Part shown: one piece after another, positions 1-64,000 of the stretch | How positions within the stretch are numbered: the first letter of the stretch is position 1 | Layout of the letters: each line of letters begins with the position of its first letter | IMG/VR virus record: IMGVR_UViG_3300037587_000923 | Span: 1 to 64,000 of that record | DNA from: a virus | DNA: 64,000 nucleotides | Direction: 5' to 3' (one strand) | Position numbers and translations under genes: made by a program | Notes under the pieces: generated by a model | What the model was told of the DNA's origin: nothing | Seen by the model: the letters and a program-made list of their open reading frames with translations, nothing else | The model's database searches: none

Positions 1-150
1 ATATTAAGGTTTAACGGTAAAGAGTATTACGGCTTAGACAGTGAGGGTTTATTTCTTATCTCTTCACCTGATAAGATTGAAGTTATGAAGCACATAAAAT
101 CGCAGGGCTTTAGCATTAACTTAAGGCACTTGCAGAAAGGGGTTAAATAG
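1..150 (+). CDS. Partial hypothetical protein, C-terminal 49 residues
   Basis: An open frame runs from the window edge to a TAG at 148-150. The residues are mixed polar and hydrophobic with no motif I recognise. The stop overlaps a GTG start of the next small frame (TAGTG), which suggests translational coupling. The start lies outside the window, so length and function cannot be judged. Confidence 0.6.
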   Translation: MLRFNGKEYYGLDSEGLFLISSPDKIEVMKHIKSQGFSINLRHLQKGVK

Positions 151-275
151 TGAATTACAAGGCAATCAATAGCGCATATACAAGGCTATATAATCAGTGG
201 TGTATAGCTGGATATAGTCACAACGATGCAAGGAACATCGCAAAGACACAGGTTTGTTTAATATACAGTGCTTAA
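150..275 (+). CDS. Small hypothetical protein, 41 aa
   Basis: A GTG start overlaps the upstream stop and is preceded by the purine-rich GAAAGGGG. The product has several Tyr and Asn residues and two Cys, with no recognisable domain. The overlap with the upstream stop is the main reason to believe it. It could equally be untranslated spacer. Confidence 0.4.
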   Translation: MNYKAINSAYTRLYNQWCIAGYSHNDARNIAKTQVCLIYSA

Positions 276-331
276 AACCGTAGGCCGTAAGGCTGAATAG
301 TACCCCATAGGGGAGAAAGAGAGAAAGAGTC

Positions 332-856
332 ATGAAGAAAACTACTAAGGGCACAAAAGGAACAGCAAAGGCAGACAAAGCCAGCCCGTATGCTATCAAG
401 GGAAAGGATGTCACAGGAGCTTGTATCGGCGTTATAGAGCAACTACTGGCAAATGCAGAACAGAATGGTGGCAAGGGTAGAGCATACGCCAACAAGAAAG
501 GGGTTGAAATGTTTTGTAAAGGGGTGGCCCGTTCAAATCTCAACCCAGATGTGCCGACGCTTAAAAACTTGCTCGTGAATGGTCACGGCCTGTCAACTAT
601 GAAGCAGGATATGGAGTTCAATGCCGAAGGCGAGGCCGTCAAGGTATGGGTAGCACCTGCCGATAAAGTCGCATGGACCGAAGTGCTTGACCTGTTAGAG
701 GAAAGGGGGAAGATTGTTCAGGTAAGAAAAATGGCATACCTTCCAGCCGATGCACCTGACACACAAAAACAGAAAGAGGCAAAGGCTGCAAAGGCTGCAA
801 AGCTTCAAGTCAAAGCAAACAGTCAGTATCACGACAAGGCCGCCTCTCTCCTGTAG
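332..856 (+). CDS. Lysine/alanine-rich hypothetical phage protein, 174 aa
   Basis: It starts at ATG after a long purine-rich ribosome binding tract (about 310-328). The first 20 residues are Lys/Thr/Gly-rich and basic. The centre (about 25-130) looks globular, and the C-terminal 35 residues are Lys/Ala-rich with short AKAAK-type repeats. Basic tails of this kind occur in nucleic-acid-binding phage proteins, but I do not recognise the family. A strong intrinsic terminator follows directly, so it ends a transcription unit. Confidence 0.75.
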   Translation: MKKTTKGTKGTAKADKASPYAIKGKDVTGACIGVIEQLLANAEQNGGKGRAYANKKGVEMFCKGVARSNLNPDVPTLKNLLVNGHGLSTMKQDMEFNAEGEAVKVWVAPADKVAWTEVLDLLEERGKIVQVRKMAYLPADAPDTQKQKEAKAAKAAKLQVKANSQYHDKAASLL

Positions 857-866
857 TAATAACTTA

Positions 867-908
867 CCCTGTCAGGCTGGAAACGGTCTGGCAGGGATAT
901 TTTTTTAT
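867..908 (+). terminator. Rho-independent terminator
   Basis: A 9-bp stem (867-875 with 888-896, one G-U pair) encloses a 12-nt loop and is followed by a T-rich tract. It lies 10 bases after the stop at 856 and reads rightward. Confidence 0.9.
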
Positions 909-994
909 TCTTTTTTATTATATATAGCCTATGCTAAATGGGGATTCGGAACCCCCGGACTGAGTAGTAAAATTCGAGCTTGCCGTAGAGGGTA

Positions 995-1023
995 TTGAGT
1001 ATCCTGTCCAGTGTGTTTGAATA
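995..1023 (+). promoter_or_regulatory. Possible sigma70-type promoter
   Basis: TTGAGT at 995-1000 and TGAATA at 1018-1023 are 17 bp apart. They lie downstream of the 867-908 terminator and directly upstream of a GCATGC palindrome. The -10 element is weak. The position, just after a terminator and before a new gene run, is what supports it. Confidence 0.35.
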
Positions 1024-1040
1024 TTTCAGCATGCATAAAA
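1024..1040. repeat. GCATGC palindrome, copy 1
   Basis: TTTCAGCATGCATAAAA is one of nine copies of a palindrome with consensus TTTHRGCATGCYGAAA. It sits between the possible promoter and the ribosome binding site of the gene at 1055. Confidence 0.6.
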
Positions 1041-1054
1041 CTTGGAGGTGAGTG

Positions 1055-1225
1055 ATGGAGCCTACACAGACAGATATCCAGAATGCTTTGAGGATACTAA
1101 CTAGAGTAATGGCGCCTATAGAGACGCTGACTATGGTGTCTGGGGATCTGTTAACCCTCAACAACGAGGATATGATTTACAGAACTCAAGATTTAGCTGA
1201 AGTACTGGCGGAAAGGAGAAGGTGA
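1055..1225 (+). CDS. Small hypothetical protein, 56 aa
   Basis: ATG follows GGAGGTGA at a good distance, so the start is well supported. The product is a short, mostly helical-looking acidic peptide ending in a basic RRR. No family is recognised. It appears to be the first gene after the terminator, downstream of palindrome copy 1. Confidence 0.65.
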   Translation: MEPTQTDIQNALRILTRVMAPIETLTMVSGDLLTLNNEDMIYRTQDLAEVLAERRR

Positions 1226-1271
1226 GACACTAGAAAAGGGGAGTCTCAGAACCCCCAGAAAGGAGAGTAAT

Positions 1272-1508
1272 ATGATTGAGTTAAGGGACGATATGAGCGA
1301 GGAGCTGAAGGTTAAGATAACACTCACTCTGGCTCTGATAGAAGCCTTGAACATGAACGCAAAGGAGGCCACCGAGTACCTCATGGGTTGCGGCCTTTCC
1401 CCTACAGCTATGACTCGGCACGCCCTTTGGCTTGACGTAGCAGAACATGTATATCCCTATACAAAAAGCTTGATGATTCAGGCTTCCCGTAGGGCAAACA
1501 GAGCTTAG
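1272..1508 (+). CDS. Small hypothetical helical protein, 78 aa
   Basis: Starts at ATG after AAGGAG. A GGGG/CCCC stem-loop (1238-1255) stands just before the ribosome binding site, a leader type that recurs in this genome. The N-terminal half is amphipathic and could be a small DNA-binding or adaptor fold, but there is no clear helix-turn-helix. Function unknown. Confidence 0.6.
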   Translation: MIELRDDMSEELKVKITLTLALIEALNMNAKEATEYLMGCGLSPTAMTRHALWLDVAEHVYPYTKSLMIQASRRANRA

Positions 1509-1595
1509 ACTTTAATTAGTGAGTGGAGGTGAGGTCTTCACTCACTACTCAAGGTTTAAATAACAAAGGCTTTCGGGCCAGAGAGGAGCTTTAAT

Positions 1596-1808
1596 ATGAA
1601 AAAGCATTGGGAAGATATAAAGGATGACATAAGGAAGAGTGGAGTCGATAAATTTGCCGACACTGTACCTTCAGAACAAGCTGGAGTGCTATTGACTGGC
1701 CTCACACTTTCCAGTCGCCTGACCGGTGCAGAGTATTATGCATTGTGTAAGAGGCTGTACCTCAATGCCACAGTTCACGACCCGCTTTACGAAGGGAGTA
1801 AGTCATGA
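1596..1808 (+). CDS. Small hypothetical protein, 70 aa
   Basis: ATG follows GAGGAGCTTTAAT. The stop overlaps the start of the next gene (1805), so the two are translationally coupled. The product is a single small soluble domain with no motif I recognise. Confidence 0.65.
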   Translation: MKKHWEDIKDDIRKSGVDKFADTVPSEQAGVLLTGLTLSSRLTGAEYYALCKRLYLNATVHDPLYEGSKS

Positions 1809-2221
1809 GCTGCAAGGACTGTAGTGAGAGAGGCGATGAGATCATACGCTGGATGGATCCAGAGATATTAGGCATAGAGCCAGAGTTTGACGATGAAGGT
1901 GAGGAGATAGAGAGAGGCCCGATAAAGCTTGTCCGGTACTCCTGTAATTACTGGGATGAGCATAAGTATAGGACTGGTGTTAAGACCAGCATGAATGGCC
2001 TGAATAAAGGCACTGACTCCTGCTGTAGATATTCCCTTATGAAAAACATAGAGATTACCAATGCTGTAGTCGAGATAAATGGGGACTGGTTGAGGGATAG
2101 AGGAGTCTGTTTGAAAGAAGATAGAGACTATGAATTATTCGAGATTGAGAACTCCCTGGGGAAGGGGTTAAAGAAGCAGACGGAAAGACACGAGAAAGGG
2201 TTAAAATTACTGAACCTATAG
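1805..2221 (+). CDS. Cysteine-containing hypothetical protein, 138 aa
   Basis: Overlaps the upstream gene by 4 bp. It has CKDC near the N-terminus and further cysteines at about 57 and 82-83, a spacing that could bind zinc, with an acidic stretch around residues 25-40. The C-terminus is basic. The role is unknown; it belongs to the early small-gene cluster. Confidence 0.65.
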   Translation: MSCKDCSERGDEIIRWMDPEILGIEPEFDDEGEEIERGPIKLVRYSCNYWDEHKYRTGVKTSMNGLNKGTDSCCRYSLMKNIEITNAVVEINGDWLRDRGVCLKEDRDYELFEIENSLGKGLKKQTERHEKGLKLLNL

Positions 2222-2294
2222 GCCCTGAGTTTTTAACTCCCTTAAGAGATTGAACTTAAGGGGGTTGTAGTTGTCTGAAATTGGAGGACAGGCC

Positions 2295-2537
2295 ATGAAT
2301 TACAAAGAAAGAAATAGGACGATCACGGTGTCAGTGCTTGAAGGCACGACTTTAAACGAAATATCTAAAGTATATGGCATCTCTGAAACACGAGCAAAAC
2401 AGATAGTTTTGAACTATTGTAGGCGTGATTTATTCCCCTCTTCCGACGGTATCTGGAAGAACAGAACTATGGAAGGGGTGGATAGTATTACAAAGGCCAG
2501 AAGGGTATGGGTTAATTTCAGCATGCCGAAAAACTGA
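2295..2537 (+). CDS. Helix-turn-helix protein resembling sigma region 4, 80 aa
   Basis: I place the start at ATG 2295 because GGAGG lies nine bases upstream; an upstream TTG lacks a site. Residues about 15-45 read as a tri-helical HTH (TTLNEISKVYGISETRAKQI), like sigma70 region 4 or a Trp-repressor-like fold, so DNA binding is likely. The last codons overlap palindrome copy 2. It could be a small transcription regulator of the early genes. Confidence 0.65.
   Translation: MNYKERNRTITVSVLEGTTLNEISKVYGISETRAKQIVLNYCRRDLFPSSDGIWKNRTMEGVDSITKARRVWVNFSMPKN
2516..2531. repeat. GCATGC palindrome, copy 2
   Basis: TTTCAGCATGCCGAAA lies across the end of the HTH gene, immediately before the ribosome binding site of the gene at 2550. 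Confidence 0.75.
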
Positions 2538-2549
2538 GAGAGGTGAGAT

Positions 2550-3152
2550 ATGAGAACAAATAAAAAAGAAGAGTTGAGCGAATACGACAAGCAGGCGGCG
2601 GAGTTTTTAAAAAAGACAGGGGCAACAATTTCCAGCGTTTATACTGGACACCGGCCTTACTGGGGCGGTGAAAAGGAATTTAGGGCTACTTATATGGTGA
2701 CAATAACAAGAGAAGGCAAACCCGCGATGGCTTTTCCCTTCGGGCAATCAATGGCTGATAGCTGGAAGTTTTTCGCTTGCAGTATCCACGCCTCTTTCCA
2801 TAAACCTTATGATAGCACTACCACCAAAAAAGGGTTTGTATCTCTGCATGACTTGTTTAAAAGTGCTATTGAATCGGGCGACGATACTGGCAAGGGCCAT
2901 GGACGCTTTGCGAATTATAAAGGGATCAGCTACCAGATTAAGAAGCAAGAAAAAAACCCTTCAGATTACGACATCTTGACTTGCCTGACAAAGTATGATC
3001 CCGGAACATTTGAGAATTTCTGTTCTGGGTTTGGTTATGATACTGACAGCCGGAAAGCAGAAAAAACATATCAGGCGGTCAGGAAAGAATATCAAGCCCT
3101 CGCGCAAATATTCAGCTCGGAAGAGTTGGAAGAGATGGCGGAGATTCAATAA
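2550..3152 (+). CDS. Conserved phage hypothetical protein, 200 aa
   Basis: ATG follows GAGAGGTGAGAT. The C-terminal third (about 130-200, with YDILTCLTKYDPGTFENF) resembles a protein I know from many phage and prophage genomes of Gram-negative hosts, always of unknown function. It is a soluble two-part protein with no catalytic motif visible. It sits downstream of palindrome copy 2. Confidence 0.75.
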   Translation: MRTNKKEELSEYDKQAAEFLKKTGATISSVYTGHRPYWGGEKEFRATYMVTITREGKPAMAFPFGQSMADSWKFFACSIHASFHKPYDSTTTKKGFVSLHDLFKSAIESGDDTGKGHGRFANYKGISYQIKKQEKNPSDYDILTCLTKYDPGTFENFCSGFGYDTDSRKAEKTYQAVRKEYQALAQIFSSEELEEMAEIQ

Positions 3153-3197
3153 CCTAAAGTTATGCTCTCCAAAAATTTGAGTGGTAGGAGGCCCAAG

Positions 3198-3434
3198 ATG
3201 CTTGACAAGAACCAGAAGATAGTAGCTGATAATTACCAGGGAGGTGAGTACAGCTATGCAGATGAAGTAAAAGATCCGCACGGAAGGGATTACGGTGATA
3301 GCCTGTTTACTTTCCTCATGACAGAGCTGTCGTATGGGCAGGATTGCTTCACTAAAGGCGATGCTCTTCTTAGGCTGGATAATATTATCGAAGAAGCTGA
3401 AGAAGTAAAAAGGGCCTTTGAAAAGCTCGCTTAA
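3198..3434 (+). CDS. Small acidic hypothetical protein, 78 aa
   Basis: ATG at 3198 has AGGAGG seven bases upstream and is preferred over an earlier in-frame start. The C-terminal half (LDNIIEEAEEVKRAFEKL) is a clear amphipathic helix. Function unknown. Confidence 0.7.
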   Translation: MLDKNQKIVADNYQGGEYSYADEVKDPHGRDYGDSLFTFLMTELSYGQDCFTKGDALLRLDNIIEEAEEVKRAFEKLA

Positions 3435-3483
3435 AAATGCCGGCGCTTTACCCCCGGACTGAATAAAATTTAGGAGGTGCAGT

Positions 3484-3729
3484 ATGAAAACCATGAGGGA
3501 ATTAAAAAGAAGTATGATAACTAAAATTTTGTTTGTCTTGGTAGTGTTTCTGCTAATAATAAGATTGGCCCCACTCGACAGCTCTGACTACTCGTGGAAA
3601 CAGAGGAGCGGCTTGTCGGTTCACGTAGATGAGTTAACTGGGTGTCACTACCTCAGTAAGTTTCTTGGGGGAGTAACCCCGAGGTTCGATAGTGACGGCA
3701 ACCAGGTATGCTCAGGGCTACCGAAGTGA
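3484..3729 (+). CDS. Small membrane protein with DUF6440-like C-terminus, 81 aa
   Basis: ATG follows AGGAGGTGCAGT. Residues about 14-29 form one transmembrane helix after a basic N-terminus. The rest (VDELTGCHYL, then VTPRFDSDG) resembles the small DUF6440 type of phage protein, whose function is unknown. The C-terminus likely faces the periplasm or cytoplasm as a small domain. Overlaps the next gene by 22 bp. Confidence 0.65.
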   Translation: MKTMRELKRSMITKILFVLVVFLLIIRLAPLDSSDYSWKQRSGLSVHVDELTGCHYLSKFLGGVTPRFDSDGNQVCSGLPK

Positions 3730-3893
3730 AAACTAGAACTCTCAAAAGTAGGCCTAGACGGGAAATACTCGCTGATTGTATTTCCTCAGCCGATAAGCTC
3801 ATTACCTTGCAATGCGAGAAGGTTGAGTTACTTAAACAACACAAGAAGGGGCTTGAGCAGCTCCTAGAAGCGGAGGGGAGAGATGATAACTGA
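3708..3893 (+). CDS. Small basic coiled-coil-like protein, 61 aa
   Basis: Overlaps both neighbours, as is common in this cluster. It has a basic N-terminus (TRTLKSRPRR) followed by a long helix with Leu/Glu/Lys periodicity. A GTG at 3726 is an alternative start. Function unknown. Confidence 0.55.
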   Translation: MLRATEVKTRTLKSRPRREILADCISSADKLITLQCEKVELLKQHKKGLEQLLEAEGRDDN

Positions 3894-4077
3894 TAAAGAA
3901 TATGTTGATGCTGGTGGCTCATGCTGCCCTAGTTGCAAAGGCAAAGAGATTGAAGGCGACGCAATATCGGTGGATGGAGGCATAGCCTGGCAAGAAATAA
4001 AGTGCCTCGGTTGTGGCGCATCCTGGAATGATCTCTATACCTTAACAGGCTATTCAGATAGCGGAGGTAGATGCTAA
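3883..4077 (+). CDS. Zinc-ribbon protein, 64 aa
   Basis: Two CxxC knuckles (CCPSCKG and CLGCGA) about 24 residues apart form a typical zinc ribbon, separated by a beta-rich stretch. It overlaps the genes on both sides, so it is coupled in an operon. Small zinc ribbons in phages often bind nucleic acid or protein partners; no specific role can be assigned. Confidence 0.75.
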   Translation: MITDKEYVDAGGSCCPSCKGKEIEGDAISVDGGIAWQEIKCLGCGASWNDLYTLTGYSDSGGRC

Positions 4078-4259
4078 CCCTCACTGTCAGAAGCCACACT
4101 AAAGACGGCACGGTAACTGTCTCGATTAACGGGAAAGGGTATGTATATTTCCTCGATGCAATGTGGACTGAGAGGTTCCTGAACATGGTTGATAGGTCCG
4201 CAGGGAAAGCCCTGCAATACATAAAAGAGAAGGCTTATGATTACAAGAGGTTAAGTTAG
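4071..4259 (+). CDS. Small beta-rich hypothetical protein, 62 aa
   Basis: ATG overlaps the preceding stop region by 7 bp. The N-terminal half is beta-strand-like and the C-terminal half is helical with aromatic residues. No family is recognised. Confidence 0.6.
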   Translation: MLTLTVRSHTKDGTVTVSINGKGYVYFLDAMWTERFLNMVDRSAGKALQYIKEKAYDYKRLS

Positions 4260-4286
4260 CAGTCAAAACCTAAAGAGAAGGAGTAG

Positions 4287-4943
4287 ATGATGATTGAATT
4301 AAGAACAGGTGATTTTATAGATGCAAAAGTTATTACCGCAATAAGGATTGGCAAGGCGACGACAAAGGAGGAAAGAGAGTTCAATAAATTTTCTCATCCC
4401 CCTAGAGTTTTAGTAGATTTCAACAGAAGCAATATTATCTGCATAGATTTCAAGAGGCTGAAAGATGCCAAGGGCTATGCTATTGAGTTGCACGAAAAAG
4501 TGAAGGAGGAACTTGCTCAGATGGTGCAATCCGAGGCCAACGCTGAGAGGATAGTCACTTGCGTTAATAGCCATGATGAATTGCTGGCGGCCTGTAAGTA
4601 TGTTGTTAGATACCATAAAGAAAATGACAGCGGCGAGGGTGAGTTATTTGGGTTAGATTTTGTGACCACTTGTATCGCTGCCATAAGCAAAGCGGAAGGG
4701 AGCGCCCAAGGTGAGCATCCCCGAAAAAGTGATGGCAGTTATAAGGGTGACAGCAAGAAGATAAGCAATCTTGAGGTCGAGAACGGATACCTGGGAAACT
4801 TAAATAGCGAGTTGCTGGCGGCCTTGAAAAAATGTGTGGATGTAATATCAGAAGACGGCTTCCCTAACGGTACAACATTGGCCGAGGAGGATGCATTTAC
4901 GTCAGGCGAAAAAGCAATAAACAAAGCAGAAGGAGGTAAGTGA
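4287..4943 (+). CDS. Hypothetical protein with two repeated helical segments, 218 aa
   Basis: Starts at one of two adjacent ATGs after GAAGGAG. Residues about 1-90 form one domain. Segments around 95-140 and 172-215 resemble each other: each begins N-S-(H)-(D)-E-L-L-A-A and ends in a K/S-A-E-G motif. This implies an internal duplication of a helical unit. Function unknown. The stop overlaps the next ATG. Confidence 0.65.
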   Translation: MMIELRTGDFIDAKVITAIRIGKATTKEEREFNKFSHPPRVLVDFNRSNIICIDFKRLKDAKGYAIELHEKVKEELAQMVQSEANAERIVTCVNSHDELLAACKYVVRYHKENDSGEGELFGLDFVTTCIAAISKAEGSAQGEHPRKSDGSYKGDSKKISNLEVENGYLGNLNSELLAALKKCVDVISEDGFPNGTTLAEEDAFTSGEKAINKAEGGK

Positions 4944-5215
4944 TGTTGATATTCCTGGAGATGACAAACACACATACATACATGATCGACGGCGGCCTTT
5001 CGCTATTCGGTAGGCCGAAGTTCTCTTGTGATGTATATGAGGAAGAGTCAAGGAAGTTGTGCCATACAGACGTCGGCTTTATAGCCAAGGCGCTCCCCGC
5101 CAACAAGAAGCTGGCTAAAATCAGGAAGCTTGTAGATAAGTATGAGGGAAGGGTATTAAGCAAACTCGGTCGCATTGTATTTAAGCGTAGGTTGAAAAGG
5201 CTGGAACATAATTAA
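4943..5215 (+). CDS. Hypothetical protein, 90 aa
   Basis: ATG 4943 overlaps the preceding TGA and has AGGAGGTAAGTG in front. The product has a beta-rich N-terminus and a very basic C-terminus (FKRRLKRLEHN), suggesting nucleic-acid contact. Not recognised. Confidence 0.65.
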   Translation: MLIFLEMTNTHTYMIDGGLSLFGRPKFSCDVYEEESRKLCHTDVGFIAKALPANKKLAKIRKLVDKYEGRVLSKLGRIVFKRRLKRLEHN

Positions 5216-5250
5216 ATGGCGGGCTAGAAGCCCCCGGGAAGGAGAGAAAA

Positions 5251-5511
5251 ATGAAGTGGAGTTGGAGAACAAAAGCCCATGAAGGCGACAGAAGAAGGGT
5301 CAGGAAGTTTGCGTGGCTTCCAGTGAGGCTCGTGGATAACAGCATACTATGTCTCGAAAGGTACGTGGACAGACAGATATACACGCTCAATGGGATCTGG
5401 CCATATCCGAGGTGGTATTCCCAATATAAACTACAAAACTTTTCAGGTGAAATACCTGGAGAGAAGAGATGGATTGGCTGTAGTTTTCTCTGGAACGGCA
5501 TATGCGATTAG
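5251..5511 (+). CDS. Basic aromatic-rich hypothetical protein, 86 aa
   Basis: A GGGC/GCCC hairpin (5221-5233) precedes the GGAAGGAG ribosome binding site, the recurring leader form of this genome. The protein is rich in Trp, Arg and Tyr and looks beta-rich; no family is recognised. Confidence 0.6.
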   Translation: MKWSWRTKAHEGDRRRVRKFAWLPVRLVDNSILCLERYVDRQIYTLNGIWPYPRWYSQYKLQNFSGEIPGEKRWIGCSFLWNGICD

Positions 5512-5524
5512 GAGAGGAGAAAAG

Positions 5525-5800
5525 ATGAGCACAAGAAGAACACACGATAAGATCATAGAGAAAGCCCTGAAGGAAGGTATTAATATCAACGAGACAGTCT
5601 TCAGGGTGTCAGTGTATGACATACTCTCCATTGCAGGTGATAGGCTGGGAGACAAGGCCCTCGAAGCTGACCTCGAAGATCTGGTAAGAGAGGTGAGGAG
5701 AGGGGTGGAATCCGGCCTTGAATGGAGTGAGGTTGTTGAGGTGGCTATTGATTATTACTGGGAAGGTAAGCAGAAGCCTAATAAGCCTGGAGGCGAGTGA
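5525..5800 (+). CDS. Small acidic helical protein, 91 aa
   Basis: ATG 5525 has AGGAGAGGAGAA directly upstream. An open frame extends further 5' but that part overlaps the neighbouring gene and lacks a start signal. The protein is predicted helical with alternating charge. Unknown role. Confidence 0.7.
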   Translation: MSTRRTHDKIIEKALKEGININETVFRVSVYDILSIAGDRLGDKALEADLEDLVREVRRGVESGLEWSEVVEVAIDYYWEGKQKPNKPGGE

Positions 5801-6150
5801 TGTCTGACTACTGCCCTACCAGCAAGGAGTTTGTAAGATCCGTGCAGATAGAAGCCCTGAGGACTGGTGATTATCCCCGAGGGACTCAGATAATGTATAA
5901 GCCTAGCCACTCGAAGACTGAAGATGATTATGAATTTGGTTTTATCACGAGCTACTCCCCAAACGGAAATGTCTTCTGTAGATTTTTTCATAGGACTTGG
6001 AGTGGAGTCGGGTCAGTAACGCCTTCGAGAACTACGGCTAATAGCGAATCATGCAGAGCAGATGACCTGACTATACATACGAGCCGGCCACAAGAGATTG
6101 TCGATGAACTCCTGAGGAAGATAGATAATAACGAATCACTGTATGATTAA
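5800..6150 (+). CDS. Hypothetical protein, 116 aa
   Basis: ATG overlaps the previous TGA after GGAGGCG. The central part (about 35-75) is beta-rich (FGFITSYSPNGNVFCRFF), like a small SH3-type fold. The C-terminal part is helical. Unknown function. Confidence 0.65.
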   Translation: MSDYCPTSKEFVRSVQIEALRTGDYPRGTQIMYKPSHSKTEDDYEFGFITSYSPNGNVFCRFFHRTWSGVGSVTPSRTTANSESCRADDLTIHTSRPQEIVDELLRKIDNNESLYD

Positions 6151-6166
6151 TTTCAGCATGCCGAAA
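6151..6166. repeat. GCATGC palindrome, copy 3
   Basis: TTTCAGCATGCCGAAA begins one base after a stop codon and lies just before the GGAGG of the gene at 6185. A TATGAT hexamer is nearby at about 6141, but no matching -35 is visible. Confidence 0.75.
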
Positions 6167-6184
6167 GGATGGAGGTAAAGGGAA

Positions 6185-6652
6185 ATGAGCCAGATAACAA
6201 ATAATGATGATGTAATTGACAGTAGGGACATTATAGCAAGAATTGACGAGCTGGAAGATATGTTTCAGGTATGTCAAAATTGTGGCGAAGATTTACCGAT
6301 AGGTGTGGATCATAGAGACAGCACATATCCTGGCCCAAATGGGGAACTTATAGTTGATTGCCCTAAATGTGACGGAATAATAATGTCAGAGAATGAAAGG
6401 GAGGAACTGGGTCATTTAGACGCAATAAAAGACGAATGCGAGGACTACGGCGACTGGAAATATGGCGTAACTCTTATTAATGATTTTTACTTTACCGAGT
6501 ATTGTATGGAATTATTAAAGGGTATCGGGGATTTACCACAAGATATACCTGGTTACATTGCCATAGACGAAGACCAAACAGCGGAGAATCTAAAGGTTGA
6601 TTACGCAACGGTTGACTTTGATGGTGTTGATTATTTTGTAAGAAATTGTTAA
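6185..6652 (+). CDS. Conserved phage protein with N-terminal zinc ribbon, 155 aa
   Basis: Residues about 28-62 carry CxxC and CPKC pairs (a zinc ribbon). The second half (about 70-155, with YGVTLINDFYFTEYCMELL and a VDFDGVDYFVR end) matches a widespread protein of unknown function in phages and mobile elements of Gram-negative bacteria, sometimes near antirestriction genes. Acidic overall. A role in modulating host defence is possible but unproven. Confidence 0.7.
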   Translation: MSQITNNDDVIDSRDIIARIDELEDMFQVCQNCGEDLPIGVDHRDSTYPGPNGELIVDCPKCDGIIMSENEREELGHLDAIKDECEDYGDWKYGVTLINDFYFTEYCMELLKGIGDLPQDIPGYIAIDEDQTAENLKVDYATVDFDGVDYFVRNC

Positions 6653-6681
6653 TTAAATCCAACAAGAAAGGGGAAGTGAAA

Positions 6682-7557
6682 ATGAGGCACACACTAGCGA
6701 ATCACCAGGAGGTAGCACATTTCTGGGGCAATGAAGTTCAAGAAGATGGCGCAAGCGGCAATATGTTTTTTAAGAATAGGACAATCTTTTCTTACGGCTC
6801 ACATTTTGCCATTGCAAAACACTATGATAATAACTTAATACTTTTCACTAATAGAGGATACAGCAACTCCACATCAGCACATATTTCATATACTAAGCGA
6901 GCTATCCCTTGCGACAAGAACATCCTCTATTGCCATAACCCTGAAAGACCAGCAGATATCCAAAATCATGAAACGGCCATTCGGGGAATAGAAGACAATC
7001 TTAAAAAGGCAGTCAGGGCGCGGGAACGTAAACAGGAATACTTAAGTAATGCTGAATACGCATACAATCAGATTATACAATTAATAAAGATTTTTAAAAT
7101 CAAGGGCTGGAAGATACCAAAATACGACTTTACCACACCGGAAACAATCACAGAGTATATAAAAGAACGTGAAAGAAAGGCAGAGGCTAAACGAAAAAGG
7201 CAACTTGCAAAACAAAAAAAGCAAGACGCGCTTGACAGAGTCCTTTTCTTGGAAGATGTAGTAAAGTGGAAAAGCGGCGAAATAAAATCCGCTTACGATG
7301 TACAACACCGGCGCTTCGCAAACGAAGTTGACTACTGCCGGATTGATGGCGATATAGTAGAGAGCATGAGAAGCGCAAACGCCCCACTTAAAGCAGTAAA
7401 GGTGGTCTTGAGACGTATATTACAGGGAAAGCCAGTCAAAGGGGTTGAGCTGGGGCATTATACTATTATCAGCTATGATGGAGAGTCTTTAAAAATAGGC
7501 TGCCATGATTTTCCACAATCAGAAATTGACTGGCTTATCAGGCAACTGGGTATCTAG
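6682..7557 (+). CDS. Conserved phage hypothetical protein with coiled coil, 291 aa
   Basis: ATG 6682 has AAAGGGGAAGTG upstream. Residues about 1-90 (SYGSHFAIAKH, HISYTKRAIP) resemble the N-terminal domain of a protein common in large phages. Residues about 110-195 form a charged coiled coil. The C-terminal 70 residues are globular. Function is not known for the family. Confidence 0.7.
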   Translation: MRHTLANHQEVAHFWGNEVQEDGASGNMFFKNRTIFSYGSHFAIAKHYDNNLILFTNRGYSNSTSAHISYTKRAIPCDKNILYCHNPERPADIQNHETAIRGIEDNLKKAVRARERKQEYLSNAEYAYNQIIQLIKIFKIKGWKIPKYDFTTPETITEYIKERERKAEAKRKRQLAKQKKQDALDRVLFLEDVVKWKSGEIKSAYDVQHRRFANEVDYCRIDGDIVESMRSANAPLKAVKVVLRRILQGKPVKGVELGHYTIISYDGESLKIGCHDFPQSEIDWLIRQLGI

Positions 7558-7613
7558 CCACCCGACTTAATACCTTATAGAACCCTTAAGTCACTAACAA
7601 AGACTATAGCATG

Positions 7614-7629
7614 TTTCGGCATGCGGAAA
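7614..7629. repeat. GCATGC palindrome, copy 4
   Basis: TTTCGGCATGCGGAAA is fused to the AAAGGAG ribosome binding site of the next gene. Binding here could block translation or transcription of that gene. Confidence 0.75.
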
Positions 7630-7638
7630 GGAGTTGAG

Positions 7639-8220
7639 ATGGAACGGAAAACTGGAAGCGTTGAAGAGGTGATCGAGGCCTTCTGGGAAGGAAGGGAGCT
7701 TAGGGTTGTCAAGGTGTCTAATAACATGGGTCCGGCATGGTGGGGTGGTGACTATGCTCCTCAAGGCATAAGAGATCAGGTTAAAGTTTATCCCGATAGA
7801 GTTGAATATCTTCTATGGGATAGCCCGATCGCCGTAAGAAGTGGCAACATCCTAACCCTGAATAACTGTGGGTATGAGACAAATCTCACCAGAGACAGGA
7901 TGGGGGATATAACTGGCGGGCTGAAAAACTGGACATGGAGAAACGAAAGAGTTCCGTGGGTAGGTAAAGCGAATTGGGGATATAGTAATAATATCGACCT
8001 CCCCTTCCCTCTCAAAATTAATATCCTCAAGGGAGAGCCTTTCAAGAGAGAGGTACTTAAACACAAAGAGTTCTTAATATCGAAGCTCATGAAGTCCCGG
8101 GCAGAATGGCGATTCAGGTACATCTATAAAATATGTGAAGAATGGGGCCTCCAGAAAAACGTAAACGATGATGAACTCAATGCCAAGCTGGTGACTATGA
8201 CCATGAAAGGGGTGATCTGA
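7639..8220 (+). CDS. Hypothetical protein, 193 aa
   Basis: ATG 7639 follows AAAGGAGTTGAG; an earlier in-frame ATG lies inside the palindrome and is unlikely to be used. It is a Trp-rich soluble protein with a basic C-terminal helix region. The last base overlaps the next ATG (TGATG). No family is recognised. Confidence 0.65.
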   Translation: MERKTGSVEEVIEAFWEGRELRVVKVSNNMGPAWWGGDYAPQGIRDQVKVYPDRVEYLLWDSPIAVRSGNILTLNNCGYETNLTRDRMGDITGGLKNWTWRNERVPWVGKANWGYSNNIDLPFPLKINILKGEPFKREVLKHKEFLISKLMKSRAEWRFRYIYKICEEWGLQKNVNDDELNAKLVTMTMKGVI

Positions 8221-9236
8221 TGTCGTACCTATACGATTTCACCGGAAGATGGGGTAAGACCCTGTATGAGTCTATAGATGAGTATCAGCACGGAAAGGTA
8301 TGGGATGAGATGTGCTACAACGAGCACAACTATGAGATAGACGCAGCCAAGCCTGAAGGTGAGAGGCGTTATGAGTTTGTAGAGTTCTTTATGGAAAGAT
8401 TGACTGGTGGCCAGATAAACGAGATAGCAGAGATGACCGGCCTTCTGTTCGACGATGAGACTCTCCCTATGTTTAACGAGTATGCCAATATCCCCATAGA
8501 GAAAAGAGTTTTCGATTGGCTGCTAACAAGTAAATGCCCTGATGACATAGAGGACGAAGAGAGTGTTATCGAGGAGAAGTGGGCATGCTGGGATCATATC
8601 AGCGAGACAGTCCAGATGTGGTTCGACGACATAGGCAAAGAAGACGACTTTGAGGTTGCTGTCTTCATGGGATATATAAATTTCCCCAAGTATGATCACG
8701 ACAAGAAGTGCTATGTAGAAACCCCGGGCGGTATGTCGATAGAATTCTTGGATAAGAAGAATACCTTGGAGGACAAAATATACAAGTGTCGTAGGTTTAA
8801 AAACAAAACCTCGAAGAAGAAACACAGACTTGAAGCCCAGCTCCTCGAACTAAAACAGAGCATGATCTATGTGAGCGGCGCTGAGAGTGGATATCACGGT
8901 GCCGAGAGAGAGTTCGATAGTGTCGATATGAACTCCATGCCAAAGTGTCCTGCTTGCGAGGATGTTGTGCCACCAAGTGCTTTAGACGAAGACAATAAAT
9001 CTACCATTGATAATTTCAGAGACGAGAGCGACACTGAGGAAGATTTCACGCTTGAACTTGTCGCCAGTGCTGGAACTAACGCATACCTTATATGCTGTCC
9101 TGAGTGCGGGGATAGTAGTATAGAGATAGTCGAAATGTACTTAAAAGATTGCGGCATAGATATCCCCGAGAGTGAAAAGATTCAAGGCGCCATCACGGCC
9201 AGAGAAGTAGCTGAAGCAATGGCGGAGGCAGCATAA
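8220..9236 (+). CDS. Large acidic zinc-binding hypothetical protein, 338 aa
   Basis: Coupled to the upstream gene. The first 230 residues are acidic and helical, with a charged coiled segment around 180-215. Residues about 240-300 hold CPAC and CPEC pairs flanking a long acidic insert, which together could form one zinc site. The role is unknown. It directly precedes the MoxR ATPase and may be part of that module. Confidence 0.65.
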   Translation: MSYLYDFTGRWGKTLYESIDEYQHGKVWDEMCYNEHNYEIDAAKPEGERRYEFVEFFMERLTGGQINEIAEMTGLLFDDETLPMFNEYANIPIEKRVFDWLLTSKCPDDIEDEESVIEEKWACWDHISETVQMWFDDIGKEDDFEVAVFMGYINFPKYDHDKKCYVETPGGMSIEFLDKKNTLEDKIYKCRRFKNKTSKKKHRLEAQLLELKQSMIYVSGAESGYHGAEREFDSVDMNSMPKCPACEDVVPPSALDEDNKSTIDNFRDESDTEEDFTLELVASAGTNAYLICCPECGDSSIEIVEMYLKDCGIDIPESEKIQGAITAREVAEAMAEAA

Positions 9237-9274
9237 ACATTTAATGCCCATAAAGGGCGGAAGGGAGAAGTAAG

Positions 9275-10339
9275 ATGGCTGGAGCAGAGATATACGAAGT
9301 ATCAATAAGGGAAATGAAGGAGGTAGTGAAGGCATGCTACGAAACAAACACTCCGGTTATAGCGAGAGGGGGGCCTGGGCTTGGTAAGACAACAGGATTT
9401 ACTCAGGCTGCAAATGAGCTCAAGATAGGATGCAGGATTGAGGAGGGAAGTTCGCTCGACCCGTCAGACGTAAGGGGAGTTCTTGTTCCCAACCTCAAAG
9501 AGAAGACATCATTCTACACGACGCCTGCTATCCTGCCGAATAAGGAGGAGGGGCCAAAAGGACTGCTCGTTATCGACGAACTCGGCGGGTGTATGGCAGC
9601 CACACAGAAAGCTCTCCAGTCTCTGTTCGACCTAAGGAGAATAGGAGTTCATGGACTTATGGAAGGATGGCTTCCTGTAGCAACCGGTAATTATGCAACA
9701 GATGATGCGGGTGCTTTTAATCTCCTGACTACTTTTCAGGACAGGGGGGTAATACTCAACGTAAAGCCGAACTTCAACGTATGGAAGGAGGACTTCGCTC
9801 TCCCAACTGGAATTCATGAGAATATTATTTCATATCTGGATTTCAAGACGGCAGCTTTCTACACATTCAACGACAGGAAAACCGGTTCTCCTAAGGGTAA
9901 GGGCTTCGCATCGCCAAGGACTTATACTATGGCTTCAAGGTTTCTGAAGCTTAACCTGGCAGAGAACATCCTCAGGCCGATACTGATCGGTCTTCTCGGT
10001 GAGGGCGTAGCAAGGGAGTTGATGGGCTTTTGTGAGATCAGTCACAAGCTGCCAGCAATAGAGGATATATACAGAGGAAAGACAAATGCAGTCCCTGAGG
10101 ATCCGGCAGCACTGTATGCTTTGAGCGGTTCATTGGTTGCCTTCCTGAGAGGTTTGCCTGACGATCTGGCTATGAACGTGGCACTGGAAAGGCTCATGGA
10201 ATATACAAGGAAACTTCCTCGTGAGTTCGCCTGTCTTACCATGAAGGATGCCCAGCATTTAGTTGGCGATAAGCTGAAGAAATGTAAGGGCTGGGTAGGT
10301 TGGGCTAAAGACTACAAAGATCTCATACTGGCACTATAA
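9275..10339 (+). CDS. MoxR-type AAA+ ATPase
   Basis: A Walker A motif (GGPGLGKTT, residues 32-40) and Walker B (LLVIDELGG, about 97-105) are followed by a sensor-like VATGN segment, as in MoxR/RavA AAA+ proteins (this one is 354 aa). These ATPases act as ring-forming remodellers, usually beside a VWA partner, and such a partner lies 11 bp downstream. A GCCC/GGGC hairpin precedes the ribosome binding site. In phages the pair's substrate is not known; I infer a chaperone or maturation role. Confidence 0.9.
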   Translation: MAGAEIYEVSIREMKEVVKACYETNTPVIARGGPGLGKTTGFTQAANELKIGCRIEEGSSLDPSDVRGVLVPNLKEKTSFYTTPAILPNKEEGPKGLLVIDELGGCMAATQKALQSLFDLRRIGVHGLMEGWLPVATGNYATDDAGAFNLLTTFQDRGVILNVKPNFNVWKEDFALPTGIHENIISYLDFKTAAFYTFNDRKTGSPKGKGFASPRTYTMASRFLKLNLAENILRPILIGLLGEGVARELMGFCEISHKLPAIEDIYRGKTNAVPEDPAALYALSGSLVAFLRGLPDDLAMNVALERLMEYTRKLPREFACLTMKDAQHLVGDKLKKCKGWVGWAKDYKDLILAL

Positions 10340-10349
10340 GGAGTCCGTC

Positions 10350-11669
10350 ATGAATGAAATGATTGATTTAGAGAGTCTGGATTCAGTAGAGAATAAGATA
10401 AGCAGGGCAAAAGTACAGATCATGTTCAACCATATGTTTCTGTCTTGTCTCGTTGCTAGGCTGGAATGGGTAGAGGACGAGTCGGTAAAGGTTATGGGGG
10501 CCCCGACTATGTGTGTGTCAGTTAAGCAGCTTAGATATCATCCTGAGTTCGTTGAGAAAACAGGCCATGACGAGCTTATGGGAGTGGTGGCGCACGAACT
10601 CCTTCACGTAATATTTCAGCACGTCCTTGAGTGGAGGAATCCTAAGGGAAAGATAGTTCCCATATGGACAATGGCTCAGGAGCATGTAGTGAATGATGCC
10701 GTGATAAACATGTTCGGATTGTCTCTGCCTGACGGTATTATCTACGATGAGGAAGCAAAAGGAATGTATACGGAGGAAGCCTATCAGTTCTTCCTGAAAA
10801 AGTTTCCGCAGATAAACGACAGTCACTCCAAGATATTTGAAATGATGCTCGCTGGCGGCGGTGAAGATGAGGGAGATGAGGGAGAGGGATCAAGCAAAGT
10901 CGGCAGCGGTGAAGGTGACAAGGAGGAAGATGGGGAGGGGGAGAGCCCCGGAGGTGATATAGAATCTCTGCTTGAGGATATAGCCAGCAAGGTTATGGAC
11001 AGTCACAAATCGAGTGAAGGCCCCATGACTGAAGAGGAAGAGACTATACTGAAAGGCAGGATAAAGGACATGGTTACTGAGGCTGCAACTGCAGCAAAGA
11101 TGGCAGGTAAAATGCCGGCAGGCCTCGAGAGATTGGTTGGCGAGATAATCGATCCAAAGATTCCATGGCAACATCATTTAGCAAATCTTACGAGCGGTTG
11201 GGCTAGAGATGATTACAGCTACAGAAGACCCAGCAGGAAGTACATCTATCAAGGTATAGTTATGCCTTCCCTCAGGAGCGAATTACTCGAGGTGGCCATC
11301 GGTATAGACACTAGCGGTAGCATAGGGAAGGATGAAATGACCGAGTTTATTTCCGAAATATTGGGGATAATGAATGCCTTTCAAAGCTACAGATTACATG
11401 TCTTTGGTTGCGATCATGCTGTTCATGGATATGAGATTATTGAGCCTGGGCAAAGTTATGATTTGACTGATGTGCTGAGTGGCGGGGGCGGTACTTCTTT
11501 TGTTCCAGTCTTGAAAAGAATAGAAGAGGAGGGCTTGAATCCAGAGGCTCTCATCTATTTCACTGATTGCTATGGAGACTTCGGCACAGCTCCTAATTAT
11601 TCCGTACTATGGCTCATCAAAGGATCATTCACTGGCGTACCTTACGGGAAAGAAATACACATGGATTAA
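10350..11669 (+). CDS. Metallopeptidase-like protein with VWA domain
   Basis: Residues 82-86 read HELLH with a further His at 91, a zinc-metallopeptidase-like motif (DUF2201 type). A long acidic Gly/Glu linker follows (about 170-205). The C-terminal part (about 310-435) is a VWA-like fold with a DTSGS metal-ion site and a GGGGTS loop. It forms an operon with the MoxR ATPase, matching the common MoxR-VWA pairing. Whether the peptidase site is active cannot be told from sequence. Confidence 0.88.
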   Translation: MNEMIDLESLDSVENKISRAKVQIMFNHMFLSCLVARLEWVEDESVKVMGAPTMCVSVKQLRYHPEFVEKTGHDELMGVVAHELLHVIFQHVLEWRNPKGKIVPIWTMAQEHVVNDAVINMFGLSLPDGIIYDEEAKGMYTEEAYQFFLKKFPQINDSHSKIFEMMLAGGGEDEGDEGEGSSKVGSGEGDKEEDGEGESPGGDIESLLEDIASKVMDSHKSSEGPMTEEEETILKGRIKDMVTEAATAAKMAGKMPAGLERLVGEIIDPKIPWQHHLANLTSGWARDDYSYRRPSRKYIYQGIVMPSLRSELLEVAIGIDTSGSIGKDEMTEFISEILGIMNAFQSYRLHVFGCDHAVHGYEIIEPGQSYDLTDVLSGGGGTSFVPVLKRIEEEGLNPEALIYFTDCYGDFGTAPNYSVLWLIKGSFTGVPYGKEIHMD

Positions 11670-11678
11670 GGAGGAGGT

Positions 11679-12326
11679 ATGTCGGCGAAAATAGATCTGA
11701 CTGGCAAAAGATTTGGAAGGCTGATAGTTGAAAGTATCGCCCCTAAAGACAGGCACGGAAACATCTGCTGGAAAGTTAAATGTGATTGCGGAAACACAAA
11801 GTCTGTCAACAGCTCTGTGTTGTTGAAGGGCACAACAAGATCATGTGGCTGCCTAAACCAGGAGCTCAGGTCTGCACGACTTCTATCACATGGCATGACA
11901 AATACTCCCACATATCGATCTTGGCAGGCAATGAAATCGAGGTGCTCTAATCCTAACGATGAAAGCTATGCTAGATACGGCGGGAGGAGAATATCTGTCT
12001 GCGATAGATGGCTAGGCGAGAATGGATTCAAAAACTTCTACAAAGATATGGGAGTACGCCCCAAAGAACTTACGTTGGAGCGAATAAATAACGACGGTAA
12101 TTATGAGCCATCGAATTGCAAGTGGGCAACTCGCAAGGAGCAGAATAGAAACACAAGAACAAATAGGATATTGGAGTACGGTGGAAGGAGGCAATCATTG
12201 TCGGCTTGGGCAGAAGAATATGGCTTAAATGCCTCTTTGTTGAGTGAAAGACTCAGGAACAGATGGACTATTAAAAAGGCATTAAACACGCCAGTAGGGC
12301 CTCAGGGAGTAAAGAAATTAAGATAG
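11679..12326 (+). CDS. HNH-family (homing-type) phage endonuclease, 215 aa
   Basis: Residues about 8-60 form a zinc domain (LTGKRFGRLIV, then CDCGN and SCGC). Residues about 70-150 contain TYRSWQAMKSRC and LERINNDGNYEPSNCKWAT, a hallmark of phage-borne HNH/AP2-associated endonucleases. The C-terminal 55 residues form an HTH-like DNA-binding part. Such genes are selfish and often inserted between phage genes. It begins 10 bp after the VWA gene and sits directly before the retron-like locus. The same N-terminal domain recurs alone at 13,484. Confidence 0.8.
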   Translation: MSAKIDLTGKRFGRLIVESIAPKDRHGNICWKVKCDCGNTKSVNSSVLLKGTTRSCGCLNQELRSARLLSHGMTNTPTYRSWQAMKSRCSNPNDESYARYGGRRISVCDRWLGENGFKNFYKDMGVRPKELTLERINNDGNYEPSNCKWATRKEQNRNTRTNRILEYGGRRQSLSAWAEEYGLNASLLSERLRNRWTIKKALNTPVGPQGVKKLR

Positions 12327-12464
12327 GTCTATGGTTTGCCCTGCCGTATCGGCGGGGAGAGAGATAAGTAAGTATGGACTAGGTATCACTGTGGTTCAAA
12401 GCTATCTAAAATTCGTGGGCATTAAAGCCCGGAGAGGAGGAAAATATCGGACGCCCGAAATAAG
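12327..12464 (+). other. Non-coding stretch with orphan leader hairpin and SD
   Basis: After the HNH stop there is a strong GC hairpin (about 12,339-12,357, no U-tract). Then comes a GGGC/GCCC hairpin (12,417-12,430) followed at once by GGAGAGGAGG. This is the exact leader form seen before other genes here, but no start codon follows at a usable distance. I see no coding frame in this stretch. Confidence 0.5.
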
Positions 12465-12609
12465 TTCATCTATGGTCGAATGCGGGGCGCTGTTCCGGTG
12501 CCTCTGATGGAAAGCACATAAGGACTAAGGCCGTTGCACTAGGCTTGAATTCCTTACACCCGAGGAATTCAAACGCTCTCGCGGAGAAGAGTCCCATGGC
12601 ATAGATGGA
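12465..12609 (+). ncRNA. Candidate retron-like msr-msd RNA
   Basis: Ten bases at 12,465-12,474 (TTCATCTATG) pair with 12,600-12,609 (one G-U), like the a1/a2 repeats that close retron RNAs. Inside are a 5-bp hairpin at 12,486-12,502 and a perfect 10-bp stem with an 8-nt loop (12,545-12,554 with 12,563-12,572) that could be the msd stem. The 145-nt span and its place 54 bp upstream of a retron-type reverse transcriptase fit the known arrangement. A conserved branching-G motif is not obvious, so this remains a structural inference. Confidence 0.5.
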
Positions 12610-12662
12610 AAGGGAGCTGTGGTAATTAACCAAGGCACATAGATGCCGGGAAGGAGAAGATC

Positions 12663-13487
12663 ATGAAGGACGAGATGTACACTAGGTGGCCAATTAAAAA
12701 GAGGAGGGGAGGTGTCAGGTGGATAGAGTCTCCGAATGATGACCTAAAGGCAAGACAGAGAGAGTCTATTGATAAGTTGGAAGAGAAACTGCAGGTATCG
12801 CCATTCACACATGGCTTTGCAAGATATAAAAATATCGCAACTATGGCAATGTCACATGTGGGGAAAGAGTATGTAGGCTCGATTGACATTGCGGATTACT
12901 TCCCGAGCATTTCGCTGGAGAAGTTTCTCGATAAGGTCAAGACTGTACCGAAAGAGGAGCTGTGGGATCACTTCCATGATTTCTGTGATGGCAAGGGTAA
13001 CAGATTGCCTCAGGGAGCTCCGGGTTCCCCGCTCATATCCAATGCTTATCTGTTCCGGCTAGACTGGAGGATGGCATGGCAGTGTCACGAGAGAGGATGC
13101 GATTTCACGAGATATGCAGATGATCTCACGATATCAGGGCCGAACAGGGATGATGTTGTTGTCCTGCTCAAGATAGCCAGTGAGTTGATGAGAGTATACT
13201 ATGGGCTCAAGACCAACAAGAAGAAGACTAAGATTGTTCATAGGTCTCGAAGAATGTTGGTTTGTGGCGTAGTAGTAAACGAGCGCCTCAACCTTAAAAG
13301 GGAAGACAGGAAACGACTAAGGGCCATCAAGCATCAAGAGATGTTGAAAAATGGCAAGCTATCCTTGGAAACTAAGGGCAAGGTTGCTTTCGAGGCGATG
13401 ATACGAGAGAACACAAAAACAACTCACTCCTCCAGGGAAATAATAGACTCAGTTAAAGTCACGAAGGAAATGGCGGCTGTAAAATGA
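12663..13487 (+). CDS. Retron-type reverse transcriptase, 274 aa
   Basis: Motif order is that of retron RTs: IKKRRGGVRWI (11-21), HGF (50-52), a variant of the NAxxH motif (MAMSH, 61-65), catalytic DIADYFPSI (75-83), QGAPGSPLISN (117-127), YADD (151-154) and VCGVVVN (200-206) in the place of the retron VTG motif. There is no maturase domain, and the QGxxxSP box excludes a DGR enzyme. At 274 aa it is slightly shorter than typical retron RTs (about 300-320 aa). ATG follows GGGAAGGAG, which is preceded by a GGCA/TGCC hairpin. The stop overlaps the next ATG (ATGA). The enzyme should reverse-transcribe a linked RNA. Confidence 0.88.
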   Translation: MKDEMYTRWPIKKRRGGVRWIESPNDDLKARQRESIDKLEEKLQVSPFTHGFARYKNIATMAMSHVGKEYVGSIDIADYFPSISLEKFLDKVKTVPKEELWDHFHDFCDGKGNRLPQGAPGSPLISNAYLFRLDWRMAWQCHERGCDFTRYADDLTISGPNRDDVVVLLKIASELMRVYYGLKTNKKKTKIVHRSRRMLVCGVVVNERLNLKREDRKRLRAIKHQEMLKNGKLSLETKGKVAFEAMIRENTKTTHSSREIIDSVKVTKEMAAVK

Positions 13488-13678
13488 GAGATTTAACTGG
13501 CCTTAAATTTGGAAGATGGATAGTGATGAGTCTTGATCGCACCGATAAGTACGGCAAGTCTTTCTGGAATGTGAGATGCCAATGTGGCAATGGACGGAAG
13601 GTGAGAAACGACACTCTGTTAAAAGGAGAGTCTAGTTCATGCGGATGCTTTAGGACGGTGCTGTATCGGTATCGTTGA
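13484..13678 (+). CDS. Stand-alone zinc domain homologous to HNH endonuclease N-terminus, 64 aa
   Basis: Residues 3-55 (LTGLKFGRWIV, then CQCGN and SCGC) match the N-terminal zinc domain of the HNH protein at 11,679. The frame then ends with nine unrelated residues and a stop, so the nuclease part is absent. It overlaps the RT stop by 4 bp and must be co-translated with it. It is either a remnant of an HNH gene cut by the RT element or a DNA/RNA-binding partner of the RT. Confidence 0.75.
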   Translation: MRDLTGLKFGRWIVMSLDRTDKYGKSFWNVRCQCGNGRKVRNDTLLKGESSSCGCFRTVLYRYR

Positions 13679-14170
13679 GTCATGTTGTATAGTGACTATC
13701 AACCTGGCTTGCCGCAGCTACGCATCTGGCTGCACTAGGTTTTTGAACGTGTCATCGCATCAGTCTGAGGTGCCAGCCGAACTCGATGACACATAGCCAT
13801 AGTTTAAATAAAATAGTTTGCTGTAGGTCCGATGTAGCTGCTGATTCGGCAGTCTTGAGTTAGGTTGATATCGTCTGGGTGTTTTACCACAGACTGGTAA
13901 AAGCTACAGCATTAAATGAATTACCTTATGGTCAAGTAGTATTAGGTGCTGCTATCGGCACTGAAGAGAGTTGTTGTTCTGGACTAACAACCGGGCTTCA
14001 CTAACTTTGTTACGATTACCCGGTTTCCAGAGCGCCCAGTCTTACTAGCCTTGCTACGACAACTGGGCTGAACATCTCACGGTTAGCGATCGAGGCGAAA
14101 GAGAATGAACGCCTTTGCTCTGCGCTTATAATTCTCTTTCGAATCTCGCACTAAACTTAGAGATGATAGC
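13679..14170 (+). ncRNA. Long structured non-coding region downstream of the RT
   Basis: No coding frame is convincing here, but stems are frequent. They include 13,749-13,757 with 13,784-13,792 (9 bp); 13,819-13,826 with 13,904-13,911 (8 bp) enclosing 13,882-13,889/13,895-13,902 (8 bp); 13,989-13,995/14,019-14,025; 14,034-14,040/14,062-14,068; and a composite hairpin 14,073-14,165 with an 11-bp perfect core (14,096-14,106/14,131-14,141). It lies between the RT operon and the next leader. It may be an RT template or effector RNA, or a very long structured leader. Confidence 0.5.
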
Positions 14171-14213
14171 ATAAGGTTTATAATTGCTCCATAGAGCAGA
14201 AAGGAGAGGTGAT

Positions 14214-14411
14214 ATGAACTACGAAAAAGATGTGGTGAGCTTCACGAAGGACAAGCTCGATAGGTTCAAGAAAGTATATGATGAGAACAAGGGGAAGGGT
14301 AAGCTCACTGCCTTCGAGTTCGAAGAGAGAAAGTATGTGGTCGGCTACGCTAAATATCTGATCGAGTACCTCGAGGAAAGGTTTAAGGATGAAAGAAGTC
14401 TGCAGAGATAA
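14214..14411 (+). CDS. Small charged helical protein, 65 aa
   Basis: ATG follows AAGGAGAGGTGAT, itself preceded by a TGCTC/GAGCA hairpin (14,185-14,198). The product is highly charged and helical (Lys/Glu-rich), with no family recognised. It is the first gene after the RT locus and overlaps the next gene. Confidence 0.65.
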   Translation: MNYEKDVVSFTKDKLDRFKKVYDENKGKGKLTAFEFEERKYVVGYAKYLIEYLEERFKDERSLQR

Positions 14412-14616
14412 GAATTTAATAGGCCCGAAGATAGAGTCCAATTCTATCTGGTGTCCTACGTGTAGAGTGAGGCTCAGTCATGTATCCGGACCAACACAGA
14501 TCCCAAAGAAGAAGCATGAGATTATAGTGCAGGAGTGCTTCGGTTGCGGTATGGAGCTGGAGATTACCTTCTACCCGGAGTTCAGCGCATTCAAAAGAGA
14601 GATAGGGAGGGCTTAA
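14389..14616 (+). CDS. Zinc-ribbon protein, 75 aa
   Basis: CPTC and CFGC knuckles about 26 residues apart form a zinc ribbon over residues 22-54. It overlaps the previous gene by 23 bp and abuts the next ATG. It is one of many small zinc-ribbon proteins in this phage; no specific role. Confidence 0.7.
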   Translation: MKEVCRDKNLIGPKIESNSIWCPTCRVRLSHVSGPTQIPKKKHEIIVQECFGCGMELEITFYPEFSAFKREIGRA

Positions 14617-14985
14617 ATGAAGATCATAATAGCAGTGTTTTTCGTCTTTGGTTTCTTGGCCTGCGATGTTGAGGCCAGAGATAAGTGGACTAAAGAAGAC
14701 ACCGTAAGGCAGTTAATATTTACAGGGCTCATGGCGACAGACTGGAGGCAGACGCGATATATAGCTAATGACCGCCAATATTCCGAAAGGAACCCAACGC
14801 TAGGGGCTAAACCTACTACCAGAAAAGTCGATGCTTATTTTGCTGCCAGCACAGTCTTGCACGCTGTAGCGGGGTATTACCTGCCGGCTAGACTAAGAAG
14901 CTTGTGGCAATATAGCGGGATAGTAGTGGAGTACAGTTGTGTGCTTAATAATTTTGCCATAGGGGTAAGGGTTGATTTTAATTAA
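14617..14985 (+). CDS. Exported conserved phage protein, 122 aa
   Basis: A signal peptide is visible (residues 1-20, ending near CDVEA). Downstream the motifs DWRQTRYI, RNPTLG and VDAYFAAS match a small family of exported or membrane-associated phage/prophage proteins of unknown function. Two later hydrophobic segments (about 68-85 and 98-115) may be membrane helices. The Cys near the cleavage site could make it a lipoprotein. Confidence 0.7.
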   Translation: MKIIIAVFFVFGFLACDVEARDKWTKEDTVRQLIFTGLMATDWRQTRYIANDRQYSERNPTLGAKPTTRKVDAYFAASTVLHAVAGYYLPARLRSLWQYSGIVVEYSCVLNNFAIGVRVDFN

Positions 14986-14995
14986 GGAAGGGGTT

Positions 14996-15268
14996 ATGGA
15001 TAATATTAGAATATCGAAGCATGCTGTAGATCAGTTTAATGCAAGGACAAAGGCGATGGGCGGTGGAGTTCCAAAGGATCCCATGACAGTAATACTCAAG
15101 CTACTATCTAGGGCAGTGATAGAGAATATGGCCGCTGGTCACAAGATAAATCGTCTTATAAAGCATGGATACAGGGATGCTAAGTATTACGTGAGTGAGG
15201 GTTGGAGGTTTGTTGCGATAGACAAGACCGTCATAACTATAGAAAGACAAAATCCTGCCCAGAATTAG
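14996..15268 (+). CDS. Hypothetical protein, 90 aa
   Basis: ATG 14,996 has AAGGAAGGGG upstream. Residues (ISKHAVDQFNAR... GWRFVAID) resemble small phage toxin-like or RNase-like DUFs in which a His near the N-terminus begins the domain, but this is not firm. Beta-rich C-terminus. Confidence 0.6.
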   Translation: MDNIRISKHAVDQFNARTKAMGGGVPKDPMTVILKLLSRAVIENMAAGHKINRLIKHGYRDAKYYVSEGWRFVAIDKTVITIERQNPAQN

Positions 15269-15276
15269 GAGGGACC

Positions 15277-15438
15277 ATGAAGGCTGTACTGTTATTTATA
15301 TATGTGGATATAGTCATACTGACAATCATACAGCATCCCGATAAGTGGCTGGCCATACTGATAGGATCAAGTGCATGGCTGGGCATAGTCTGGACTGCCC
15401 TGTGGTGTCTCGGTGGGTTGATGAAGGGAGTAGACTGA
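15277..15438 (+). CDS. Small membrane protein, 53 aa
   Basis: Two hydrophobic segments (about 3-18 and 24-46) separated by a short polar loop predict a hairpin membrane protein. AGGAGGG precedes the ATG. It sits next to a cassette-like insertion. Could be holin-like, but the lysis genes lie elsewhere. Confidence 0.6.
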   Translation: MKAVLLFIYVDIVILTIIQHPDKWLAILIGSSAWLGIVWTALWCLGGLMKGVD

Positions 15439-15450
15439 TAAGTTAGACAG

Positions 15451-15518
15451 ATCAACATAGCGCTTGAGGCAAGGGGAACGAGCGTAGCGAGTTTCCTACT
15501 TGAGCGAATTGGTTAGCC
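15451..15518. repeat. attC-like imperfect palindrome
   Basis: The site runs from ATCAAC to GTTAGCC with arms GCTTGAGG and CTTGAGCG and an inner GGAAC/GTTTCC hairpin. It is nearly the same sequence as the site at 57,787-57,845. It stands directly before the gene at 15,539. Its half-sites read like the reverse complement of the well-known aadA-type attC. Confidence 0.65.
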
Positions 15519-15538
15519 TGTTTTCAAAAGGAGAAATA

Positions 15539-15961
15539 ATGAAAAAAATAGTCGCAATAGTATTTCAGGATGGTAAGCCATTTTCAGTAGTTACTGACGA
15601 CAGTTGGATATTCGACGTCGAACTTTGTAAAGCCGAGGACACTCTGTATTACCATGCCACCGGGAATTACGGGATTGATGGCAACTCAGTTTTTTTGGAG
15701 GGTGGCCGCACAAATGATTACTGGCTGGCAAAGCGGTTTCAGCCAAAAGTTAACCCTGGCGAGGGTATGGGTAACAGATTAGAGCATGTAAATCCGAGAT
15801 GGCTTTGGGGCCTAGAGTCATGGGGCTGCGAGTCTGACACGGTGTACTGTAGTATCTGTGCCGACCATATCCCCACCGACGACGTAGGTGAAGATGTTTG
15901 TGACCACATCCGCTGGGATGCAGAGGCGGGCTGGTGGGCTGGCGAAGGGTATGAAGGCTAA
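15539..15961 (+). CDS. Cassette-borne hypothetical protein, 140 aa
   Basis: ATG follows AAAAGGAGAAATA. Beta-rich N-terminus. Residues about 105-130 contain CSIC and CDH, a possible zinc site. The gene lies between two attC-like palindromes, and its TAA is part of the downstream TAAC. The 11-bp sequence AGATCAACATA and its inverse flank the unit, so it looks like a single inserted cassette. Confidence 0.7.
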   Translation: MKKIVAIVFQDGKPFSVVTDDSWIFDVELCKAEDTLYYHATGNYGIDGNSVFLEGGRTNDYWLAKRFQPKVNPGEGMGNRLEHVNPRWLWGLESWGCESDTVYCSICADHIPTDDVGEDVCDHIRWDAEAGWWAGEGYEG

Positions 15962-15994
15962 CACATGATCGCATAGCGCATCATCTGGTTATGT
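15959..15994. repeat. Short attC-like palindrome after the isolated cassette
   Basis: TAAC at 15,959 and GTTATG ending at about 15,993 enclose an imperfect ATGAT/ATCAT hairpin. It is shorter than the other sites. Together with the flanking inverted repeat it could be the original site into which the 15,539 cassette was inserted. Confidence 0.5.
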
Positions 15995-16020
15995 TGATCT
16001 ATCGGATAGAAATAAAGGAG

Positions 16021-16036
16021 TTTAGCATGCTGAAAA
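16021..16036. repeat. GCATGC palindrome, copy 5
   Basis: TTTAGCATGCTGAAAA lies between the cassette and the gene at 16,074, about 35 bp before its ribosome binding site. Confidence 0.75.
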
Positions 16037-16073
16037 TACCACAGGAAATAAAAGATTTAATTGGGAGGATGAT

Positions 16074-16283
16074 ATGACACCAGAGCAGAAAAAGGAAATT
16101 GATGATATGGATTACGTGAGCATGCTTTCTCTTTGGAGGAATGCACCTTCGGGACATCCGATGTTTCAGGGTGATACCGGAGATTATTATGCCAAGGTTA
16201 TGGCAGAAAAACGTAGGAAGGTAGGCAGCGCAGCTCATGTAGCGGCAAGTAAAAGCATTGGATGGGAGGGAGGTAAGCGATGA
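16074..16283 (+). CDS. Conserved small phage protein, 69 aa
   Basis: ATG follows GGGAGGATGAT. The sequence (DDMDYVSMLSLWRNAPSGHP, then FQGDTGDYY) is typical of a short protein I know from many phages and prophages, function unknown. It overlaps the next start by 4 bp. Confidence 0.75.
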   Translation: MTPEQKKEIDDMDYVSMLSLWRNAPSGHPMFQGDTGDYYAKVMAEKRRKVGSAAHVAASKSIGWEGGKR

Positions 16284-16429
16284 ATCAGTGGGCGATAATG
16301 GATGACAAGGGAGTCATAGAGCAGGGTGAAGAGCTGGAGATATGTTATAAATTTCAGAACGCAAGCACAGAAATAAAAGAGTGGAACGGGGACTTAGTTC
16401 TCGTAGAGATCCACGACAGGAGGAGGTAA
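16280..16429 (+). CDS. Small hypothetical protein, 49 aa
   Basis: ATG overlaps the previous TGA, with GGGAGGTAAGC in front. It is a small beta-rich acidic protein with a basic end. Its last codons form the AGGAGGAGG ribosome binding site of the next gene. Not recognised. Confidence 0.6.
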   Translation: MNQWAIMDDKGVIEQGEELEICYKFQNASTEIKEWNGDLVLVEIHDRRR

Positions 16430-16434
16430 TTGTG

Positions 16435-16839
16435 ATGTATCTAATATGGAGTTACGAGCACGATGCATGGTGGAATCCAGCCTACCGTGTCTACACGAAG
16501 GATATCTCTGAGGCCGGCAGATATGATGAGATAGAGGCCAGGGGTATATGTAAACAGGCAAACTCTTTCGGTGACATAAACGAGAAGATGATATCAGAGG
16601 ATGCAGCCAAGTGGTATGGGAGCTGGTACTACTACCTGCATACGAATGGTGATGTGATAGGAAAGAATCCTACCGTTGTAGATTCCGACCCTGAGTACCT
16701 CAACTCTTCTTTCGTCAAGAAGTATTGGCTCATCACAAATATAAGTGAGCTGATAGCTATGCTGACAGAGCTGAAGAAGCTTGGGGTTAAGCCTGATCGG
16801 ATTTCCGATATCGAGAAACATAACGGAATAATTGGATAG
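16435..16839 (+). CDS. Hypothetical protein, 134 aa
   Basis: ATG 16,435 (or GTG 16,432) follows AGGAGG. It is rich in Trp and Tyr (WSYEHDAWWNP), and the C-terminal half is helical. A conserved-looking phage protein without assigned function. It ends nine bases before the recombinase gene. Confidence 0.65.
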   Translation: MYLIWSYEHDAWWNPAYRVYTKDISEAGRYDEIEARGICKQANSFGDINEKMISEDAAKWYGSWYYYLHTNGDVIGKNPTVVDSDPEYLNSSFVKKYWLITNISELIAMLTELKKLGVKPDRISDIEKHNGIIG

Positions 16840-16847
16840 GTGGCATC

Positions 16848-17849
16848 ATGGAATCAAACAAGAAGATACAGGTAGATCAGTCAACAGCGGTAGTCATGGC
16901 TGGCATAAATATTCTGTCTGAGAAGCTCAATGTAATAGACAAAAAGGTAACAGCTAAAATTCCTGAGTGGAATACCTCCGAGGCTGTAATAGTTTTCCGG
17001 AACCATCTCGAGAAGAAGCACAAGAAGCCGAGGAACTTCAAGCATATCCTTGAGTTGTTCAGTCAGGAGTTTGGAGGCAGGAATATAGCCGTGATCAATG
17101 CAATCGAGATAGAAGAGTTCCTTTCGAGTAACTGGGGAGATAGTAAGAACTCTACCAAGAACGCCAGGCTTACCCAGGTCTCCATGCTTTTCAGCTTTGC
17201 GATTAAGGAGATGCAGAGGATGGGTAAACCAAGGTTTCATAATCCATGTGACCTCATAGACAAGGCCAAGCATGTGGCACCCAAAGAGAATGTATATATC
17301 GAGCCAGGCTTGATGGTTAAGTTCCTCGGGTCATTCGATAAGGCACATCACTGGCTCTGGGTAGCGATAGGACTGAGTGCCGGCTTAAGGATAAGTGAGA
17401 TATTAAACCTAAGGCCGATGGATGTAGATGGCAGGATCCTCACACTGCTAAACACTAAGGGTGGCAGAGAGCGAGAATATGCCGTTATACCGGTCGAAGT
17501 CTCCGAGAGGCTACAGAGGTATATCTATTCCCTAGAAGTCCAGGGAGAGGATATGATCTGGGCCAGCACGAATGTAAATACTCCATACAAGGTATTCAAA
17601 AAGCATGGAGATAGGCTTGGTCTTAATATCGGAACTCATTCATTGAGGAAATGGTGCGCTACTACATATGATCGGGCAGGCGATACCGGAATGGTTCGAT
17701 ACGTTCTTCGACATGCATCCGGAAAGGGCATGACTTCTCTGGAATCTCGATATATAGCTCCTTACGACAATGCTACAGCATGTAGCGTTCAAGATAAAAT
17801 CACAGTCCCATTATTATTTGAAGACCATTATAGATGGGGGTCATTATGA
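16848..17849 (+). CDS. Tyrosine recombinase (phage integrase family), 333 aa
   Basis: The catalytic set is complete: R181 in GLSAGLRISE, K204, H264-x-x-R267 (HSLRKW), H289 and nucleophile Y302 (SRYIAP). The N-terminal SAM-like core-binding region covers about 42-125. It would cut and join DNA at att sites. The extra helix that marks integron integrases is not visible between the K and H-x-x-R boxes. It lies 850 bp from an attC-like cassette and is translationally coupled to a row of zinc-ribbon paralogs. Its natural site cannot be told. Confidence 0.9.
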   Translation: MESNKKIQVDQSTAVVMAGINILSEKLNVIDKKVTAKIPEWNTSEAVIVFRNHLEKKHKKPRNFKHILELFSQEFGGRNIAVINAIEIEEFLSSNWGDSKNSTKNARLTQVSMLFSFAIKEMQRMGKPRFHNPCDLIDKAKHVAPKENVYIEPGLMVKFLGSFDKAHHWLWVAIGLSAGLRISEILNLRPMDVDGRILTLLNTKGGREREYAVIPVEVSERLQRYIYSLEVQGEDMIWASTNVNTPYKVFKKHGDRLGLNIGTHSLRKWCATTYDRAGDTGMVRYVLRHASGKGMTSLESRYIAPYDNATACSVQDKITVPLLFEDHYRWGSL

Positions 17850-18271
17850 GTATATATAATCTACATGTTATTCGAGACATTCTTATTTGTCCCGTGTGTG
17901 GCAATGACAATATTGATTTTAACTTTAACTACCAGGCACAGGAGCATAGTCGTGTTATTTGCCGTGAGTGTGGCACAAGGTTTTGGCTAAACTTCTACGT
18001 TCTCGAGACTAGCATCTCACAAAGGGAACTGTTGGCTCGTCCGGGAATAACAAACAGGGCTCCGGAAAAGGAAGTTGTTAAGATAGGCTGCGGCACCAGA
18101 TATGGCCCGTGTGTGACAATCAAACGAAGTGGCGTCGAGTGGACGGAACACAAGAGTATAAATATTAGAAAGGGCATTAAATCAGCTAATATAGCTATAA
18201 GAATGCAGGCTAGGCTTGACGCTTATCTTCTTGCCGAAGCTATGAAGAAGGCAGATGGGGCTGGGCTATGA
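17846..18271 (+). CDS. Zinc-ribbon paralog 1, 141 aa
   Basis: ATG overlaps the recombinase stop (ATGA). CPVCGN and CREC (residues about 14-40) form a zinc ribbon. The C-terminal segment (about 110-138) ends in AYLLAEAMKKA, shared in form with the next three genes. First of four tandem divergent copies. Confidence 0.75.
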   Translation: MSIYNLHVIRDILICPVCGNDNIDFNFNYQAQEHSRVICRECGTRFWLNFYVLETSISQRELLARPGITNRAPEKEVVKIGCGTRYGPCVTIKRSGVEWTEHKSINIRKGIKSANIAIRMQARLDAYLLAEAMKKADGAGL

Positions 18272-18606
18272 TGTCCGCCAAAGAAATATTCTCAACCTTA
18301 TTGATTTGTCCTGCTTGTGGATCTGGTAAGTTTGGTGAACTAAAAATTGGCCGTGACGAATGCTATGCATGTGACCGGTGCAAGAATACATTCAGTTATG
18401 ATTACTTAACGAGGGCCGTCATGATAAGAACGGGCAGAGAAGAACGGTTGATGATAATGATAACAAAGGGATTAGGACCACTAGGCTGGTCAAGGCTTGG
18501 TGGTTCAGCCATTATTCGTGGTGGTGATCTTAGAGATATCAATGATCGAATAAACATTAGGTGGGGTGCGTATCTGGTAACCGAAGCTATGAAGAAGGCG
18601 GGGTAA
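18268..18606 (+). CDS. Zinc-ribbon paralog 2, 112 aa
   Basis: Overlaps paralog 1. It has CPACGS and CDRC knuckles and a C-terminal AYLVTEAMKKA, with a shorter middle than paralog 1. No enzymatic motif. The pattern N-terminal ribbon, middle beta segment, C-terminal helix is the same in all four. Confidence 0.75.
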   Translation: MMSAKEIFSTLLICPACGSGKFGELKIGRDECYACDRCKNTFSYDYLTRAVMIRTGREERLMIMITKGLGPLGWSRLGGSAIIRGGDLRDINDRINIRWGAYLVTEAMKKAG

Positions 18607-18610
18607 CATT

Positions 18611-18985
18611 ATGAATAATCCAGCTCTAAAACCCAAAGCTGTGCCAGCTTTTCATGGTGCCCTTCTATGTCCTGAGTGTGGGAATGATGCTTACTTTAGC
18701 GAGAAGTTTGCCGCCAATGCATTCAATCTCATATGCTCTCAATGTTCGCTTAACATGCAGTTGATGTGCTATGAAAATATAACGAGAGCATCTGTAGTTG
18801 CTAAGGGGATTATGAAGTGGTCTATAGCTTTTCATGATAAACAAAGATATCCTCGGTGGATTTTTAGAGGCAGTCCCAAGACTTATCAATACGATAAGGA
18901 CTTGTTGCGTGAAGTCAATAATAGGATTACTGCTGAGCTATGGCCAGCCTATTTAGTATCTAAGGCTATGGAGGATGCATCATGA
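18611..18985 (+). CDS. Zinc-ribbon paralog 3, 124 aa
   Basis: CPECGN and CSQC knuckles lie at about 20-46. The C-terminal end reads AYLVSKAMEDA. An unusual 17-residue extension precedes the ribbon. Its stop overlaps the next ATG. Confidence 0.75.
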   Translation: MNNPALKPKAVPAFHGALLCPECGNDAYFSEKFAANAFNLICSQCSLNMQLMCYENITRASVVAKGIMKWSIAFHDKQRYPRWIFRGSPKTYQYDKDLLREVNNRITAELWPAYLVSKAMEDAS

Positions 18986-19371
18986 ACATAAAAGAATTCA
19001 ATCCATTCGAAGATGTGCTGGTCTGTCCTGAGTGTGGAAAGGACGACTTCTCAGTTCTTAATGTTTCAAGAACTGAGAAGTCTATATATACAGCGGCATG
19101 TGCTCATTGTAAGATGCGGTTCCTGGCAGAAAGCTATACCGAATGGCCCAACGATTTTGAGGTCTCTCGTAGGGTAAGGGCGAGAGGGGTCAAAGTAAAT
19201 TCAAATGACGATAGTTGGGGCATACTATTCTGTGAAGGCAAGGAGCCTGAGTGGAGATGGATGAGAGGAGGACAGCCCCCTAAAACCAGAAAGGCGTCGA
19301 TGGCAAACAAAGAGATTCAAGAGCGATGGATTGCTCATTTAGTAGCAGAAAAAATGATGGAGAGCCAATAG
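18982..19371 (+). CDS. Zinc-ribbon paralog 4, 129 aa
   Basis: CPECGK and CAHC knuckles lie at about 15-40, with a C-terminal AHLVAEKMMES. It is the most divergent of the four in the middle region, where Trp residues accumulate. Last of the tandem row. Confidence 0.75.
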   Translation: MNIKEFNPFEDVLVCPECGKDDFSVLNVSRTEKSIYTAACAHCKMRFLAESYTEWPNDFEVSRRVRARGVKVNSNDDSWGILFCEGKEPEWRWMRGGQPPKTRKASMANKEIQERWIAHLVAEKMMESQ

Positions 19372-19390
19372 AGAGGAGGTGAATATAGAA

Positions 19391-19576
19391 ATGGCAGAGC
19401 ATGAATATATAGAGAAGGTTGAGACAGAGCACACAGGCGGCGGAGTTATGGTCGACTATGTGCACCTGAAGTCTGGTCAGGTACTTGGAGTATCAGACGA
19501 GTGTGTGGTGTTATATGAAGATGAAGACGCCGTGCATGAAGGAGAGCGTAGCGGACAAAAGATCGAGTTGGAGTGA
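19391..19576 (+). CDS. Small acidic hypothetical protein, 61 aa
   Basis: GAGGAGGT lies 11 bases before ATG 19,391; a GTG at 19,379 is an alternative. The protein is acidic and beta-rich with no recognised domain. It is three bases from the next start. Confidence 0.6.
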   Translation: MAEHEYIEKVETEHTGGGVMVDYVHLKSGQVLGVSDECVVLYEDEDAVHEGERSGQKIELE

Positions 19577-19578
19577 CT

Positions 19579-19905
19579 ATGACAGAGATCTCTCGCCAGA
19601 GGAAGTGGCAACTTAAAAAACTACAAGAAGATAATTGTGTAAGTTGCGGGCATCCTCTAAATAAATACAAGCAGTTTTGCGATGATTGTAGCGCGAAGAA
19701 GAGGCGCTATTACTGGAAGAACAAGAAGAGGCTAGAAGATCTTGTCCTGAGGCATGGAGAGCAGAATCGCAAATGGATAGTAGATGCTTTAGCCTGGGCG
19801 AGGATAGAAGTCAAAGAAGGCAGGCTCAAGAGAGGCTTCGATAAGGAGTTATTTGTTGAAGAGACACTAGGTAGAGGAAGGAGGCCATATGAACGATCTT
19901 ATTAG
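19579..19905 (+). CDS. Basic zinc-finger protein, 108 aa
   Basis: CVSCG and CDDC (residues about 22-42) form a zinc knuckle followed by a strongly basic helix (KKRRYYWKNKKR), so nucleic-acid binding is likely. The C-terminal 50 residues are helical and charged. Overlaps the next small gene by 17 bp. Confidence 0.65.
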   Translation: MTEISRQRKWQLKKLQEDNCVSCGHPLNKYKQFCDDCSAKKRRYYWKNKKRLEDLVLRHGEQNRKWIVDALAWARIEVKEGRLKRGFDKELFVEETLGRGRRPYERSY

Positions 19906-20023
19906 GGATGTAGGCTCGTGGATATTTATAGCTGTCAACTTGACCATAGCCGTAATATGTGCCAGGTTTGCGATCGGAAATCATTTAAAAAAGAAAGCGA
20001 GGAAAAATCATGGAGAACAATAA
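19889..20023 (+). CDS. Small membrane protein, 44 aa
   Basis: AAGGAGGCC precedes the ATG. Residues about 10-30 are one transmembrane helix with a basic tail (KKKARK) that sets an N-out, C-in topology. Its end overlaps the next gene by 14 bp. Confidence 0.6.
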   Translation: MNDLIRDVGSWIFIAVNLTIAVICARFAIGNHLKKKARKNHGEQ

Positions 20024-20873
20024 AGTTGGTAATGTATTTGAAAAGGGTGTGCTTGTGAACTTAACATCGAGTGTGTGGGGTGGTAAGAGAAAGATACCAT
20101 CCTCTTACTTAAATAGGCAGGACGCTGATCCTGACTTCATCACGGCGCATAAGCTTCTTGTAGACAAGGAGAGCATCGAACCTATAGAGAAGGCCAGAGG
20201 TGCGGCAAGGAGTTGGCTTCAGAACAGGAGCCTTCCCTTCCCTATCAAAGGAGTACTGTTCGTGCCGAAGGATATCATCGATCGCGTTGATGAAAAACTT
20301 CAGGGTTTTCAGGACGACTTCTATGAGAAGGTGAATGAATTCCTGGAGAAGTACGATGCTATAAAAATACAGTCCAAGGAAAAGCTGGGAGAGCTCTACA
20401 ATCCTTCTGACTATCCAGACGACGTGAACTCGAGATTTAATTTCTCGTGGAACTTCTTCATCATGGATTCTCCGGACAACTTAAGCGCTATCTCGCCGGC
20501 ATTGTATGCCAGAGAGAATCATAAGTTCCAGGTTGCCATGAAAAGCTTTGAGGAGACAGCCATGGCCACGCTGAGGGATAACTTCGGTAAGATGATAGGT
20601 AACATGGCAGAGAAGATGACTGGGACCGGCAAGAACGGCAAGTGTAAAGTCTTCCGTGATTCCCTTATAGGTAATATCAGGGAATTCATCGATGAATTCG
20701 GGTACCTCAATGTGGTGGCTGAGGACACAAAGCTCGAGAGGCTCGTCGGTATAGCCAAGGCAGCTATAGAGGGCGTCTCTGCCCAGGACTTAAGGGACAA
20801 CAAGATACTAAGAGATGGCCTCTCTGTCAGCATGGGAGAGATACTCGAGGAGCTGGAGAAGGAGGACTCGTGA
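20010..20873 (+). CDS. DUF3150-like hypothetical protein, 287 aa
   Basis: Soluble, largely helical. The opening region (LTSSVWGGKRKIPSSYL) and the following long helices resemble DUF3150 proteins that accompany phage MoxR/VWA modules; I am only moderately sure. The function of that family is unknown. It lies 8 kb from the MoxR pair in the same transcription direction. Confidence 0.6.
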   Translation: MENNKVGNVFEKGVLVNLTSSVWGGKRKIPSSYLNRQDADPDFITAHKLLVDKESIEPIEKARGAARSWLQNRSLPFPIKGVLFVPKDIIDRVDEKLQGFQDDFYEKVNEFLEKYDAIKIQSKEKLGELYNPSDYPDDVNSRFNFSWNFFIMDSPDNLSAISPALYARENHKFQVAMKSFEETAMATLRDNFGKMIGNMAEKMTGTGKNGKCKVFRDSLIGNIREFIDEFGYLNVVAEDTKLERLVGIAKAAIEGVSAQDLRDNKILRDGLSVSMGEILEELEKEDS

Positions 20874-21049
20874 ACTGGACAGGCGTGTTAATAGTATGGG
20901 GGTTGGTGGGCATCATACTAACTCCCATGCTGCCCAGGCCAGGCACTCGACTGCAGGCCACTCTTCTGCTTATCATTAGCGGGCCGGCAGGCTGGTATTT
21001 CTTTATCAAGATGACCATACAGCTGTACCTATATGACAGAACTTACTGA
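20870..21049 (+). CDS. Small membrane protein, 59 aa
   Basis: GTG start overlapping the preceding TGA, with GGAGGA upstream. Two transmembrane segments (about 5-22 and 30-48). Not recognised. Confidence 0.55.
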   Translation: MNWTGVLIVWGLVGIILTPMLPRPGTRLQATLLLIISGPAGWYFFIKMTIQLYLYDRTY

Positions 21050-21051
21050 GG

Positions 21052-21067
21052 ATTCAGCATGCAGAAA
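21052..21067. repeat. GCATGC palindrome, copy 6
   Basis: ATTCAGCATGCAGAAA runs directly into the AAAAAGGAGGAGG ribosome binding site of the gene at 21,084. Confidence 0.7.
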
Positions 21068-21083
21068 AAGGAGGAGGATTAAG

Positions 21084-21215
21084 ATGCTATATTTTATTGC
21101 GGTATGCTCTCTTGTTGGAGCAAATGTCTGGTACTATCTTGGCGACACTGTTAGCGGTTCTATTTTTGTAGCAACCACCTTTATAGTGATGGCCATAAAA
21201 AACATACCACGTTAA
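21084..21215 (+). CDS. Small membrane protein, 43 aa
   Basis: ATG follows GGAGGAGGATTAAG, so this start is preferred to an earlier in-frame one inside the palindrome region. Two short hydrophobic helices. Unknown role. Confidence 0.6.
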   Translation: MLYFIAVCSLVGANVWYYLGDTVSGSIFVATTFIVMAIKNIPR

Positions 21216-21220
21216 TTGTC

Positions 21221-21631
21221 ATGCAGAAAAAGAAGAGAACGGTAATCTGTGACTACTGTAAAGAGAAGACTATCCTAGTGCCTGACACTAAGGTATACGG
21301 AAGGTCTTATGGAGGCAAGCTATGGATATGCGTTCCTTGTGATGCCTGGGTGGGGTGTCACAAGGGCAGTAAGGACCATGCTCCGCTTGGAAGGCTGGCC
21401 AATGATGAGCTGAGAAGGTGGAAAATAAGGGCTCACGCTGCATTCGACCCTTTATGGAAGGCCAAAATAAGGATAGATAAGTGTTCGCAGTCTGAGGCAA
21501 GGAAGGCCGGCTATGTGTGGCTGGCTAATGAATTGGGTATAGAGCTCAAGAAGTGTCACATAGGATATATGGACGTAGCTATGTGCGAGAAGGTGGTTAA
21601 GCTGTGTAAGTCGATCGGAAAGGAACAATAA
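21221..21631 (+). CDS. DUF3268-type zinc-finger protein, 136 aa
   Basis: CDYCKEK, VYGRSYGGKLWIC, CDAWVGCHKGS and LGRLANDELRRW in this order match the DUF3268 zinc-finger family of phages, with LWKAK and an EARKAGYVWLANELGI helix downstream. Family function is not established; nucleic-acid interaction is likely from the zinc site. Confidence 0.85.
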   Translation: MQKKKRTVICDYCKEKTILVPDTKVYGRSYGGKLWICVPCDAWVGCHKGSKDHAPLGRLANDELRRWKIRAHAAFDPLWKAKIRIDKCSQSEARKAGYVWLANELGIELKKCHIGYMDVAMCEKVVKLCKSIGKEQ

Positions 21632-21653
21632 AAATTTAGGAAAGGAGGAGATT

Positions 21654-21971
21654 ATGTCAAGCACATTTAAGCCGGAAGGCGAGTTCGGGTATTCTACAAG
21701 ATGGTTGTTCTTCATAGTATTTTGCATCATAGTGCTATCTATCGTTGGGTACTTAGGTATGTATACCAACGTATTTGTAGAGAGAAAAGTCTTTGAGCAG
21801 AGCTACCAATATAAGGCTGGCATGGAGCAGCAGTCGGCAGTGTGGCAGGCGTCTATTGCTGAGATAGATCGGAAGATCACGGATCCTAATCTGACAGCTA
21901 CCGAGAGAAACAATCTCGAAGCTCAGAGGTCGGCACTTAACATTCAACTTAACGCAATAATAAGGAGGTAG
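21654..21971 (+). CDS. Membrane-anchored coiled-coil protein, 105 aa
   Basis: ATG follows AAGGAGGAGATT. A transmembrane helix (about 17-37) is followed by a coiled coil (about 50-105). The architecture recalls envelope-spanning or tail-associated phage proteins. It lies just before a lipoprotein gene. No specific function assigned. Confidence 0.65.
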   Translation: MSSTFKPEGEFGYSTRWLFFIVFCIIVLSIVGYLGMYTNVFVERKVFEQSYQYKAGMEQQSAVWQASIAEIDRKITDPNLTATERNNLEAQRSALNIQLNAIIRR

Positions 21972-21975
21972 GATT

Positions 21976-22533
21976 TTGAAAAGATTTATGATGGTAGTAT
22001 TGCTACTGGTATCCGCAGTTTTCATGATGGGTATATCTTCTTGCGATACTCAGGAGGATAAGGACAATAAGGCAGTGTCAATGCAGCAATCTCAGTATGC
22101 CAAAGCCCAACCTGTACCTGTATTCAACTGGTCTCTTGAGCGTCACCTGATAGCCCAGCTCTACCAGATCAGGAATATGAAAGCAGCAACTCATTCGGTA
22201 TGGCGGTCTGACAGGGGTATGATTGAAGGGGATTGTCCGAGTATAGGCTTTGGGCTTCCCTATGACACCAGCCTGACAAATCCACTTCAAGGAGTGCATG
22301 TATCCGGCCAAGGCGGAGTTGCCGCTATAGAACAGGCTGAACCGAATGGTATATTCGCCAGCAAGAATACTGCTGCTACGTGGGTGATGTGTACAGGGGC
22401 TGCGGGGATAATTGAACCTGTATATGTAGAGGCAAGGGTTACCGCCTATCCGTATCCGGTAAAGGTCAGCTACGGGACGAATCGGGTGACCAAGGCCGGT
22501 AAAAGTACTGTTAAATTAAGAACCTCAAAATAA
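21976..22533 (+). CDS. Lipoprotein, 185 aa
   Basis: Starts at TTG with AGGAGG upstream. A hydrophobic signal segment ends in a lipobox-like GISSC (Cys about 23), then a beta-rich body. It should be lipid-anchored in the envelope of a Gram-negative cell. Paired with the membrane coiled-coil gene 5 bp upstream. It could act in superinfection exclusion, which is only a guess. Confidence 0.65.
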   Translation: MKRFMMVVLLLVSAVFMMGISSCDTQEDKDNKAVSMQQSQYAKAQPVPVFNWSLERHLIAQLYQIRNMKAATHSVWRSDRGMIEGDCPSIGFGLPYDTSLTNPLQGVHVSGQGGVAAIEQAEPNGIFASKNTAATWVMCTGAAGIIEPVYVEARVTAYPYPVKVSYGTNRVTKAGKSTVKLRTSK

Positions 22534-22542
22534 ATCTTTAGC

Positions 22543-22566
22543 CTGCCCTTGAATTATCGAGGGCAG
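22543..22566 (+). other. Intergenic stem-loop
   Basis: A perfect 7-bp stem (22,543-22,549 with 22,560-22,566) lies between the lipoprotein stop and the next ribosome binding site. There is no U-tract, so it is more likely a leader or mRNA-processing hairpin than a terminator. Confidence 0.5.
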
Positions 22567-22598
22567 CACTAAGGATTTATTAAAGAAAGGAGGTTGCT

Positions 22599-22922
22599 AT
22601 GAAGCAGCAGATAATTTGCCCTGAATGCAAGGATAAAAACCGGAAAATGTTCAAGACAGATACTCCATACCATGGCGAGTATGTGAAGTTTATCTCGGGA
22701 CATGCATTAAGAGACTTTGTGTGTGATCACTGTGCGACAGAAATAGAGGCAGGCACTGAATGCTGCGCTTTCTCGATATGGGCTGATCACGGCAGACATC
22801 CTTACTATCCTTGGGAGCATGAATTTATAGAGTTTATAGACGAGGAGAGTCTTAAGGTAGCAAATGAAGTCAATGATGTTATGGCAAAGTTAGATAATAA
22901 AAAGGAGTATACCGATGGATAG
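22599..22922 (+). CDS. Zinc-ribbon conserved phage protein, 107 aa
   Basis: CPECKD (8-13) and CDHC (about 43-46), plus a CC pair near 57, form a zinc site. The aromatic stretch (HGRHPYYPWEHEFIEF) recalls a small phage family of unknown function. Overlaps the J-domain gene by 8 bp. Confidence 0.65.
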   Translation: MKQQIICPECKDKNRKMFKTDTPYHGEYVKFISGHALRDFVCDHCATEIEAGTECCAFSIWADHGRHPYYPWEHEFIEFIDEESLKVANEVNDVMAKLDNKKEYTDG

Positions 22923-23517
22923 AGATTATTACAAGATACTTGGGATAAAGAAGGGTGCCACGCGAGATCAGGTCAGGAGAGCTTATAGAGTCCTCTCTAA
23001 GAACCATCACCCTGACGTCAATGGTGGCGACAGTGATGAGTTCCTTAAGATAAAGAAGGCTCACGACGTACTGCTTGATCAAAAGGGCCGTAAGTTTTAC
23101 GATACTTATGGATGTGAGGAGGGAGGCGAGAAGTTCAAGAATGTAGTAGCGACATTCAGAAATATCATTAAGTCTCTTATGAAAAAATACAGACCGGAAG
23201 AGCTCCCTTATCAGATCGAAAAAACAATAGTGTCGACCATAAGCAAGTATGAGAGTGATATCAGGAGAGCAGAGGAGGGCATCGCGGGACTGGAGATGAC
23301 ATTAACCAAACTAAGAAAGGGCAGTGCCAACAAGGACCTTCTTAAGTTGGCCACTGAGACACTCATCGATGATAACAAGGCGGCTATAGCGGCAAGCAAC
23401 AATCACCTCGATATCCTTAATACCATGAAGAAGATAGTCGAGGGGTATGACATCCAATATCCGGAAGCTTCTCGGCATAATACTTGGAACCTGTCGTCAA
23501 CGACTGGGACAATGTAG
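22915..23517 (+). CDS. J-domain (DnaJ-like) co-chaperone, 200 aa
   Basis: Residues 1-65 form a J domain: DYYKILGI, RRAYRVLSKNHHPDVNGG with the essential HPD (about 32-34), then FLKIKKAHDVL. It should stimulate the ATPase of host DnaK. The rest (about 70-200) is helical and has no zinc or Gly/Phe region, so it is a phage-specific effector part. It may redirect host Hsp70 to phage protein folding or replication. Confidence 0.85.
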   Translation: MDRDYYKILGIKKGATRDQVRRAYRVLSKNHHPDVNGGDSDEFLKIKKAHDVLLDQKGRKFYDTYGCEEGGEKFKNVVATFRNIIKSLMKKYRPEELPYQIEKTIVSTISKYESDIRRAEEGIAGLEMTLTKLRKGSANKDLLKLATETLIDDNKAAIAASNNHLDILNTMKKIVEGYDIQYPEASRHNTWNLSSTTGTM

Positions 23518-23528
23518 TAGGAGTTGGC

Positions 23529-23816
23529 ATGGCTAACTACTGGGAAGATATAGAGCACTCATTCAAGGCCCAGATATGTGAAGACGATGAGTTTGCCAAG
23601 AAGATTTATGCTGCATGCACCAATATAGAATGGAAACACAACGATGGGTCAGTGGGAGGAGAGTCTTTCAGGGCGGCCGCAGCTATCATTGCTATGATTA
23701 GAGAGAAGGGGGAAAACTACATGGATTGGTACTGTTGTAGCCCTGAAGGAGTTGTAGATTGGGAAATAGAGGTAATCATGGCGATGATGGGGTGGACTTT
23801 CGACAAGATGAAGTGA
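23529..23816 (+). CDS. Hypothetical protein, 95 aa
   Basis: ATG 23,529 has GTAGGAGTTGGC upstream. Residues (GGESFRAAAAIIAMIREKGENYMDWYC) suggest a small conserved phage protein. Helical, with a CC pair. Unknown role. Confidence 0.6.
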   Translation: MANYWEDIEHSFKAQICEDDEFAKKIYAACTNIEWKHNDGSVGGESFRAAAAIIAMIREKGENYMDWYCCSPEGVVDWEIEVIMAMMGWTFDKMK

Positions 23817-23845
23817 AGGGTAACAAGGAAGAGTGAAGGGGGCTG

Positions 23846-23938
23846 ATGGATACCATAATGTTCTGGCTCCATGCAGCCCCTTCTATTGTTTTGTTTTTCT
23901 GCTTGCTGAAATTACTGAGGAAGGACAAAAAACCGTGA
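23846..23938 (+). CDS. Tiny membrane peptide, 30 aa
   Basis: A 30-residue frame with a single hydrophobic helix (about 5-24) and a basic tail (LRKDKKP). GTGAAGGGGGCTG precedes the ATG. It is the last rightward frame before the convergent structural genes. Possibly untranslated. Confidence 0.35.
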   Translation: MDTIMFWLHAAPSIVLFFCLLKLLRKDKKP

Positions 23939-23965
23939 GCGCCTTGCCCGGGTAAGGAATAAACT

Positions 23966-24262
23966 TCACTTCTCCTCGAGGCAAGTCTCAGCCTTCTCCA
24001 TGATATAATCAATATAGTTTTTATCGTAGCAAGCGAGGTCACCATCGTAAGGGTGAGGCTTAGGCTCACTGTTGTCAAGTTGAACAACGTCATCAAAGAA
24101 ACAGTTATCGGCCTCTTCGATAATGAAGCCGATATATTCCTTGTCATAACACACCACGTTACTGTTGGCGGGAAATAGAGCAGACTTCCTACTTTCTGGA
24201 ACTACGCCTTTTCCTCCGAAGCAACCTATCATAGATACTAGACACACGCACATCAACATCAT
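23966..24262 (-). CDS. Small lipoprotein, possible outer spanin subunit, 98 aa
   Basis: An N-terminal hydrophobic stretch ends in VSMIGC, a good lipobox. The mature part holds two related segments beginning CYDKEYI and CYDKNYI, an internal duplication. Its first part overlaps the membrane gene 24,189-24,413 in another frame, as outer-spanin genes overlap inner-spanin genes. It is not Pro-rich like Rz1, so the spanin role is only inferred from overlap and position beside the endolysin. Confidence 0.5.
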   Translation of the reverse strand: MMLMCVCLVSMIGCFGGKGVVPESRKSALFPANSNVVCYDKEYIGFIIEEADNCFFDDVVQLDNSEPKPHPYDGDLACYDKNYIDYIMEKAETCLEEK

Positions 24263-24413
24263 CCTGATTATCTTCAATATCTGCAAGCTCCTCTCTTCTC
24301 TTTTCTCGATCCTTAACCCTGGCCCTCTGCCTACCCTCGGGTGTATCCTTTGATTTAATAAGATAAGTGACAAGCCCCAGGATACTCGCGATGATAGTAA
24401 ATATGCTACCCAT
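24189..24413 (-). CDS. Membrane-anchored charged protein, possible inner spanin, 74 aa
   Basis: Residues 2-20 are a transmembrane helix. The rest is highly charged and coiled-coil-like (Arg/Glu/Asp-rich), as in Rz-type inner spanins though shorter than usual. It overlaps the lipoprotein frame and the upstream gene, and lies in the lysis cluster with holin-like and amidase genes. Confidence 0.55.
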   Translation of the reverse strand: MGSIFTIIASILGLVTYLIKSKDTPEGRQRARVKDREKRREELADIEDNQDDVDVRVSSIYDRLLRRKRRSSRK

Positions 24414-24705
24414 TGCGGCTTAACCACCAATTACGAGCGAGGGATAATCCTTTGTCGGCCACATGGACTACGCCTGCATTAGCCGCGACATAGGCCTGCC
24501 AATTCTCGGCTGTTATTTTTACTTCCTGAAAGTAGGCCAGTAGACCCAAGACAGCGCTTACAGCCACAGTCTCTCCCATGCATTTTATATCAAATGTCTC
24601 ACCTTTCTTCTGCTTGGACAGGAAGGACCATAACCCTATGCTTATGCCGGTTGTAACAGAAAGTGCTACCGCCTTTACCAATACCATCAATACTTCCATT
24701 TCCAT
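24406..24705 (-). CDS. Holin-like membrane protein, 99 aa
   Basis: ATG follows AAAGGAGGAATAAG on the minus strand. Two hydrophobic segments (about 5-28 and 45-62) with a short basic loop fit a class II holin or another phage membrane protein. It is next to the amidase. Holins release or activate endolysin; the assignment rests on topology and context. Confidence 0.55.
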   Translation of the reverse strand: MEMEVLMVLVKAVALSVTTGISIGLWSFLSKQKKGETFDIKCMGETVAVSAVLGLLAYFQEVKITAENWQAYVAANAGVVHVADKGLSLARNWWLSRNG

Positions 24706-24744
24706 CTTATTCCTCCTTTAGTTTATTGTTTATTTTTTTAAATT

Positions 24745-25341
24745 TTAATCTAAAGCTCCTTCTTCCTCGTTGCGATAATCAACCATGCCTTTAGTTAACA
24801 GCCTGGCTATGAGAAAGGGTGCTGCCGGAGAACTCAAGACCCCTATCTCTTTAGTGTTGTCCAGGAAGCCCATCTCTATGAGGGCACATGGCATTTGATA
24901 TTTTAACTGCCTTAGAACAAAAAAGTTATCCGTTCTCTTTACCCCTCTGTGTTTATGGTTAGGGATGATGGCGTCTATGCAGGGGACGAGAACATTGGCC
25001 AGCTTATCAGAACCTATACTGTACTCAGGCACCCATATCTCCTCACCCTTAGCTTCCGGGTCCCCATCATTATCTTCGTCTGGGTCGGCATTGGTATGTA
25101 GAGAGAGGAAGGCATCGCCTTTGTTTTCCATAGCGATGTCAGCTCTACTACTGAGGCTGACGTAGTAATCAAAATCTCTGGTCAGCACAACATCAAAGTT
25201 ATTAGACTCGAGGAGGGCCTTTGTGGCGTAGGCCACCAACATCGTGATGTCCTTCTCTCTTATGCCTTTGAATTTTGCCCCAAAAGCTTTCCCTCCGTGC
25301 CCGGGGTCAAGTATTATTTTTATCTTCTCACCAGTCAACAT
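24745..25341 (-). CDS. N-acetylmuramoyl-L-alanine amidase (endolysin)
   Basis: An Amidase_3 fold: zinc ligands H15 (DPGHGG), E29 (REKD) and H82 (SLHTNA), with catalytic E156 (LIEMGFLDN). It cuts the lactyl-alanine bond in peptidoglycan at the end of infection. No signal peptide or cell-wall binding domain is present, so it depends on a holin. The stop-proximal end is acidic. Clustered with holin- and spanin-like genes. Confidence 0.9.
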   Translation of the reverse strand: MLTGEKIKIILDPGHGGKAFGAKFKGIREKDITMLVAYATKALLESNNFDVVLTRDFDYYVSLSSRADIAMENKGDAFLSLHTNADPDEDNDGDPEAKGEEIWVPEYSIGSDKLANVLVPCIDAIIPNHKHRGVKRTDNFFVLRQLKYQMPCALIEMGFLDNTKEIGVLSSPAAPFLIARLLTKGMVDYRNEEEGALD

Positions 25342-25945
25342 ATAATTCTACACCTCCTTCAAGTTCTCTATCGTAACCATACCTCTTGCTCCTGGAATGG
25401 TACAACCTAACACCTTTCCACGGCACAATCACCTTAAATTCGTTCCTGTAATCCCCGGACTCTTTAGGTATAATGTTGTGCTGGTAAGTATATTTTAAAC
25501 TGTACTCGCCATGGACAGCCTTGACTCTATATGATCCTAAGCCTACGCTTTCTGTGCCTACCTTAGCATTGTGTACAAGGTAAGTGCTGAGGGTCCATAT
25601 GCTCGTCAATTTATAGGACGGGCCTACACCCAGCTCATTCTCCTTTATGTCCCTGATATTATCAAAGGACGCCTTGTCGTAAAAGCCCATAGACAACTTC
25701 TCGTTTATCTCATGAGAAGACTTTATGAGGAGGCTACCTTTGTCGCCGCACACAACACCCATAGATCTACAGAAAGAGTACTCTGCCAAAAAGCTCAGGT
25801 GTTCTACTTTGTCCTTGGCCTTGATCTTAATGGCATTAGCGGCTGTGCTGCCATTGAGTATGGAGGATAGATCGACGGAAAGCTCTCCGGAAAAGGATGT
25901 GGCGGGTAGTATTAGTGCGATGAATATAGCGAGGCATCTAATCAT
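25328..25945 (-). CDS. Outer-membrane beta-barrel-like protein, 205 aa
   Basis: A signal peptide (about 1-19, cut near TSFSG) is followed by alternating amphipathic strands and a C-terminal aromatic residue (VELYVDW), the signature of an outer-membrane porin-like barrel. ATG 25,945 overlaps the upstream stop. A barrel encoded beside the lysis genes could change the host surface, for example to block superinfection. That role is inferred. Confidence 0.65.
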   Translation of the reverse strand: MIRCLAIFIALILPATSFSGELSVDLSSILNGSTAANAIKIKAKDKVEHLSFLAEYSFCRSMGVVCGDKGSLLIKSSHEINEKLSMGFYDKASFDNIRDIKENELGVGPSYKLTSIWTLSTYLVHNAKVGTESVGLGSYRVKAVHGEYSLKYTYQHNIIPKESGDYRNEFKVIVPWKGVRLYHSRSKRYGYDRELEGGVELYVDW

Positions 25946-26325
25946 CTCAAAGCCCACACAATAGATGACAACCCAGCGCCTAAGACACCCGAGAATATAA
26001 CCATCAGTACTGCAAACATTTTGCTTATACCCTCATTTTTTAAGCTATCAAACTTATCAGTTACCTCTTTGGTGTGGTCCCGCATCATGCCGTAAAGAAC
26101 GTCAATGTCTTTCCTATTGGTTCCTTCCTTCTCTTTTATGTGAGCTATGTCTTTTGCTATACCCTTCTGGTCGCCATACATTTCATAAAACTTTACCTGA
26201 GCCTCCTCAAGTTTAGTAACGTTGCCCTGTAAAACTTCTGTTGAGGAGGTAAGTTTTATGATGGCCTCATTCATGGGTTTTACCTCATCACTGATGATAC
26301 CCTTTATTTTCTCATAGTCACACAT
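25942..26325 (-). CDS. Coiled-coil protein with C-terminal membrane anchor, 127 aa
   Basis: Residues about 10-95 are charged and helical; residues about 104-124 form a transmembrane helix at the C-terminus. It is coupled to the beta-barrel gene. C-tail-anchored coiled coils of this size occur in phage lysis regions, but I cannot assign a function. Confidence 0.65.
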   Translation of the reverse strand: MCDYEKIKGIISDEVKPMNEAIIKLTSSTEVLQGNVTKLEEAQVKFYEMYGDQKGIAKDIAHIKEKEGTNRKDIDVLYGMMRDHTKEVTDKFDSLKNEGISKMFAVLMVIFSGVLGAGLSSIVWALR

Positions 26326-26430
26326 AGTATAAGATTGCTCCTGTTTTATTTTTGTTTTATTAAAACAACTCTCTCCACGTCATCTGAGCAGCAATAGAAT
26401 TCGCGCTGTTAGCACTGCTTCCCGCTATTG

Positions 26431-27678
26431 TCAGAATTTCTCACTCCATATAAGGCTAACTGAAGCATCTGTAGTGGAAGAACTAGCCTCTGCGCTGACA
26501 GTTAATGTTTCCCCTGGCTCTAAAACTATATTATAAGAAGATAAATCTAGCGTATCGCCATCACTTTTATTTGTAGCGATACTTAAAATAATTTCTCCAC
26601 CACTTAAAGTTGTTCCCGCAACGTCATAACTTACTACACTTGTATTTGCATCAATATCGTTATAGCTTGGACTTCCCCCAAGTGTAGTATTTTTAACTAG
26701 CCGGACAATAGCCGGTTTTGTACCATCTACACCATAACTTATAGCTTTCAAAACAATTTCTACTCTATTGGTCTTAGTGACAAATAAAGATTTGTTTTGA
26801 ATAGTTATTATATTCGTTTCGGTTGTCGTAACACTTGCCTTGCTATTTGAAATAGATTCAATGTTTCCAAGATCCACTTCCTTACCCTCAATACCTCCCA
26901 TCATTGATGATGTTTGAAGCATTATATTGGTGTCGTTGGTAGTGTTTACTACTTCTGCATGAAGGGGGAGTGAGGGATTGAAAATAGAAGGATCAGTAAA
27001 AGCATTTGCATATTCGATAGTATGGACTTTAATAAACCTACCTGTAGAGGGCTGCTCTATCCAAAAAGTAATCGCACCAAAACCTAACCACTGATATCTT
27101 ATCTGATATACATTCCCCTTAGTTATATCAATGAATGGTAGAGTCTCCGCCCCTACAGCTTTATCAGCACTCCACGATGTTTGAGCCGTCCAATTATCAA
27201 CGTTATTTTGCCGTCTTAGAACTCCAAATGTATCTCCATTGCAGCCAAAGAAAAACCCATCGACAGCGTCCCCCACACCTATAATTTGATGCGAGCCATC
27301 AATACACGCAGTATATATAGTAGTATCCCTCACAACCGAACCTTGTCCTTGTCTGTATGTCAAAACACGCCTAGACCAAAGATATGCCTCAGAGGATGAT
27401 GCCGCCATTGTCTGTAATACAGCTTTAGAATTTGATTGCGTTACGGTTCCGGAACCTACCGTAGAGGTGTTTACAAATGCGGTATTTATATTATAGGGAA
27501 AACCTATTTGCACCTTTGGGGTTATTTCACCTACCAGCAGCTCACCAAAAGCTGTTTTAGAAGGCACTATTTGATTTAAGGTATCTTCCGTCGCATAGTC
27601 AGTTGGTATAATATTACCGGCATAAGCGTTTATGTTTAAAATTAGAGAAAATATTATTATAGATAATGTTGCTTTCAT
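26431..27678 (-). CDS. Secreted-looking virion-associated protein, 415 aa
   Basis: The N-terminus (about 1-21) is a clear signal peptide ending in AYAG, unusual for a gene in a tail cluster. The body is Thr/Ser-rich and beta-rich, like a receptor-binding or virion decoration protein. The C-terminal about 140 residues look like a separate beta domain. It may be exported or may be a tail accessory protein whose N-terminus is not a true signal. Confidence 0.55.
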   Translation of the reverse strand: MKATLSIIIFSLILNINAYAGNIIPTDYATEDTLNQIVPSKTAFGELLVGEITPKVQIGFPYNINTAFVNTSTVGSGTVTQSNSKAVLQTMAASSSEAYLWSRRVLTYRQGQGSVVRDTTIYTACIDGSHQIIGVGDAVDGFFFGCNGDTFGVLRRQNNVDNWTAQTSWSADKAVGAETLPFIDITKGNVYQIRYQWLGFGAITFWIEQPSTGRFIKVHTIEYANAFTDPSIFNPSLPLHAEVVNTTNDTNIMLQTSSMMGGIEGKEVDLGNIESISNSKASVTTTETNIITIQNKSLFVTKTNRVEIVLKAISYGVDGTKPAIVRLVKNTTLGGSPSYNDIDANTSVVSYDVAGTTLSGGEIILSIATNKSDGDTLDLSSYNIVLEPGETLTVSAEASSSTTDASVSLIWSEKF

Positions 27679-27690
27679 GTCATTGTCTCC

Positions 27691-28104
27691 TTATCGACTT
27701 GCTTCGACATTAATGTTAAGATTACCAGATCTCGGCACAACTCTCAAATTACTAATAACAGGATCTTCGTCAGCAAACTTATAGTATGCTCCGCCTGGAA
27801 TAGGTATGCCATTCATTGTGCTATTATTATCGAATGTGTAGTTTGGACTGGCATAGATAATAATACTTCCGTTATTTTTTATCCAACCTTTGTCGGCAGG
27901 TACGCCCATGTCCCTCAGAAAGTCAAACTCCAAAGTAGTAGTTGAAGTCACATTTTCATAGTGTTGTCTGATTATTGATCGATTTACCGAGCTATCAACA
28001 ATATACCCGGTTACGTCCTTGGATTCAGCCATGGTTGTGAATAGAAGTGCGATCGCTATGGCCATAAATAATCCGCATGTTAATTTGTAGTCTGTCAGTT
28101 TCAT
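27691..28104 (-). CDS. Exported small protein near tail genes, 137 aa
   Basis: A hydrophobic N-terminal segment (about 10-25) resembles a signal peptide. The remainder has beta-rich polar sequence. It precedes the 415-aa exported protein and shares with it the odd signal-like start, so the two may act together. No family recognised. Confidence 0.55.
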   Translation of the reverse strand: MKLTDYKLTCGLFMAIAIALLFTTMAESKDVTGYIVDSSVNRSIIRQHYENVTSTTTLEFDFLRDMGVPADKGWIKNNGSIIIYASPNYTFDNNSTMNGIPIPGGAYYKFADEDPVISNLRVVPRSGNLNINVEASR

Positions 28105-28127
28105 TGAACCTCCTTTATTAGCGTACG

Positions 28128-29156
28128 TTATATTTCACTCAATCTTTTTGTAGATACCCCAGGTATTACCTTCGATGCCTCGATAAAATTCTCAACGGCA
28201 AACCGCACCGTTGCCCCCTGCACGATATCCCAATAAATTAAACCGGTGACAGAATCATATACTTCCGTTATGTCTACACCAGAATGGAGCTTCCCGTCTA
28301 TATCGTAAGGTAGCTTGGTGATTACGGCATTAGCGCTTACTGTTGTAGGTTTCGTTACTCCATCTGGCAAAAAGAGATATTCATAGACTCTACAAACATC
28401 AGGGTCAGCTGGTGCCGATATAACCAACGGCGTTCCATAAAAAGGTGGTGTTGCGTCTGCTGTAACAACTAGGGTATCAGGCACAGTAAATATCACACCA
28501 GCTTTTCGGAATACCAGCTTGTAAGTCCCATCATCCAAACCCACTGTCCACTGTCCATTTGTGTCGGTTATAACTCCACCGAGAAATAAAGACTGATCAC
28601 TATTGTAAATAGATATCGCTACATCAGCTATGGGGGTAGTAGTCGCTGTTTCATATAGTTGGAAAGTTATCGCTCTGTCTCCAGTTAACAATGGGTTAGC
28701 TGTCCAGTTATCCCTGATCGCCTCCAAGCTATCTGTGGTCTGGTCAAAAGCTCTGCTTATGTCTTTATTTCTCATTGTATCGAGGAGGCCTCTTATGGTT
28801 CCTGTGGCATAGCTTGAAGATGCCGGCACATAAACTTCTCCGGTAAACTCATGAACCTCAAAGTCTGATCCTACATATGTTCCGGTATTTTGGAAGTAAA
28901 TCTCATACTCTTCAGAGGTTGAATCAATATGTGTGATATCAATACCATAAGCTCCGGCCTGATTGGTTGCGTCAATTTCAGCCATAGCAATGTCATTATA
29001 CCCCGCCAGCCATGCTATCTTTGTATCATCCATCCACTCCCCGGTAGATCTTTTCTTGATGGACACGGTAGGCGTTTCACCTGTCACCCCTAGTCCGTTA
29101 TCGGTTATGAAAAATCTCAGACTGACTGTATCTCCCATTCCGTGTTTAATATCCAT
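28128..29156 (-). CDS. Tail-associated protein with carboxypeptidase-regulatory-like domain, 342 aa
   Basis: The first half is beta-rich. Residues about 165-235 (PIADVAISIYNSDQSLFLGG, then TDTNGQWTVGLDDGTYKLVF) form an Ig-like carboxypeptidase-regulatory fold often present in phage tail and surface proteins. Its ATG abuts the stop of the upstream gene. It likely belongs to the tail fibre or baseplate set. Confidence 0.65.
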   Translation of the reverse strand: MDIKHGMGDTVSLRFFITDNGLGVTGETPTVSIKKRSTGEWMDDTKIAWLAGYNDIAMAEIDATNQAGAYGIDITHIDSTSEEYEIYFQNTGTYVGSDFEVHEFTGEVYVPASSSYATGTIRGLLDTMRNKDISRAFDQTTDSLEAIRDNWTANPLLTGDRAITFQLYETATTTPIADVAISIYNSDQSLFLGGVITDTNGQWTVGLDDGTYKLVFRKAGVIFTVPDTLVVTADATPPFYGTPLVISAPADPDVCRVYEYLFLPDGVTKPTTVSANAVITKLPYDIDGKLHSGVDITEVYDSVTGLIYWDIVQGATVRFAVENFIEASKVIPGVSTKRLSEI

Positions 29157-30091
29157 TATTCAGTATCCCCTATTTTGGTAAGACTAAGGTTTGTTACAAC
29201 ACTGTATACTATGTCTCCGTCACAGTCAGAAGTATAGCGGAAATCGAGGCGGTCATCAATATTCAGATAGACGGGATAAACTACACCGGCTACTATTCTT
29301 GAGTTTTTTGATATTATCCGTATTTGGTCTAAAGAAATGGCAGGATCCTTAACCTGACCACTACTGATATGGGTAATCCTGACCTTTACCGGATTCCCCG
29401 CATCTATAAAAGTCCCCGAATGTGGAAAATGATATCTCCTGAAACTATCATAGTCATCACCAATATCCTTCATATCGTCAAATACGATAGTATCGGAAAC
29501 AAAATCTATCCAGTCAGAAGTATTATAATCCCATGCACTCCATTTTTTATAATGAGTTGTAAAGTGGACATATTTACCCCATACCTCAAAAAATTCCGGA
29601 ATTTGCTCTGTAGTAAAATCAAATGTATACACAAAGCCAGGTGCGGCATTTATTTCTGTGCCTATTAACCAATTGTGGTCTGCCTGGGCAAGCAGAGATA
29701 CACCCCCAGTCAATACCCCCACTTGCCCAGTAGGATCAATACCAGATGGATATACAGGCCCGCTAAGCGGCATTATTACTAAACCTTTGTGGGCAGGTAA
29801 TACGGTGGGACTACCTGCATCAGGAGTCCTGAATATTCCCATGTCTACTTGATGTCCAGCAGGGGCGAATATAACGGTCTTATATGCTAAGTCATACCAT
29901 CCTGCTTTTTTAACAACAAGTTGTTTATTTGTGTCGTCATATTCCAAAAAGTCTGTGCCTGCGACTGAGTTGCCATCAGGTGTAACCCACTGATAATATG
30001 TCCCGGCAGTTATTATAGTTACAGGACTGCCTGTGGCATTGTATTCATACATCCCACCATATATTGGAGAGTGTTTTTCAAGTTCGCCCAT
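29156..30091 (-). CDS. Virion structural protein, 311 aa
   Basis: A beta-rich protein with many aromatic and Gly residues typical of phage tail spikes or fibres. Coupled head-to-tail with its neighbours by one-base overlaps. No enzyme motif is visible. Confidence 0.6.
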   Translation of the reverse strand: MGELEKHSPIYGGMYEYNATGSPVTIITAGTYYQWVTPDGNSVAGTDFLEYDDTNKQLVVKKAGWYDLAYKTVIFAPAGHQVDMGIFRTPDAGSPTVLPAHKGLVIMPLSGPVYPSGIDPTGQVGVLTGGVSLLAQADHNWLIGTEINAAPGFVYTFDFTTEQIPEFFEVWGKYVHFTTHYKKWSAWDYNTSDWIDFVSDTIVFDDMKDIGDDYDSFRRYHFPHSGTFIDAGNPVKVRITHISSGQVKDPAISLDQIRIISKNSRIVAGVVYPVYLNIDDRLDFRYTSDCDGDIVYSVVTNLSLTKIGDTE

Positions 30092-30537
30092 CAGAGCACC
30101 GCCTTTATCTGTTTAAGACTATCAGTATTGGTATCAAAGCCTGTACCTTGTATCGCCGCAAGGGCGGAGGCAAGGGCAGCACCGGATCTATTCTCGATGG
30201 AAAATTCAGCTATTACTGCAACCACTGTCTGACCATCAACCGTTTCGTCTGGGGTCAAAACAACTTTATAATCAGAGCCAGTCGCCCAGAAGCCAATATC
30301 TCCTGTGTTGTTGGATGTATCTATATCTACGTGGTGAAGACCGATAATAGAATCAAAAGGGCTGGTCATTATAATTCCATTGGTGGTTGTTTTTTGGGCC
30401 GCATTTCCGTCTTTATATATTTTGAGATCGGCAGCCTCAAAAGCATCAGAGGGAGCTACTGCCCCCCCTCTGGAATCATTGGTAGTGAAATCAAGCCTTA
30501 TTGTTTCATCTTCTACAAAATCACCCAGGTAATTCAT
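30091..30537 (-). CDS. Small virion protein, 148 aa
   Basis: The beta-rich first part (LDFTTNDSRGGAVAPSDAF) resembles the domain in the 342-aa protein downstream. Its C-terminal helix (SALAAIQGTGFDTNTDSLKQI) is a motif common in phage fibre proteins. Overlaps the upstream gene by 4 bp. Confidence 0.6.
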   Translation of the reverse strand: MNYLGDFVEDETIRLDFTTNDSRGGAVAPSDAFEAADLKIYKDGNAAQKTTTNGIIMTSPFDSIIGLHHVDIDTSNNTGDIGFWATGSDYKVVLTPDETVDGQTVVAVIAEFSIENRSGAALASALAAIQGTGFDTNTDSLKQIKAVL

Positions 30538-31280
30538 ATTATTAGTCCCCTTTGTGCAAGTCCGTTATTTATAAGTCCGCCGTTAACTATGGACATATTT
30601 GCTGCTGATACCAATTCAAATACTGCCCCATCATTCCAAAGTTCACCCATCTCACCCTCTACTAACTGACCAACTGAAATGCCCCCATCTGTGAGTTGCC
30701 TTGTAAAATAATTAGCCTCATCTAATTCACTTGGATAATATGTTCCATCATTAGTATTTCTACTAAACCATAAATCATGTGTATTGTGAGCAAGGCTTCC
30801 ACCTCCGACACTTATTCTTAAATATCCATCTATATATAGCTTGTGGCTAGTCAAGCTATGACTACATGCTACCCAATGCCAACCCGTACTTCCTATTGCA
30901 TAACTTGCATTATAAGCTGGCCAAGTTGATCCATTTCCTGCTTGAAAATAAAATTGGCTTCCAGTAGGATGAAAAAACGTGGCATACCCAGACTTGGAGG
31001 GAACATTGTGCTTCCCGATCACCGCTTGTAAAGTTATCAGGTTTGGTAAATATATCAATCCCACAAAAGTAAATTCATTCTGTTTGAAATCGATATGGTC
31101 TGCTACCGCACCAAAGTTATCTATACCGTCCCATCTTCCATTATGGGAACCCAGTCTTGGATATGAATCATCAAAGATGGCTCCAGTATTGGATATGGGA
31201 TGATTCCCTTTTGCGTCGGCCCAGGTATTATTAAAACGCCAAATAGCCCTTGCATCGTTATATAGAACAGCTAAAGACAT
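30534..31280 (-). CDS. LamG/concanavalin-like lectin domain protein, 248 aa
   Basis: Residues about 15-190 (AIWRFNNTWADAKGNH, HWVACSHSLTSHKLYIDGYL) fit a LamG-like jelly roll as found in phage receptor-binding proteins. It probably recognises surface sugars. Clustered with other fibre genes. Confidence 0.75.
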   Translation of the reverse strand: MSLAVLYNDARAIWRFNNTWADAKGNHPISNTGAIFDDSYPRLGSHNGRWDGIDNFGAVADHIDFKQNEFTFVGLIYLPNLITLQAVIGKHNVPSKSGYATFFHPTGSQFYFQAGNGSTWPAYNASYAIGSTGWHWVACSHSLTSHKLYIDGYLRISVGGGSLAHNTHDLWFSRNTNDGTYYPSELDEANYFTRQLTDGGISVGQLVEGEMGELWNDGAVFELVSAANMSIVNGGLINNGLAQRGLII

Positions 31281-31314
31281 TATGCTTCCTCTATACCTCC
31301 ATCTTCAATTTCAT

Positions 31315-32883
31315 CTAAGCGGCCTGCATTTCTAAATCATTCAAAGCTTTATCATAAAATCGCAGATTTCGCAAGTGCCCGAAGAGATAATCTGCCGAAC
31401 CGTTATTGCCTAGGGCGATGCTGGTGCCGCTCCCTGTTACAGAGGTTGCAGCCTGTTGCGCCTTTCTCGTACCATCCTGCCAGAGATTAAAATTCGTTTC
31501 GTTATGCACCATACCGAGGCGATATTTAGTTCTTCCTGAGAGCGCTGCAGATGTGGTGGAGTTGCTATTCCCATAGAAGACTGACCATTCACCTGAGCCT
31601 TCGTTTGCCCTGAGCCTCCTGTGGGTTTCACCCTCTATGCTTATAACAGTCTGGACATCAGCTGATCCCTGCTTGCCAAGCATGTCCACATCGATCAACC
31701 AAGTCTCGGGCTTGTTCGGCTCTATGATATTGTCTATGAAGGCGACGCTGTAATTATCGGCCGTCCTTGCGACAGTTGATGCCGTTGTCGGGATATAACT
31801 CGATGCAAAAGGAAGCTCCTCCATTTGCGCCCCCCATGCATAGATGCCAGATGAGCCATCGCCCTGATAACTAACTTCTTCATCCGCAGTCGCCATGTAA
31901 ATCCAGAAGGTCACGACTCCTGATGACGATCCCATGTCTGGGACCTCTACAGCGCAGCGATAAAAACCGTTGGCAACAGGGGTCATTGATGCAGTAAATC
32001 CATCATCGACAGTACCTATCACGCCATTGGCAAGATCAAACCATGCGTCTGCGGTTGCAAAATCTTTGGTTCTTATTGTTAATCGTGCCCAGGCTCTTTC
32101 TCCTTGCTTTAAATACACTGACCCGGCCGCAGGCGCATTATCTGTTATGGCTGCCGGCAACTGATTAACATGATGCTTTCCATCGGAACCGTCTTCCACA
32201 ATCTTCTCTGCCGTAGTTGTGTCATCAGGGGCGTCAGTGCTGTTTGTAACTGTGGAGCAACTCATTTTTGACCAAATCCCATTGTTGATTTCCTCAGAGT
32301 AGATCAGCTTATTCTCGCTGGGCCCCTCGATCAGGATCCCGATGCTATCGTCGACCATACGCTCGTAACGTGGCGTGTCGATAGCGGCAGACTTAACGAG
32401 ACTATCCTGGGAGTCAATGTATGTGCCGGTTGTTGATCTGGTGAAGGTCTCTGAGCCTGATAGCCTCAAGGCATCAGCAGCACGGCGCATCGGTATGTGG
32501 ACAAGGGGATCGGAGATGTTACCGATCATCCCGCTATATAGGGCCCCCATGTCAGTATCGATCTTATTGAAGGTTTGCTCTCTTAGAAAATCCATAGATC
32601 CGGCATCGCCCATATTGGGCAGGGCATAGCTTCGATTGACGCTGAAGTCTCTCTGAATTACATAACTCTGGCCACTAACAGTTGACCCTGCGTAATTGGA
32701 TGACAGTGTGATCTGGGTATCGCTATCGACTGAGCCTACTACATATGTGGCGTCACCATCTATGCTGAGCTTGAGTATATCGCCGACAGATACATTGGCC
32801 AACCATAGAGTACCTGTCCCAGCAACAACAGCAGAACCATTTGTTACTGCGGCGACACCGTCCGTATATTGCATAGTGGGCAT
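31315..32883 (-). CDS. Tail fibre/appendage protein with LamG-like C-terminus, 522 aa
   Basis: The first about 120 residues are a structural attachment domain of phage type (VGDILKLSIDGDATYVV, then DTQITLSSNYAG). The middle is a beta-rich carbohydrate-binding-like domain. The C-terminus (about 360-515) is a LamG jelly roll ending FYDKALNDLEMQAA. The architecture suits a receptor-binding fibre. Confidence 0.75.
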   Translation of the reverse strand: MPTMQYTDGVAAVTNGSAVVAGTGTLWLANVSVGDILKLSIDGDATYVVGSVDSDTQITLSSNYAGSTVSGQSYVIQRDFSVNRSYALPNMGDAGSMDFLREQTFNKIDTDMGALYSGMIGNISDPLVHIPMRRAADALRLSGSETFTRSTTGTYIDSQDSLVKSAAIDTPRYERMVDDSIGILIEGPSENKLIYSEEINNGIWSKMSCSTVTNSTDAPDDTTTAEKIVEDGSDGKHHVNQLPAAITDNAPAAGSVYLKQGERAWARLTIRTKDFATADAWFDLANGVIGTVDDGFTASMTPVANGFYRCAVEVPDMGSSSGVVTFWIYMATADEEVSYQGDGSSGIYAWGAQMEELPFASSYIPTTASTVARTADNYSVAFIDNIIEPNKPETWLIDVDMLGKQGSADVQTVISIEGETHRRLRANEGSGEWSVFYGNSNSTTSAALSGRTKYRLGMVHNETNFNLWQDGTRKAQQAATSVTGSGTSIALGNNGSADYLFGHLRNLRFYDKALNDLEMQAA

Positions 32884-32884
32884 A

Positions 32885-33064
32885 TCAATTCTCCTTCTTT
32901 TTTAGCTTCGCCATCTCTTCCTTTAGCTCCTCTATCTCCTTGTCCTTCTGTTCCATCTGGACTGTGGCATCTACGAATTTCTGGTTGAGTTCCAGCAACA
33001 TCTCATCTCTTTCCGCTATAATGCTTGTCAACATCTGTTCTATCTGAAGTTCTTTAATATGCAT
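32885..33064 (-). CDS. Coiled-coil protein, 59 aa
   Basis: AAAGGAGGAGAG lies directly before the ATG on the minus strand. The whole product is an amphipathic, charged coiled coil. Small coiled coils are frequent beside phage fibre genes, perhaps as fibre trimerisation or assembly helpers. Confidence 0.75.
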   Translation of the reverse strand: MHIKELQIEQMLTSIIAERDEMLLELNQKFVDATVQMEQKDKEIEELKEEMAKLKKKEN

Positions 33065-33075
33065 CTCTCCTCCTT

Positions 33076-36000
33076 TTAAGCAGGCGCAAGCGTTGTTGCG
33101 GTTCCACTGGTTCCTACATATATCAATGCTCCGTTCTTTGTAGCCAATCTCCCATAAGTTCCACTTGTACCAGGTGTGCTGCTTTGAGACAACAATTCGA
33201 TTATCCCTCCCCCTATCGCCCGGAGGGATATATTCCCATCACCGACAAGGCCTGGATTTCCTTTCCCAACTACACCTATACTATTTGTGCTTTCCCCATA
33301 AACACCATAGTTATCAGTACTCTTTCCCCCAACTCCGCGAGAAGAAGTACTGAGTCCATAAACACCAAAAGAACTTGTACTTTGGCCTAAGACTCCTGTG
33401 CCACTGGTGTTGTCTCCATAAACTCCAACTGTCCCGGCTCCATTGCCCAAGCCTTTAACTCCGCCGCTGGTGCCAGCCCCGGTGGTTTGGCCAACAACCC
33501 CATGGTTAGAACTGCTACTGGTACTGCCTACAATGCCATCATTTGAGATGCTTAGGGCGCTTATAGCTCGCGCGGAACCGCTTAGGGCACGAAGAGCAAT
33601 TCTGGTGCTATTGGCAGTGCCGAAGTAGCCGATTATATTGTCTGGTCCCTCCGTCCTGATCCCTATTGAGACGAGCTCCTCAATAGCTCCATCACCCCTG
33701 TTGCCGTAAAATCTCTGCTCACTCAAGGCTTCATCCATCAGGATATTTTTTAAAGCAGGGATCACCGTTGAGTTGGTTGGATTGACCAGTAGCCCACTAC
33801 AGCCTGTCAGCTGATCTCCCGATTTCCCAGTCCAACTAAAAGCATCCCTGTCATTTGTCGTTCCCAATACCCACCCACTACCTGAGGTAGGGAAATCAGA
33901 AACATCTTGAAGGGCAAGGGTGGACTGTGCTGCCGATATTGAGCTCGGGTTATAACTTCCTTTCGTATGGTACTTTAAAGACTTAAGAGTTCCAGCCTGA
34001 ATATCATCAGCATTAAGAGCGCCTCTTATATTCAAGACTGACCCGTCCCAGCTCAGATAATTAGTAGCATCACCTATCTCAAACTTGGCCTTATTGCTAT
34101 CACTGTCGTCTATGCCAAGTATAAATCCTGCAGTGCTATCACCAAAGGCTGTCTTACCAGCCTGTATTGCTACATCACCAGTGGCTTCAGTAATTGCAAG
34201 AGTGATAACCTGAGAAGTTATGGTGCCAGCAGTAAGTTTATCTACGGCAAGATCGTTTATCTTGGCATTGTTCACCGCAAGGTCTTCTATGTGGGCCGTC
34301 TGTACAGCCAGCTCTTGGATATAAGCCGATCCTATTACCTGATTCGCTATGGCATTCCATGCGAGGTCATGAGATCCACTTATATTGGTAGAAATAATGA
34401 ACTGGCCATCAGAGAGGATAGGGTTTGTGTCTGAAGTTGAATAAGTCGTGCCACCGGTCCAGTAGATATATTTCTTGTCAGTATTTCCGCCCGTGATGCT
34501 GTATTCGGCACCATCATAGTAAAGTTTATGAGCATTCCACGTTACATAGTTTGCGGATGGCGAATCATCTGTCCAGCTATCTGCATCAAGAATAGGTATC
34601 TTCGTAAATATCTTGGAGGCTGTGATGGCGAAGTCATTGATATCAGTAGGCTCTACATTGAGTCCCTGAGCCGTTCCGTTAGCTGTGTCGGCGGAAGATT
34701 CCTGGCCGAACAGATCGACAGTTTTTACTTCAATAGTAATTACTTCGTCGGCCTCGGCTGTTATTAAAACTTCATTGCTATGTGTCTCTATCCATGAGCC
34801 AAAAGCGCCGGCGTCTATCTTATACCTATATTCGTAATGTGACAGGTCGGCATCTGTACTCTTTGCCCAGCTAAATTGAACGGAATCCATCCATTGACTT
34901 GATGCCAGCCCTGTAGGCGTTGTCGGGGTCGGATTCGTAAAAGTGCCCGTCACAGAGCCAGAGGCATTGTTGTAGATATCGTATGTTTTTAGGGCATAAG
35001 TGATGGATGGGTCAGCGCTCCCATTGTCCTGTATATTCTCATCGAGAGCATAGGCGTACTGTGCGTCTGTAAGCTTTATCTCTTTACTGCCGAGAGTTAG
35101 GCTGTGATAATTGAAATCGGTTTCTGTGGCCTCGGTCCATGAAAGCACGAGATCTCTGCCATTAAAATCTGAGGTGAGGCCTGTTGGATTTGCTGGTGCC
35201 GCCTGGCTTATTGTAATTTCGATATAGTCAGATACTCTATTGAATTGATTCCACCGCCTGACCTTAAGCGCTACCGTTCCGTTGGCAGTAATTACCAGGC
35301 TATCAAGAAAATCTTCATAGCCATCTCCGTAGATATATTCGTATCTTAGCTCTCTTGTGGTGAAGGAGTGCTGGAGACTGTCTGATATCCATATCTCTAC
35401 TTCATCGTATAGCCAATAGGGGTCGACGCCTACGCCACCTGCTCCTTGTAGCTCTCGTCCTGCAGGCTCACGCCCAGCTCCGCCTGTCTGTGAGGCACCC
35501 CTCCACTTGATCGCAAAGCGAAGTCCGTCCCAAGTATAGTTCATAGGGTCTGAGGCGCCTTCAAGTTGGAGGCCTGATGGTGTGGCTGGATCTACGGCTT
35601 GGCCATCTATCAGATTGGAGATTATGGGGGCAGTAGAGGCGTCCGCATAAATATTATTGGTACTGATCGAGACCACTCTGGCAGTCACAGTCTGGCCGAC
35701 TTGGAATCTCCCTTGAGTTGCATCTATAGTGAAGCCAGTGCCCCTTGAAGTATCTTCTCCATAGTCAACATAGCTAGAACCTCCATCTGTGCTTATCTGG
35801 ATTAGCGCCTTGTCCCAGAATATATTATCTTGTGGCAGATCATAGATCAGGGTGAGGGTGGGCACGTAAGCACCATCATTATTGAAATATCCGTCTTCGG
35901 AAAGCGAGAGGTTAGTTGCATCATCAGGCGTAACAAAAGGCTTAGGTAGCGTTGTGAAAACTGAGACCTCTGGGATTATATCATTGATCGCATAAAACGC

Positions 36001-38535
36001 ATCGTCGTAAAGCTCGAAAATATACGACACCTCTTCGTTTTCACTCTCTGACGCCTCATTAATCCTAAATTCCAAATCCACCCATCCGGGCAGATTGTGT
36101 GTTACTTTCACCACATCTCCCACTGTTAGGATCAAGGAGTCCATAAGCCCGGTAAGTGAACAATGAAGGTTGCCTTCGATGGCTTTTCTGCCTTCCTTCT
36201 CCGCAATATTGGCGGCTTGCCGGTATGTTGCTATTGCCCTGCCGTCTATCTGCTTATCTATGATCCTGTCCACCTTGTCCTGATGATCATAGTCGTTATA
36301 TATAGCTGTCTCCTCAGGGAATGATTGTATGCCTTGAAATAGAGGATAGCCCTTGGAGTAAGTTTTTTGTGGCGTCCAGTTCACCGTTAATGTGGTTGCG
36401 GTCTTGGCTGTATAGGTAATAGCCTCAGCTCCTATATATACAGTATCTGTCGCATCTTCTAGGGTTCCTTGCAAGTCACCATATTCTATTGAGGTAGTGA
36501 GAACTCCTTCGATATATGACGACGTTATAAGTGCCATAGTCTGTCTGATCTCATGATCTATATATTTAACGATAAACCTATTAGGGGTCTCATTTACATC
36601 GTGCTCGAAATATTCAAAGGATCCCTCTTTAATGTTGTCGGTTAATATACATTCCCACTTAACCCCATCGGTTTCAGTTACTGTCTGACCTACCGTCGTT
36701 GGCCACGTAGGCTCGCCTTCGGTGTCATTGGTAGTGCCAGCAATAGTACATTTATATGCATATCCATTCGATACGGTAGGCACGACGGTATCCCCGAGCT
36801 CGACAATAGTGTTTGATTGCCATGTAGGATTAGAGGCGTCATCGAATATGTGGACCGGCAGTTTATTCGCCAACACTGGGTGACTCCAGACATCCTCTAT
36901 GTTGAGCGTCGCCTTGCCAGCCGTATAGGTCAAGTATCCTCCGCACGACGTTAACATATGCGTTATTATTTCTAGGTCATTTGCCTGTTCTGAGATTACA
37001 AGATTCATCTTATAATCGTTGGCCGTACAGACTTGTGCGGCATTGTAGAACGACACGTAATCTATAAGAGACGAATCCAAGACCTTAGATGCTTTCTCTT
37101 CCAGAAAATTTAATATGCACCATGCTGGGTTATTTGACCACTGTTTCACCGTAGGACTACCGCCAGAGTCATATTCTTGCAGTTTCAAGCCTTTGACCGT
37201 AAAGACTACATTGCTTGACTGAGGATCGGCATCTAGTTTGTTGTCAGGAAACCCGTACAGATTACCAGCGTTACCAGAGTTGACGGCGGCAAAGGCCGTC
37301 CTGAAATATCTAAATTCACGGGACAAGAATACCCATCCGAATGGAACGGTAGGGAAATCTGACGGCCCTATAGAATTATTTGTTTCATCTCCTAATCTTC
37401 CCTCAAACCCATAAGTGTCGGCAAGATCTATGGCGCTCCCATTGACAGTGCATCCAGTGATCTCATCTATTTCCCCTTCGCAGATACCATAAAGAGCGCT
37501 AACCATAGTCCATTGCTTGCTTGATTCAGCTGTAGGTAGTTCAACCGCCTTCGCCAGCAATGTTCCTTGGATTTCGCCCTCTCCATATATAATGGAGAGG
37601 GCGTCTCCAGATGGCGAGTACCTTGACCTGTAAGACATGCTTAATGTTGTATCATAAGAGCCGCCAGCCCGCCTGTTTGCCAGACTTTTTTTGCTATACG
37701 AATTATACCCTGAAAATCTAACAAAATTGCTAAACCCTTGACCGCATGTCAGGAAGAATTTATCGCACTCTATGATGTATCTTGATGTGCTATCTATAGC
37801 TGCAGAGAATGGCGCCTCGACTGTGAACTTCTTAAGAGTTCCGTCATAAGCCGACACCTTTCTTTGCGCTCCTCTGTTTGTGCCCGAGAGGATCTTCATG
37901 GTTCCCCTGATCCAATATCCGTCAGTAAATACCCCTAATGCTGTGTCTGTAAGTGTCGTTATGGTGCCACTTGTAGCGGTTCCTCTTGGCTTTCCATTCC
38001 CTGAATTGTAACCACAGGCCTCGCCACAAAAATCCCAGTTGCACTTAGCCGCAAGCCTACGCCATGGGGTGAACGATCGAGACCGGTCAAATGCGTTGAC
38101 TATCCTGACCTTAATGTCCATCTCTGAGACTCTTGGCTTGTCCATGAAACCAGTGAACTGAAGAATCTTGTCATCGGTAGTCGGGTGGCCATCTATGATG
38201 GTTCCGCTTGAATCAAGGAAGACTTTATATATCTCAGCTTTTTGTCCAGAGAAATCACTGGAGGCGAAGTATGCCGACATAGCTTTGTCAACATTATCTA
38301 TGGTGACATTGCAGTTATCGGTCTGATTCTTCATGTGCGTCTTGATAGAAGAGTGGGTAATCCTGTACGAGGTATAGGTATTGCCTTGAAAGGTGAGATC
38401 GCTATCATGGTTGGTTAGGCGCAATATACTTATAACACCTGTGGATTTATCTTTTATCTCTATATAATACAGCGTGCGAGGAGTAGTGCCTTCCTTGGCT
38501 ATCTCTGCTGTTATGGCGGTGGAGAGTGTTCTCAT
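33076..38535 (-). CDS. Giant tail hub-fibre fusion protein, 1819 aa
   Basis: Residues about 1-290 look like a DUF2163/BR0599-type tail-tip domain, with a CNWDFCGEACGYNSG cysteine patch. A J-like hub region (about 330-900) and several fibronectin-like beta domains (about 1000-1290) follow. The C-terminal about 150 residues hold repeated GVYG/GVxG units, a fibre shaft or tip. It would form the tail tip and contact the receptor. In many siphoviruses the first and later parts are separate genes, so this is a fusion. It overlaps the next gene by 4 bp. Confidence 0.85.
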   Translation of the reverse strand: MRTLSTAITAEIAKEGTTPRTLYYIEIKDKSTGVISILRLTNHDSDLTFQGNTYTSYRITHSSIKTHMKNQTDNCNVTIDNVDKAMSAYFASSDFSGQKAEIYKVFLDSSGTIIDGHPTTDDKILQFTGFMDKPRVSEMDIKVRIVNAFDRSRSFTPWRRLAAKCNWDFCGEACGYNSGNGKPRGTATSGTITTLTDTALGVFTDGYWIRGTMKILSGTNRGAQRKVSAYDGTLKKFTVEAPFSAAIDSTSRYIIECDKFFLTCGQGFSNFVRFSGYNSYSKKSLANRRAGGSYDTTLSMSYRSRYSPSGDALSIIYGEGEIQGTLLAKAVELPTAESSKQWTMVSALYGICEGEIDEITGCTVNGSAIDLADTYGFEGRLGDETNNSIGPSDFPTVPFGWVFLSREFRYFRTAFAAVNSGNAGNLYGFPDNKLDADPQSSNVVFTVKGLKLQEYDSGGSPTVKQWSNNPAWCILNFLEEKASKVLDSSLIDYVSFYNAAQVCTANDYKMNLVISEQANDLEIITHMLTSCGGYLTYTAGKATLNIEDVWSHPVLANKLPVHIFDDASNPTWQSNTIVELGDTVVPTVSNGYAYKCTIAGTTNDTEGEPTWPTTVGQTVTETDGVKWECILTDNIKEGSFEYFEHDVNETPNRFIVKYIDHEIRQTMALITSSYIEGVLTTSIEYGDLQGTLEDATDTVYIGAEAITYTAKTATTLTVNWTPQKTYSKGYPLFQGIQSFPEETAIYNDYDHQDKVDRIIDKQIDGRAIATYRQAANIAEKEGRKAIEGNLHCSLTGLMDSLILTVGDVVKVTHNLPGWVDLEFRINEASESENEEVSYIFELYDDAFYAINDIIPEVSVFTTLPKPFVTPDDATNLSLSEDGYFNNDGAYVPTLTLIYDLPQDNIFWDKALIQISTDGGSSYVDYGEDTSRGTGFTIDATQGRFQVGQTVTARVVSISTNNIYADASTAPIISNLIDGQAVDPATPSGLQLEGASDPMNYTWDGLRFAIKWRGASQTGGAGREPAGRELQGAGGVGVDPYWLYDEVEIWISDSLQHSFTTRELRYEYIYGDGYEDFLDSLVITANGTVALKVRRWNQFNRVSDYIEITISQAAPANPTGLTSDFNGRDLVLSWTEATETDFNYHSLTLGSKEIKLTDAQYAYALDENIQDNGSADPSITYALKTYDIYNNASGSVTGTFTNPTPTTPTGLASSQWMDSVQFSWAKSTDADLSHYEYRYKIDAGAFGSWIETHSNEVLITAEADEVITIEVKTVDLFGQESSADTANGTAQGLNVEPTDINDFAITASKIFTKIPILDADSWTDDSPSANYVTWNAHKLYYDGAEYSITGGNTDKKYIYWTGGTTYSTSDTNPILSDGQFIISTNISGSHDLAWNAIANQVIGSAYIQELAVQTAHIEDLAVNNAKINDLAVDKLTAGTITSQVITLAITEATGDVAIQAGKTAFGDSTAGFILGIDDSDSNKAKFEIGDATNYLSWDGSVLNIRGALNADDIQAGTLKSLKYHTKGSYNPSSISAAQSTLALQDVSDFPTSGSGWVLGTTNDRDAFSWTGKSGDQLTGCSGLLVNPTNSTVIPALKNILMDEALSEQRFYGNRGDGAIEELVSIGIRTEGPDNIIGYFGTANSTRIALRALSGSARAISALSISNDGIVGSTSSSSNHGVVGQTTGAGTSGGVKGLGNGAGTVGVYGDNTSGTGVLGQSTSSFGVYGLSTSSRGVGGKSTDNYGVYGESTNSIGVVGKGNPGLVGDGNISLRAIGGGIIELLSQSSTPGTSGTYGRLATKNGALIYVGTSGTATTLAPA

Positions 38536-38954
38536 AATACCTGAATAAAGTTAATTGTTACCTGATGTATCGATTCAGACTGCCATGACCTGCCAAGGCT
38601 GTCATCGGTAAAGCGTACCGTGTACGATACGTCGTTCCTGGGGCATGTAAATGTAAATGAATTAGTGGGGCCCACACAATAGTCAAAGAAGTCAAAGATG
38701 CGGCTTATCTCTTTCTCCGAATAGGAATTGAAGGTGAGCTGCCATGTCTTCTTGTTGGTGGACCTCTTTGCCCTTCTTCTCTCTTTACCTGACTCGCCTG
38801 TTGAGACAAGGACCTTGTATGAGTGACCGTCAGTATATACAAATTCAGGGACGATATGCTTGCCACCGGGATCTAAGCTATCAGTGAGATGATCCCAATC
38901 ACGGACCTCATCTGACCAATCGTATGAGGCTATTGCTGGTGTCGTCTCTGCCAT
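38532..38954 (-). CDS. Minor tail protein, 140 aa
   Basis: The pattern WQLTFN.YS...I..FFDYCVG, FTFTCPRNDVSYTVRF and a final beta strand fits the small minor tail proteins (lambda M-like role) lying between tape measure and hub. It should join the tape-measure end to the tip complex. Confidence 0.75.
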   Translation of the reverse strand: MAETTPAIASYDWSDEVRDWDHLTDSLDPGGKHIVPEFVYTDGHSYKVLVSTGESGKERRRAKRSTNKKTWQLTFNSYSEKEISRIFDFFDYCVGPTNSFTFTCPRNDVSYTVRFTDDSLGRSWQSESIHQVTINFIQVL

Positions 38955-38963
38955 CTTATCCTC

Positions 38964-41900
38964 TTAAGCTGCGTAATTCTTAATAACTTCTTTTGTTTTG
39001 CCGTTGTCTTTTATATCTTGCTGAACCACTTCGGTTATGGCGGAAGGGTTCTCTTCGACTAAGGCCTTGAAGGACTTGGCGTCAACTGCGTTTATGTTGT
39101 AAGTGACCTGCGTGGCTCCTTGCTCTTCGCCAGGCCTGAAGCCGGTACCATACTTAGTAGCTTGCAAGTCGAAGTATTTGTAACCTCGATCACCGCCTCC
39201 GCCACCGCCAGCTGCCATGCTGCCACCACCTTTTGCTGACATGCTGGCGAATGTCTGTGCGGCTATCATTCCAGCGTTTAGGTATCCCATTTTTAATGCG
39301 GTAGCTGCCATAGGTATGGTAGTAGGCGGCCCCGGTGGGTTAGCTAACGCAAGTGCTGCTGCTTGGTGAGCCGAAATTATAGCCTGCCCGAAGGCTGCGG
39401 CTTTCATTGCCAAAAAGAGTTTTTTGTTTTTTGATCCACTAGCCACATAAAGAATGTCCATAAGACCAAGCGTCATGTTTATGTTATTCTGCATGGCGGA
39501 GAATCTCATCTGGTTGGACTGATCTTCTATTTGAGTCTTAGCTTCCTCTTTTGCTCTCGCTATTTCGACTTCTGTTGCGCCACTCTCGCGCAGATATTCC
39601 AGGTAACCATCGCGAGCCAATTTCATTTGGTCTAGCTTGTTCTGCATGCTGAGAAGTTCTGAGACTTCAGCTGGTATTGCACCTGCCGTCTGTGTCTCTA
39701 CTGATGGGACTCCCGCCTTCTGGCCTCGGAGCTGCGCCAATTCTAACTCAAGCCTTGCTATCTCGAGATCCTTGTCTTTACTTCCGATCTTCTCTGCTCT
39801 TATGGCATCAAGCCTTGCCTGTTTCTGCCTTATGAGTATATTAAGTTTTTTGTTTTCAAGCTCAACCTCTTTCATCAACCCTTCGACAGGACTGATGGTC
39901 TTCATGATCTTTCTGATATTGAGAAGCTTCTGCTCGGCCTCTAGTTTGAGCTTGGCATGACCGGCCTCTATTTCTCCGAAATCTAACTTCCTGGCTTCGG
40001 CTGCTTGAGATTTTCTGAGGTTACCTGTTTCGGAAATTAAATCTAATTGTTTAAAGTAGGCCGCGACTATCTTACCCAAGATGCCTTCTTGTTTAAGCAG
40101 TTCTACTCTTGCCTCGGGTGATGCAATCTTAGAATTAAGCTTAGCTGTAACCTTTGCACGCTTCTCTTCGAATTTAAGAAGGGTCAGATTAGTCGTCGCA
40201 AGGTCCCTGGCTGTCTGCAGCCCTATCTTTGTGATAGGATCGGTTTCCTTGAGATCAGCAAGTTTCTGCTGTAGACCTATAACCCCTTTCTGCGCCGCCC
40301 TTAAGGCGTTAGAATAATCTTTGGTGCGCCTTGTGAGCTTGCTTAGGGATACCCTTACCTTGTTAGCAATTTCCTCATAGGCCTTGTAGTCAATCAAGAG
40401 CTTCTTCATCTCTTTCTCGAGCCCTTTAGCATCTATCGTGCCGGCCTTATGTTCTTTATTGATAGCTCTTGCTCTTGCAACAAGCGCATCTCCTGTCTTC
40501 TCCAGGTATTTCCTGTAGTCCGCTAAAGCCTTCAACTCATCGGTGGTAGATCTTCCCAGTATCCCCGATATTGTTTCGGCTGCAAGCTGTCCGGGCTTTG
40601 TCTCTGCCAGAGCAGCGAAGGCTGTCCTGAATGAATGAGCTATCTCACCTCCAACCTTCCCTGCTTCGCTCTTTAGTTCCTTTAGCCGATACGTTGTTTC
40701 TTTGACCTGATCGGAAAACTGCTTGATCAGTGATTCCTTTGCGCTTTTACCAAGATTATCGAATGCTTTTACTTGCCCGGCTAATGATTTTTCTAGTTTT
40801 CCGATCCGAACATTATAGGCATCGGTTGACATGCTCATCAGATCCATCTGGGCCACGATCTCTCTTATCTTTGCAACCATGGGCAGCTTGGCAATCGGAT
40901 CTTTAATTTTATCCCACGCCTCGGAAAGCTTAGTGACGGCCTCCTCGAGTCGTGCCTGCTCTGCCCTTAGCTCAGCAGCTACTTGAGCCTGCCTTCTAGT
41001 TTTCTCGATATCTTTATCCTTGGCGAGAGCAAGTTCATTCATCTTCTTTTTGTTCCTGGTGAACATGGCACCCAGGGCACTCAAAGCACCGATCAACGCT
41101 ATTGATGCATAAATATATGGATGTTTCGCAAGCACCGCAAGGGCGCCACTGAAACTAATCGTTGCAATCGTCAATCCCTTAAACATTGTAATAAGTTTCT
41201 TGCCATGAAGAACCATTGGGATAATACCGGCCGCAGTTGTGAGAGCCAAGGCTGCTCCGAGGCCGGTGAGCTTTTCTGCGAGAAAGCTGAGCACAGCTGT
41301 CGCGTCCCTGAATCTCTGTAGTAAGAAGCCCATCACGTCAGCCATACCTACAATTGCAGGCACTGCAACATCACCTATTTGTGTAACAGCTATATCCAGC
41401 TGGTTCCTCATCTTCATTAAGGCGTTTCTGGGGCCTTCCATTGATTTTTTTAAGGCATCGTTAAGCATGTTTTGCTTTGTGATCTTCTTTTCCATATCAT
41501 CAAATGCTTCACCGGTTGCTATTATCGATGCGGCCAAAATACGGCCTGCCCTTACGCCAAGGATGTCCATAGACTTGGCAGCGCTGAATCCAGCATCCCT
41601 TAATCTCGTTATTATCACAGACATTTTATTCATGGTAGGGTTAATATCGTTCGCACTGACGCCCACCCTCTTGAGCTCTTCTCCAAACTTGGCTGTCGGA
41701 GCAACAAGCTGTGTCATTAACTGAGACAAGCCGGTACCTATCGTTGATGCCCTGATGCCCATATTAGAAAGGACTGCGAGCGCTGCCGAGGTTTCCGCGA
41801 GGTTCCTGCCCATGATTGCGCTTGTAGATGCGAGGTAGTTGAAGGCGGTGCCCAGGTCCTCAACTGTTAGACGTGAGAAGTTAAGTGCTCCGGCGAGTAC

Positions 41901-42917
41901 GTTTCCTATTTCAGGGACCCTGCTTGCTTCGAGGTTCCAGGCAAACATAGCTGTAGTGACAGCTTTGGCAACGGTCTCCATATTCTCGCCGGATACTGTT
42001 GTGACGGCCGCAACTGTCTTCATTGCTTCTGCAGTCGCCCTTGCACTCAAACCGGCCTGAACGAGCTTAAGGCCCATCTTGGCTGCTTCAGCGGCGGCGA
42101 GCGGAGTGGTGCTTGCAACCTCTTTAGCTGCATCGCCTACAAGCCTTATCTCCTCTTCTGATTTGGCAGTGATGGCCTCTATGTCTTTGAGGGCTTGGTG
42201 GAACTCGATGGTGTTACGTGCAGCCCTGGAGAGGGCCCCTGCTATAGTGAATATTATTCCGGCAGAAGCAAACCATCTGATCTGGAACTTGGCATACTTA
42301 CCTATATCAGCAGCGAAGCTACGCACATGCTCCATGTTCTTGATGGCATCTTTAGGGATGAACTGGCCAGCGGCTAACTGCTCCCGTTGTCCCATGAATT
42401 GCTGGCCGGCGCCTCTGGCAATAGATAAAGGTTGAGCGCCTGTTGCGCCTCCTAGCCCCATGCCCGCCTTTCCGGCCTCACGCATCTTACGAACGTAGCC
42501 GTCGAGAAGCTTGACGCCCTTCTTGAGTTCTTGGTTGGAGTGCTTTTGCTTATTGAGGTGTTCCGTGATGTGTGTTAATAGCGCACGATATTCTTCCTTG
42601 GTAGCCTTGACTCCGGTGAGCCCCTTGCGGTAGGCGATGGCGCCGGCAGCCTCTGCTTTGGCTATCTTCTGAATCATCTCGAGGCGTTGCCTGCCGAGGC
42701 CAACAGCCTTCTTGGTGGCTTTGGCGGTTGATTCTGATATCTTATTTTGTGACGCTACTATCTGGCTGGATAACTGATTGACATTGATCTTGCCAGCCCC
42801 CCCGGCGCCGGCACTGATCTTGTTGAATTCATTCCTAATACCCTGCACGAAGCCTCTTATTTGTCTAATTGCCGTCTTTGTGTCGGCTAAGACTCTTATT
42901 TCAAGCTTCGTGGCCAT
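38964..42917 (-). CDS. Tail tape-measure protein, 1317 aa
   Basis: The N-terminal region has long coiled coils. Residues about 215-430 are the TP901/minor-tail core (EFHQALKDIEAITAKS, ATAEAMKTVAAVTTVSGENM, FNYLASTSAIMGRN). Membrane-like helices lie near 535-620, followed by coiled coil up to about 1100. The length sets the tail length: about 1300 residues suggests roughly a 190-200 nm tail by the usual rule. Follows the tail chaperone genes as in most siphoviruses. Confidence 0.92.
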   Translation of the reverse strand: MATKLEIRVLADTKTAIRQIRGFVQGIRNEFNKISAGAGGAGKINVNQLSSQIVASQNKISESTAKATKKAVGLGRQRLEMIQKIAKAEAAGAIAYRKGLTGVKATKEEYRALLTHITEHLNKQKHSNQELKKGVKLLDGYVRKMREAGKAGMGLGGATGAQPLSIARGAGQQFMGQREQLAAGQFIPKDAIKNMEHVRSFAADIGKYAKFQIRWFASAGIIFTIAGALSRAARNTIEFHQALKDIEAITAKSEEEIRLVGDAAKEVASTTPLAAAEAAKMGLKLVQAGLSARATAEAMKTVAAVTTVSGENMETVAKAVTTAMFAWNLEASRVPEIGNVLAGALNFSRLTVEDLGTAFNYLASTSAIMGRNLAETSAALAVLSNMGIRASTIGTGLSQLMTQLVAPTAKFGEELKRVGVSANDINPTMNKMSVIITRLRDAGFSAAKSMDILGVRAGRILAASIIATGEAFDDMEKKITKQNMLNDALKKSMEGPRNALMKMRNQLDIAVTQIGDVAVPAIVGMADVMGFLLQRFRDATAVLSFLAEKLTGLGAALALTTAAGIIPMVLHGKKLITMFKGLTIATISFSGALAVLAKHPYIYASIALIGALSALGAMFTRNKKKMNELALAKDKDIEKTRRQAQVAAELRAEQARLEEAVTKLSEAWDKIKDPIAKLPMVAKIREIVAQMDLMSMSTDAYNVRIGKLEKSLAGQVKAFDNLGKSAKESLIKQFSDQVKETTYRLKELKSEAGKVGGEIAHSFRTAFAALAETKPGQLAAETISGILGRSTTDELKALADYRKYLEKTGDALVARARAINKEHKAGTIDAKGLEKEMKKLLIDYKAYEEIANKVRVSLSKLTRRTKDYSNALRAAQKGVIGLQQKLADLKETDPITKIGLQTARDLATTNLTLLKFEEKRAKVTAKLNSKIASPEARVELLKQEGILGKIVAAYFKQLDLISETGNLRKSQAAEARKLDFGEIEAGHAKLKLEAEQKLLNIRKIMKTISPVEGLMKEVELENKKLNILIRQKQARLDAIRAEKIGSKDKDLEIARLELELAQLRGQKAGVPSVETQTAGAIPAEVSELLSMQNKLDQMKLARDGYLEYLRESGATEVEIARAKEEAKTQIEDQSNQMRFSAMQNNINMTLGLMDILYVASGSKNKKLFLAMKAAAFGQAIISAHQAAALALANPPGPPTTIPMAATALKMGYLNAGMIAAQTFASMSAKGGGSMAAGGGGGGDRGYKYFDLQATKYGTGFRPGEEQGATQVTYNINAVDAKSFKALVEENPSAITEVVQQDIKDNGKTKEVIKNYAA

Positions 42918-43712
42918 GATTCTTACGTTCCCTTCTTTTTGATTGTTCGTCTCTTATCTGGCCCCGCTCTCCGAGGATTATATCTCTCCACACAAAGTAT
43001 GCGTTTGTCTCATCTAATAAAGCAGATGGAAGCCTGGTCGAGGAGGCCATCTCTCCCCCCTCGACCATCTCTATGAATGTTATGATGTTTACAATTCTTT
43101 TGTTAAGGGCTGATATGGGACAGCTCATTAACACTTTCTTGAAGATTCTTATTGGCGCTGGCTTGTATCTTCCTTCACAGTTTCTGGTTCGCTGGAGCTT
43201 TTTTCTTTGACAGTAGCCGCAGTCCCAGACTCCTGAGTCGTCTCTTTCTCGGAGCCACTCAATGATGGTGACTCCTTGCCGGAGTTTTTTTCCGTTACCT
43301 CATCGGTGACACCGGTTACCTCTTGCACGAGATCAGTCATGAGATCGTCCGAGAGTAGCTCTATGTTCTCAGAAGAGAACTTTACTTCGTCTCCCTCTTC
43401 ATCCTTTATAGTCTCCCAGCCCGACAATGCTATTCGTAGTATTTCCAGGTTGGTCTTTAGGGAGTTGAGTGATATTCGATAGAGAGCTCCCATGCTGCCT
43501 TCGGCTAACTTTTCGGATAACTTTTCGGCTACGTCCTTTGTGTCGCCTTCTGCCACTATGTTTGCCGGAATATCTATGTCGGAGTTGGACATTATTTCGA
43601 GATTTTCAAATCTCGTCAGGCTCCTCAACATAAATACTGGAGCGCCTTCCTGCCCTCTTAGTTCTTTGGGAGTATACTTCCTTACCTTCTTAGATAGCGC
43701 TGTTACATTCAT
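42901..43712 (-). CDS. Tail assembly chaperone GT, made by -1 frameshift
   Basis: The -1 frame stays open from the slip site A_AAA_AAC (43,284-43,290) through the end of the first chaperone to a stop at 42,901, about 127 codons (starting L-R-Q-G-V-T-I-I-E-W). The fused product would be about 285 residues. This is the classic G/GT arrangement before a tape-measure gene. The 17-bp overlap with the tape-measure start supports it. Translation by frameshift is inferred from the open frame and heptamer. Confidence 0.8.
43149..43712 (-). CDS. Tail assembly chaperone G, 187 aa
   Basis: ATG 43,712 has AGGAGAAGAGAG upstream; an earlier in-frame start is less likely. The first about 135 residues are a folded helical domain. 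The acidic/Ser-rich C-terminus (about 140-187) carries the slip site. It coats the tape-measure protein before tail-tube assembly. Located one gene upstream of the tape measure, as usual. Confidence 0.8.
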   Translation of the reverse strand: MNVTALSKKVRKYTPKELRGQEGAPVFMLRSLTRFENLEIMSNSDIDIPANIVAEGDTKDVAEKLSEKLAEGSMGALYRISLNSLKTNLEILRIALSGWETIKDEEGDEVKFSSENIELLSDDLMTDLVQEVTGVTDEVTEKNSGKESPSLSGSEKETTQESGTAATVKEKSSSEPETVKEDTSQRQ

Positions 43713-43819
43713 CTCTCTTCTCCTGGTTGGTTGAATGTTAGAGCCCGGGCTGCTCATTTAAAAGCTGGACGAACCAGGACGTCCACCCAGGCATTGAAAC
43801 CTGGCTCCTATCTGCTACC

Positions 43820-45010
43820 CTACAGCCAACTCGCTGAATAAATTTCGTTATCGTATCCCCCGCCCATCGCATCAGAAGTATCGGGCTCACATACGAAAGA
43901 TACGTCGTACTTGAAGAGCCTCGAGTCTACCGTTACCGGGGTCTCTATATACCTGATCGTAGGGAACCTAACAGCAAACATGTTGCCTGCAGCTGATCCT
44001 GCCACGAGTACCAGTTCCGCCCTGGTATCGGCCCTAAGAGCATCCTCGATCGTCTTGTTTTCATAGAGAAGAGAGAAGGAGCCCTGTACCTGCCTCTTCG
44101 TTCTGATGACCTTTGTGATGCCGCTCGTGGTTACCGCTGTCCTTTTAAACAGTTCGTTGTTAATCTCGAAGGCAACATCGCTAACATCATAGGTAACCCC
44201 GCCAATCGTAACGACCATGAGTGTTGCAACGAGAGGGTCGGTTGTGTCATATGATGGACCTGTCGGGACAGCATCGCTGGAGTCGTTCGGCACGAGGGTG
44301 TTCTTCGCCATAAAGTTGAAAGCCGGGACAATGATCTCGCCTGTAGCCATGCTCATGGCGAGTTGGCTAATCTTGCAACCTGCGGCTCCAGTCCTCACAT
44401 ACTCCGATCCGTCCGGGTTCTGCTTCCAGTATTTCAGGTAGAAGCTTTCAAGCTCCGCCTTGTTCAACTTGTAATGATAGCCTGCTCCAACAGCTGCAGC
44501 AACAGCTGGAGTTGCTGATAGGGCTGGAGAGACAGTGAGGGTGTCAGTAGCTATGACTGTAATCCACGCAACCTCATAGGCTGTCCCGCCCCCGCCTGCC
44601 GGGTCAATAAGGACCGCATCACCCACCGCGAAGTTTGAGCCTTCGGTTGCGGTAACGGTAAACTCGGTTGCAGATGTCGCACTAGCTACCGCAGAAGCCG
44701 TAGAGGAGTTCCCTACCCCAATCGCTGCCTCCCACAATGGGTCTGTCTCTGGTGGGGTTGCCGGTGTTCCGCTCCCATGCAGTTCGAAATTCAGCGTCCC
44801 TTCCGCATTAAGCTCAGCCCCCCTTACCTGTGCCAGTGTGCTAAATGTATCCCTTATTACAGCCCTATCTTGCATCTCAGGGTTGTATGTAGGGATAGCT
44901 ACCCCTTCGTTATGCTCGATCAGGTCCGCAGCCGCAAGAGTGGGATCAGTGCCATATGTCGCTTCCTTCTTTATGCCGAGGACGGATCTCGCCTCTAAAT
45001 ACTCAGCCAT
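43820..45010 (-). CDS. Major tail tube protein, 396 aa
   Basis: Begins VLGIKKEATYGTDPTLAAAD, the common start of phage tail tube proteins, and ends in a beta-rich domain. An inserted Ig-like or loop segment lies near residues 95-160 (NFAVGDAVLIDPAGG). It would polymerise around the tape measure. Gene order before the chaperones agrees. Confidence 0.85.
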   Translation of the reverse strand: MAEYLEARSVLGIKKEATYGTDPTLAAADLIEHNEGVAIPTYNPEMQDRAVIRDTFSTLAQVRGAELNAEGTLNFELHGSGTPATPPETDPLWEAAIGVGNSSTASAVASATSATEFTVTATEGSNFAVGDAVLIDPAGGGGTAYEVAWITVIATDTLTVSPALSATPAVAAAVGAGYHYKLNKAELESFYLKYWKQNPDGSEYVRTGAAGCKISQLAMSMATGEIIVPAFNFMAKNTLVPNDSSDAVPTGPSYDTTDPLVATLMVVTIGGVTYDVSDVAFEINNELFKRTAVTTSGITKVIRTKRQVQGSFSLLYENKTIEDALRADTRAELVLVAGSAAGNMFAVRFPTIRYIETPVTVDSRLFKYDVSFVCEPDTSDAMGGGYDNEIYSASWL

Positions 45011-45035
45011 CTATTGCCTCCTTTTTATAATTTTT

Positions 45036-45275
45036 TTAGTCTTTGGATTTCTTCTCGGGTTCAGGCTTAAATGAAAGTATCTTTTTGACACTATCGTTTA
45101 GGCATGCCGAAAAGTTATCGTGCTTGCCGGTAAGTACATCCTGAAGAACACTATCTACATGAGACCTCAACCCTTTCCTGGGCTCCAGATATCCCATTAT
45201 ACCGGAAGCGCACTTCTTTTTATCTCCCGACCTCACCATTTGTTTCAGGTGATTTCCTATATGCATCTCTATCAT
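45036..45275 (-). CDS. Small basic hypothetical protein, 79 aa
   Basis: ATG is preceded by AGGAGGAATT on the minus strand. A helical, Lys-rich small protein. Its coding sequence contains palindrome copy 7. It lies between the tail tube gene and the connector genes, and may be a small tail or assembly factor. Confidence 0.6.
   Translation of the reverse strand: MIEMHIGNHLKQMVRSGDKKKCASGIMGYLEPRKGLRSHVDSVLQDVLTGKHDNFSACLNDSVKKILSFKPEPEKKSKD
45097..45113. repeat. GCATGC palindrome, copy 7 (inside a gene)
   Basis: TTTAGGCATGCCGAAAA lies inside the 79-aa frame on the minus strand, the only copy internal to a gene. It may be a fortuitous match or a regulator site in the late operon. Confidence 0.55.
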
Positions 45276-45285
45276 AAATTCCTCC

Positions 45286-45990
45286 TTATGGGTTATCTCC
45301 TATAGGCTCCCTTCTCCTGACTGCCATGGGTGTCACAAGATAGAAGCCTCCCTCTACTTGCGGGTTAAAATAAAACCTCGTATCTTGCAGGGTTATGTCC
45401 ATTATGGTCTCGCCATATGGTACGAGTGCTGCGCTAAGATCTTGATCTCTCTGCATAGCCCTTCTTACCATCTTTGAATACAGAGTCTTTCTGGTTTCTG
45501 CTGACTCTTCGTCATTGTCATAAAACAGTGTAGTGATAAGAAAAGGGTAGGTTGCCTCTTCTTTTATATGGGGTACTGTCTTCTGAACCCAATTCTCAAG
45601 CATTAAATAAAGGAAGATGCCCCTGGAATCTTCTATATAGTTGAAGTTCCTTGGCATCCCTTTTCTTATATATATGTGCTCTCCGGTATCGGTGATATTT
45701 GCCTCTGCAAAATTATTATAAAGTGTAAGTTCGGTGTCCGACTCTACCGACTTAACTCTATACCATGAGCTAGATCCTGCGATTCTTATAGCTCCACCTT
45801 TGACTATCTTATCGCCATCAGCGCCTGAGCTTCGTAGTTCGGTCAAGAAAACTGTAGATGCGCCGGTAACAGTCGGGGATCCATTCTGAAACGTCAAGGT
45901 GCCGATCAGGTCGTTTTTGAACTCGGTAATAATATCAGTATCATTCCTGAGTTGAGTTATAATGGCGTCCTGTAAATTCTCTGCGCTCAT
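45286..45990 (-). CDS. Tail completion/terminator-like protein, 234 aa
   Basis: Residues about 1-35 and 110-234 form the expected alpha/beta fold of a tail terminator. An extra beta domain (about 38-110, TVTGASTVFLTELRS) is inserted, as seen in several phage head-tail proteins. Position between connector and tube genes supports it. Confidence 0.6.
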   Translation of the reverse strand: MSAENLQDAIITQLRNDTDIITEFKNDLIGTLTFQNGSPTVTGASTVFLTELRSSGADGDKIVKGGAIRIAGSSSWYRVKSVESDTELTLYNNFAEANITDTGEHIYIRKGMPRNFNYIEDSRGIFLYLMLENWVQKTVPHIKEEATYPFLITTLFYDNDEESAETRKTLYSKMVRRAMQRDQDLSAALVPYGETIMDITLQDTRFYFNPQVEGGFYLVTPMAVRRREPIGDNP

Positions 45991-46844
45991 TTTTGCCCCC
46001 TAAGCCACACCTCGTATTGCTTCATCTCTCTTTCAATGAAGACTTCAGACACTCCCCTGGCTCGCATTCTATTTATTTCATCTTGAAGGGATACGCCCAT
46101 TTCTGAAATCTCTGTTTCTTTTTCAAGGGCCTTAGCTTCAGCTTTTGGTATAGGTATTTCCTCCACCTTCTCTACCTTCTCACCTCCAGTAGGCCTTACC
46201 GAATCTTGTCCCTTTATTGCGGCTGTTAGGACTTGTTGCATATCACCCACAATCAAGTCTATGTCCTCACTGTCAAGCACCATAAACTGTATTCTTCTTG
46301 ATGGAGGACCATATTCAAATGTGCCGAGTTTCCCGGATGCTATATGACTATATCTTTTTACATATCCAAATAACTGGACAGTATCACCGGGCCCCCAATG
46401 TATTTTGGCTGGCCAAGCTCTATCCCCGGACATCACATCGTTGGGATCGATCCTATCTTCAGCATCGGGGCCCAGGGGATTTTGTTTCTCCTTTGCTCTA
46501 CCTGATGGATAATGCTGCTTGCCTTGTGGCCAGGTGCCTCCAAGAAAAATTCTTGCTTCTTCATCCGAGAAATCTTGACTTATCGAATTGAAAGTTGTCC
46601 CTGTCAGGAAGCCCGGATCTCCATCATGGGGAAGTACCGGTATTTTCTTTTTAAAGCTTTGATAGCCGCTACCCTTTTTAACTTGTGCTGCAAAGCGGGC
46701 GGCATACTTCCCCTTAGTTTGCCGGTATGCCCTGCTGGCTCCGACCTGGTGAAGGTTGCCGGGTTGCATCGCGGATACAAGCCTGCCGACTGTCTCATCG
46801 ATCTCTTTGAAGTTAGCGACTATGCCAAACTTTACTATGCTCAA
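45987..46844 (-). CDS. Head-tail joining/minor tail protein, 285 aa
   Basis: The first about 215 residues are a phage-neck-type alpha/beta domain; the C-terminal about 70 are charged and coiled-coil-like. Overlaps its neighbours by 4 bp each. The role is inferred from position, like HK97 gp10 homologs. Confidence 0.6.
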   Translation of the reverse strand: MSIVKFGIVANFKEIDETVGRLVSAMQPGNLHQVGASRAYRQTKGKYAARFAAQVKKGSGYQSFKKKIPVLPHDGDPGFLTGTTFNSISQDFSDEEARIFLGGTWPQGKQHYPSGRAKEKQNPLGPDAEDRIDPNDVMSGDRAWPAKIHWGPGDTVQLFGYVKRYSHIASGKLGTFEYGPPSRRIQFMVLDSEDIDLIVGDMQQVLTAAIKGQDSVRPTGGEKVEKVEEIPIPKAEAKALEKETEISEMGVSLQDEINRMRARGVSEVFIEREMKQYEVWLRGQK

Positions 46845-47413
46845 TTACCCTCCAGCTTTATGGATATCTCATAGATCCCTTTCGCAAAGTAAGGATTAAT
46901 ATTTCCACTTATCTTGAGCTGTCTGCCATCATCATCCACTAGGGCACTCTTCCTTGTTATGCCGTTTGGTTGACAGTAAAGAGAATATGTATCATCCTTA
47001 CCGCCGAAACCCGGCAACACGACTCCACGGTCTGACATCTGAGTTATCCCACCATCAGTTATTAAGCATGGGATTCCAGTTATGCCATCGACGAACTTCT
47101 TTGTTGTATCATCGAGGATCAAGGTTTTTATAGTATGGTTGCACCTGAAGAGCTTCGCATTATATTTAAAAAACTCGCTCGCTCTTTCATCTGGAACAAG
47201 ACCAGCCACCAGGTAGTAAGTGAGGGATCCGCCCACCGTAACTGCTATGAGATCACCATCAACTACTCCGCTGTCTGTCTCAAACCATGCCTCGTACTCA
47301 TGGGTAACGGCTTTAAGTTTGGGTTTTATATATACATAAATGTTGATGTCGGTTGGGGTTCGCTTGATGACCCCGGCAACGCCAACACTCTGGATTGCAT
47401 CGTTAACACTCAC
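46841..47413 (-). CDS. Head-tail connector protein, 190 aa
   Basis: Small alpha/beta protein with beta-rich C-terminus ending FAKGIYEISIKLEGN, resembling connector or stopper proteins. One-base overlap with the adaptor gene. Function from position. Confidence 0.6.
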   Translation of the reverse strand: MSVNDAIQSVGVAGVIKRTPTDINIYVYIKPKLKAVTHEYEAWFETDSGVVDGDLIAVTVGGSLTYYLVAGLVPDERASEFFKYNAKLFRCNHTIKTLILDDTTKKFVDGITGIPCLITDGGITQMSDRGVVLPGFGGKDDTYSLYCQPNGITRKSALVDDDGRQLKISGNINPYFAKGIYEISIKLEGN

Positions 47414-47862
47414 TATTCATCATCCCTATAATCATGCCCCACGGCATCATCTATCAATCCGTGAGGATCCACTATATTTGTAAACAGATCATCTGCTTCG
47501 ATGAACAAGTGAGCTGTAGTTGTGTCCTCTCTAGCTGCGACAAAAGCTGCCTCTATCTCTCTTATTAACTCACGAAGTCCTCTTGCGACCTGACTTAACT
47601 TCAGGCCTTCAACGTCGAACTTGGGAGTATGTTTCCTGAGCTGATCATGGTAAAAGTACAGGTTCATTAACTCAATGAGCCAATACTGTTTCGTTGCATA
47701 GTCTTCGTCGGCTACTGACGCAGGGTTTTCATATCCCGTTCTTCTGGTTGCGTAGTCGTATGCCTTCTCGTCATCACCAAGCTCATAGGTAGAATCTATC
47801 CTGCGACCGTTTGTTAACCCTAGAGCTTTAAGTTCTGTTGTATCGAGATATTTTATAGCCAT
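47413..47862 (-). CDS. Head-tail adaptor-like protein, 149 aa
   Basis: Helical protein of gp6/gp15 size and position, just after the capsid genes. The last part has HxFIEADDLF. No enzyme motif. Confidence 0.6.
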   Translation of the reverse strand: MAIKYLDTTELKALGLTNGRRIDSTYELGDDEKAYDYATRRTGYENPASVADEDYATKQYWLIELMNLYFYHDQLRKHTPKFDVEGLKLSQVARGLRELIREIEAAFVAAREDTTTAHLFIEADDLFTNIVDPHGLIDDAVGHDYRDDE

Positions 47863-47876
47863 CGCATGCCTTTAAA

Positions 47877-47900
47877 AGGGCAGCCGGTGAGGGCCGCCCT
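47877..47900 (-). terminator. Possible leftward stem-loop terminator
   Basis: An AGGGC/GCCCT stem with a GC-rich inner part, read leftward, is followed by TTTTAAA. It lies between 47,913 and 47,862. The U-tract is short, so attenuation rather than full termination is likely. Confidence 0.4.
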
Positions 47901-47912
47901 GTAGTTGATTAA

Positions 47913-48341
47913 TTATTCGCCAGTATCGCCTGACTGTTTTTCGTTATCGGAAGTTCCGTCTTCGGACCCACTACCGGCTTCAGTGGTCTTGTTGTCTTCG
48001 GAGTCTTTGCCCCCGGTAGGCTCATTGCCTTCACCGGAACCATCTTCCTTCTTAGGAGGATTCTCCACCATCTCAACGAGCTGCTTCTGGGTGTGGTCGT
48101 CTATGACAACCTCTATGCCGTGCTTCTCCTTAATCAGGGCAGCCAGCTCGGTTTTGTTCATCTTCTCCGGCTTCTTATTAACCTTGGGCTGTTCGGCCTT
48201 GGCTTCCTCGCATATAATCATACCGGACTTTTTATCTTTCCTCTTAGCCCAGTAAGCAAACCTTTCGTAGTTCTTATCTTTCGGTGTTATTATCTGACCG
48301 GGGGTCTTCCCGAGTATCCTTACATTAACCTTATAGTCCAC
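47913..48341 (-). CDS. Head protein with SAP/Rho-N-like segment and acidic tail, 142 aa
   Basis: Residues about 60-95 (MNKTELAALIKEKHGIEV) resemble a Rho-N/SAP-like helical motif. The last 45 residues are Gly/Ser/Glu-rich and disordered. Small proteins of this layout sit after major capsid genes in several phages. Exact role unknown. Confidence 0.6.
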   Translation of the reverse strand: MDYKVNVRILGKTPGQIITPKDKNYERFAYWAKRKDKKSGMIICEEAKAEQPKVNKKPEKMNKTELAALIKEKHGIEVVIDDHTQKQLVEMVENPPKKEDGSGEGNEPTGGKDSEDNKTTEAGSGSEDGTSDNEKQSGDTGE

Positions 48342-48370
48342 AACAACCTCCCTGGTTTATTGTTCATTTA

Positions 48371-48400
48371 AAAAAAGGGGACGCTCAAAAGGGCGTCCCC
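48371..48400 (-). terminator. Leftward rho-independent terminator after the capsid gene
   Basis: A perfect 8-bp GC-rich stem (48,377-48,384 with 48,393-48,400) is followed by a run of T on the minus strand. It lies 27 bases after the major capsid stop and would reduce downstream expression relative to capsid. Confidence 0.85.
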
Positions 48401-48426
48401 TTTCGCACTAACTATGTCATCAGGCC

Positions 48427-49686
48427 CTAAGCGTGTACTTTCAACCTGAACCAGTTACACCTTGAGACCTTAGGCCCACCGTCTATACCAGCTCCTATTT
48501 CGAGCTTATATGGCACCTTCTCGTTGAAGTGTGTCCATGTGTAGCGGCCTGGTAGAGGCCTTGTCCAGCTCGCGCCTTTGATGAGGCTAGGAGTAGACAG
48601 CCAGTTGTTTGCGGCTACCCTGTCATTCGGTACTGCCGAGAACAGAACATAGCCTTCAGGGAGAAATTGCTTGTAAGCAGTTACCCTGTCTCCAAGGAGA
48701 TAGTTGTTGCTCACTCCAGCGGTGAGGGTGATCGTGTTGCCAGAGACACCACCAGTATCTATAGTAACTTCCTCCTCTTCGCCGAGAGTGTTCCTCAAAG
48801 TGAGGACGTCACCGGCTACAAACTCAGCCGCATTCACTACTTCAAGAGTAGTATCGGCTGCTGCTGAAGCTGCGGTAAGAGTTGTCTCCTCTGCATAGAG
48901 CCTGTTGTCCCTCTCGATATCAAGTCCTGTCAACGTCTTGAATACGGCAGTCCTGTCAGCACTCTTCTCTGTGAGAGAAGGAGCGGCAACAACAGAAGCC
49001 TTGGTATCGTCAGCGTTGTAGAACTTCTCCAGGGTATTGACAGACATATACGCCTTCAGTGGGGTGAGCCCCAAAGAGGTCAACATGTGATTCATGGAAC
49101 CGATCATGTCTGCCACAGGAGTTGCAGAGCCAGCAGTGGTCCATACACCGCCAGAAGTCCATGGTGGAGAGGACGCATTGTCCGCAGAATACTTGGCAGG
49201 AATGTTGGGGTTGTAGGTATAGTTCACGCCATACCTTGCTTCCGAATATGTATCGTTTATCAGAAGTTTGGAAGTAACGTACTCAATCAGGGTGTTGAGC
49301 CTAAGGTCGAGGAAATTCAAAGCAGCAGTCTGAAGACCTTCGCCCCACTTCTCGTTCGGTATCGCAGGGTTTACTGCTTTCTGGAGAACAGCCTCGTCAT
49401 ACTGAACGGCCTCTCTCCAATACCCTGCCGTGTGCTCTTTGTAGCTTGAGCCAGGTATCGCTACCCTGCTGTGATCTGCACCTAACTGAATAGGTGCTGT
49501 ACGTCCGAATGCCCCGTTCTGGATAAGGTCTATGATCAGATCCTTATCAACAAGCTTCATGGGCAGGAACGCATCTGTAAGCTTGAAGGCGTCTGACGCA
49601 GGCACAAACTCGTTGATGGTAGAATCCATCACGGCTGGCCTGAAGACTCTAGCCTCCTGAAGCTTTAACAGTTCTTGTCCTGTCAT
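48427..49686 (-). CDS. Major capsid protein (gpE-like), 419 aa
   Basis: The sequence (VFRPAVMDSTINEFVPASD, then KLVDKDLIIDLI; end GAGIDGGPKVSRCNWF) fits the lambda gpE major capsid family, with an extra beta insertion near residues 265-335. It is followed by a strong terminator and lies beside the protease/scaffold, as in lambda. Confidence 0.85.
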   Translation of the reverse strand: MTGQELLKLQEARVFRPAVMDSTINEFVPASDAFKLTDAFLPMKLVDKDLIIDLIQNGAFGRTAPIQLGADHSRVAIPGSSYKEHTAGYWREAVQYDEAVLQKAVNPAIPNEKWGEGLQTAALNFLDLRLNTLIEYVTSKLLINDTYSEARYGVNYTYNPNIPAKYSADNASSPPWTSGGVWTTAGSATPVADMIGSMNHMLTSLGLTPLKAYMSVNTLEKFYNADDTKASVVAAPSLTEKSADRTAVFKTLTGLDIERDNRLYAEETTLTAASAAADTTLEVVNAAEFVAGDVLTLRNTLGEEEEVTIDTGGVSGNTITLTAGVSNNYLLGDRVTAYKQFLPEGYVLFSAVPNDRVAANNWLSTPSLIKGASWTRPLPGRYTWTHFNEKVPYKLEIGAGIDGGPKVSRCNWFRLKVHA

Positions 49687-49720
49687 TAGTTCCTCCTAAT
49701 ATAAAGGGTTAAGGTTTACT

Positions 49721-50383
49721 CTACGCTGACTGAACGCTTATGAGCTGAAGAGCCTGATTGTCCGCCTGAACGAAGTAATCAGCGTTGTTGACCTTTGCAA
49801 TGTTGAATGTCCCGTTAATAAAGCCTTTGCCACCGAACTCTGTGGATCCGTCGAACTCAGTAGTATCAAGATTTACCAAAGCCCTTGCGCTAAGCTCTGT
49901 ACCGTCAGCAAGAACGAGTAGGTCGCTTGTGGCAGGAGTGTTCGTAAACACTTCACCAGTGCAAGTGATCTTCGTGAATCCTGCTCCAGCAGTTCCGCCA
50001 CCAGCTGCGCTGACGATATCGATGGTGAGACTTGTCAAAGTTCCTGCATCAAGAGCTGACTCAGATACATCGTAGAACTTGACGAGATCTCCAACCTTGA
50101 ACCTCTTCGCCAGTGCATCAGGGACGTCACACACGAAGTTTGTTGCGTTGGTAATGTCAGTCATTACTGCGTTGCTGAAGAATGGCATTGCATCATATGG
50201 AGATGCGGTCGCCCTTGCAAACAGATGTGGTCCCCGGGCAACCTCTGTGTCAGCAGATGATGTTCCGTACCTTGCGCTAGACCCATCTACAGTGATAGGT
50301 ATGGTTGAGCCTGGATCCCCTATCATGGCGTCTTCGCCACCCTGGTTGGTATAAGGTGTTGTTACACCAGGAAATTCTTTCAT
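49721..50383 (-). CDS. Head decoration-like protein, 220 aa
   Basis: Position between protease/scaffold and major capsid matches the lambda D-like decoration gene. It is Ala/Thr-rich and beta-rich. Longer than lambda D, so homology is not assured. Confidence 0.65.
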   Translation of the reverse strand: MKEFPGVTTPYTNQGGEDAMIGDPGSTIPITVDGSSARYGTSSADTEVARGPHLFARATASPYDAMPFFSNAVMTDITNATNFVCDVPDALAKRFKVGDLVKFYDVSESALDAGTLTSLTIDIVSAAGGGTAGAGFTKITCTGEVFTNTPATSDLLVLADGTELSARALVNLDTTEFDGSTEFGGKGFINGTFNIAKVNNADYFVQADNQALQLISVQSA

Positions 50384-50439
50384 CTTTTACCTCCTTGTTA
50401 AGTTTTTGAAGTTATTTATTTGACTTGGCTGTGGCACTG

Positions 50440-52002
50440 CTAACCTTCTTCGTCAGACCTGCATGTTCCGGTGGCCTTTCTTGCGAGTCTCTTGCCGTCC
50501 TCTATGTCGGCAGCCTCTGTTGAGGAACCTGAGCCTTCTTTCTTGCCGTCGCCACCAAGAATAGAGGTATCAGAACCCTCGAGAGACTTCTCCCAGTCAT
50601 CAACCTCCGCCTGAAACACTGCTGCGAAAGCTTTGCCTGACTCGCTCTCCTTAGTGAAGGTCTCGCCCTCCTTAAGGTGATCATTGAAGTCGACCATCTT
50701 CTTGGTCTTGGCGTGAATCTTCTCCGGAAGGTCAGACTCGGCAAGAATACCATCCTGAATAGAATCGGCTACAGCCTTGGCTCCTGCAGTCTCCATCAGG
50801 GCGATCTTCTTGGTGCTCTCCTTCCCTTCCGTCTCGAGAGTGCCTATTGTGCCTTTAGCCTCTTCGAGTTGAGTAGATATCTTGCTATGGTTCTCTGCAG
50901 AAACGTAGCCTTCGCGGGCTTCTTTCTGTATAGCAGATACATGCTCTGGGTATTCGGATTTCAGTTCCTTTAAATCCATACTTTCCTCCTTTACAGTTTT
51001 AGTTTTATTTCCGAGATCCTCTTTTGTGATTTTTGTAATGAGATTATCGGGGACATTCGATACTGTCTCTGAGCTATCACCTCCTTTTGAGTTTGTTGAT
51101 ATAGCGCGGGTGCCGGCAGAGCAATCTAAAGAGCTATCGTGTCCTCCTATAATACTTTCAAGCGTTCCTATTTTGTGGACAAGCCCTCTTTCAAGAGCCT
51201 CTTTCCCGTTAAATATTTTGGAATCGGCAGTTTTGGTCTTTGCATCGTCAACGGATATCCCAAGATTTTTGGCAATGCTCTCAACAAATATTTCATACAG
51301 ACCATCAATCTCTCCTTGCATAAGATCCTCCCCTTCTTTAGAGAGAGGCTCCGCTTCCCTGGCAAGGCCTTTGTACTTCCCTTGATAAATGTATTTCTTT
51401 TTGACACCCTCATTCTCATAATATTTACTGTAGTCGTAGTGGGCCATAATAACACCCACAGAGCCAATCAGGGCAGTTTCAGAAGAAGCAATAACCTCGT
51501 CGGCGGCACTGGCAATCCAATACGCAGCAGAAGCCGCCATGCCATCCACATAAGCAGTTATCGGTTTTTCACCACGGTTTTCAAATATGAGATCGGCAAG
51601 TTCTTTTGTGCCGTCTATCGTCCCGCCAGGGCTACCGATTAAGAAAACAATACTTTCTACGCTATCGTCTGTGAGGGCTGCCTTGAAATCATTCCCGACA
51701 ATTTCCATTGATGTAGCGCCCGAAAACTGCGTCATCATGTTGGCCTTTTTAAATAAGGGCCCTTTGACGGGAATAATAGCCTTACCGTTGGCGATGGACA
51801 TTTCATGTGAATGTTCCATCTCACCAAGCATCTGTTCGCTCAACTCAATACCATGTATCTTGCGGCCGACAATTCCATGGATCTGGTCAAGCCAGCTTGG
51901 AGTAATAGCCCATGCGCTTTCGGTAAGCACACCGATCACGTTCTGATATAATTGCTGCCCGACGTTTGTTGATAGCGATTTTTTGTGGTCGTTATTCTTC
52001 AT
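50440..52002 (-). CDS. S49-family capsid protease with C-terminal scaffold, 520 aa
   Basis: Residues about 50-280 are an SppA/ClpP-like S49 fold: GSPGGTIDG, then GMAASAAYWIASAAD with the catalytic Ser, then a Lys in QGKYKGL. The C-terminal about 200 residues are helical and charged, like the lambda Nu3 scaffold embedded in C. It processes capsid proteins and guides shell assembly. An internal start could give a separate scaffold. Confidence 0.85.
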   Translation of the reverse strand: MKNNDHKKSLSTNVGQQLYQNVIGVLTESAWAITPSWLDQIHGIVGRKIHGIELSEQMLGEMEHSHEMSIANGKAIIPVKGPLFKKANMMTQFSGATSMEIVGNDFKAALTDDSVESIVFLIGSPGGTIDGTKELADLIFENRGEKPITAYVDGMAASAAYWIASAADEVIASSETALIGSVGVIMAHYDYSKYYENEGVKKKYIYQGKYKGLAREAEPLSKEGEDLMQGEIDGLYEIFVESIAKNLGISVDDAKTKTADSKIFNGKEALERGLVHKIGTLESIIGGHDSSLDCSAGTRAISTNSKGGDSSETVSNVPDNLITKITKEDLGNKTKTVKEESMDLKELKSEYPEHVSAIQKEAREGYVSAENHSKISTQLEEAKGTIGTLETEGKESTKKIALMETAGAKAVADSIQDGILAESDLPEKIHAKTKKMVDFNDHLKEGETFTKESESGKAFAAVFQAEVDDWEKSLEGSDTSILGGDGKKEGSGSSTEAADIEDGKRLARKATGTCRSDEEG

Positions 52003-53653
52003 TCTTTTTTTCCTCCTCCTCTTCCTCCACTGCCGGAACGGTTTCTTTTTTTCTGCTGTCCTCGATCAACCTCTTATCTCTTTCTCTATTGAAGTCCTTG
52101 ACCCCTATAGACCTGGCTGCCCTCTCGTCACTAACTCCTATCTTGGTGACGCCTTTGTGGTTATTGCCAAGGTATGCCGAAACTTTCCCAGCTATATCGC
52201 TCTCAAACTTTACATGGGGAGTTATTACCTCGACAAGCTCGGAGGGCTCGACATTATCTTTTATGATCTCCTCCTTACCGCCTTCATGATCTACAAACTC
52301 TTTCTCAAAGGTAGTTGGGAAGTCGGCGAGTATATGGGCTGCGTAAAAACATGCCCTAAGGAAATTGTATTGTATAAAGTGAGTGAACTTATGCTGCATG
52401 TTCTCTATGTCTATCTCGAGAGGTGACCTGGAGGCGCTTAGCGATGAGTGGGTGGAGCCCCTTACATCACCTTGGAACATGTCTTGTGGTGACTGGGCGC
52501 CAGCACCAGCTATGTTGAGCAGGTCTCTGTTGTCTCCGTCAAGCCTAGACATCTGCGGAGCCTTAACGTCATACTCCATACCAGGCATCATGAATAGCTT
52601 AGACCCAGGGGTAAGCCTTTTTGTGAGACCAAAGGCGTCCTTCTCTTCGGCTGTCATCTTTTTGAATATGTGCCAGGCGAGCTTGCCAGCTGCTGTTTCG
52701 TTGAACTTGAATACGTTGGTATAGGAAGTGGCAGCCTTCTTGTGGTCTAGCTGCCATTTGATAGCATTCCAGTATAGATTGATCGCTTCGAGGATTGTTG
52801 ATAGTTGAGATGTATCTCGGGCATACTCCATTATTCCCGACATGTTTTTCCAGTGGATGATGAAGCGTCTGTACCCGCCCATCTTCTTGAACCTTCTTTT
52901 ATTGACTGTAGCTTTTGAGCTCTTGAGTTTGGTGGCATCTATTTTATCTAAGACTTTCTTCTCTTTCAAGGGATCATACATTATGTTGATGTCAGGTATG
53001 ATCTCCTTATCACCTATTTCATAGAATAGGGTTTCAGCAAAGTCATCTGGATTGGTTATAAGACCGGTGTTGTTTTCACTATTACTGCCTCCACCTATCC
53101 TCGAGGGCTCGAAAGCCCTTACTGTCGCCTTGCCATCTTTATCAAATGCCAACAAGAGAAATAGCTCTCCCTCTGCCTGCATCCTTGTAACCCATCCTGG
53201 GCTTCTGAAGTAGAGTTGGTTTCTATGTGAATACCAGAGGTCGTTTAGAAACCTTGATATCTTATGAACAGGTGAATAAAGAGAGAAGCCTGCGCCGGCT
53301 GTGTAGTCAGACTTTGAGTTTATACTCGCATTGATAGGGCCAAATGTTCTGTACTTGTTCCAGCATTTAATTTGGAGTTCGCGCCATTCAGGCTTAGAGT
53401 CTTTACCTTTTCCGTCCTGCTTGGTTGTCTCCTCTAGGTCATCGGATTGGAATAATACATTCGTATTTTGCCATGGGGAGAGAGCAAGTAGCCTTAAAGA
53501 TGGGTCTTCTTTGATTAGGGCTTCCCATTCCTCGCTATTGATAGCGCCTTCAAAAGCTTCTGGAACCGAGTTGGAGTTCTCTTTATTCTGGCTAGAAGCA
53601 TTTCTTTTTGCCGGCTTGCGCGGCTGGTTCTTTTTGGTCTTTCCCTCTGACAT
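51992..53653 (-). CDS. Portal protein (lambda gpB-like), 553 aa
   Basis: Typical portal features: GPINASINSKSDYTAGAGFSL early, EPSRIGGG and the DRLxxLNIAGAGAQSPQDMFQG-like region (about 370-400), with a disordered acidic tail. It forms the DNA entry ring and overlaps the protease gene by 11 bp. No terminase gene lies beside it, which is unusual. Confidence 0.88.
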   Translation of the reverse strand: MSEGKTKKNQPRKPAKRNASSQNKENSNSVPEAFEGAINSEEWEALIKEDPSLRLLALSPWQNTNVLFQSDDLEETTKQDGKGKDSKPEWRELQIKCWNKYRTFGPINASINSKSDYTAGAGFSLYSPVHKISRFLNDLWYSHRNQLYFRSPGWVTRMQAEGELFLLLAFDKDGKATVRAFEPSRIGGGSNSENNTGLITNPDDFAETLFYEIGDKEIIPDINIMYDPLKEKKVLDKIDATKLKSSKATVNKRRFKKMGGYRRFIIHWKNMSGIMEYARDTSQLSTILEAINLYWNAIKWQLDHKKAATSYTNVFKFNETAAGKLAWHIFKKMTAEEKDAFGLTKRLTPGSKLFMMPGMEYDVKAPQMSRLDGDNRDLLNIAGAGAQSPQDMFQGDVRGSTHSSLSASRSPLEIDIENMQHKFTHFIQYNFLRACFYAAHILADFPTTFEKEFVDHEGGKEEIIKDNVEPSELVEVITPHVKFESDIAGKVSAYLGNNHKGVTKIGVSDERAARSIGVKDFNRERDKRLIEDSRKKETVPAVEEEEEEKKNEE

Positions 53654-53770
53654 TAATACTCCTGATCCACCTTTAACTTTGAATTTTGCCCTTTACTTAT
53701 AGCTGCACTTTTTGGACAGGCTATTTTAAGAGTGATGGAAGTGCCTGCAATTACAAGCATTTATTTTTGG
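53654..53770 (+). other. Intergenic region between divergent operons
   Basis: A-T-rich DNA between the portal start and palindrome copy 8. I see no coding frame and no clear leftward promoter, though the structural operon must start near here or upstream. Confidence 0.4.
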
Positions 53771-53771
53771 A

Positions 53772-53787
53772 TTTAGGCATGCTGAAA
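53772..53787. repeat. GCATGC palindrome, copy 8
   Basis: TTTAGGCATGCTGAAA lies 27 bp upstream of the -35 box of a strong promoter in the divergent region, a position suited to an operator or activator site. Confidence 0.8.
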
Positions 53788-53814
53788 AATATAAAAATAA
53801 TTCCACTTTTCTTG

Positions 53815-53843
53815 TTGACTTTCATTGATGATTAATTTATGAT
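53815..53843 (+). promoter_or_regulatory. Strong sigma70-type promoter
   Basis: TTGACT at 53,815 and TATGAT at 53,838 with a 17-bp spacer give a near-consensus promoter. It would drive the rightward early genes from about 53,850. Confidence 0.8.
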
Positions 53844-53860
53844 GATGAATAGTTAATGAC

Positions 53861-53909
53861 GAAGGCGGATAACAATAAAAACAAGAGGGGTCTTTAGGCC
53901 TCCGCCTTC
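53861..53909 (+). other. Leader stem-loop downstream of the promoter
   Basis: A perfect 9-bp stem (53,861-53,869 with 53,901-53,909) with a 31-nt loop. It would be in the 5' leader of the transcript from 53,850. No U-tract follows, so it is a structured leader or an attC-like site rather than a terminator. Confidence 0.55.
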
Positions 53910-53921
53910 ATTGAGAAGTTG

Positions 53922-53932
53922 GGTGGCCAGCC
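53922..53932. repeat. 11-bp inverted repeat, left copy
   Basis: GGTGGCCAGCC matches perfectly, inverted, with GGCTGGCCACC at 54,123-54,133 on the other side of the 51-codon frame. Confidence 0.8.
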
Positions 53933-53960
53933 GTTAACATAAACAATAAAAGGAGTGAAT

Positions 53961-54116
53961 ATGACTGATATGACTGAGAAAGAAATTGAAGTAGCAGACA
54001 TCCTGTTAGAGGCAATAGTGAAAACAAGGAGTAAAAGACTATTTGGTATCACACGAGCAGTTTCTGATTACGCTCAATTTATTTCAGCGGCTTGTAAAAG
54101 GGCAAGTATTAATTAA
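53961..54116 (+). CDS. Small protein flanked by inverted repeats, 51 aa
   Basis: ATG follows AAGGAGTGAAT. A helical acidic N-terminus and basic C-terminus, no family recognised. Perfect 11-bp inverted repeats flank it and its TAA overlaps an attC-like site, so it looks like a cassette. It is the first gene of the rightward transcript. Confidence 0.55.
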   Translation: MTDMTEKEIEVADILLEAIVKTRSKRLFGITRAVSDYAQFISAACKRASIN

Positions 54117-54192
54117 CTAGAAGGCTGGCCACCGCTACAATAACGAGCGCCGGATTAGGCAAAAGACACCCTTTCGGGGCCGCGTTGATTAA
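54109..54192. repeat. attC-like palindrome
   Basis: TTAATTAAC and GTTGATTAA pair at the ends. Inside, GCTGGCCACCG pairs with CGGGGCCGC leaving single unpaired bases, the pattern of extrahelical bases in integron attC stems. It follows the 51-aa gene. Here the extra bases are on the left arm, the usual orientation relative to the gene. Confidence 0.5.
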
Positions 54193-54215
54193 TTTTTAAA
54201 CCCTTTGAGGTTCCT

Positions 54216-54437
54216 ATGAAATACGCAATAGAACAGAGATTAAGGTTGATAGATTTCCTTCTCTCTCAATACGGGAATGTGAATCGAAGCGCTATAATGG
54301 ATTATTTCGGGATCGGGGAAGCGACTGCTACCAGAGATTTCGCTGAATATAAAAAACTTCGGCCTCGGAATATGGTTTATGACGGCAATGACAGAACCTA
54401 CTATAAGACACAAAACTTTGAAAAAGAGTGGGTTTAA
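54216..54437 (+). CDS. Small DeoR-like helix-turn-helix protein, 73 aa
   Basis: Residues about 10-42 (LIDFLLSQYGNVNRSAIMDYF, then GEATATRDFAEY) fit the winged-helix N-terminal domain of DeoR-type regulators. There is no ligand domain, so it is a minimal DNA-binding protein, a candidate regulator of the early region or of the GCATGC palindrome. Confidence 0.7.
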   Translation: MKYAIEQRLRLIDFLLSQYGNVNRSAIMDYFGIGEATATRDFAEYKKLRPRNMVYDGNDRTYYKTQNFEKEWV

Positions 54438-54449
54438 TTAGGAGATTAC

Positions 54450-54686
54450 ATGAAGTGTAAATGTAGTAACTGTGGCTATGAGTGGGAAGCTAGAAGCGGC
54501 ATGGAACCAAAGTCCTGTCCTTGCTGTAAGACTTACACCTGGAACAAGGGTAAGGAAACTACAAAGAGATGTAAGTGTCTTTGTTGTGGTCATAAGTGGA
54601 GTGCTCGTGGAGGGAAGAAGCCAAAGTCCTGTCCTTGCTGTAAATCCTATAAGTGGAATAAAAAGAAGGAGGTTGCCAATGCCTGA
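54450..54686 (+). CDS. Tandem double zinc-ribbon protein, 78 aa
   Basis: The C.CxxCG.(E/K)W, KSCPCC.(T/S)Y unit occurs twice (about 3-33 and 42-72), so the protein is an internal duplication with two zinc ribbons. No function assigned. Overlaps the next gene. Confidence 0.75.
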   Translation: MKCKCSNCGYEWEARSGMEPKSCPCCKTYTWNKGKETTKRCKCLCCGHKWSARGGKKPKSCPCCKSYKWNKKKEVANA

Positions 54687-54918
54687 GTGGATAATTCAAA
54701 CTTTATATAGCGCTGCCCTTGGTGCCCTTGGGTGGGCCCTGATAGTAATATTATGCTACTGCATAACTCTCCTGACCAATAAGCTTTTAACGGCCAAGGT
54801 TGTGTTGGCCAACCAGAGGCTCCTTAATATTGAGCTGAAGGTTGCGGTCGAAGAAGGGAAGGTGGTTAGTATGGAAGAGTATAAAGAGTTCAAGCGTAGA
54901 GCTGAGGGGGGACTATGA
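54679..54918 (+). CDS. Membrane protein with charged tail, 79 aa
   Basis: AAGGAGGTTGCCA precedes ATG 54,679. One long hydrophobic segment (about 5-32), then a charged helix. Overlaps both neighbours. Confidence 0.65.
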   Translation: MPEWIIQTLYSAALGALGWALIVILCYCITLLTNKLLTAKVVLANQRLLNIELKVAVEEGKVVSMEEYKEFKRRAEGGL

Positions 54919-55745
54919 GTAAGGATACTTATCTGGAAGGGTATGATGCGGTGGCGGGAAAGAAGGAGTACATTACGTCATCTCAGATAGCTTCATTCTG
55001 TGAATGTGGAGTGGAATACCTCCGCAGGTATATTATGAAGGAGAAGACGGGCTACGGTTCTGCAGCAGCCTACGGAACAGCAGGGCACTATGCTGAGAAT
55101 GAGATTAGTCTTCGCCCTAAAATAATCACCAAGAAAGATATGCCTCTCGATGTCGTTCAGGATGCGTTTAGAGACCACCTTCAAAGCATCAAGGGTGATA
55201 TAAGATGGAACAAGAAAGAGAGGAAGGAGGGCGTAAGGAAGCTATGGAGGGGGATGCAAGATGGCGGGATCATCGCAATGGAAAAGCTACATCTTGAGCT
55301 TGCCCCTAAAATTCAACCCATCTCCATCGAGGCCAAAATAAGAATACCCCTCAAGGACTTCCCTAAAGATATACTTGGCACTTGGGATATCGAATGCAGG
55401 AGAGATATCTGGGACTGGAAGTTTAAGGGTAAGACTCCAAACCAAGCTGATGCAGACGCCAATATAGGCTTTACTATCTACAATGCTGCCAAAAAAATTA
55501 ACGATGGTATAGCGCCGCGCCACCTCCATATGGCAGGGATAGTCAAGCTTAAAAGAGGGCCAAAGACTTTCGACATTATCACTAAGAGGAATGACGATGA
55601 TTTCCACAGGGTTCTTCTTACTGTCAATAAGATTCAAAAGTCTATTGAGGCCGGGATCTTCCTTCCGGCCTCCCCATTATCGTGGAAATGTAGCCCAAAT
55701 TGGTGTGATTTTTTTGAGACATGCACGGATAGGATCAAGAGGTAG
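54915..55745 (+). CDS. PD-(D/E)XK exonuclease, RecB/Cas4-like, 276 aa
   Basis: The nuclease core is seen around residues 145-195: GTWDIE (acidic motif), DWKFKGK (the D/E-x-K pair) and a QADADANIGF (Q-x-Y type) motif. An early FCECG and a C-terminal CSPNWC...C suggest a Cas4/AddB-type iron-sulphur cluster. It would act as the 5'-3' exonuclease partner of the RecT protein downstream. Located in the recombination module. Confidence 0.85.
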   Translation: MSKDTYLEGYDAVAGKKEYITSSQIASFCECGVEYLRRYIMKEKTGYGSAAAYGTAGHYAENEISLRPKIITKKDMPLDVVQDAFRDHLQSIKGDIRWNKKERKEGVRKLWRGMQDGGIIAMEKLHLELAPKIQPISIEAKIRIPLKDFPKDILGTWDIECRRDIWDWKFKGKTPNQADADANIGFTIYNAAKKINDGIAPRHLHMAGIVKLKRGPKTFDIITKRNDDDFHRVLLTVNKIQKSIEAGIFLPASPLSWKCSPNWCDFFETCTDRIKR

Positions 55746-55748
55746 TCA

Positions 55749-56312
55749 TTGCCTAAGATTTATAAACACAAAGGTAAACTCACGGTCAGCATTAACGGGA
55801 ATCATGTCAGACTAAAAGATCTTGCTAAGGAAGCTGGTATCTCTTGGGACACTGTCAGAACTCGCCGTTTCAACGGTATGGCTGAAACCCTAGAAATGGC
55901 TTTAAAGCCACCAAAAGGTATGGGTCAATAGTACCTTTCTAGTGGGTATCCAGCTGTTACTATTAACGGAAACCCAAAACACCTACATATCATAGTTGCA
56001 GAGAATGCATTGGGTCGGAAGTTGGGAGGAAAAGAAGAGGTTCACCATTTTAACGAGGATAGGTGTGATTTTAGAAATAAGAATCTGGTGATATGTGATG
56101 GTAGAGAATACCACCTGTTGTTACACAGAAGAAGGGCTGCATTAAAAGCTACTGGCTATGCAAGCTCTAGGCGCTGCAAGATTTGTAGAAAATGGGACAC
56201 CTTGGAGAGTGACGATCTTTATATCGACCCTAGCGGCAAGACTGTTTTTCACAAAAGCTGCAGAAGGCTGAAACGCAAATCAAAACGAAACACTAAACAG
56301 GAGGAAGTATAA
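55749..56312 (+). pseudogene. HNH homing endonuclease split by an in-frame TAG
   Basis: A single frame from TTG 55,749 continues past a TAG at 55,929-55,931 to the stop at 56,312. The first 60 residues hold a DNA-binding HTH-like motif. The second half holds the HNH-type core (GGKEEVHHFNEDRCDFRNKN) and a zinc-like CxxC. The second half has no good ribosome binding site. Probably a nonsense-broken selfish gene between exonuclease and recT, unless the amber is read through. Confidence 0.6.
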
Positions 56313-57448
56313 TGGAAAAAAATAAGGGTCTACAGCTAGTAGATAAAAAAGAAATGGCAGGGGGTGGTGGCTTTTCTCTTGCTCCAAGTAATCTAGGGGA
56401 GGCAATGGAGTTCGCCAAGATGATGGCTAATACAGACATGGTCCCTCGAGACTACGCTGGAAAACCTGCCAACATAATGATAGCTGTCCAGATGGGAGCC
56501 GAGATCGGCCTTAAACCGATGCAAAGCTTACAGAACATATCTGTGATCAACGGCAGGCCTAGCGTGTGGGGAGACACCGCAATTGCATTAGTCAGGGTTC
56601 ACCCTGACTGTGAGTCCATCAATGAATACCTTCTCGATAAAAATGGTAATAAGACCACTGGTACCGATTACGACACTGCAGTTTGTGTAGTGAAGAGGGC
56701 TGGCCAAGACGAAGAGATTAGGACTTTCAGCCTCGCTGACGCCAAAAAAGCCAGACTTATTGGTAAAACAGGGCCATGGTCTACTCACGAGAAGAGGATG
56801 TTGCAGCTGCGAGCTAGAGGTTTTGCTCTCCGTGATGTTTTTCCTGATGCATTAAAAGGCCTAGCGATTGCAGAGGAAGCTCAAGACTTACCACCTCGAG
56901 ACATCACTCCTGCCAGGGAAGAAGTATTGACTCCCGAGTTCGATGTGCCCGTCATAGACACCGGCCGTAGTGTTATGGTTGAGGAGGTTGCCAATGAAGA
57001 AGTAGTTGATGCCGCCACTGGAGAGATCACTGAGGGGTCAGAGCAGAAGTCTGAGTCTGCCAAGATCGAGGATGACGACGCTCTCGATGCAACCGTTACC
57101 GGCATGATCGATCGTATTGAGAATATCGGTAATAAGTTCGAGGGGGATAACTGGCTGACCAAACATAGCTCTGAAATCAACAAGCTTCCGGAAGATGCCA
57201 AGGAAGTTGTTATGAACAACTACAAGGGGAAAATGGAAGATCTGGCATCGGAGGGTGTGGCCAAGGAAGAGGGATCAAAAGGTGACGAAGACTCCCTTGT
57301 TCTTGACTACATAAAGAAGCTGGAAAAACCTAAGAGCCTGGAGGAGCTTGACGCTATATTTGACGAGGCCCAGAATAAAATAAAGACCGGCGCAAAGGTT
57401 GTCGCCCTTCGTAAGGTTAGAGACAAGAAGGCACAGGATTTTAAGTAA
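56312..57448 (+). CDS. recT: RecT-family single-strand annealing protein, 378 aa
   Basis: Residues about 25-190 (AKMMANTDMVPRDYAGKPAN, MGAEIGLKPMQSLQNISVIN, WSTHEKRMLQLRARGFALRD) match RecT annealing proteins. The C-terminal half is acidic and disordered with a helical end. It anneals single strands during phage recombination, paired with the upstream exonuclease. Its stop overlaps the first attC-like site of the cassette array. Confidence 0.9.
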   Translation: MEKNKGLQLVDKKEMAGGGGFSLAPSNLGEAMEFAKMMANTDMVPRDYAGKPANIMIAVQMGAEIGLKPMQSLQNISVINGRPSVWGDTAIALVRVHPDCESINEYLLDKNGNKTTGTDYDTAVCVVKRAGQDEEIRTFSLADAKKARLIGKTGPWSTHEKRMLQLRARGFALRDVFPDALKGLAIAEEAQDLPPRDITPAREEVLTPEFDVPVIDTGRSVMVEEVANEEVVDAATGEITEGSEQKSESAKIEDDDALDATVTGMIDRIENIGNKFEGDNWLTKHSSEINKLPEDAKEVVMNNYKGKMEDLASEGVAKEEGSKGDEDSLVLDYIKKLEKPKSLEELDAIFDEAQNKIKTGAKVVALRKVRDKKAQDFK

Positions 57449-57571
57449 CATTGGCATTGAGGGGCCGCCGGATTGATGGCAACCTCTTTCAAAAACTGAG
57501 TGGCGGGGAAAGCCGACTCCTGTAAAAATCAGACAGATGTTTAGGCGGTCACTCTCGAATAACTGGTTATG
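57446..57571. repeat. attC-like site 1 (start of cassette array)
   Basis: TAAC at 57,446 and GTTATG at 57,566 flank an imperfect stem (GAGGGGCCGCC with GGCGGTCACTC). At about 126 nt it is the longest of the sites. It begins inside the recT stop codon. Confidence 0.5.
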
Positions 57572-57588
57572 AAACTTGGAGGTAGAAA

Positions 57589-57789
57589 ATGAACACTACA
57601 GAGCAACGCATGGCGGCAATATTTAACGAGTGGGCAAAACGTTATTCTGAGAACCCTGACGCTTTCGGGCCTATATTTGATGATGAGGGGAAGCCGGTCA
57701 CCGACTATGGAGTAAGATGCGCACGCTATTTCAAAAAGGTAGCCGATGAAATGGACAGCAAGGGGATATTACCCGCACCTGTTTCATAA
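57589..57789 (+). CDS. Cassette protein 1, 66 aa
   Basis: ATG follows GGAGGTAGAAA. A small acidic helical protein (NEWAKRYSENPDAFGPI). Its TAA is the TAA of the next TAAC. Not recognised. Confidence 0.65.
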   Translation: MNTTEQRMAAIFNEWAKRYSENPDAFGPIFDDEGKPVTDYGVRCARYFKKVADEMDSKGILPAPVS

Positions 57790-57845
57790 CGCTTGAGGTA
57801 AGCGGAACGAGCGTAGCGAGTTTCCCACTTGAGCGAATTGTTATG
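57787..57845. repeat. attC-like site 2
   Basis: TAACGCTTGAGG and CTTGAGCGAATTGTTATG arms with an inner GGAAC/GTTTCC hairpin. Read in reverse it closely matches the aadA-type attC arms. Nearly the same core as the site at 15,451. Confidence 0.7.
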
Positions 57846-57876
57846 TTGAAACTTTTAACTATAGGAGATGCTGATA

Positions 57877-58200
57877 ATGACACCTGAAATTAATAAAAAA
57901 TATTTAATTACGACCGATAATTGGTTTTTGGCACCTGATGGGAATAGTTATCGCGCAGTATTTGGAACTGTCATAGGAATACAAACAGACGAAAATACAT
58001 TGGGAGTTAAAACGAATAGAAGCTCGACAAACTGGTATGTTGCTATCGGGAATATGTTGATCGCTGGTTGTCAAATACATTATGTAATCCAAGTGGATGA
58101 GGTAAGCTTTAACGCACCTAATAGAGAAATAGAGCACGATGGTAAATTAACTAAAGAGAGGGAAAGCATAACAAGAATATATAATGCCGATGAAACATAA
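57877..58200 (+). CDS. Cassette protein 2, 107 aa
   Basis: ATG 57,877 has TAGGAG ten bases upstream. Beta-rich protein; no family recognised. The TAA overlaps the next TAAC. Confidence 0.65.
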   Translation: MTPEINKKYLITTDNWFLAPDGNSYRAVFGTVIGIQTDENTLGVKTNRSSTNWYVAIGNMLIAGCQIHYVIQVDEVSFNAPNREIEHDGKLTKERESITRIYNADET

Positions 58201-58391
58201 CGATTGAACTAAACTGCGGCGAAAGGAGAATATCATGAAATGGGAATGTGGAAATTGTGGACACAAGGTTACTGAAAAAGAAACTGTTGAAGGTGGGAAT
58301 AAAGAATGGAAATGCCCTAAATGTTCTAATATCAATAAGCATGAAAAAAAGAAAAGCGCGTTGAGCCGTCAGATTTGAGTGACTGGGTTAG
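58198..58391. repeat. attC-like site 3 with an ORF in its loop
   Basis: The left half (TAACGATTGAACT..., CTGCGGC) and right half (GCCGTCAG..., GGGTTAG) pair with bulges, with a 47-codon frame between them. It is either a very long attC loop or a cassette inserted into a site. Confidence 0.4.
58235..58378 (+). CDS. Zinc-ribbon cassette protein 3, 47 aa
   Basis: AAAGGAGAATATC precedes the ATG. CGNCGH and CPKC form a zinc ribbon. The frame lies within the loop of an attC-like site. Confidence 0.65.
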   Translation: MKWECGNCGHKVTEKETVEGGNKEWKCPKCSNINKHEKKKSALSRQI

Positions 58392-58416
58392 GCCGCACGA
58401 ACCTTAGGAGGTAAGT

Positions 58417-58605
58417 TTGGAAAAGCCAGAATATTTAAAAGATGAACATTTAAAATATCTAAATGAGCTGAAAGAAACCAAAATGGTACCCATGTTTGGA
58501 GCAGCATCTACCTTGAGATTATATTATGATTATCTGACAAAGGAGCAAGCCAGGAAAATATTAGCCTATTGGATAGACACATTTCAAGAGAGACATGCGG
58601 CATAA
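58417..58605 (+). CDS. Cassette protein 4, 62 aa
   Basis: TTG start with AGGAGGTAAGT in front. A helical soluble protein (LRLYYDYLTKEQARKILAYW). The TAA joins a degenerate TAAC half-site. No family recognised. Confidence 0.6.
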   Translation: MEKPEYLKDEHLKYLNELKETKMVPMFGAASTLRLYYDYLTKEQARKILAYWIDTFQERHAA

Positions 58606-58646
58606 CAATTGAACTGTGCCGCTTGCAAAATTAAAGGAGAAAACCT

Positions 58647-58961
58647 ATGAGTGGAGTTATAGACTTACCCTGTGGATGCACAATGGATGATTATTCAGGA
58701 CTAGCACTTTATGTTTGCCAAGCGTGTAGAGAGCGCAAGAAGAGGCAAGAGACTTCAGAACGCGACAGCGTTTTGCAAGTCGGAACCAGTGATGGGTTAG
58801 ACTGCCCCCTTTGTGCGAAGATGGGGCCGAAAGAAGTTTATGAAAAGTGGGGCTTTGATTATGAAGCAAGATATAAAGACACATGCAAAGCGCATAGACC
58901 GCTAATGCTTGAGAGAATGGAAGATGGACTGAACAAGTTGAAAGAGCTTCTGGCAGACTAA
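58647..58961 (+). CDS. Cassette protein 5, zinc-binding, 104 aa
   Basis: ATG is preceded by AAAGGAGAAAACCT. It holds PCGC (about 8-11), CQAC and CPLC knuckles, more than one zinc site possible. Its TAA begins attC-like site 4. Confidence 0.65.
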   Translation: MSGVIDLPCGCTMDDYSGLALYVCQACRERKKRQETSERDSVLQVGTSDGLDCPLCAKMGPKEVYEKWGFDYEARYKDTCKAHRPLMLERMEDGLNKLKELLAD

Positions 58962-59044
58962 CAAGACAAGCTAAGGGGCTTGAACGAACGCAGTGAGAGA
59001 AAGTCCAAGGAGTGAAACGACTGTCTTTGAGCGCCTGGGTTATG
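58959..59044. repeat. attC-like site 4
   Basis: TAACAAGACAAGC to GGGTTATG, with CTTTGAGCGCC on the right arm. An exact copy is at 61,287-61,372. The left TAAC is the boundary of the duplicated unit. Confidence 0.7.
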
Positions 59045-59081
59045 TTTTTTGATATGACAGGGCAAAAAATCGGAGGTTATT

Positions 59082-59315
59082 ATGGACGACATAGCAATAA
59101 ATGAAGGTCAAAAGATATTTGAAGAAAGATATAAAAAGGGATTTCCAAAAGTGATATTTGGGGAGACGCACATCTCAATTCCTTGCACTTGCGACGATGG
59201 CGGTGGGCCTATTCACTGGGCAACAGTGCAGAACAACATAAGATCGATAGAAGAACATTTCCGGCATGAGGAGACTTTGCGTGAATTAAGGAAAATGGAT
59301 AGGGACAAAACATAA
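59082..59315 (+). CDS. Duplicated cassette protein, first copy, 77 aa
   Basis: ATG follows CGGAGGTTATT. A CTCD motif and HxxxxT segments (CTCDDGGGPIHW) are visible; no family recognised. An identical gene lies at 61,410. Confidence 0.7.
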   Translation: MDDIAINEGQKIFEERYKKGFPKVIFGETHISIPCTCDDGGGPIHWATVQNNIRSIEEHFRHEETLRELRKMDRDKT

Positions 59316-59399
59316 CGTTGCCCTTAACCCGCACCTGAGCCAAGTTCCTATGAAATTGGAGACACCTTTAGGTGTCGGTGGTTCAAGGGCTTGGTTATA
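59313..59399. repeat. attC-like site 5
   Basis: GCCCTTAACC on the left pairs with GGTTCAAGGGC on the right, leaving one unpaired C, and an inner perfect GACACC/GGTGTC hairpin. This is the extrahelical-base pattern of attC, but with the extra base on the right arm. Confidence 0.75.
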
Positions 59400-59421
59400 A
59401 AACTTATCTTACGGAGGACTT

Positions 59422-59589
59422 ATGAAAGCTGAAATAAAGAAAGATGGATTTATTTGGATAACCGCTGAAGACGCAACAGAGGCATTCGCGCTTAATCATT
59501 TAGTGCCAGTTGGTGACAAGGCGGAGGTGTGTAAAGAGTGCAACCAGGTTAAAATACCCGTTGTTATAGATGCGAGCGTATTAAACTAG
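59422..59589 (+). CDS. Cassette protein 6, 55 aa
   Basis: ATG follows CGGAGGACTT. A small protein with CKEC late in the sequence. No family recognised. TAG stop 10 bases before the next TAAC. Confidence 0.6.
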   Translation: MKAEIKKDGFIWITAEDATEAFALNHLVPVGDKAEVCKECNQVKIPVVIDASVLN

Positions 59590-59598
59590 GCAGTTTTA

Positions 59599-59655
59599 TA
59601 ACGAACAAGTTAAAGGGACGCTGGAACAGCGTTCCGCTTTGAACGCCTGGTTCTG
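59599..59655. repeat. attC-like site 6
   Basis: GTTAAAG on the left pairs with CTTTGAAC (extra C) on the right. A perfect ACGCTG/CAGCGT hairpin forms the tip. Confidence 0.75.
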
Positions 59656-59681
59656 AGGCGTGTAACTTAAAAGGAGAAGAC

Positions 59682-59813
59682 ATGAGACTGATAATTTTAA
59701 CACTTGGAATATGGGCATTGATGCATGTTGGATTTGACTTCGACTGGATGAGGGTTTTATGGACTATGGGGCTGACTGTTTATGCCGCATGGTATGATTT
59801 AATAAAGCCTTAG
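59682..59813 (+). CDS. Cassette membrane protein, 43 aa
   Basis: AAAAGGAGAAGAC precedes the ATG. Two short hydrophobic segments separated by FDFDWMR. TAG stop adjoins the next site. Confidence 0.6.
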   Translation: MRLIILTLGIWALMHVGFDFDWMRVLWTMGLTVYAAWYDLIKP

Positions 59814-59869
59814 AACGCCTGAGGTAAGCGGAAGCCGGAACGGCTTTCCGACTTGAGCGATTTGTTAGT
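59812..59869. repeat. attC-like site 7
   Basis: GAACGCCTGAGGTAAG and CTTGAGCGATTTGTTAG arms with a CGGAAGCC/GGCTTTCCG inner stem (one bulged T). Related to sites 2 and 15,451. Confidence 0.75.
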
Positions 59870-59900
59870 TTGGATCTTGACTTTAAGGAGAGGCGACTAA

Positions 59901-60752
59901 ATGGCAAGAATTAAGTATACACAATGTATGGTAAGAGACTGCGAAAAGCCCCATCTATCTAAAGGCTTCTGTAATAGGCATTATCAGCAAATGTGGAAGC
60001 ATGGACGCATTCTGCCTGATGCGGTGCCTATTGAAGACTTGGCCGGAGAGTTATGGGCTGACATTGAAGAGGCTGAAGGGTATCAAGTTAGCAATATGGG
60101 GCGTGTTAAGTCTCTTGTGGGCCGTGGCGGGTTAATAAAGCCACAGATCGAACAAAGGGGGCACATGAATACCCCTAAGAAGCGTGTCTATTTAGACAGG
60201 AGGGCAACAAGAGGCTGGGTTAAATTCTTGTATGTTCACCTAGAGGTAGCCAGGGCCTTTATCCCTAATAAGTTTGACAGCGCCCACACGACCTTTAAAA
60301 ACGGGGATGCCTTAGACTGCCGTGCTGATAATATCGAATGGTGGTGGGAGAATCCACCTGTAGATGATGATGGGTTGATTCAGTTTAGAAAGTCGGTTCA
60401 TTCTGAATTAGGGAAAAAGGTTCTGGCCTTTATTGATGGCAACCAGTCTGCCCTCGATAGTTTCGTAATGCAAAAGACTGACAAGATGAGGAAAATACTA
60501 CAGAGTAAATTCAAAGGGGTCTGCGGAGACAATGTAAACGAAGCGGTGCACGTTGCTTTCAGTGAAGGCATGAGAGACATTAAACGCGGATTGCTTAGGG
60601 CAGACACACATATAGAAAACTGGTTCCTTCGGATTGCAGAGAACCAACTATTGGATGATATTAAAAAGAACAAGCACACTACATCTCAATGGGGCTGCAA
60701 TGGTAATGGCGACGAGTTCGACAAATTTGATTTAATGGCGGCAACAAACTAA
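59901..60752 (+). CDS. NUMOD4-HNH protein fused to sigma region-2-like domain, 283 aa
   Basis: Residues about 9-35 hold a zinc motif (CEKPHLSKGFCNRHY). A NUMOD4 motif (EAEGYQVSNMGRVKSL, about 55-70) and an HNH-like region (VARAFIPN, DNIEW) follow. The last about 120 residues end in WFLRIAENQLLDDIKKNK, which resembles region 2 of ECF sigma factors (WL-R-IA-N-L-D). A fusion of a homing-type nuclease and a sigma-like domain is unusual. It lies in a cassette. The C-terminal part lacks region 4. Confidence 0.7.
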   Translation: MARIKYTQCMVRDCEKPHLSKGFCNRHYQQMWKHGRILPDAVPIEDLAGELWADIEEAEGYQVSNMGRVKSLVGRGGLIKPQIEQRGHMNTPKKRVYLDRRATRGWVKFLYVHLEVARAFIPNKFDSAHTTFKNGDALDCRADNIEWWWENPPVDDDGLIQFRKSVHSELGKKVLAFIDGNQSALDSFVMQKTDKMRKILQSKFKGVCGDNVNEAVHVAFSEGMRDIKRGLLRADTHIENWFLRIAENQLLDDIKKNKHTTSQWGCNGNGDEFDKFDLMAATN

Positions 60753-60832
60753 CTATGAATTAACCAGTGGCCCGACCAAGCCACACTGAAAACGGACACG
60801 CCTCTTGCCATCTGGTTGAATGGCGTGTTATA
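60750..60832. repeat. attC-like site 8
   Basis: The left arm ATTAACCAGTGGC pairs with the right arm GCCATCTGGTTGAAT, leaving two single unpaired bases on the right. TAAC overlaps the stop of the gene before it, and GTTATA ends the site. Confidence 0.75.
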
Positions 60833-60857
60833 AATTTTGCATTAGGAGGGTAATTAG

Positions 60858-61289
60858 ATGAGAGGATATGCGTGTATAGGGTTGGATAACCCCAAGGCGG
60901 CAGTTAACGTAGGATCGGCTTTGAGAGCCGCAGGGTGCTATGGGGCTGCAATGGTGGCTATGACGGGCAACCGGAGCGGAAAGACACCCACTGACACCAT
61001 GAAGCAGTATCGACATAGGCCGTTGTTGCGCGTTGAAAATTTGAAAGATGTTATTCCTTATGACTGCGTGCCTGTGGCAGTTGATTTGATAGAGGGAGCT
61101 ATTCCATTGCCAGAGTATGAACACCCCGAAAGAGCCTTTTATATCTTCGGGGCTGAAGATGCCACCCTGGGCGAAAGAGTGACATCTTGGTGCAGGGACA
61201 CTATATATATTCCCACTAACGGTTGCATGAATCTAGCAGCAACGGTTAATGTGGTGCTATATGACCGGCTTGTTAAGCAAAATTTATAA
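60858..61289 (+). CDS. SPOUT (TrmH/SpoU-type) RNA 2'-O-methyltransferase, 143 aa
   Basis: The three SpoU motifs are present: NVGSALRAAGCYGAA (about 17-31), FYIFGAEDATLGERV (about 94-108) and IPTNGCMNLAATVNVVLYDR (about 117-136), forming the deep-knot SAM site. It should methylate ribose in tRNA or rRNA. It is as short as TrmL but not assigned to a specific substrate. Carried as a cassette. Confidence 0.85.
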   Translation: MRGYACIGLDNPKAAVNVGSALRAAGCYGAAMVAMTGNRSGKTPTDTMKQYRHRPLLRVENLKDVIPYDCVPVAVDLIEGAIPLPEYEHPERAFYIFGAEDATLGERVTSWCRDTIYIPTNGCMNLAATVNVVLYDRLVKQNL

Positions 61290-61372
61290 CAAGACAAGCT
61301 AAGGGGCTTGAACGAACGCAGTGAGAGAAAGTCCAAGGAGTGAAACGACTGTCTTTGAGCGCCTGGGTTATG
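61287..61372. repeat. attC-like site 9 (copy of site 4)
   Basis: Identical to 58,959-59,044. It begins inside the methyltransferase stop codon. Confidence 0.9.
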
Positions 61373-61409
61373 TTTTTTGATATGACAGGGCAAAAAATCG
61401 GAGGTTATT

Positions 61410-61643
61410 ATGGACGACATAGCAATAAATGAAGGTCAAAAGATATTTGAAGAAAGATATAAAAAGGGATTTCCAAAAGTGATATTTGGGGAGACGCACA
61501 TCTCAATTCCTTGCACTTGCGACGATGGCGGTGGGCCTATTCACTGGGCAACAGTGCAGAACAACATAAGATCGATAGAAGAACATTTCCGGCATGAGGA
61601 GACTTTGCGTGAATTAAGGAAAATGGATAGGGACAAAACATAA
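61410..61643 (+). CDS. Duplicated cassette protein, second copy, 77 aa
   Basis: Identical at DNA and protein level to 59,082-59,315, indicating very recent duplication. The TAA joins TAACGATTGAC, a half-site with no visible right partner, the array end. Confidence 0.75.
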   Translation: MDDIAINEGQKIFEERYKKGFPKVIFGETHISIPCTCDDGGGPIHWATVQNNIRSIEEHFRHEETLRELRKMDRDKT

Positions 61644-61680
61644 CGATTGACTATATGGACATTTAATGTTGGTGTGAATT

Positions 61681-62052
61681 GTGAATAAGTATTATAAGCA
61701 AGTAAAATATAGACAGAATCAGAGAGATAAAAAAGAATGTTACCGTTTAAATTCTACTGATACGATTAGGGAATCTTATTATCAGCCACCTGAATTTAGA
61801 GGATTGAGGATATATGGAGATTGTGATCTCGGTTATCTTAGACTTATTTACATTTCTCTATGGGAATGTGGACGTTTAGATTCCTATTACATACGCAACG
61901 AAAAAGTAGAAAATATTGGTAAGCGTCCAAAATTAAATGATGACAATAGCGATTGGTGGATTGACAGTAATGGAAATCGTAAAAAATATGGCAAGGTTAA
62001 TCTTGATAAGAAAATAAGAGAACTGATGCCGAATATAAGGAGGGCGGATTGA
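61681..62052 (+). CDS. Hypothetical protein, 123 aa
   Basis: GTG start shortly after the last cassette; no strong ribosome binding site. A Tyr/Arg/Lys-rich product with WWIDSNGNRKKYG. It overlaps the resolvase gene by 4 bp. No family recognised. Confidence 0.55.
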   Translation: MNKYYKQVKYRQNQRDKKECYRLNSTDTIRESYYQPPEFRGLRIYGDCDLGYLRLIYISLWECGRLDSYYIRNEKVENIGKRPKLNDDNSDWWIDSNGNRKKYGKVNLDKKIRELMPNIRRAD

Positions 62053-62549
62053 TGAATTGCTTCCTAGGTAGGGTATACGACGACAAGCATGCCACTTGCA
62101 TTTCCTGTATTAGGGCAGGAGAGAAGACTTGTAAGCAGGTCAAGAAGAAACGTAAGGCCCACGATATTCATACAGTTATGGCTGAAGGCAAGTGGCTTAT
62201 GTGTACTAAAGACCTCAGAACCCCTAATGACTGGACCAACAAGATGTACGGTAAGAAGATTTATAGGGGAGAGAGGTCTGCCTGGGAGAAACAGTTCAGA
62301 GGGATAATCCATTTATGGGGTAAGGCGTCAGGTAAGAGGCGCCTTACCGTTATACGGTATGTTCCTGACAAGCGGTATCTCATGAAAGATAAGACCAATA
62401 GAGAGGGAGCCATGAAGCCTCTTGAGGATGCGCTTGTTAATCAAGGAGTACTTGTTGACGACAGGGATGAGTTCCTGGAGCGTGCCGACCTCAGGCAAGA
62501 GATAGATCCGGCAAGAGTAGGGGTAGCTATCTTAGTGGAGGATATTTAG
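62049..62549 (+). CDS. rusA: RusA-family Holliday junction resolvase, 166 aa
   Basis: The C-terminal half (about 95-160: TVIRYVPDKRYLMKDKTNRE, MKPLEDALVNQGVLVDD) carries the acidic residues of the RusA active site (D at about 124, 135, 141-142). The N-terminal about 50 residues hold a CISC zinc-like extension. It resolves junctions made by the RecT/exonuclease system or during replication. Confidence 0.85.
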   Translation: MMNCFLGRVYDDKHATCISCIRAGEKTCKQVKKKRKAHDIHTVMAEGKWLMCTKDLRTPNDWTNKMYGKKIYRGERSAWEKQFRGIIHLWGKASGKRRLTVIRYVPDKRYLMKDKTNREGAMKPLEDALVNQGVLVDDRDEFLERADLRQEIDPARVGVAILVEDI

Positions 62550-62560
62550 GCATGCTGAAA
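62545..62560. repeat. GCATGC palindrome, copy 9
   Basis: TTTAGGCATGCTGAAA overlaps the resolvase stop and lies about 60 bp upstream of a promoter-like sequence; identical to copy 8. Confidence 0.8.
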
Positions 62561-62618
62561 AAAAATTGCCTGGAGATAGTAATATATGACGACAAAGGCA
62601 ATAGGTGTTGTTTTTCTC

Positions 62619-62649
62619 TTGACACCCTTTTCATTACTTTGATAGGGTG
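62619..62649 (+). promoter_or_regulatory. Possible promoter with embedded inverted repeat
   Basis: TTGACA at 62,619-62,624 with a weak GATAGG at 62,641 (16-bp spacer). CACCC (62,623) and GGGTG (62,645) form an inverted repeat around the spacer, suited to a repressor. It would drive the replication genes. Confidence 0.45.
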
Positions 62650-62695
62650 CGCTTACATTCCAATTTAACCTTTTGACAGAGGTACGAAGGATCAA

Positions 62696-62836
62696 ATGAA
62701 AACCACTTTTAAACATAGAGAAGCCCACTCGAGCCAGAGCAATCTGGAGCAGGTCCCTTTTGGTCCACCTGTCTGTCAACTCGTGTGGGCTTCTGTGTGT
62801 TTAGCCCAATCCCAAAGAAATAAAGGTGTTATATGA
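62696..62836 (+). CDS. Possible leader peptide, 46 aa
   Basis: AAGGATCAA precedes ATG; the stop overlaps the next ATG. The frame runs through a strongly structured element, so its translation would unfold that structure. The peptide has no domain. Real coding is uncertain. Confidence 0.3.
   Translation: MKTTFKHREAHSSQSNLEQVPFGPPVCQLVWASVCLAQSQRNKGVI
62719..62794 (+). ncRNA. Structured junction-like leader element
   Basis: A perfect 10-bp closing stem (62,719-62,728 with 62,785-62,794) encloses a CCAGA-GCAA-TCTGG hairpin with a GNRA tetraloop and a CAGGT/ACCTG hairpin, a three-way-junction shape. It lies between a promoter and the replication initiator gene. It may be a riboregulator of that operon or part of the replication origin. 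Confidence 0.6.
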
Positions 62837-63657
62837 GTAGATCAAGACGATGTAAGGCCGGGCTGGACTACTTCTCGTTTGATGTTGATTTCTTTGACGA
62901 CGAGAAAATTGAGTTCGTATCAGCCAGATATGGCTTGAAGGGCGAGGTAATTTCCATAAGGCTTTTGTGTCGGATTTACCGTAATGGTTATTTTATTAAA
63001 TGGGGTGATGATGAAAGCTTGCTATTCGCAAAGCGTGTCGGAGACGGTGTCACTCAAGAAGATGTTAAGTGTGTTGTTGACGAGCTGTTCAAGAGAGAGT
63101 TCTTAAGTAAGTCTTTATTCGATAAATGTGGCATCCTTACATCAGGCGGAATTCAAAAGAGATATATCCAAGCAACCGAACGTAGGAAAGGTGTGGAGAT
63201 GATTAAGGATTATATAGCTGTAGACATTACAGATTACGATGTAGACATTTTAGAATTAAATGATGACATTTCAAAACAAAGTAAAGTAAAGGAAAGTAAA
63301 GTAAAGGAAAGTAAAGAAGACTATAAAATTTCTTTCTCTGAATTCTGGGAGGTATATCCTAGTCGTAACGGTAAAAAGATAGATAAGCCTACCACTAAAG
63401 ATAAGTTCTATAAATTAAAACCTTCGGATCTGTCAGACATTATTGTGGCAGTCCATAACTACAAAGACAGTGAATTAGTTAAACAAGGAATTGGCATTAA
63501 AGACCCTCATAGATTTATTAGCAACAAAGACAATAAAGAGTTTTGGAAAGAATGGATGAAGCCTGAGATTAATAATAGCAAGAAACAAAAGAGCCCATAT
63601 GAAGCCCAAAACGAAACTAGGGCTTATCATAAACCAATTAAAAACAGAGGACTATAA
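62833..63657 (+). CDS. Replication initiator-like protein with DUF4373 domain, 274 aa
   Basis: Residues about 10-135 (DYFSFDVDFFDDEKIEFVSA, GLKGEVISIRLLCRIYRNGY) match the DUF4373 N-terminal domain of phage replication proteins. A Ser/Lys/Glu repeat linker (about 150-163) and a C-terminal FWEVYPSRNGKK domain follow. It likely binds the origin and recruits helicase. It precedes the helicase gene, with one-base overlap. Confidence 0.8.
   Translation: MSRSRRCKAGLDYFSFDVDFFDDEKIEFVSARYGLKGEVISIRLLCRIYRNGYFIKWGDDESLLFAKRVGDGVTQEDVKCVVDELFKREFLSKSLFDKCGILTSGGIQKRYIQATERRKGVEMIKDYIAVDITDYDVDILELNDDISKQSKVKESKVKESKEDYKISFSEFWEVYPSRNGKKIDKPTTKDKFYKLKPSDLSDIIVAVHNYKDSELVKQGIGIKDPHRFISNKDNKEFWKEWMKPEINNSKKQKSPYEAQNETRAYHKPIKNRGL
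63281..63316. repeat. Tandem 15-bp repeats inside the initiator gene
   Basis: GTAAAGTAAAGGAAA at 63,281-63,295 and 63,296-63,310, plus a partial third copy. The unit is five codons, so it also encodes the S-K-V-K-E linker repeats. Lambdoid origins lie inside the initiator gene as iterons, which makes this a candidate. Confidence 0.5.
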
Positions 63658-64000
63658 TGGAACAACCTGGCAGATTACCACCACAAGACCTTGATGCTGA
63701 ACTTTCTGTCCTGGGAGGTTTGGTTGTAGATAGCGATAAATGGGGCGAGGTTAACGCTATCATCTCTGCATCTGATCTTTACCGACAATCCCATAAATAT
63801 ATATTTAACGCCATAGGCTCTTTAATATCAAAAGAGGAGCCAGTCGACTTACTTCTTCTTAACTCTGAACTGAAAAACATGGGGGTTCTGGAGGAAAGTG
63901 GCGGGACTGGGTTTATAGCACGTATTGCCGATGGTGTAGTAACAACAGCAAACATAACCTATTACGCTAATATAATCAAAGAGAAGGCTGTCGCCCGAAA
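63657..64000 (+). CDS. dnaB: DnaB-type replicative helicase, partial N-terminus
   Basis: The first 114 residues show the DnaB N-terminal domain (PPQDLDAELSVLGGLVVD, then LYRQSHKYIFNAI, then FIARIADGV, ITYYANIIKEK). The ATPase part lies beyond the window. It unwinds the phage fork; the upstream initiator probably loads it. Confidence 0.9.
   Translation, partial: MEQPGRLPPQDLDAELSVLGGLVVDSDKWGEVNAIISASDLYRQSHKYIFNAIGSLISKEEPVDLLLLNSELKNMGVLEESGGTGFIARIADGVVTTANITYYANIIKEKAVAR

What the first reader, a model, noticed from the sequence alone, without database searches (positions are those of the whole stretch)
12465..12609. Candidate msr-msd RNA closed by complementary ends
TTCATCTATG pairs with CATAGATGGA across 145 nt holding a 10-bp perfect hairpin. 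CATAGATG also occurs a second time at 12,638, next to the RT ribosome binding site, so the left arm could pair with either copy and couple RNA folding to RT translation.
Basis: partly seen in the sequence, partly recalled or inferred. Interest (0 to 1): 0.7.

Follow-up and report, generated by a model that had tools for sequence, protein, structure and literature searches.

The report
Phage retron with tandem RNA templates
A virus of bacteria carries a retron-type reverse transcriptase flanked not by one but by several small RNAs, each folded like a retron's RNA template, and similar sets of RNAs sit beside the reverse transcriptase of cultured giant phages of Staphylococcus and Listeria.

Summary
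The closing stem is really there (12465-12474/12600-12609; 9 Watson-Crick + 1 G-U pairs; span 145). Alone it is no better than chance (46 of 300 shuffles match it). Homologues settle it: in phage contig L037 (RT 61% identical) the aligned RNA keeps the core of the stem through two double compensatory changes, and keeps the inner hairpins.

Each unit reads arm a1, GUC, a hairpin with apex YG-NNN-CG, a variable region, G, arm a2. The window has three complete units (one before, two after the RT) against 0.005 expected, and none elsewhere in the record; L037 has seven plus two partial. With sites chosen blind to a2, 11 of 17 find a partner of 7 bp or more, against 6 of 248 swapped controls (p = 1.5e-11). 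A generic version of the finder recovers retron Eco1. Arrays also precede the RT of Listeria phage LPJP1 and seven Staphylococcus jumbo phages.

Best reading: a phage-encoded multi-template retron making several msDNAs; purpose unproven. New variant of a known kind. The proposed switch with the second CATAGATG is not supported, and no DNA product has been shown.

The parts
12465..12474 (+). arm a1 of u2
12475..12475 (+). G directly after a1 (GUC): candidate branching G, by position
   Evidence: inferred
12484..12504 (+). hp1 of u2, GGGGCGCTG(TTC)CGGTGCCTC, msr-type hairpin
12545..12572 (+). variable (msd-type) hairpin of u2, 10 bp
12600..12609 (+). arm a2 of u2
12638..12645 (+). second CATAGATG, inside a small GGCA/TGCC hairpin; no role shown
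12327..12460 (+). unit u1, probably degenerate: GTCTATG then hp1 12339-12357; no own a2
12663..13487 (+). retron-type reverse transcriptase, 274 aa
13654..13676 (+). hp1-type hairpin without recognised arms; CTGCACTAGG at 13730 resembles u2
13819..13911 (+). unit d1, TGCTGTAG/CTACAGCA, hp1 13837-13853
13923..14177 (+). unit d2, ACCTTATG/CATAAGGT, hp1 13945-13962; counterpart of L037 7974-8192
9275..11669 (+). MoxR-type ATPase and DUF2201/vWA genes; conserved neighbours, link to the RT unproven

Best explanation
12327-14177 is a phage-encoded retron with several RNA templates for one reverse transcriptase. Shown from sequence: three complete RNA units, each closed by its own complementary arms, each with G right after a1 and G right before a2, each with an msr-type hairpin and a different variable region, all on the strand of a retron-type RT. 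Inferred: the RT binds each unit by hp1, starts DNA on the 2'-OH of the G after a1, copies the variable part next to a2 and stops, so infected cells hold several different branched msDNAs. Units can lie a few bases apart, so they probably share a transcript. Purpose is a guess (about 0.3): the msDNAs serve the phage, most likely by titrating or blocking host sensors of single-stranded or retron DNA, since no effector of a known retron type was recognised beside the RT. The confidence below is for the multi-template retron, not for the purpose.
For: Retron-type RT. Complete units: window 3 against 0.005 in shuffles, none in the rest of the window on either strand nor in the rest of the record. 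Blind arm test 11/17 against 6/248, p = 1.5e-11. Double compensatory changes between window and L037 in closing stem and hp1. A generic finder recovers Eco1 in the same register. Similar arrays in LPJP1 and Staphylococcus jumbo phages; in seven Staphylococcus units all 146 cells pair and 12 of 22 pairs change on both sides.
Against: No RNA, msDNA or 2'-5' branch has been seen. The clade has M or C for N of NAxxH and C or V for T of VTG. Six of 17 hairpin+GTC sites lack a partner of 7 bp. Window u1 and the 13654 hairpin look broken. No Rfam match.
Confidence: 0.78

Rival explanations
1. An ordinary single-template retron: only the unit nearest the RT (u2) is used, and the others are decayed duplicates.
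For: u1 and the 13654 hairpin look broken; u2 is the unit best conserved with L037; Nex1 is known to carry repeated msr/msd copies (PMC6868368).
Against: Arms of d1, d2 and of six L037 units beyond u2 are intact and different from each other, which decay would not keep; d2 has a counterpart in L037 with compensated outer pair.
Confidence: 0.12
2. A defence retron carried by the phage against rival phages, with MoxR and DUF2201/vWA as effector.
For: MoxR-vWA genes lie upstream of the RT in all four clade members and, with another vWA type, in L036, L039, L040; defence retrons ride on other phages.
Against: vWA relatives occur in 584 phage records, and LPJP1 and Staphylococcus arrays have no MoxR-vWA gene recognised beside the RT. 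Known retron effectors are of other kinds.
Confidence: 0.2
3. The left arm switches between two CATAGATG copies and couples RNA folding to RT translation.
For: Eight pairs are possible with 12638-12645, next to the Shine-Dalgarno; the last a2 lies close to the RT start in L037, L035, L039 and L040.
Against: L037 has no second copy; in the window the second copy sits in its own small hairpin; the inner pairing is stronger (-10.4 against -8.1).
Confidence: 0.05
4. Structured RNA unrelated to the RT, such as remains of homing elements or mRNA processing signals.
For: HNH genes flank the region.
Against: Units follow the RT in phages without HNH genes there, only on the RT strand, and match the Eco1 layout.
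Confidence: 0.04

Closest known systems
Retron Eco1 (Ec86)
   Same: RT fold; a1, G, hairpin with apex UG-UUU-CG, msd, G, a2 upstream of the RT, span 169.
   Different: One unit; GCG not GUC after a1; known effector. The window RT lacks N of NAxxH and T of VTG and is shorter at the N-terminus.
Retron types XIII, II-A, III-A and X (PADLOC RT models)
   Same: Best-scoring RT models (RT_XIII 193 bits).
   Different: No effector of these types recognised beside the window RT; neighbours are HNH, MoxR and DUF2201/vWA genes.
Retron Nex1 (Ne160)
   Same: Several copies of msr and msd sequences (PMC6868368).
   Different: Those copies are reported without an RT within a kilobase; here the units flank the RT in a phage.
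Reverse transcriptases of S. aureus jumbo phages (DC4, Madawaska, Machias, S6) and Listeria phage LPJP1
   Same: Phage RT preceded by several units with arms, G and hairpin.
   Different: Larger RTs (about 450-520 aa) with distant sequence; other hp1 apex and other letters after a1. The published account leaves the RT's role open (PMC10638138).

Membership tests
retron | RT of the retron kind by profile, fold and tree | tested here: met
   PADLOC retron models lead, NCBIfam St85 171 bits (below its 235 cutoff), 13 best PDB folds are retron RTs
retron | YADD catalytic core | tested here: met
retron | NAxxH in region X | tested here: not met
   MAMSH, with A and H kept. Two of 16 validated retron RTs also vary at N (PMC6868368), so it is usual, not strictly defining
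retron | VTG at the start of region Y | tested here: not met
   VCG. Validated RT-Eco6 also varies at T (PMC6868368)
retron | ncRNA beside the RT closed by complementary a1/a2 | tested here: met
retron | G directly after a1 able to serve as branch point | tested here: met
   position only; chemistry untested
retron | msr hairpin of the RT-binding kind and an msd hairpin | tested here: met
retron | branched msDNA product | not testable with these tools
   needs a bench test
retron (defence type) | dedicated effector protein | tested here: inconclusive
   none of a known retron type recognised; MoxR and vWA genes are candidates only
group II intron | maturase RT with intron RNA | tested here: not met
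   62 of 300 bits; no Rfam match
DRT2 defence RT | Drt2 RT | tested here: not met
   43 of 390 bits
diversity-generating retroelement | TR/VR repeat pair | not tested
   RT places with retrons, so not pursued

The most novel reading that the evidence does not exclude
Phages of several lineages keep multi-template retrons that make sets of different msDNAs from one RT and use them against host or rival defences, an unrecognised counterpart of cellular defence retrons.
Probability: 0.3. Interest if true: 0.9.

Novelty: new variant of a known kind. Interest (0 to 1): 0.76.

Why it matters
Retrons are known mainly as cellular defence systems with one template RNA per RT. Here phages of distant lineages carry one RT with two to about nine templates. 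This gives the reverse transcriptase of S. aureus jumbo phages, whose role the literature leaves open (PMC10638138), concrete and testable partner RNAs in phages that are in culture. If the RNAs are copied, these phages make sets of natural single-stranded DNAs during infection, which bears on phage-host conflict and would offer natural multi-template retrons for editing tools.

Tried and rejected
A search of viral contigs with the RT alone found nothing; alignments were needed. Rfam gave nothing at either threshold. Covariance model R1 found the L037 copies but beyond them only weak hits mixed with chance, so it is not used as proof. Folding the unit against shuffles was weak. msd parts matching targets in the own genome: no more 13-mers than chance. 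L039 and L040 have very strong 18-bp closing stems (0 of 300 shuffles) but one large unit each, outside the GTC grammar. L045 has no noncoding gap before its RT. L009 has several hp1-type hairpins but no convincing arms. Finder hits in GC-rich genomes are treated as chance. Shuffles of the AT-rich Staphylococcus gaps give up to two chance units, so those loci rest on covariation. The 14-unit count used hand-spliced blocks chosen for pairing and is illustration only; one row (win_u2) was typed one pair short.

Full report
What was given. The finding proposed one msr-msd RNA at 12465-12609, closed by complementary ends, beside an RT. The window is part of an 82,045-base virus record.

Observation. 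The arms, the 145-nt span, the 10-bp hairpin and the second CATAGATG at 12638 are all there. Alone, the closing stem is weak evidence: 46 of 300 dinucleotide shuffles of the intergenic region hold a long-range stem at least as long.

The RT. The ORF 12663-13487 (274 aa) matches RVT_1 and scores best against retron RT models, below the curated cutoffs of the NCBI ones. The closest solved sequence is the Ec86 retron RT. An AlphaFold2 model (pLDDT 92) has retron RTs as its thirteen best PDB fold matches. In a tree of 88 RTs the window joins three phage contigs, L037, L035 and L008, with support 100/99, on a deep branch of its own. This clade departs from two retron signatures: MAMSH, CAMAH, CALSH or MAIPH for NAxxH, and VCG or VVG for VTG. 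A minority of validated retron RTs also vary there (PMC6868368).

Homologous RNA. L037 (RT 61% identical) has an alignable RNA directly upstream of its RT, 66% identical over 193 columns. Of the closing stem, the inner five pairs are kept, two of them by changes on both sides (A-U to G-C, U-A to C-G); the outer five are not. In hp1 all nine pairs are kept, two by double changes. The 10-bp hairpin is replaced by a different 8-bp hairpin between the same flanks GTTGCACTAGGC and CGCTCTCGCG.

An array. A covariance model of this RNA also hit a second place upstream of the L037 RT and weaker places downstream. Looking for the hairpin alone showed several around each RT of the clade. The units share a grammar: a1, GTC, a short linker, hp1 of 6-10 bp with a 3-4 nt loop and apex YG..CG, a variable region with hairpins, a G, then a2. 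Complete units by the strict finder: window three; L037 seven reported in the array region, of which six are distinct because one hairpin has two GTC, plus one more at 7982; L008 two; L035 one. Shuffles give 0.005 or less, and the rest of the window on both strands gives none. None lie in the remaining 18 kb of the record. With looser limits L037 gains two partial units (4830, 6315), L008 reaches three and L035 two. All are on the RT strand. In 1.76 Mb of other loci 25 of 307 hairpin+GTC sites passed, many in GC-rich genomes. Units can touch: in L037 the a2 of one overlaps the a1 of the next by three bases (6005-6007).

Blind test. Seventeen hairpin+GTC sites were chosen without regard to a2. 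Eleven have a Watson-Crick partner of at least 7 bp in their own downstream sequence; the same arms against other units' downstream sequence do so in 6 of 248 cases (Fisher p = 1.5e-11). A count on 14 units, hand-spliced to arms and hairpin and chosen for pairing, gives 76 double-change cells against 20.8 after shuffling partners; that is illustration, not an independent test.

Positive control. A generic version of the finder recovers retron Eco1 in prophage contigs L010-L014: TGCGCACCCTTA, then GCGA, hairpin GGATGTTG(TTT)CGGCATCC, then TAAGGGTGCGCA. The Eco1 RT's region Y binds an 8-bp msr stem with a UUU loop (PMC6868368). In Eco1 the G after a1 is the branching G (own knowledge), so by position G12475 is the candidate here. 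All twenty units compared, Eco1 included, have G after a1 and G before a2.

Other phages. The 1.2-kb gap before the RT of Listeria grayi jumbo phage LPJP1 holds at least four units with arms up to 16 bp. In its paper a search for 'reverse transcriptase' and 'retron' found nothing (PMC8460666). Seven Staphylococcus jumbo phages have two or three units in the 1.1-1.3-kb gap before their RT. Across seven of these units all 146 cells of arms and hairpin pair, 12 of 22 pairs change on both sides, and 0 of 500 shuffles do as well. A paper on phage DC4 describes the RT as conserved among S. aureus jumbo phages, with its role unconfirmed and no DGR features (PMC10638138). Phage-borne defence retrons with annotated effectors (L121-L123) gave no array, but the finder gave them no unit at all, so that contrast is weak. 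A bacterial MAG, L061, has two tandem units before one RT, so more than one template is not limited to phages.

Neighbours. MoxR-type ATPase and DUF2201/vWA genes lie upstream of the RT in the clade (in L008 only the vWA gene lies within the fetched stretch and was seen by its sequence), and MoxR with another vWA type upstream of the RT in L036, L039 and L040. Relatives of the vWA protein occur in 584 phage records. Whether these genes act with the RT is open.

Mechanism. Shown: structure, position, covariation, kinship of the RT. Inferred: the RT binds hp1, primes at the G after a1 and copies the variable part, giving several msDNAs. The purpose is a guess; own-genome targets were not found. 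The switch idea is not supported, because L037 lacks a second arm copy.

Limits. Close relatives are few in the collections searched. The literature library is open access only, and the main retron classification paper is not held, so earlier reports of arrays cannot be excluded. Nothing here shows expression or a DNA product.

Noticed in passing
window 11679-12326 and 13484-13678: HNH endonuclease ORFs of one family (phrog_374) on both sides of the RT; the second is a 64-aa fragment whose end overlaps an hp1-type hairpin.
   Followed up: partly
window 9275-11669: MoxR AAA+ plus DUF2201/vWA pair directly upstream, a neighbourhood kept in related phages; another vWA type in L036, L039 and L040.
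   Followed up: partly
L061 4404-4773: Anaerocolumna MAG with two tandem retron-like RNAs (17-bp and 16-bp arms) before one RT.
   Followed up: no
L039 4587-4917, L040 4574-4916: 18-bp closing stems with compensatory changes directly before a related phage RT; one large unit of 331-343 nt.
   Followed up: partly
L004 1384-1664: Human gut phage contig: 11-bp arms, GTC and hairpin GTCTGCTG(AATC)CGGCAGAC at a type XI-like retron RT, the same letters after a1 as in the window clade.
   Followed up: no
L035 1729-3723: The vWA gene seems interrupted by an intein-like insertion (read by eye from the ORF).
   Followed up: no
window 48427-49686, minus strand: Product among the structural genes (capsid candidate by position and size) has no match in 50,697 phage records.
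   Followed up: no
window 12436-12450: GGAGGAAAATATCGG recurs on the minus strand near record position 80,894.
   Followed up: no

What the first reader, a model, noticed from the sequence alone, without database searches (positions are those of the whole stretch)
15449..16000. Isolated cassette inserted into a palindromic site near a tyrosine recombinase
The gene at 15,539 is preceded by an attC-like site nearly identical in its core to the one at 57,787, 42 kb away. AGATCAACATA at 15,449 and its inverse at 15,990 flank the whole unit. Removing the unit at AA/C restores one palindromic site, so this looks like a cassette caught in a secondary site. A tyrosine recombinase lies 850 bp away, transcribed away from the cassette as intI genes are from their arrays.
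Basis: partly seen in the sequence, partly recalled or inferred. Interest (0 to 1): 0.7.

Follow-up and report, generated by a model that had tools for sequence, protein, structure and literature searches.

The report
Phage integron cassettes with reversed genes
A bacterial virus carries integron-style movable gene cassettes, one of them caught alone in a short hairpin site, and in this and most other viruses checked the genes point the opposite way round, relative to their recombination site, from those in bacteria.

Summary
The unit at 15461-15961 is an integron-type gene cassette: an attC site plus one gene (140 aa, no known relatives). It lies inside a short, attC-like palindrome. The cut at AA|C fits the known chemistry, and an identical duplicated cassette in the main array (58962-59315 and 61290-61643) has the same ends. 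The unit is not alone: a ten-cassette array fills 57449-61643, and two more arrays lie outside the window in the same 82-kb phage record. The nearby recombinase is not an integron integrase: it scores 26-27 bits against a cut-off of 265, lacks the IntI-specific insert, and groups with Streptococcus phage recombinases (support 99/99). The unexpected result is polarity. Every resolvable attC in the main array has its extrahelical bases on the opposite arm from class 1 integrons, so all cassette genes are reversed relative to attC. With one orientation caller, 23 viral contigs without IntI gave 44 reversed and 9 canonical cassettes, against 12 and 104 in four Xanthomonadaceae chromosomal arrays. 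Most likely the cassettes are moved by a host IntI acting in trans. No empty site was found in a related genome.

The parts
15449..15460 (.). Left half of the target palindrome (AGATCAACATAG), a short attC-like site split by the insertion
   Evidence: pairs with 15990-16000
15461..15961 (.). Inserted cassette unit (attC plus gene), 501 bp, ends AA|C
   Evidence: same end type as the duplicated unit
15459..15514 (-). attC site of the inserted cassette; extrahelical bases on the minus-strand left arm
   Evidence: model R1 53.3 bits on the minus strand (a training site)
15539..15961 (+). Cassette gene, 140 aa, no family match
15962..16003 (.). Right part of the target palindrome; joined to 15449-15460 it folds at -13.3 kcal/mol
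16848..17849 (+). Phage tyrosine recombinase, 333 aa, not IntI
57449..61643 (+). Main array of ten cassette units; genes +, attC sites -
57447..57568 (-). attC S0, directly at the RecT stop codon
57788..57842 (-). attC S2, 93% identical to the attC at 15456
58199..58389 (-). attC S3; a 47-aa zinc-ribbon-like ORF (58235-58378) lies in its loop
58604..58798 (-). attC S4, long loop containing the start of ORF 58647-58961
58962..59315 (.). Duplicated cassette unit, copy 1 (attC plus 77-aa gene)
   Evidence: 100% identity over 359 bp with copy 2; ends AA|C
59314..59396 (-). attC S6
59600..59652 (-). attC S7
59814..59866 (-). attC S8
59901..60752 (+). Cassette gene with a NUMOD4 motif (homing-endonuclease-like)
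   Evidence: Pfam E = 4.9e-8
60751..60829 (-). attC S9
60858..61289 (+). Cassette gene, SpoU rRNA methylase family
   Evidence: Pfam E = 1.4e-14
61290..61643 (.). Duplicated cassette unit, copy 2

Best explanation
The unit at 15461-15961 is an integron-type gene cassette. A recombinase that handles folded single-stranded attC sites joined the cassette's attC to the R box of a short attC-like palindrome, at the minus-strand G|C, which is AA|C on the plus strand at the other end. The same thing happened repeatedly in this phage, giving a ten-cassette array behind recT and further cassettes behind the 788-aa protein gene at 66.7-69.0 kb (probably the large terminase, not tested) and at about 73 kb. 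attC polarity is reversed relative to the genes. Each mobile unit is therefore [attC + downstream gene], and the recombinogenic attC strand is the coding strand. The enzyme is most likely a host IntI acting in trans, because the record encodes none. The inserted unit now has G|CTATG in place of G|TTATG as its R box, which would make it hard to excise and may explain why it stands alone. Shown: attC anatomy, polarity, unit ends, absence of IntI in the record. Inferred: the enzyme, the order of events, the trapping.
For: Arms of the resolvable array sites show the class 1 attC pattern (3 bp, extrahelical base, 3-4 bp, extrahelical base) on the mirror arm (control L011). The attC model finds the phage sites on the minus strand and held-out class 1 sites on the gene strand. 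Bouvier 2009 (PMC2727003): inverting the extrahelical bases moves the cut to the R'' box, which predicts AA|C here. The 100% identical duplicated unit runs from AA|C to AA|C as attC + gene, while its downstream attC sites differ. The isolated attC is 93% identical to an array attC. The joined flanks form a hairpin matched by 2 of 2000 random joins. IntI is absent from the record, and arrays occur in IntI-free contigs. Phage attC sites have been recombined by IntI1 in the laboratory (PMC9892861).
Against: No empty site was found in a relative. The R box at the isolated unit is GCTATG, not GTTATG. The host is unknown, so a host integron is not shown. The record is linear and may be incomplete. 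Excising the other way (at + G|TT) also restores a palindromic site (-13.0 kcal/mol).
Confidence: 0.7

Rival explanations
1. The phage's own tyrosine recombinase P0001 inserts the cassettes, forming an integron-like system that is not IntI-based.
For: P0001 is the only tyrosine recombinase in the record, it lies about 0.9 kb from the isolated unit, and its catalytic residues look complete in the alignment.
Against: It lacks the IntI insertion, groups with the SM1/Javan290 phage recombinases, and similar reversed arrays occur in records with no PF00589 protein, including the complete phage MW202573.
Confidence: 0.12
2. The unit was inserted the other way: its attC is the downstream hairpin (15956-15996), inserted into a resident attC at 15449 by a cut at + G|TT.
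For: Removing 15512-15990 also leaves a paired site, -13.0 kcal/mol, and all cut boxes would then be GTT.
Against: The duplicated unit shows that attC travels with the gene downstream of it, and the extrahelical bases predict the AA|C cut.
Confidence: 0.12
3. The arrays arrived in the phage by homologous or illegitimate recombination with a bacterial cassette array, and no site-specific step took place in the phage.
For: Qi 2023 suggests such routes for phage cassette clusters, and some sites are half-sites.
Against: Chromosomal arrays have the opposite gene polarity (104 to 12); insertion ends fall at AA|C in separate loci; there is a clean duplicated unit.
Confidence: 0.12
4. The hairpins are only transcription terminators or chance palindromes between small phage genes.
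For: Short genes with hairpins between them are common in phages (general knowledge).
Against: The extrahelical-base pattern, model scores up to 68 bits, and near-identical sites in unrelated contigs.
Confidence: 0.03

Closest known systems
Phage-borne CALINs (clusters of attC sites lacking an integrase; Qi et al. 2023, PMC9892861)
   Same: attC cassette clusters in phages without IntI; tested phage sites are recombined by IntI1
   Different: Here the cassettes lie at several separate places in one phage and all array genes are reversed relative to attC. The passages read report same-direction arrays and divergent attC directions in one phage, not this rule. The paper's MW202573 shows the reversal too, while its TJE1 does not.
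Class 1 and chromosomal integron cassettes
   Same: attC boxes, spacers, extrahelical bases, and gene-flanking complementary ends
   Different: Gene polarity relative to attC is opposite; no intI found, and no attI recognised by eye
attG insertions (Loot et al. 2024, known here only by title through PMC11023631)
   Same: Cassettes placed at sites outside an integron
   Different: Here the target is an attC-like palindrome in a phage; the attG rules could not be checked

Membership tests
Integron gene cassette | attC with two pairs of inverted boxes and extrahelical bases on one arm | tested here: met
Integron gene cassette | Start of the cassette complementary to the attC inner box (circular form closes) | tested here: met
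   Nine complementary arm pairs frame genes of the main array, 9-10 of 10 bases; isolated unit AGGCTAAC / GTTAGCCT
Integron gene cassette | Moves as a unit with fixed ends | tested here: met
   Duplicated unit, AA|C at both ends
Integron gene cassette | Gene reads towards its attC (usual polarity) | tested here: not met
   Reversed at all callable sites of the array; usual but not strictly defining, since 12 of 116 callable chromosomal cassettes were also called reversed
CALIN | At least two attC sites and no integron integrase nearby | tested here: met
Complete integron | intI gene | tested here: not met
   Best match 26.3 bits against a cut-off of 265
Integron integrase (IntI) | IntI-specific insertion before the HxxR motif and placement in the IntI clade | tested here: not met
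attC-type insertion at a secondary site | Empty site present in relatives | tested here: inconclusive
   No close relative found
Integron gene cassette | Recombination by IntI | not testable with these tools
   Needs an assay

The most novel reading that the evidence does not exclude
Phages keep their own pool of integron-type cassettes with gene polarity reversed relative to attC. Reversal puts the recombinogenic attC strand on the coding strand, which is the lagging-strand template when genes run with the replication fork. That would favour folding and shuffling, and would keep phage cassettes silent if captured in a bacterial attI, separating the phage and bacterial cassette pools.
Probability: 0.35. 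Interest if true: 0.85.

Novelty: new variant of a known kind. Interest (0 to 1): 0.72.

Why it matters
Integron cassettes are usually seen as bacterial parts read from one promoter. A large, polarised phage pool carrying phage-type genes (a Mom modification protein, Dam methylase, a dATP/dGTP pyrophosphohydrolase) would be a separate route of gene shuffling that uses host integrases. It would also give a simple sequence test, the position of the extrahelical base relative to the gene, for telling phage cassettes from bacterial ones. The strand hypothesis can be tested directly.

Tried and rejected
P0001 as IntI: rejected. Close relatives by protein: none in IMG/VR for P0001, the 122-aa upstream gene or the 788-aa protein; RecT gave only 25-28% identity hits. 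Exact search for the attC core in IMG/VR: none. DNA similarity of the region in phages: none; in plasmids only a 62-bp match inside an RNA methyltransferase gene. A link between reversed arrays and a reverse transcriptase: only 3 of 26 records have one, rejected. Diversity-generating retroelement with the 12.6-kb reverse transcriptase: no template/variable repeat pair found within the limits used. Cassette genes as defence genes: no PADLOC hits except weak homing-endonuclease matches. Two scripts failed on coordinates or an empty table, and some calls failed on wrong coordinates or terms.

Full report
What is there. The window is bases 1-64000 of an 82,045-bp virus record with RecT, head protease and tail proteins. 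At 15461-15961 an attC-like site is followed by a 140-aa gene, and the unit is flanked by AGATCAACATA and its inverse. The attC core is 93% identical to the one at 57.8 kb.

It is a cassette. Integron cassettes start and end with complementary boxes. A scan for GTT..AAC complementary arms in the whole record found 42 pairs, against a mean of 27 and a maximum of 35 in 20 Markov shuffles, and nine of the pairs frame the genes of the main array. The isolated unit has AGGCTAAC against GTTAGCCT. Aligning the two arms of each site shows the known attC pattern of paired triplets interrupted by extrahelical bases, as in aadA1, aacC1 and aac(6')-Ib of a class 1 integron. A covariance model built from five phage and three class 1 sites recovers held-out class 1 sites and sites in the published phage TJE1.

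Polarity. In class 1 integrons the extrahelical bases lie on the arm next to the gene's stop codon. In this phage, at every main-array site where they resolve, they lie on the other arm, so attC points minus while the genes point plus. Two kinds of check support this. Experiment elsewhere: inverting the extrahelical bases moves the cut to the opposite box (PMC2727003), which predicts the plus-strand AA|C. Sequence here: the unit 58962-59315 is repeated at 61290-61643 with 100% identity, from AA|C to AA|C; it carries the attC upstream of the gene, while the attC sites downstream differ.

The empty site. Cutting the isolated unit out at AA|C restores a 51-bp palindrome that itself looks like a minimal attC with its extrahelical base on the same arm. 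The hairpin energy is reached by 2 of 2000 random joins. No relative with the empty site was found, so this stays an inference. The R box left at the insertion is GCTATG rather than GTTATG, which may have locked the unit in place (inference).

More cassettes. The main array holds ten units and begins exactly at the RecT stop codon. Outside the window, further attC-like sites lie at about 69.0-70.4 kb and 73.3-74.2 kb, with one 47-bp site present twice.

The recombinase. P0001 is the only PF00589 protein in the record. It scores 26-27 bits on the integron integrase model (cut-off 265), lacks the insert that separates IntI from other tyrosine recombinases, and groups with the SM1 and Javan290 phage recombinases with 99/99 support, while IntI sequences form their own clade at 100/100. 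Its branch is long.

How general is the reversal. Two attC half-site patterns that know nothing of gene direction were scanned in IMG/VR, and arrays were called with the model. Using one simple ORF caller, 23 viral records without IntI gave 44 reversed and 9 canonical cassettes; 17 were mostly reversed, 4 mostly canonical, 2 tied. Four Xanthomonadaceae chromosomal arrays gave 104 canonical and 12 reversed with the same caller. The virus record with an IntI and a long array, G014, was mostly canonical. Fisher's p is 1e-20, but cassettes in one array are not independent and the caller is rough: it called one class 1 and one TJE1 segment wrongly against the annotation. Reversed ORFs include clear Mom (1e-29), dATP/dGTP pyrophosphohydrolase (4e-25), Dam (6e-11) and, in the window, SpoU (1e-14) proteins, so they are genes. 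Several of the contigs carry terminase, portal or helicase genes.

Why reversed. With canonical cassettes the recombinogenic strand is the template strand; with reversed ones it is the coding strand. PMC11023631 reports that chromosomal arrays keep the recombinogenic strand on the leading-strand template, and that inverting the array makes it much more active. GC skew in this phage is positive over the plus-strand gene blocks and negative over the minus block, as expected if genes run with replication, though transcription alone can give this. Reversal would then place the folding strand on the lagging template. This is a hypothesis. A second possibility is that reversed cassettes are silent in a bacterial attI. 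A third is chance fixation in one phage pool.

Novelty. Phage cassette clusters are known (PMC9892861). I found no paper in the held library on reversed polarity; the library lacks many subscription papers and preprints. Limits: no host, no empty site, linear contigs, rough gene calls, no experiment.

Noticed in passing
window 12663-13487: A 274-aa reverse transcriptase of retron/unknown-group type (PADLOC RT_XIII 3e-57, RT_II-A, RT_X) in the phage; no diversity-generating repeat pair was found.
   Followed up: partly
window 58199-58389 and 58604-58798: Two attC sites have very long loops that contain an ORF or its start (47-aa zinc-ribbon-like protein; ORF 58647-58961), so genes seem to live inside attC hairpins.
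   Followed up: partly
L005 4001-8147 of the reverse complement, chiefly 4880-6700: A second IMG/VR phage contig (40.8 kb, no tyrosine recombinase) has a string of attC-like left halves each followed by a ribosome site and a small gene, as if right halves had been lost.
   Followed up: partly
L003 8305-8351 and 11796-11842: An identical 47-bp short attC-like site occurs twice, at 70.3 and 73.8 kb, with a decayed third copy near 74.16 kb.
   Followed up: partly
L003 12904-14019: A TnpB/IS605-OrfB-like gene just after the third cassette locus (judged by eye from the sequence).
   Followed up: no
G000 66188-66240 (L003 4188-4240): A solo short attC-like hairpin (AGCAAATAACCAGACGATGATTCC..GGGTTATTTGC) whose extrahelical base lies on the opposite arm from the array sites.
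   Followed up: no
L018 8641-8979: A reversed phage cassette encodes a dATP/dGTP pyrophosphohydrolase (PF04447, 4e-25), an enzyme type linked to phages with modified adenine.
   Followed up: no
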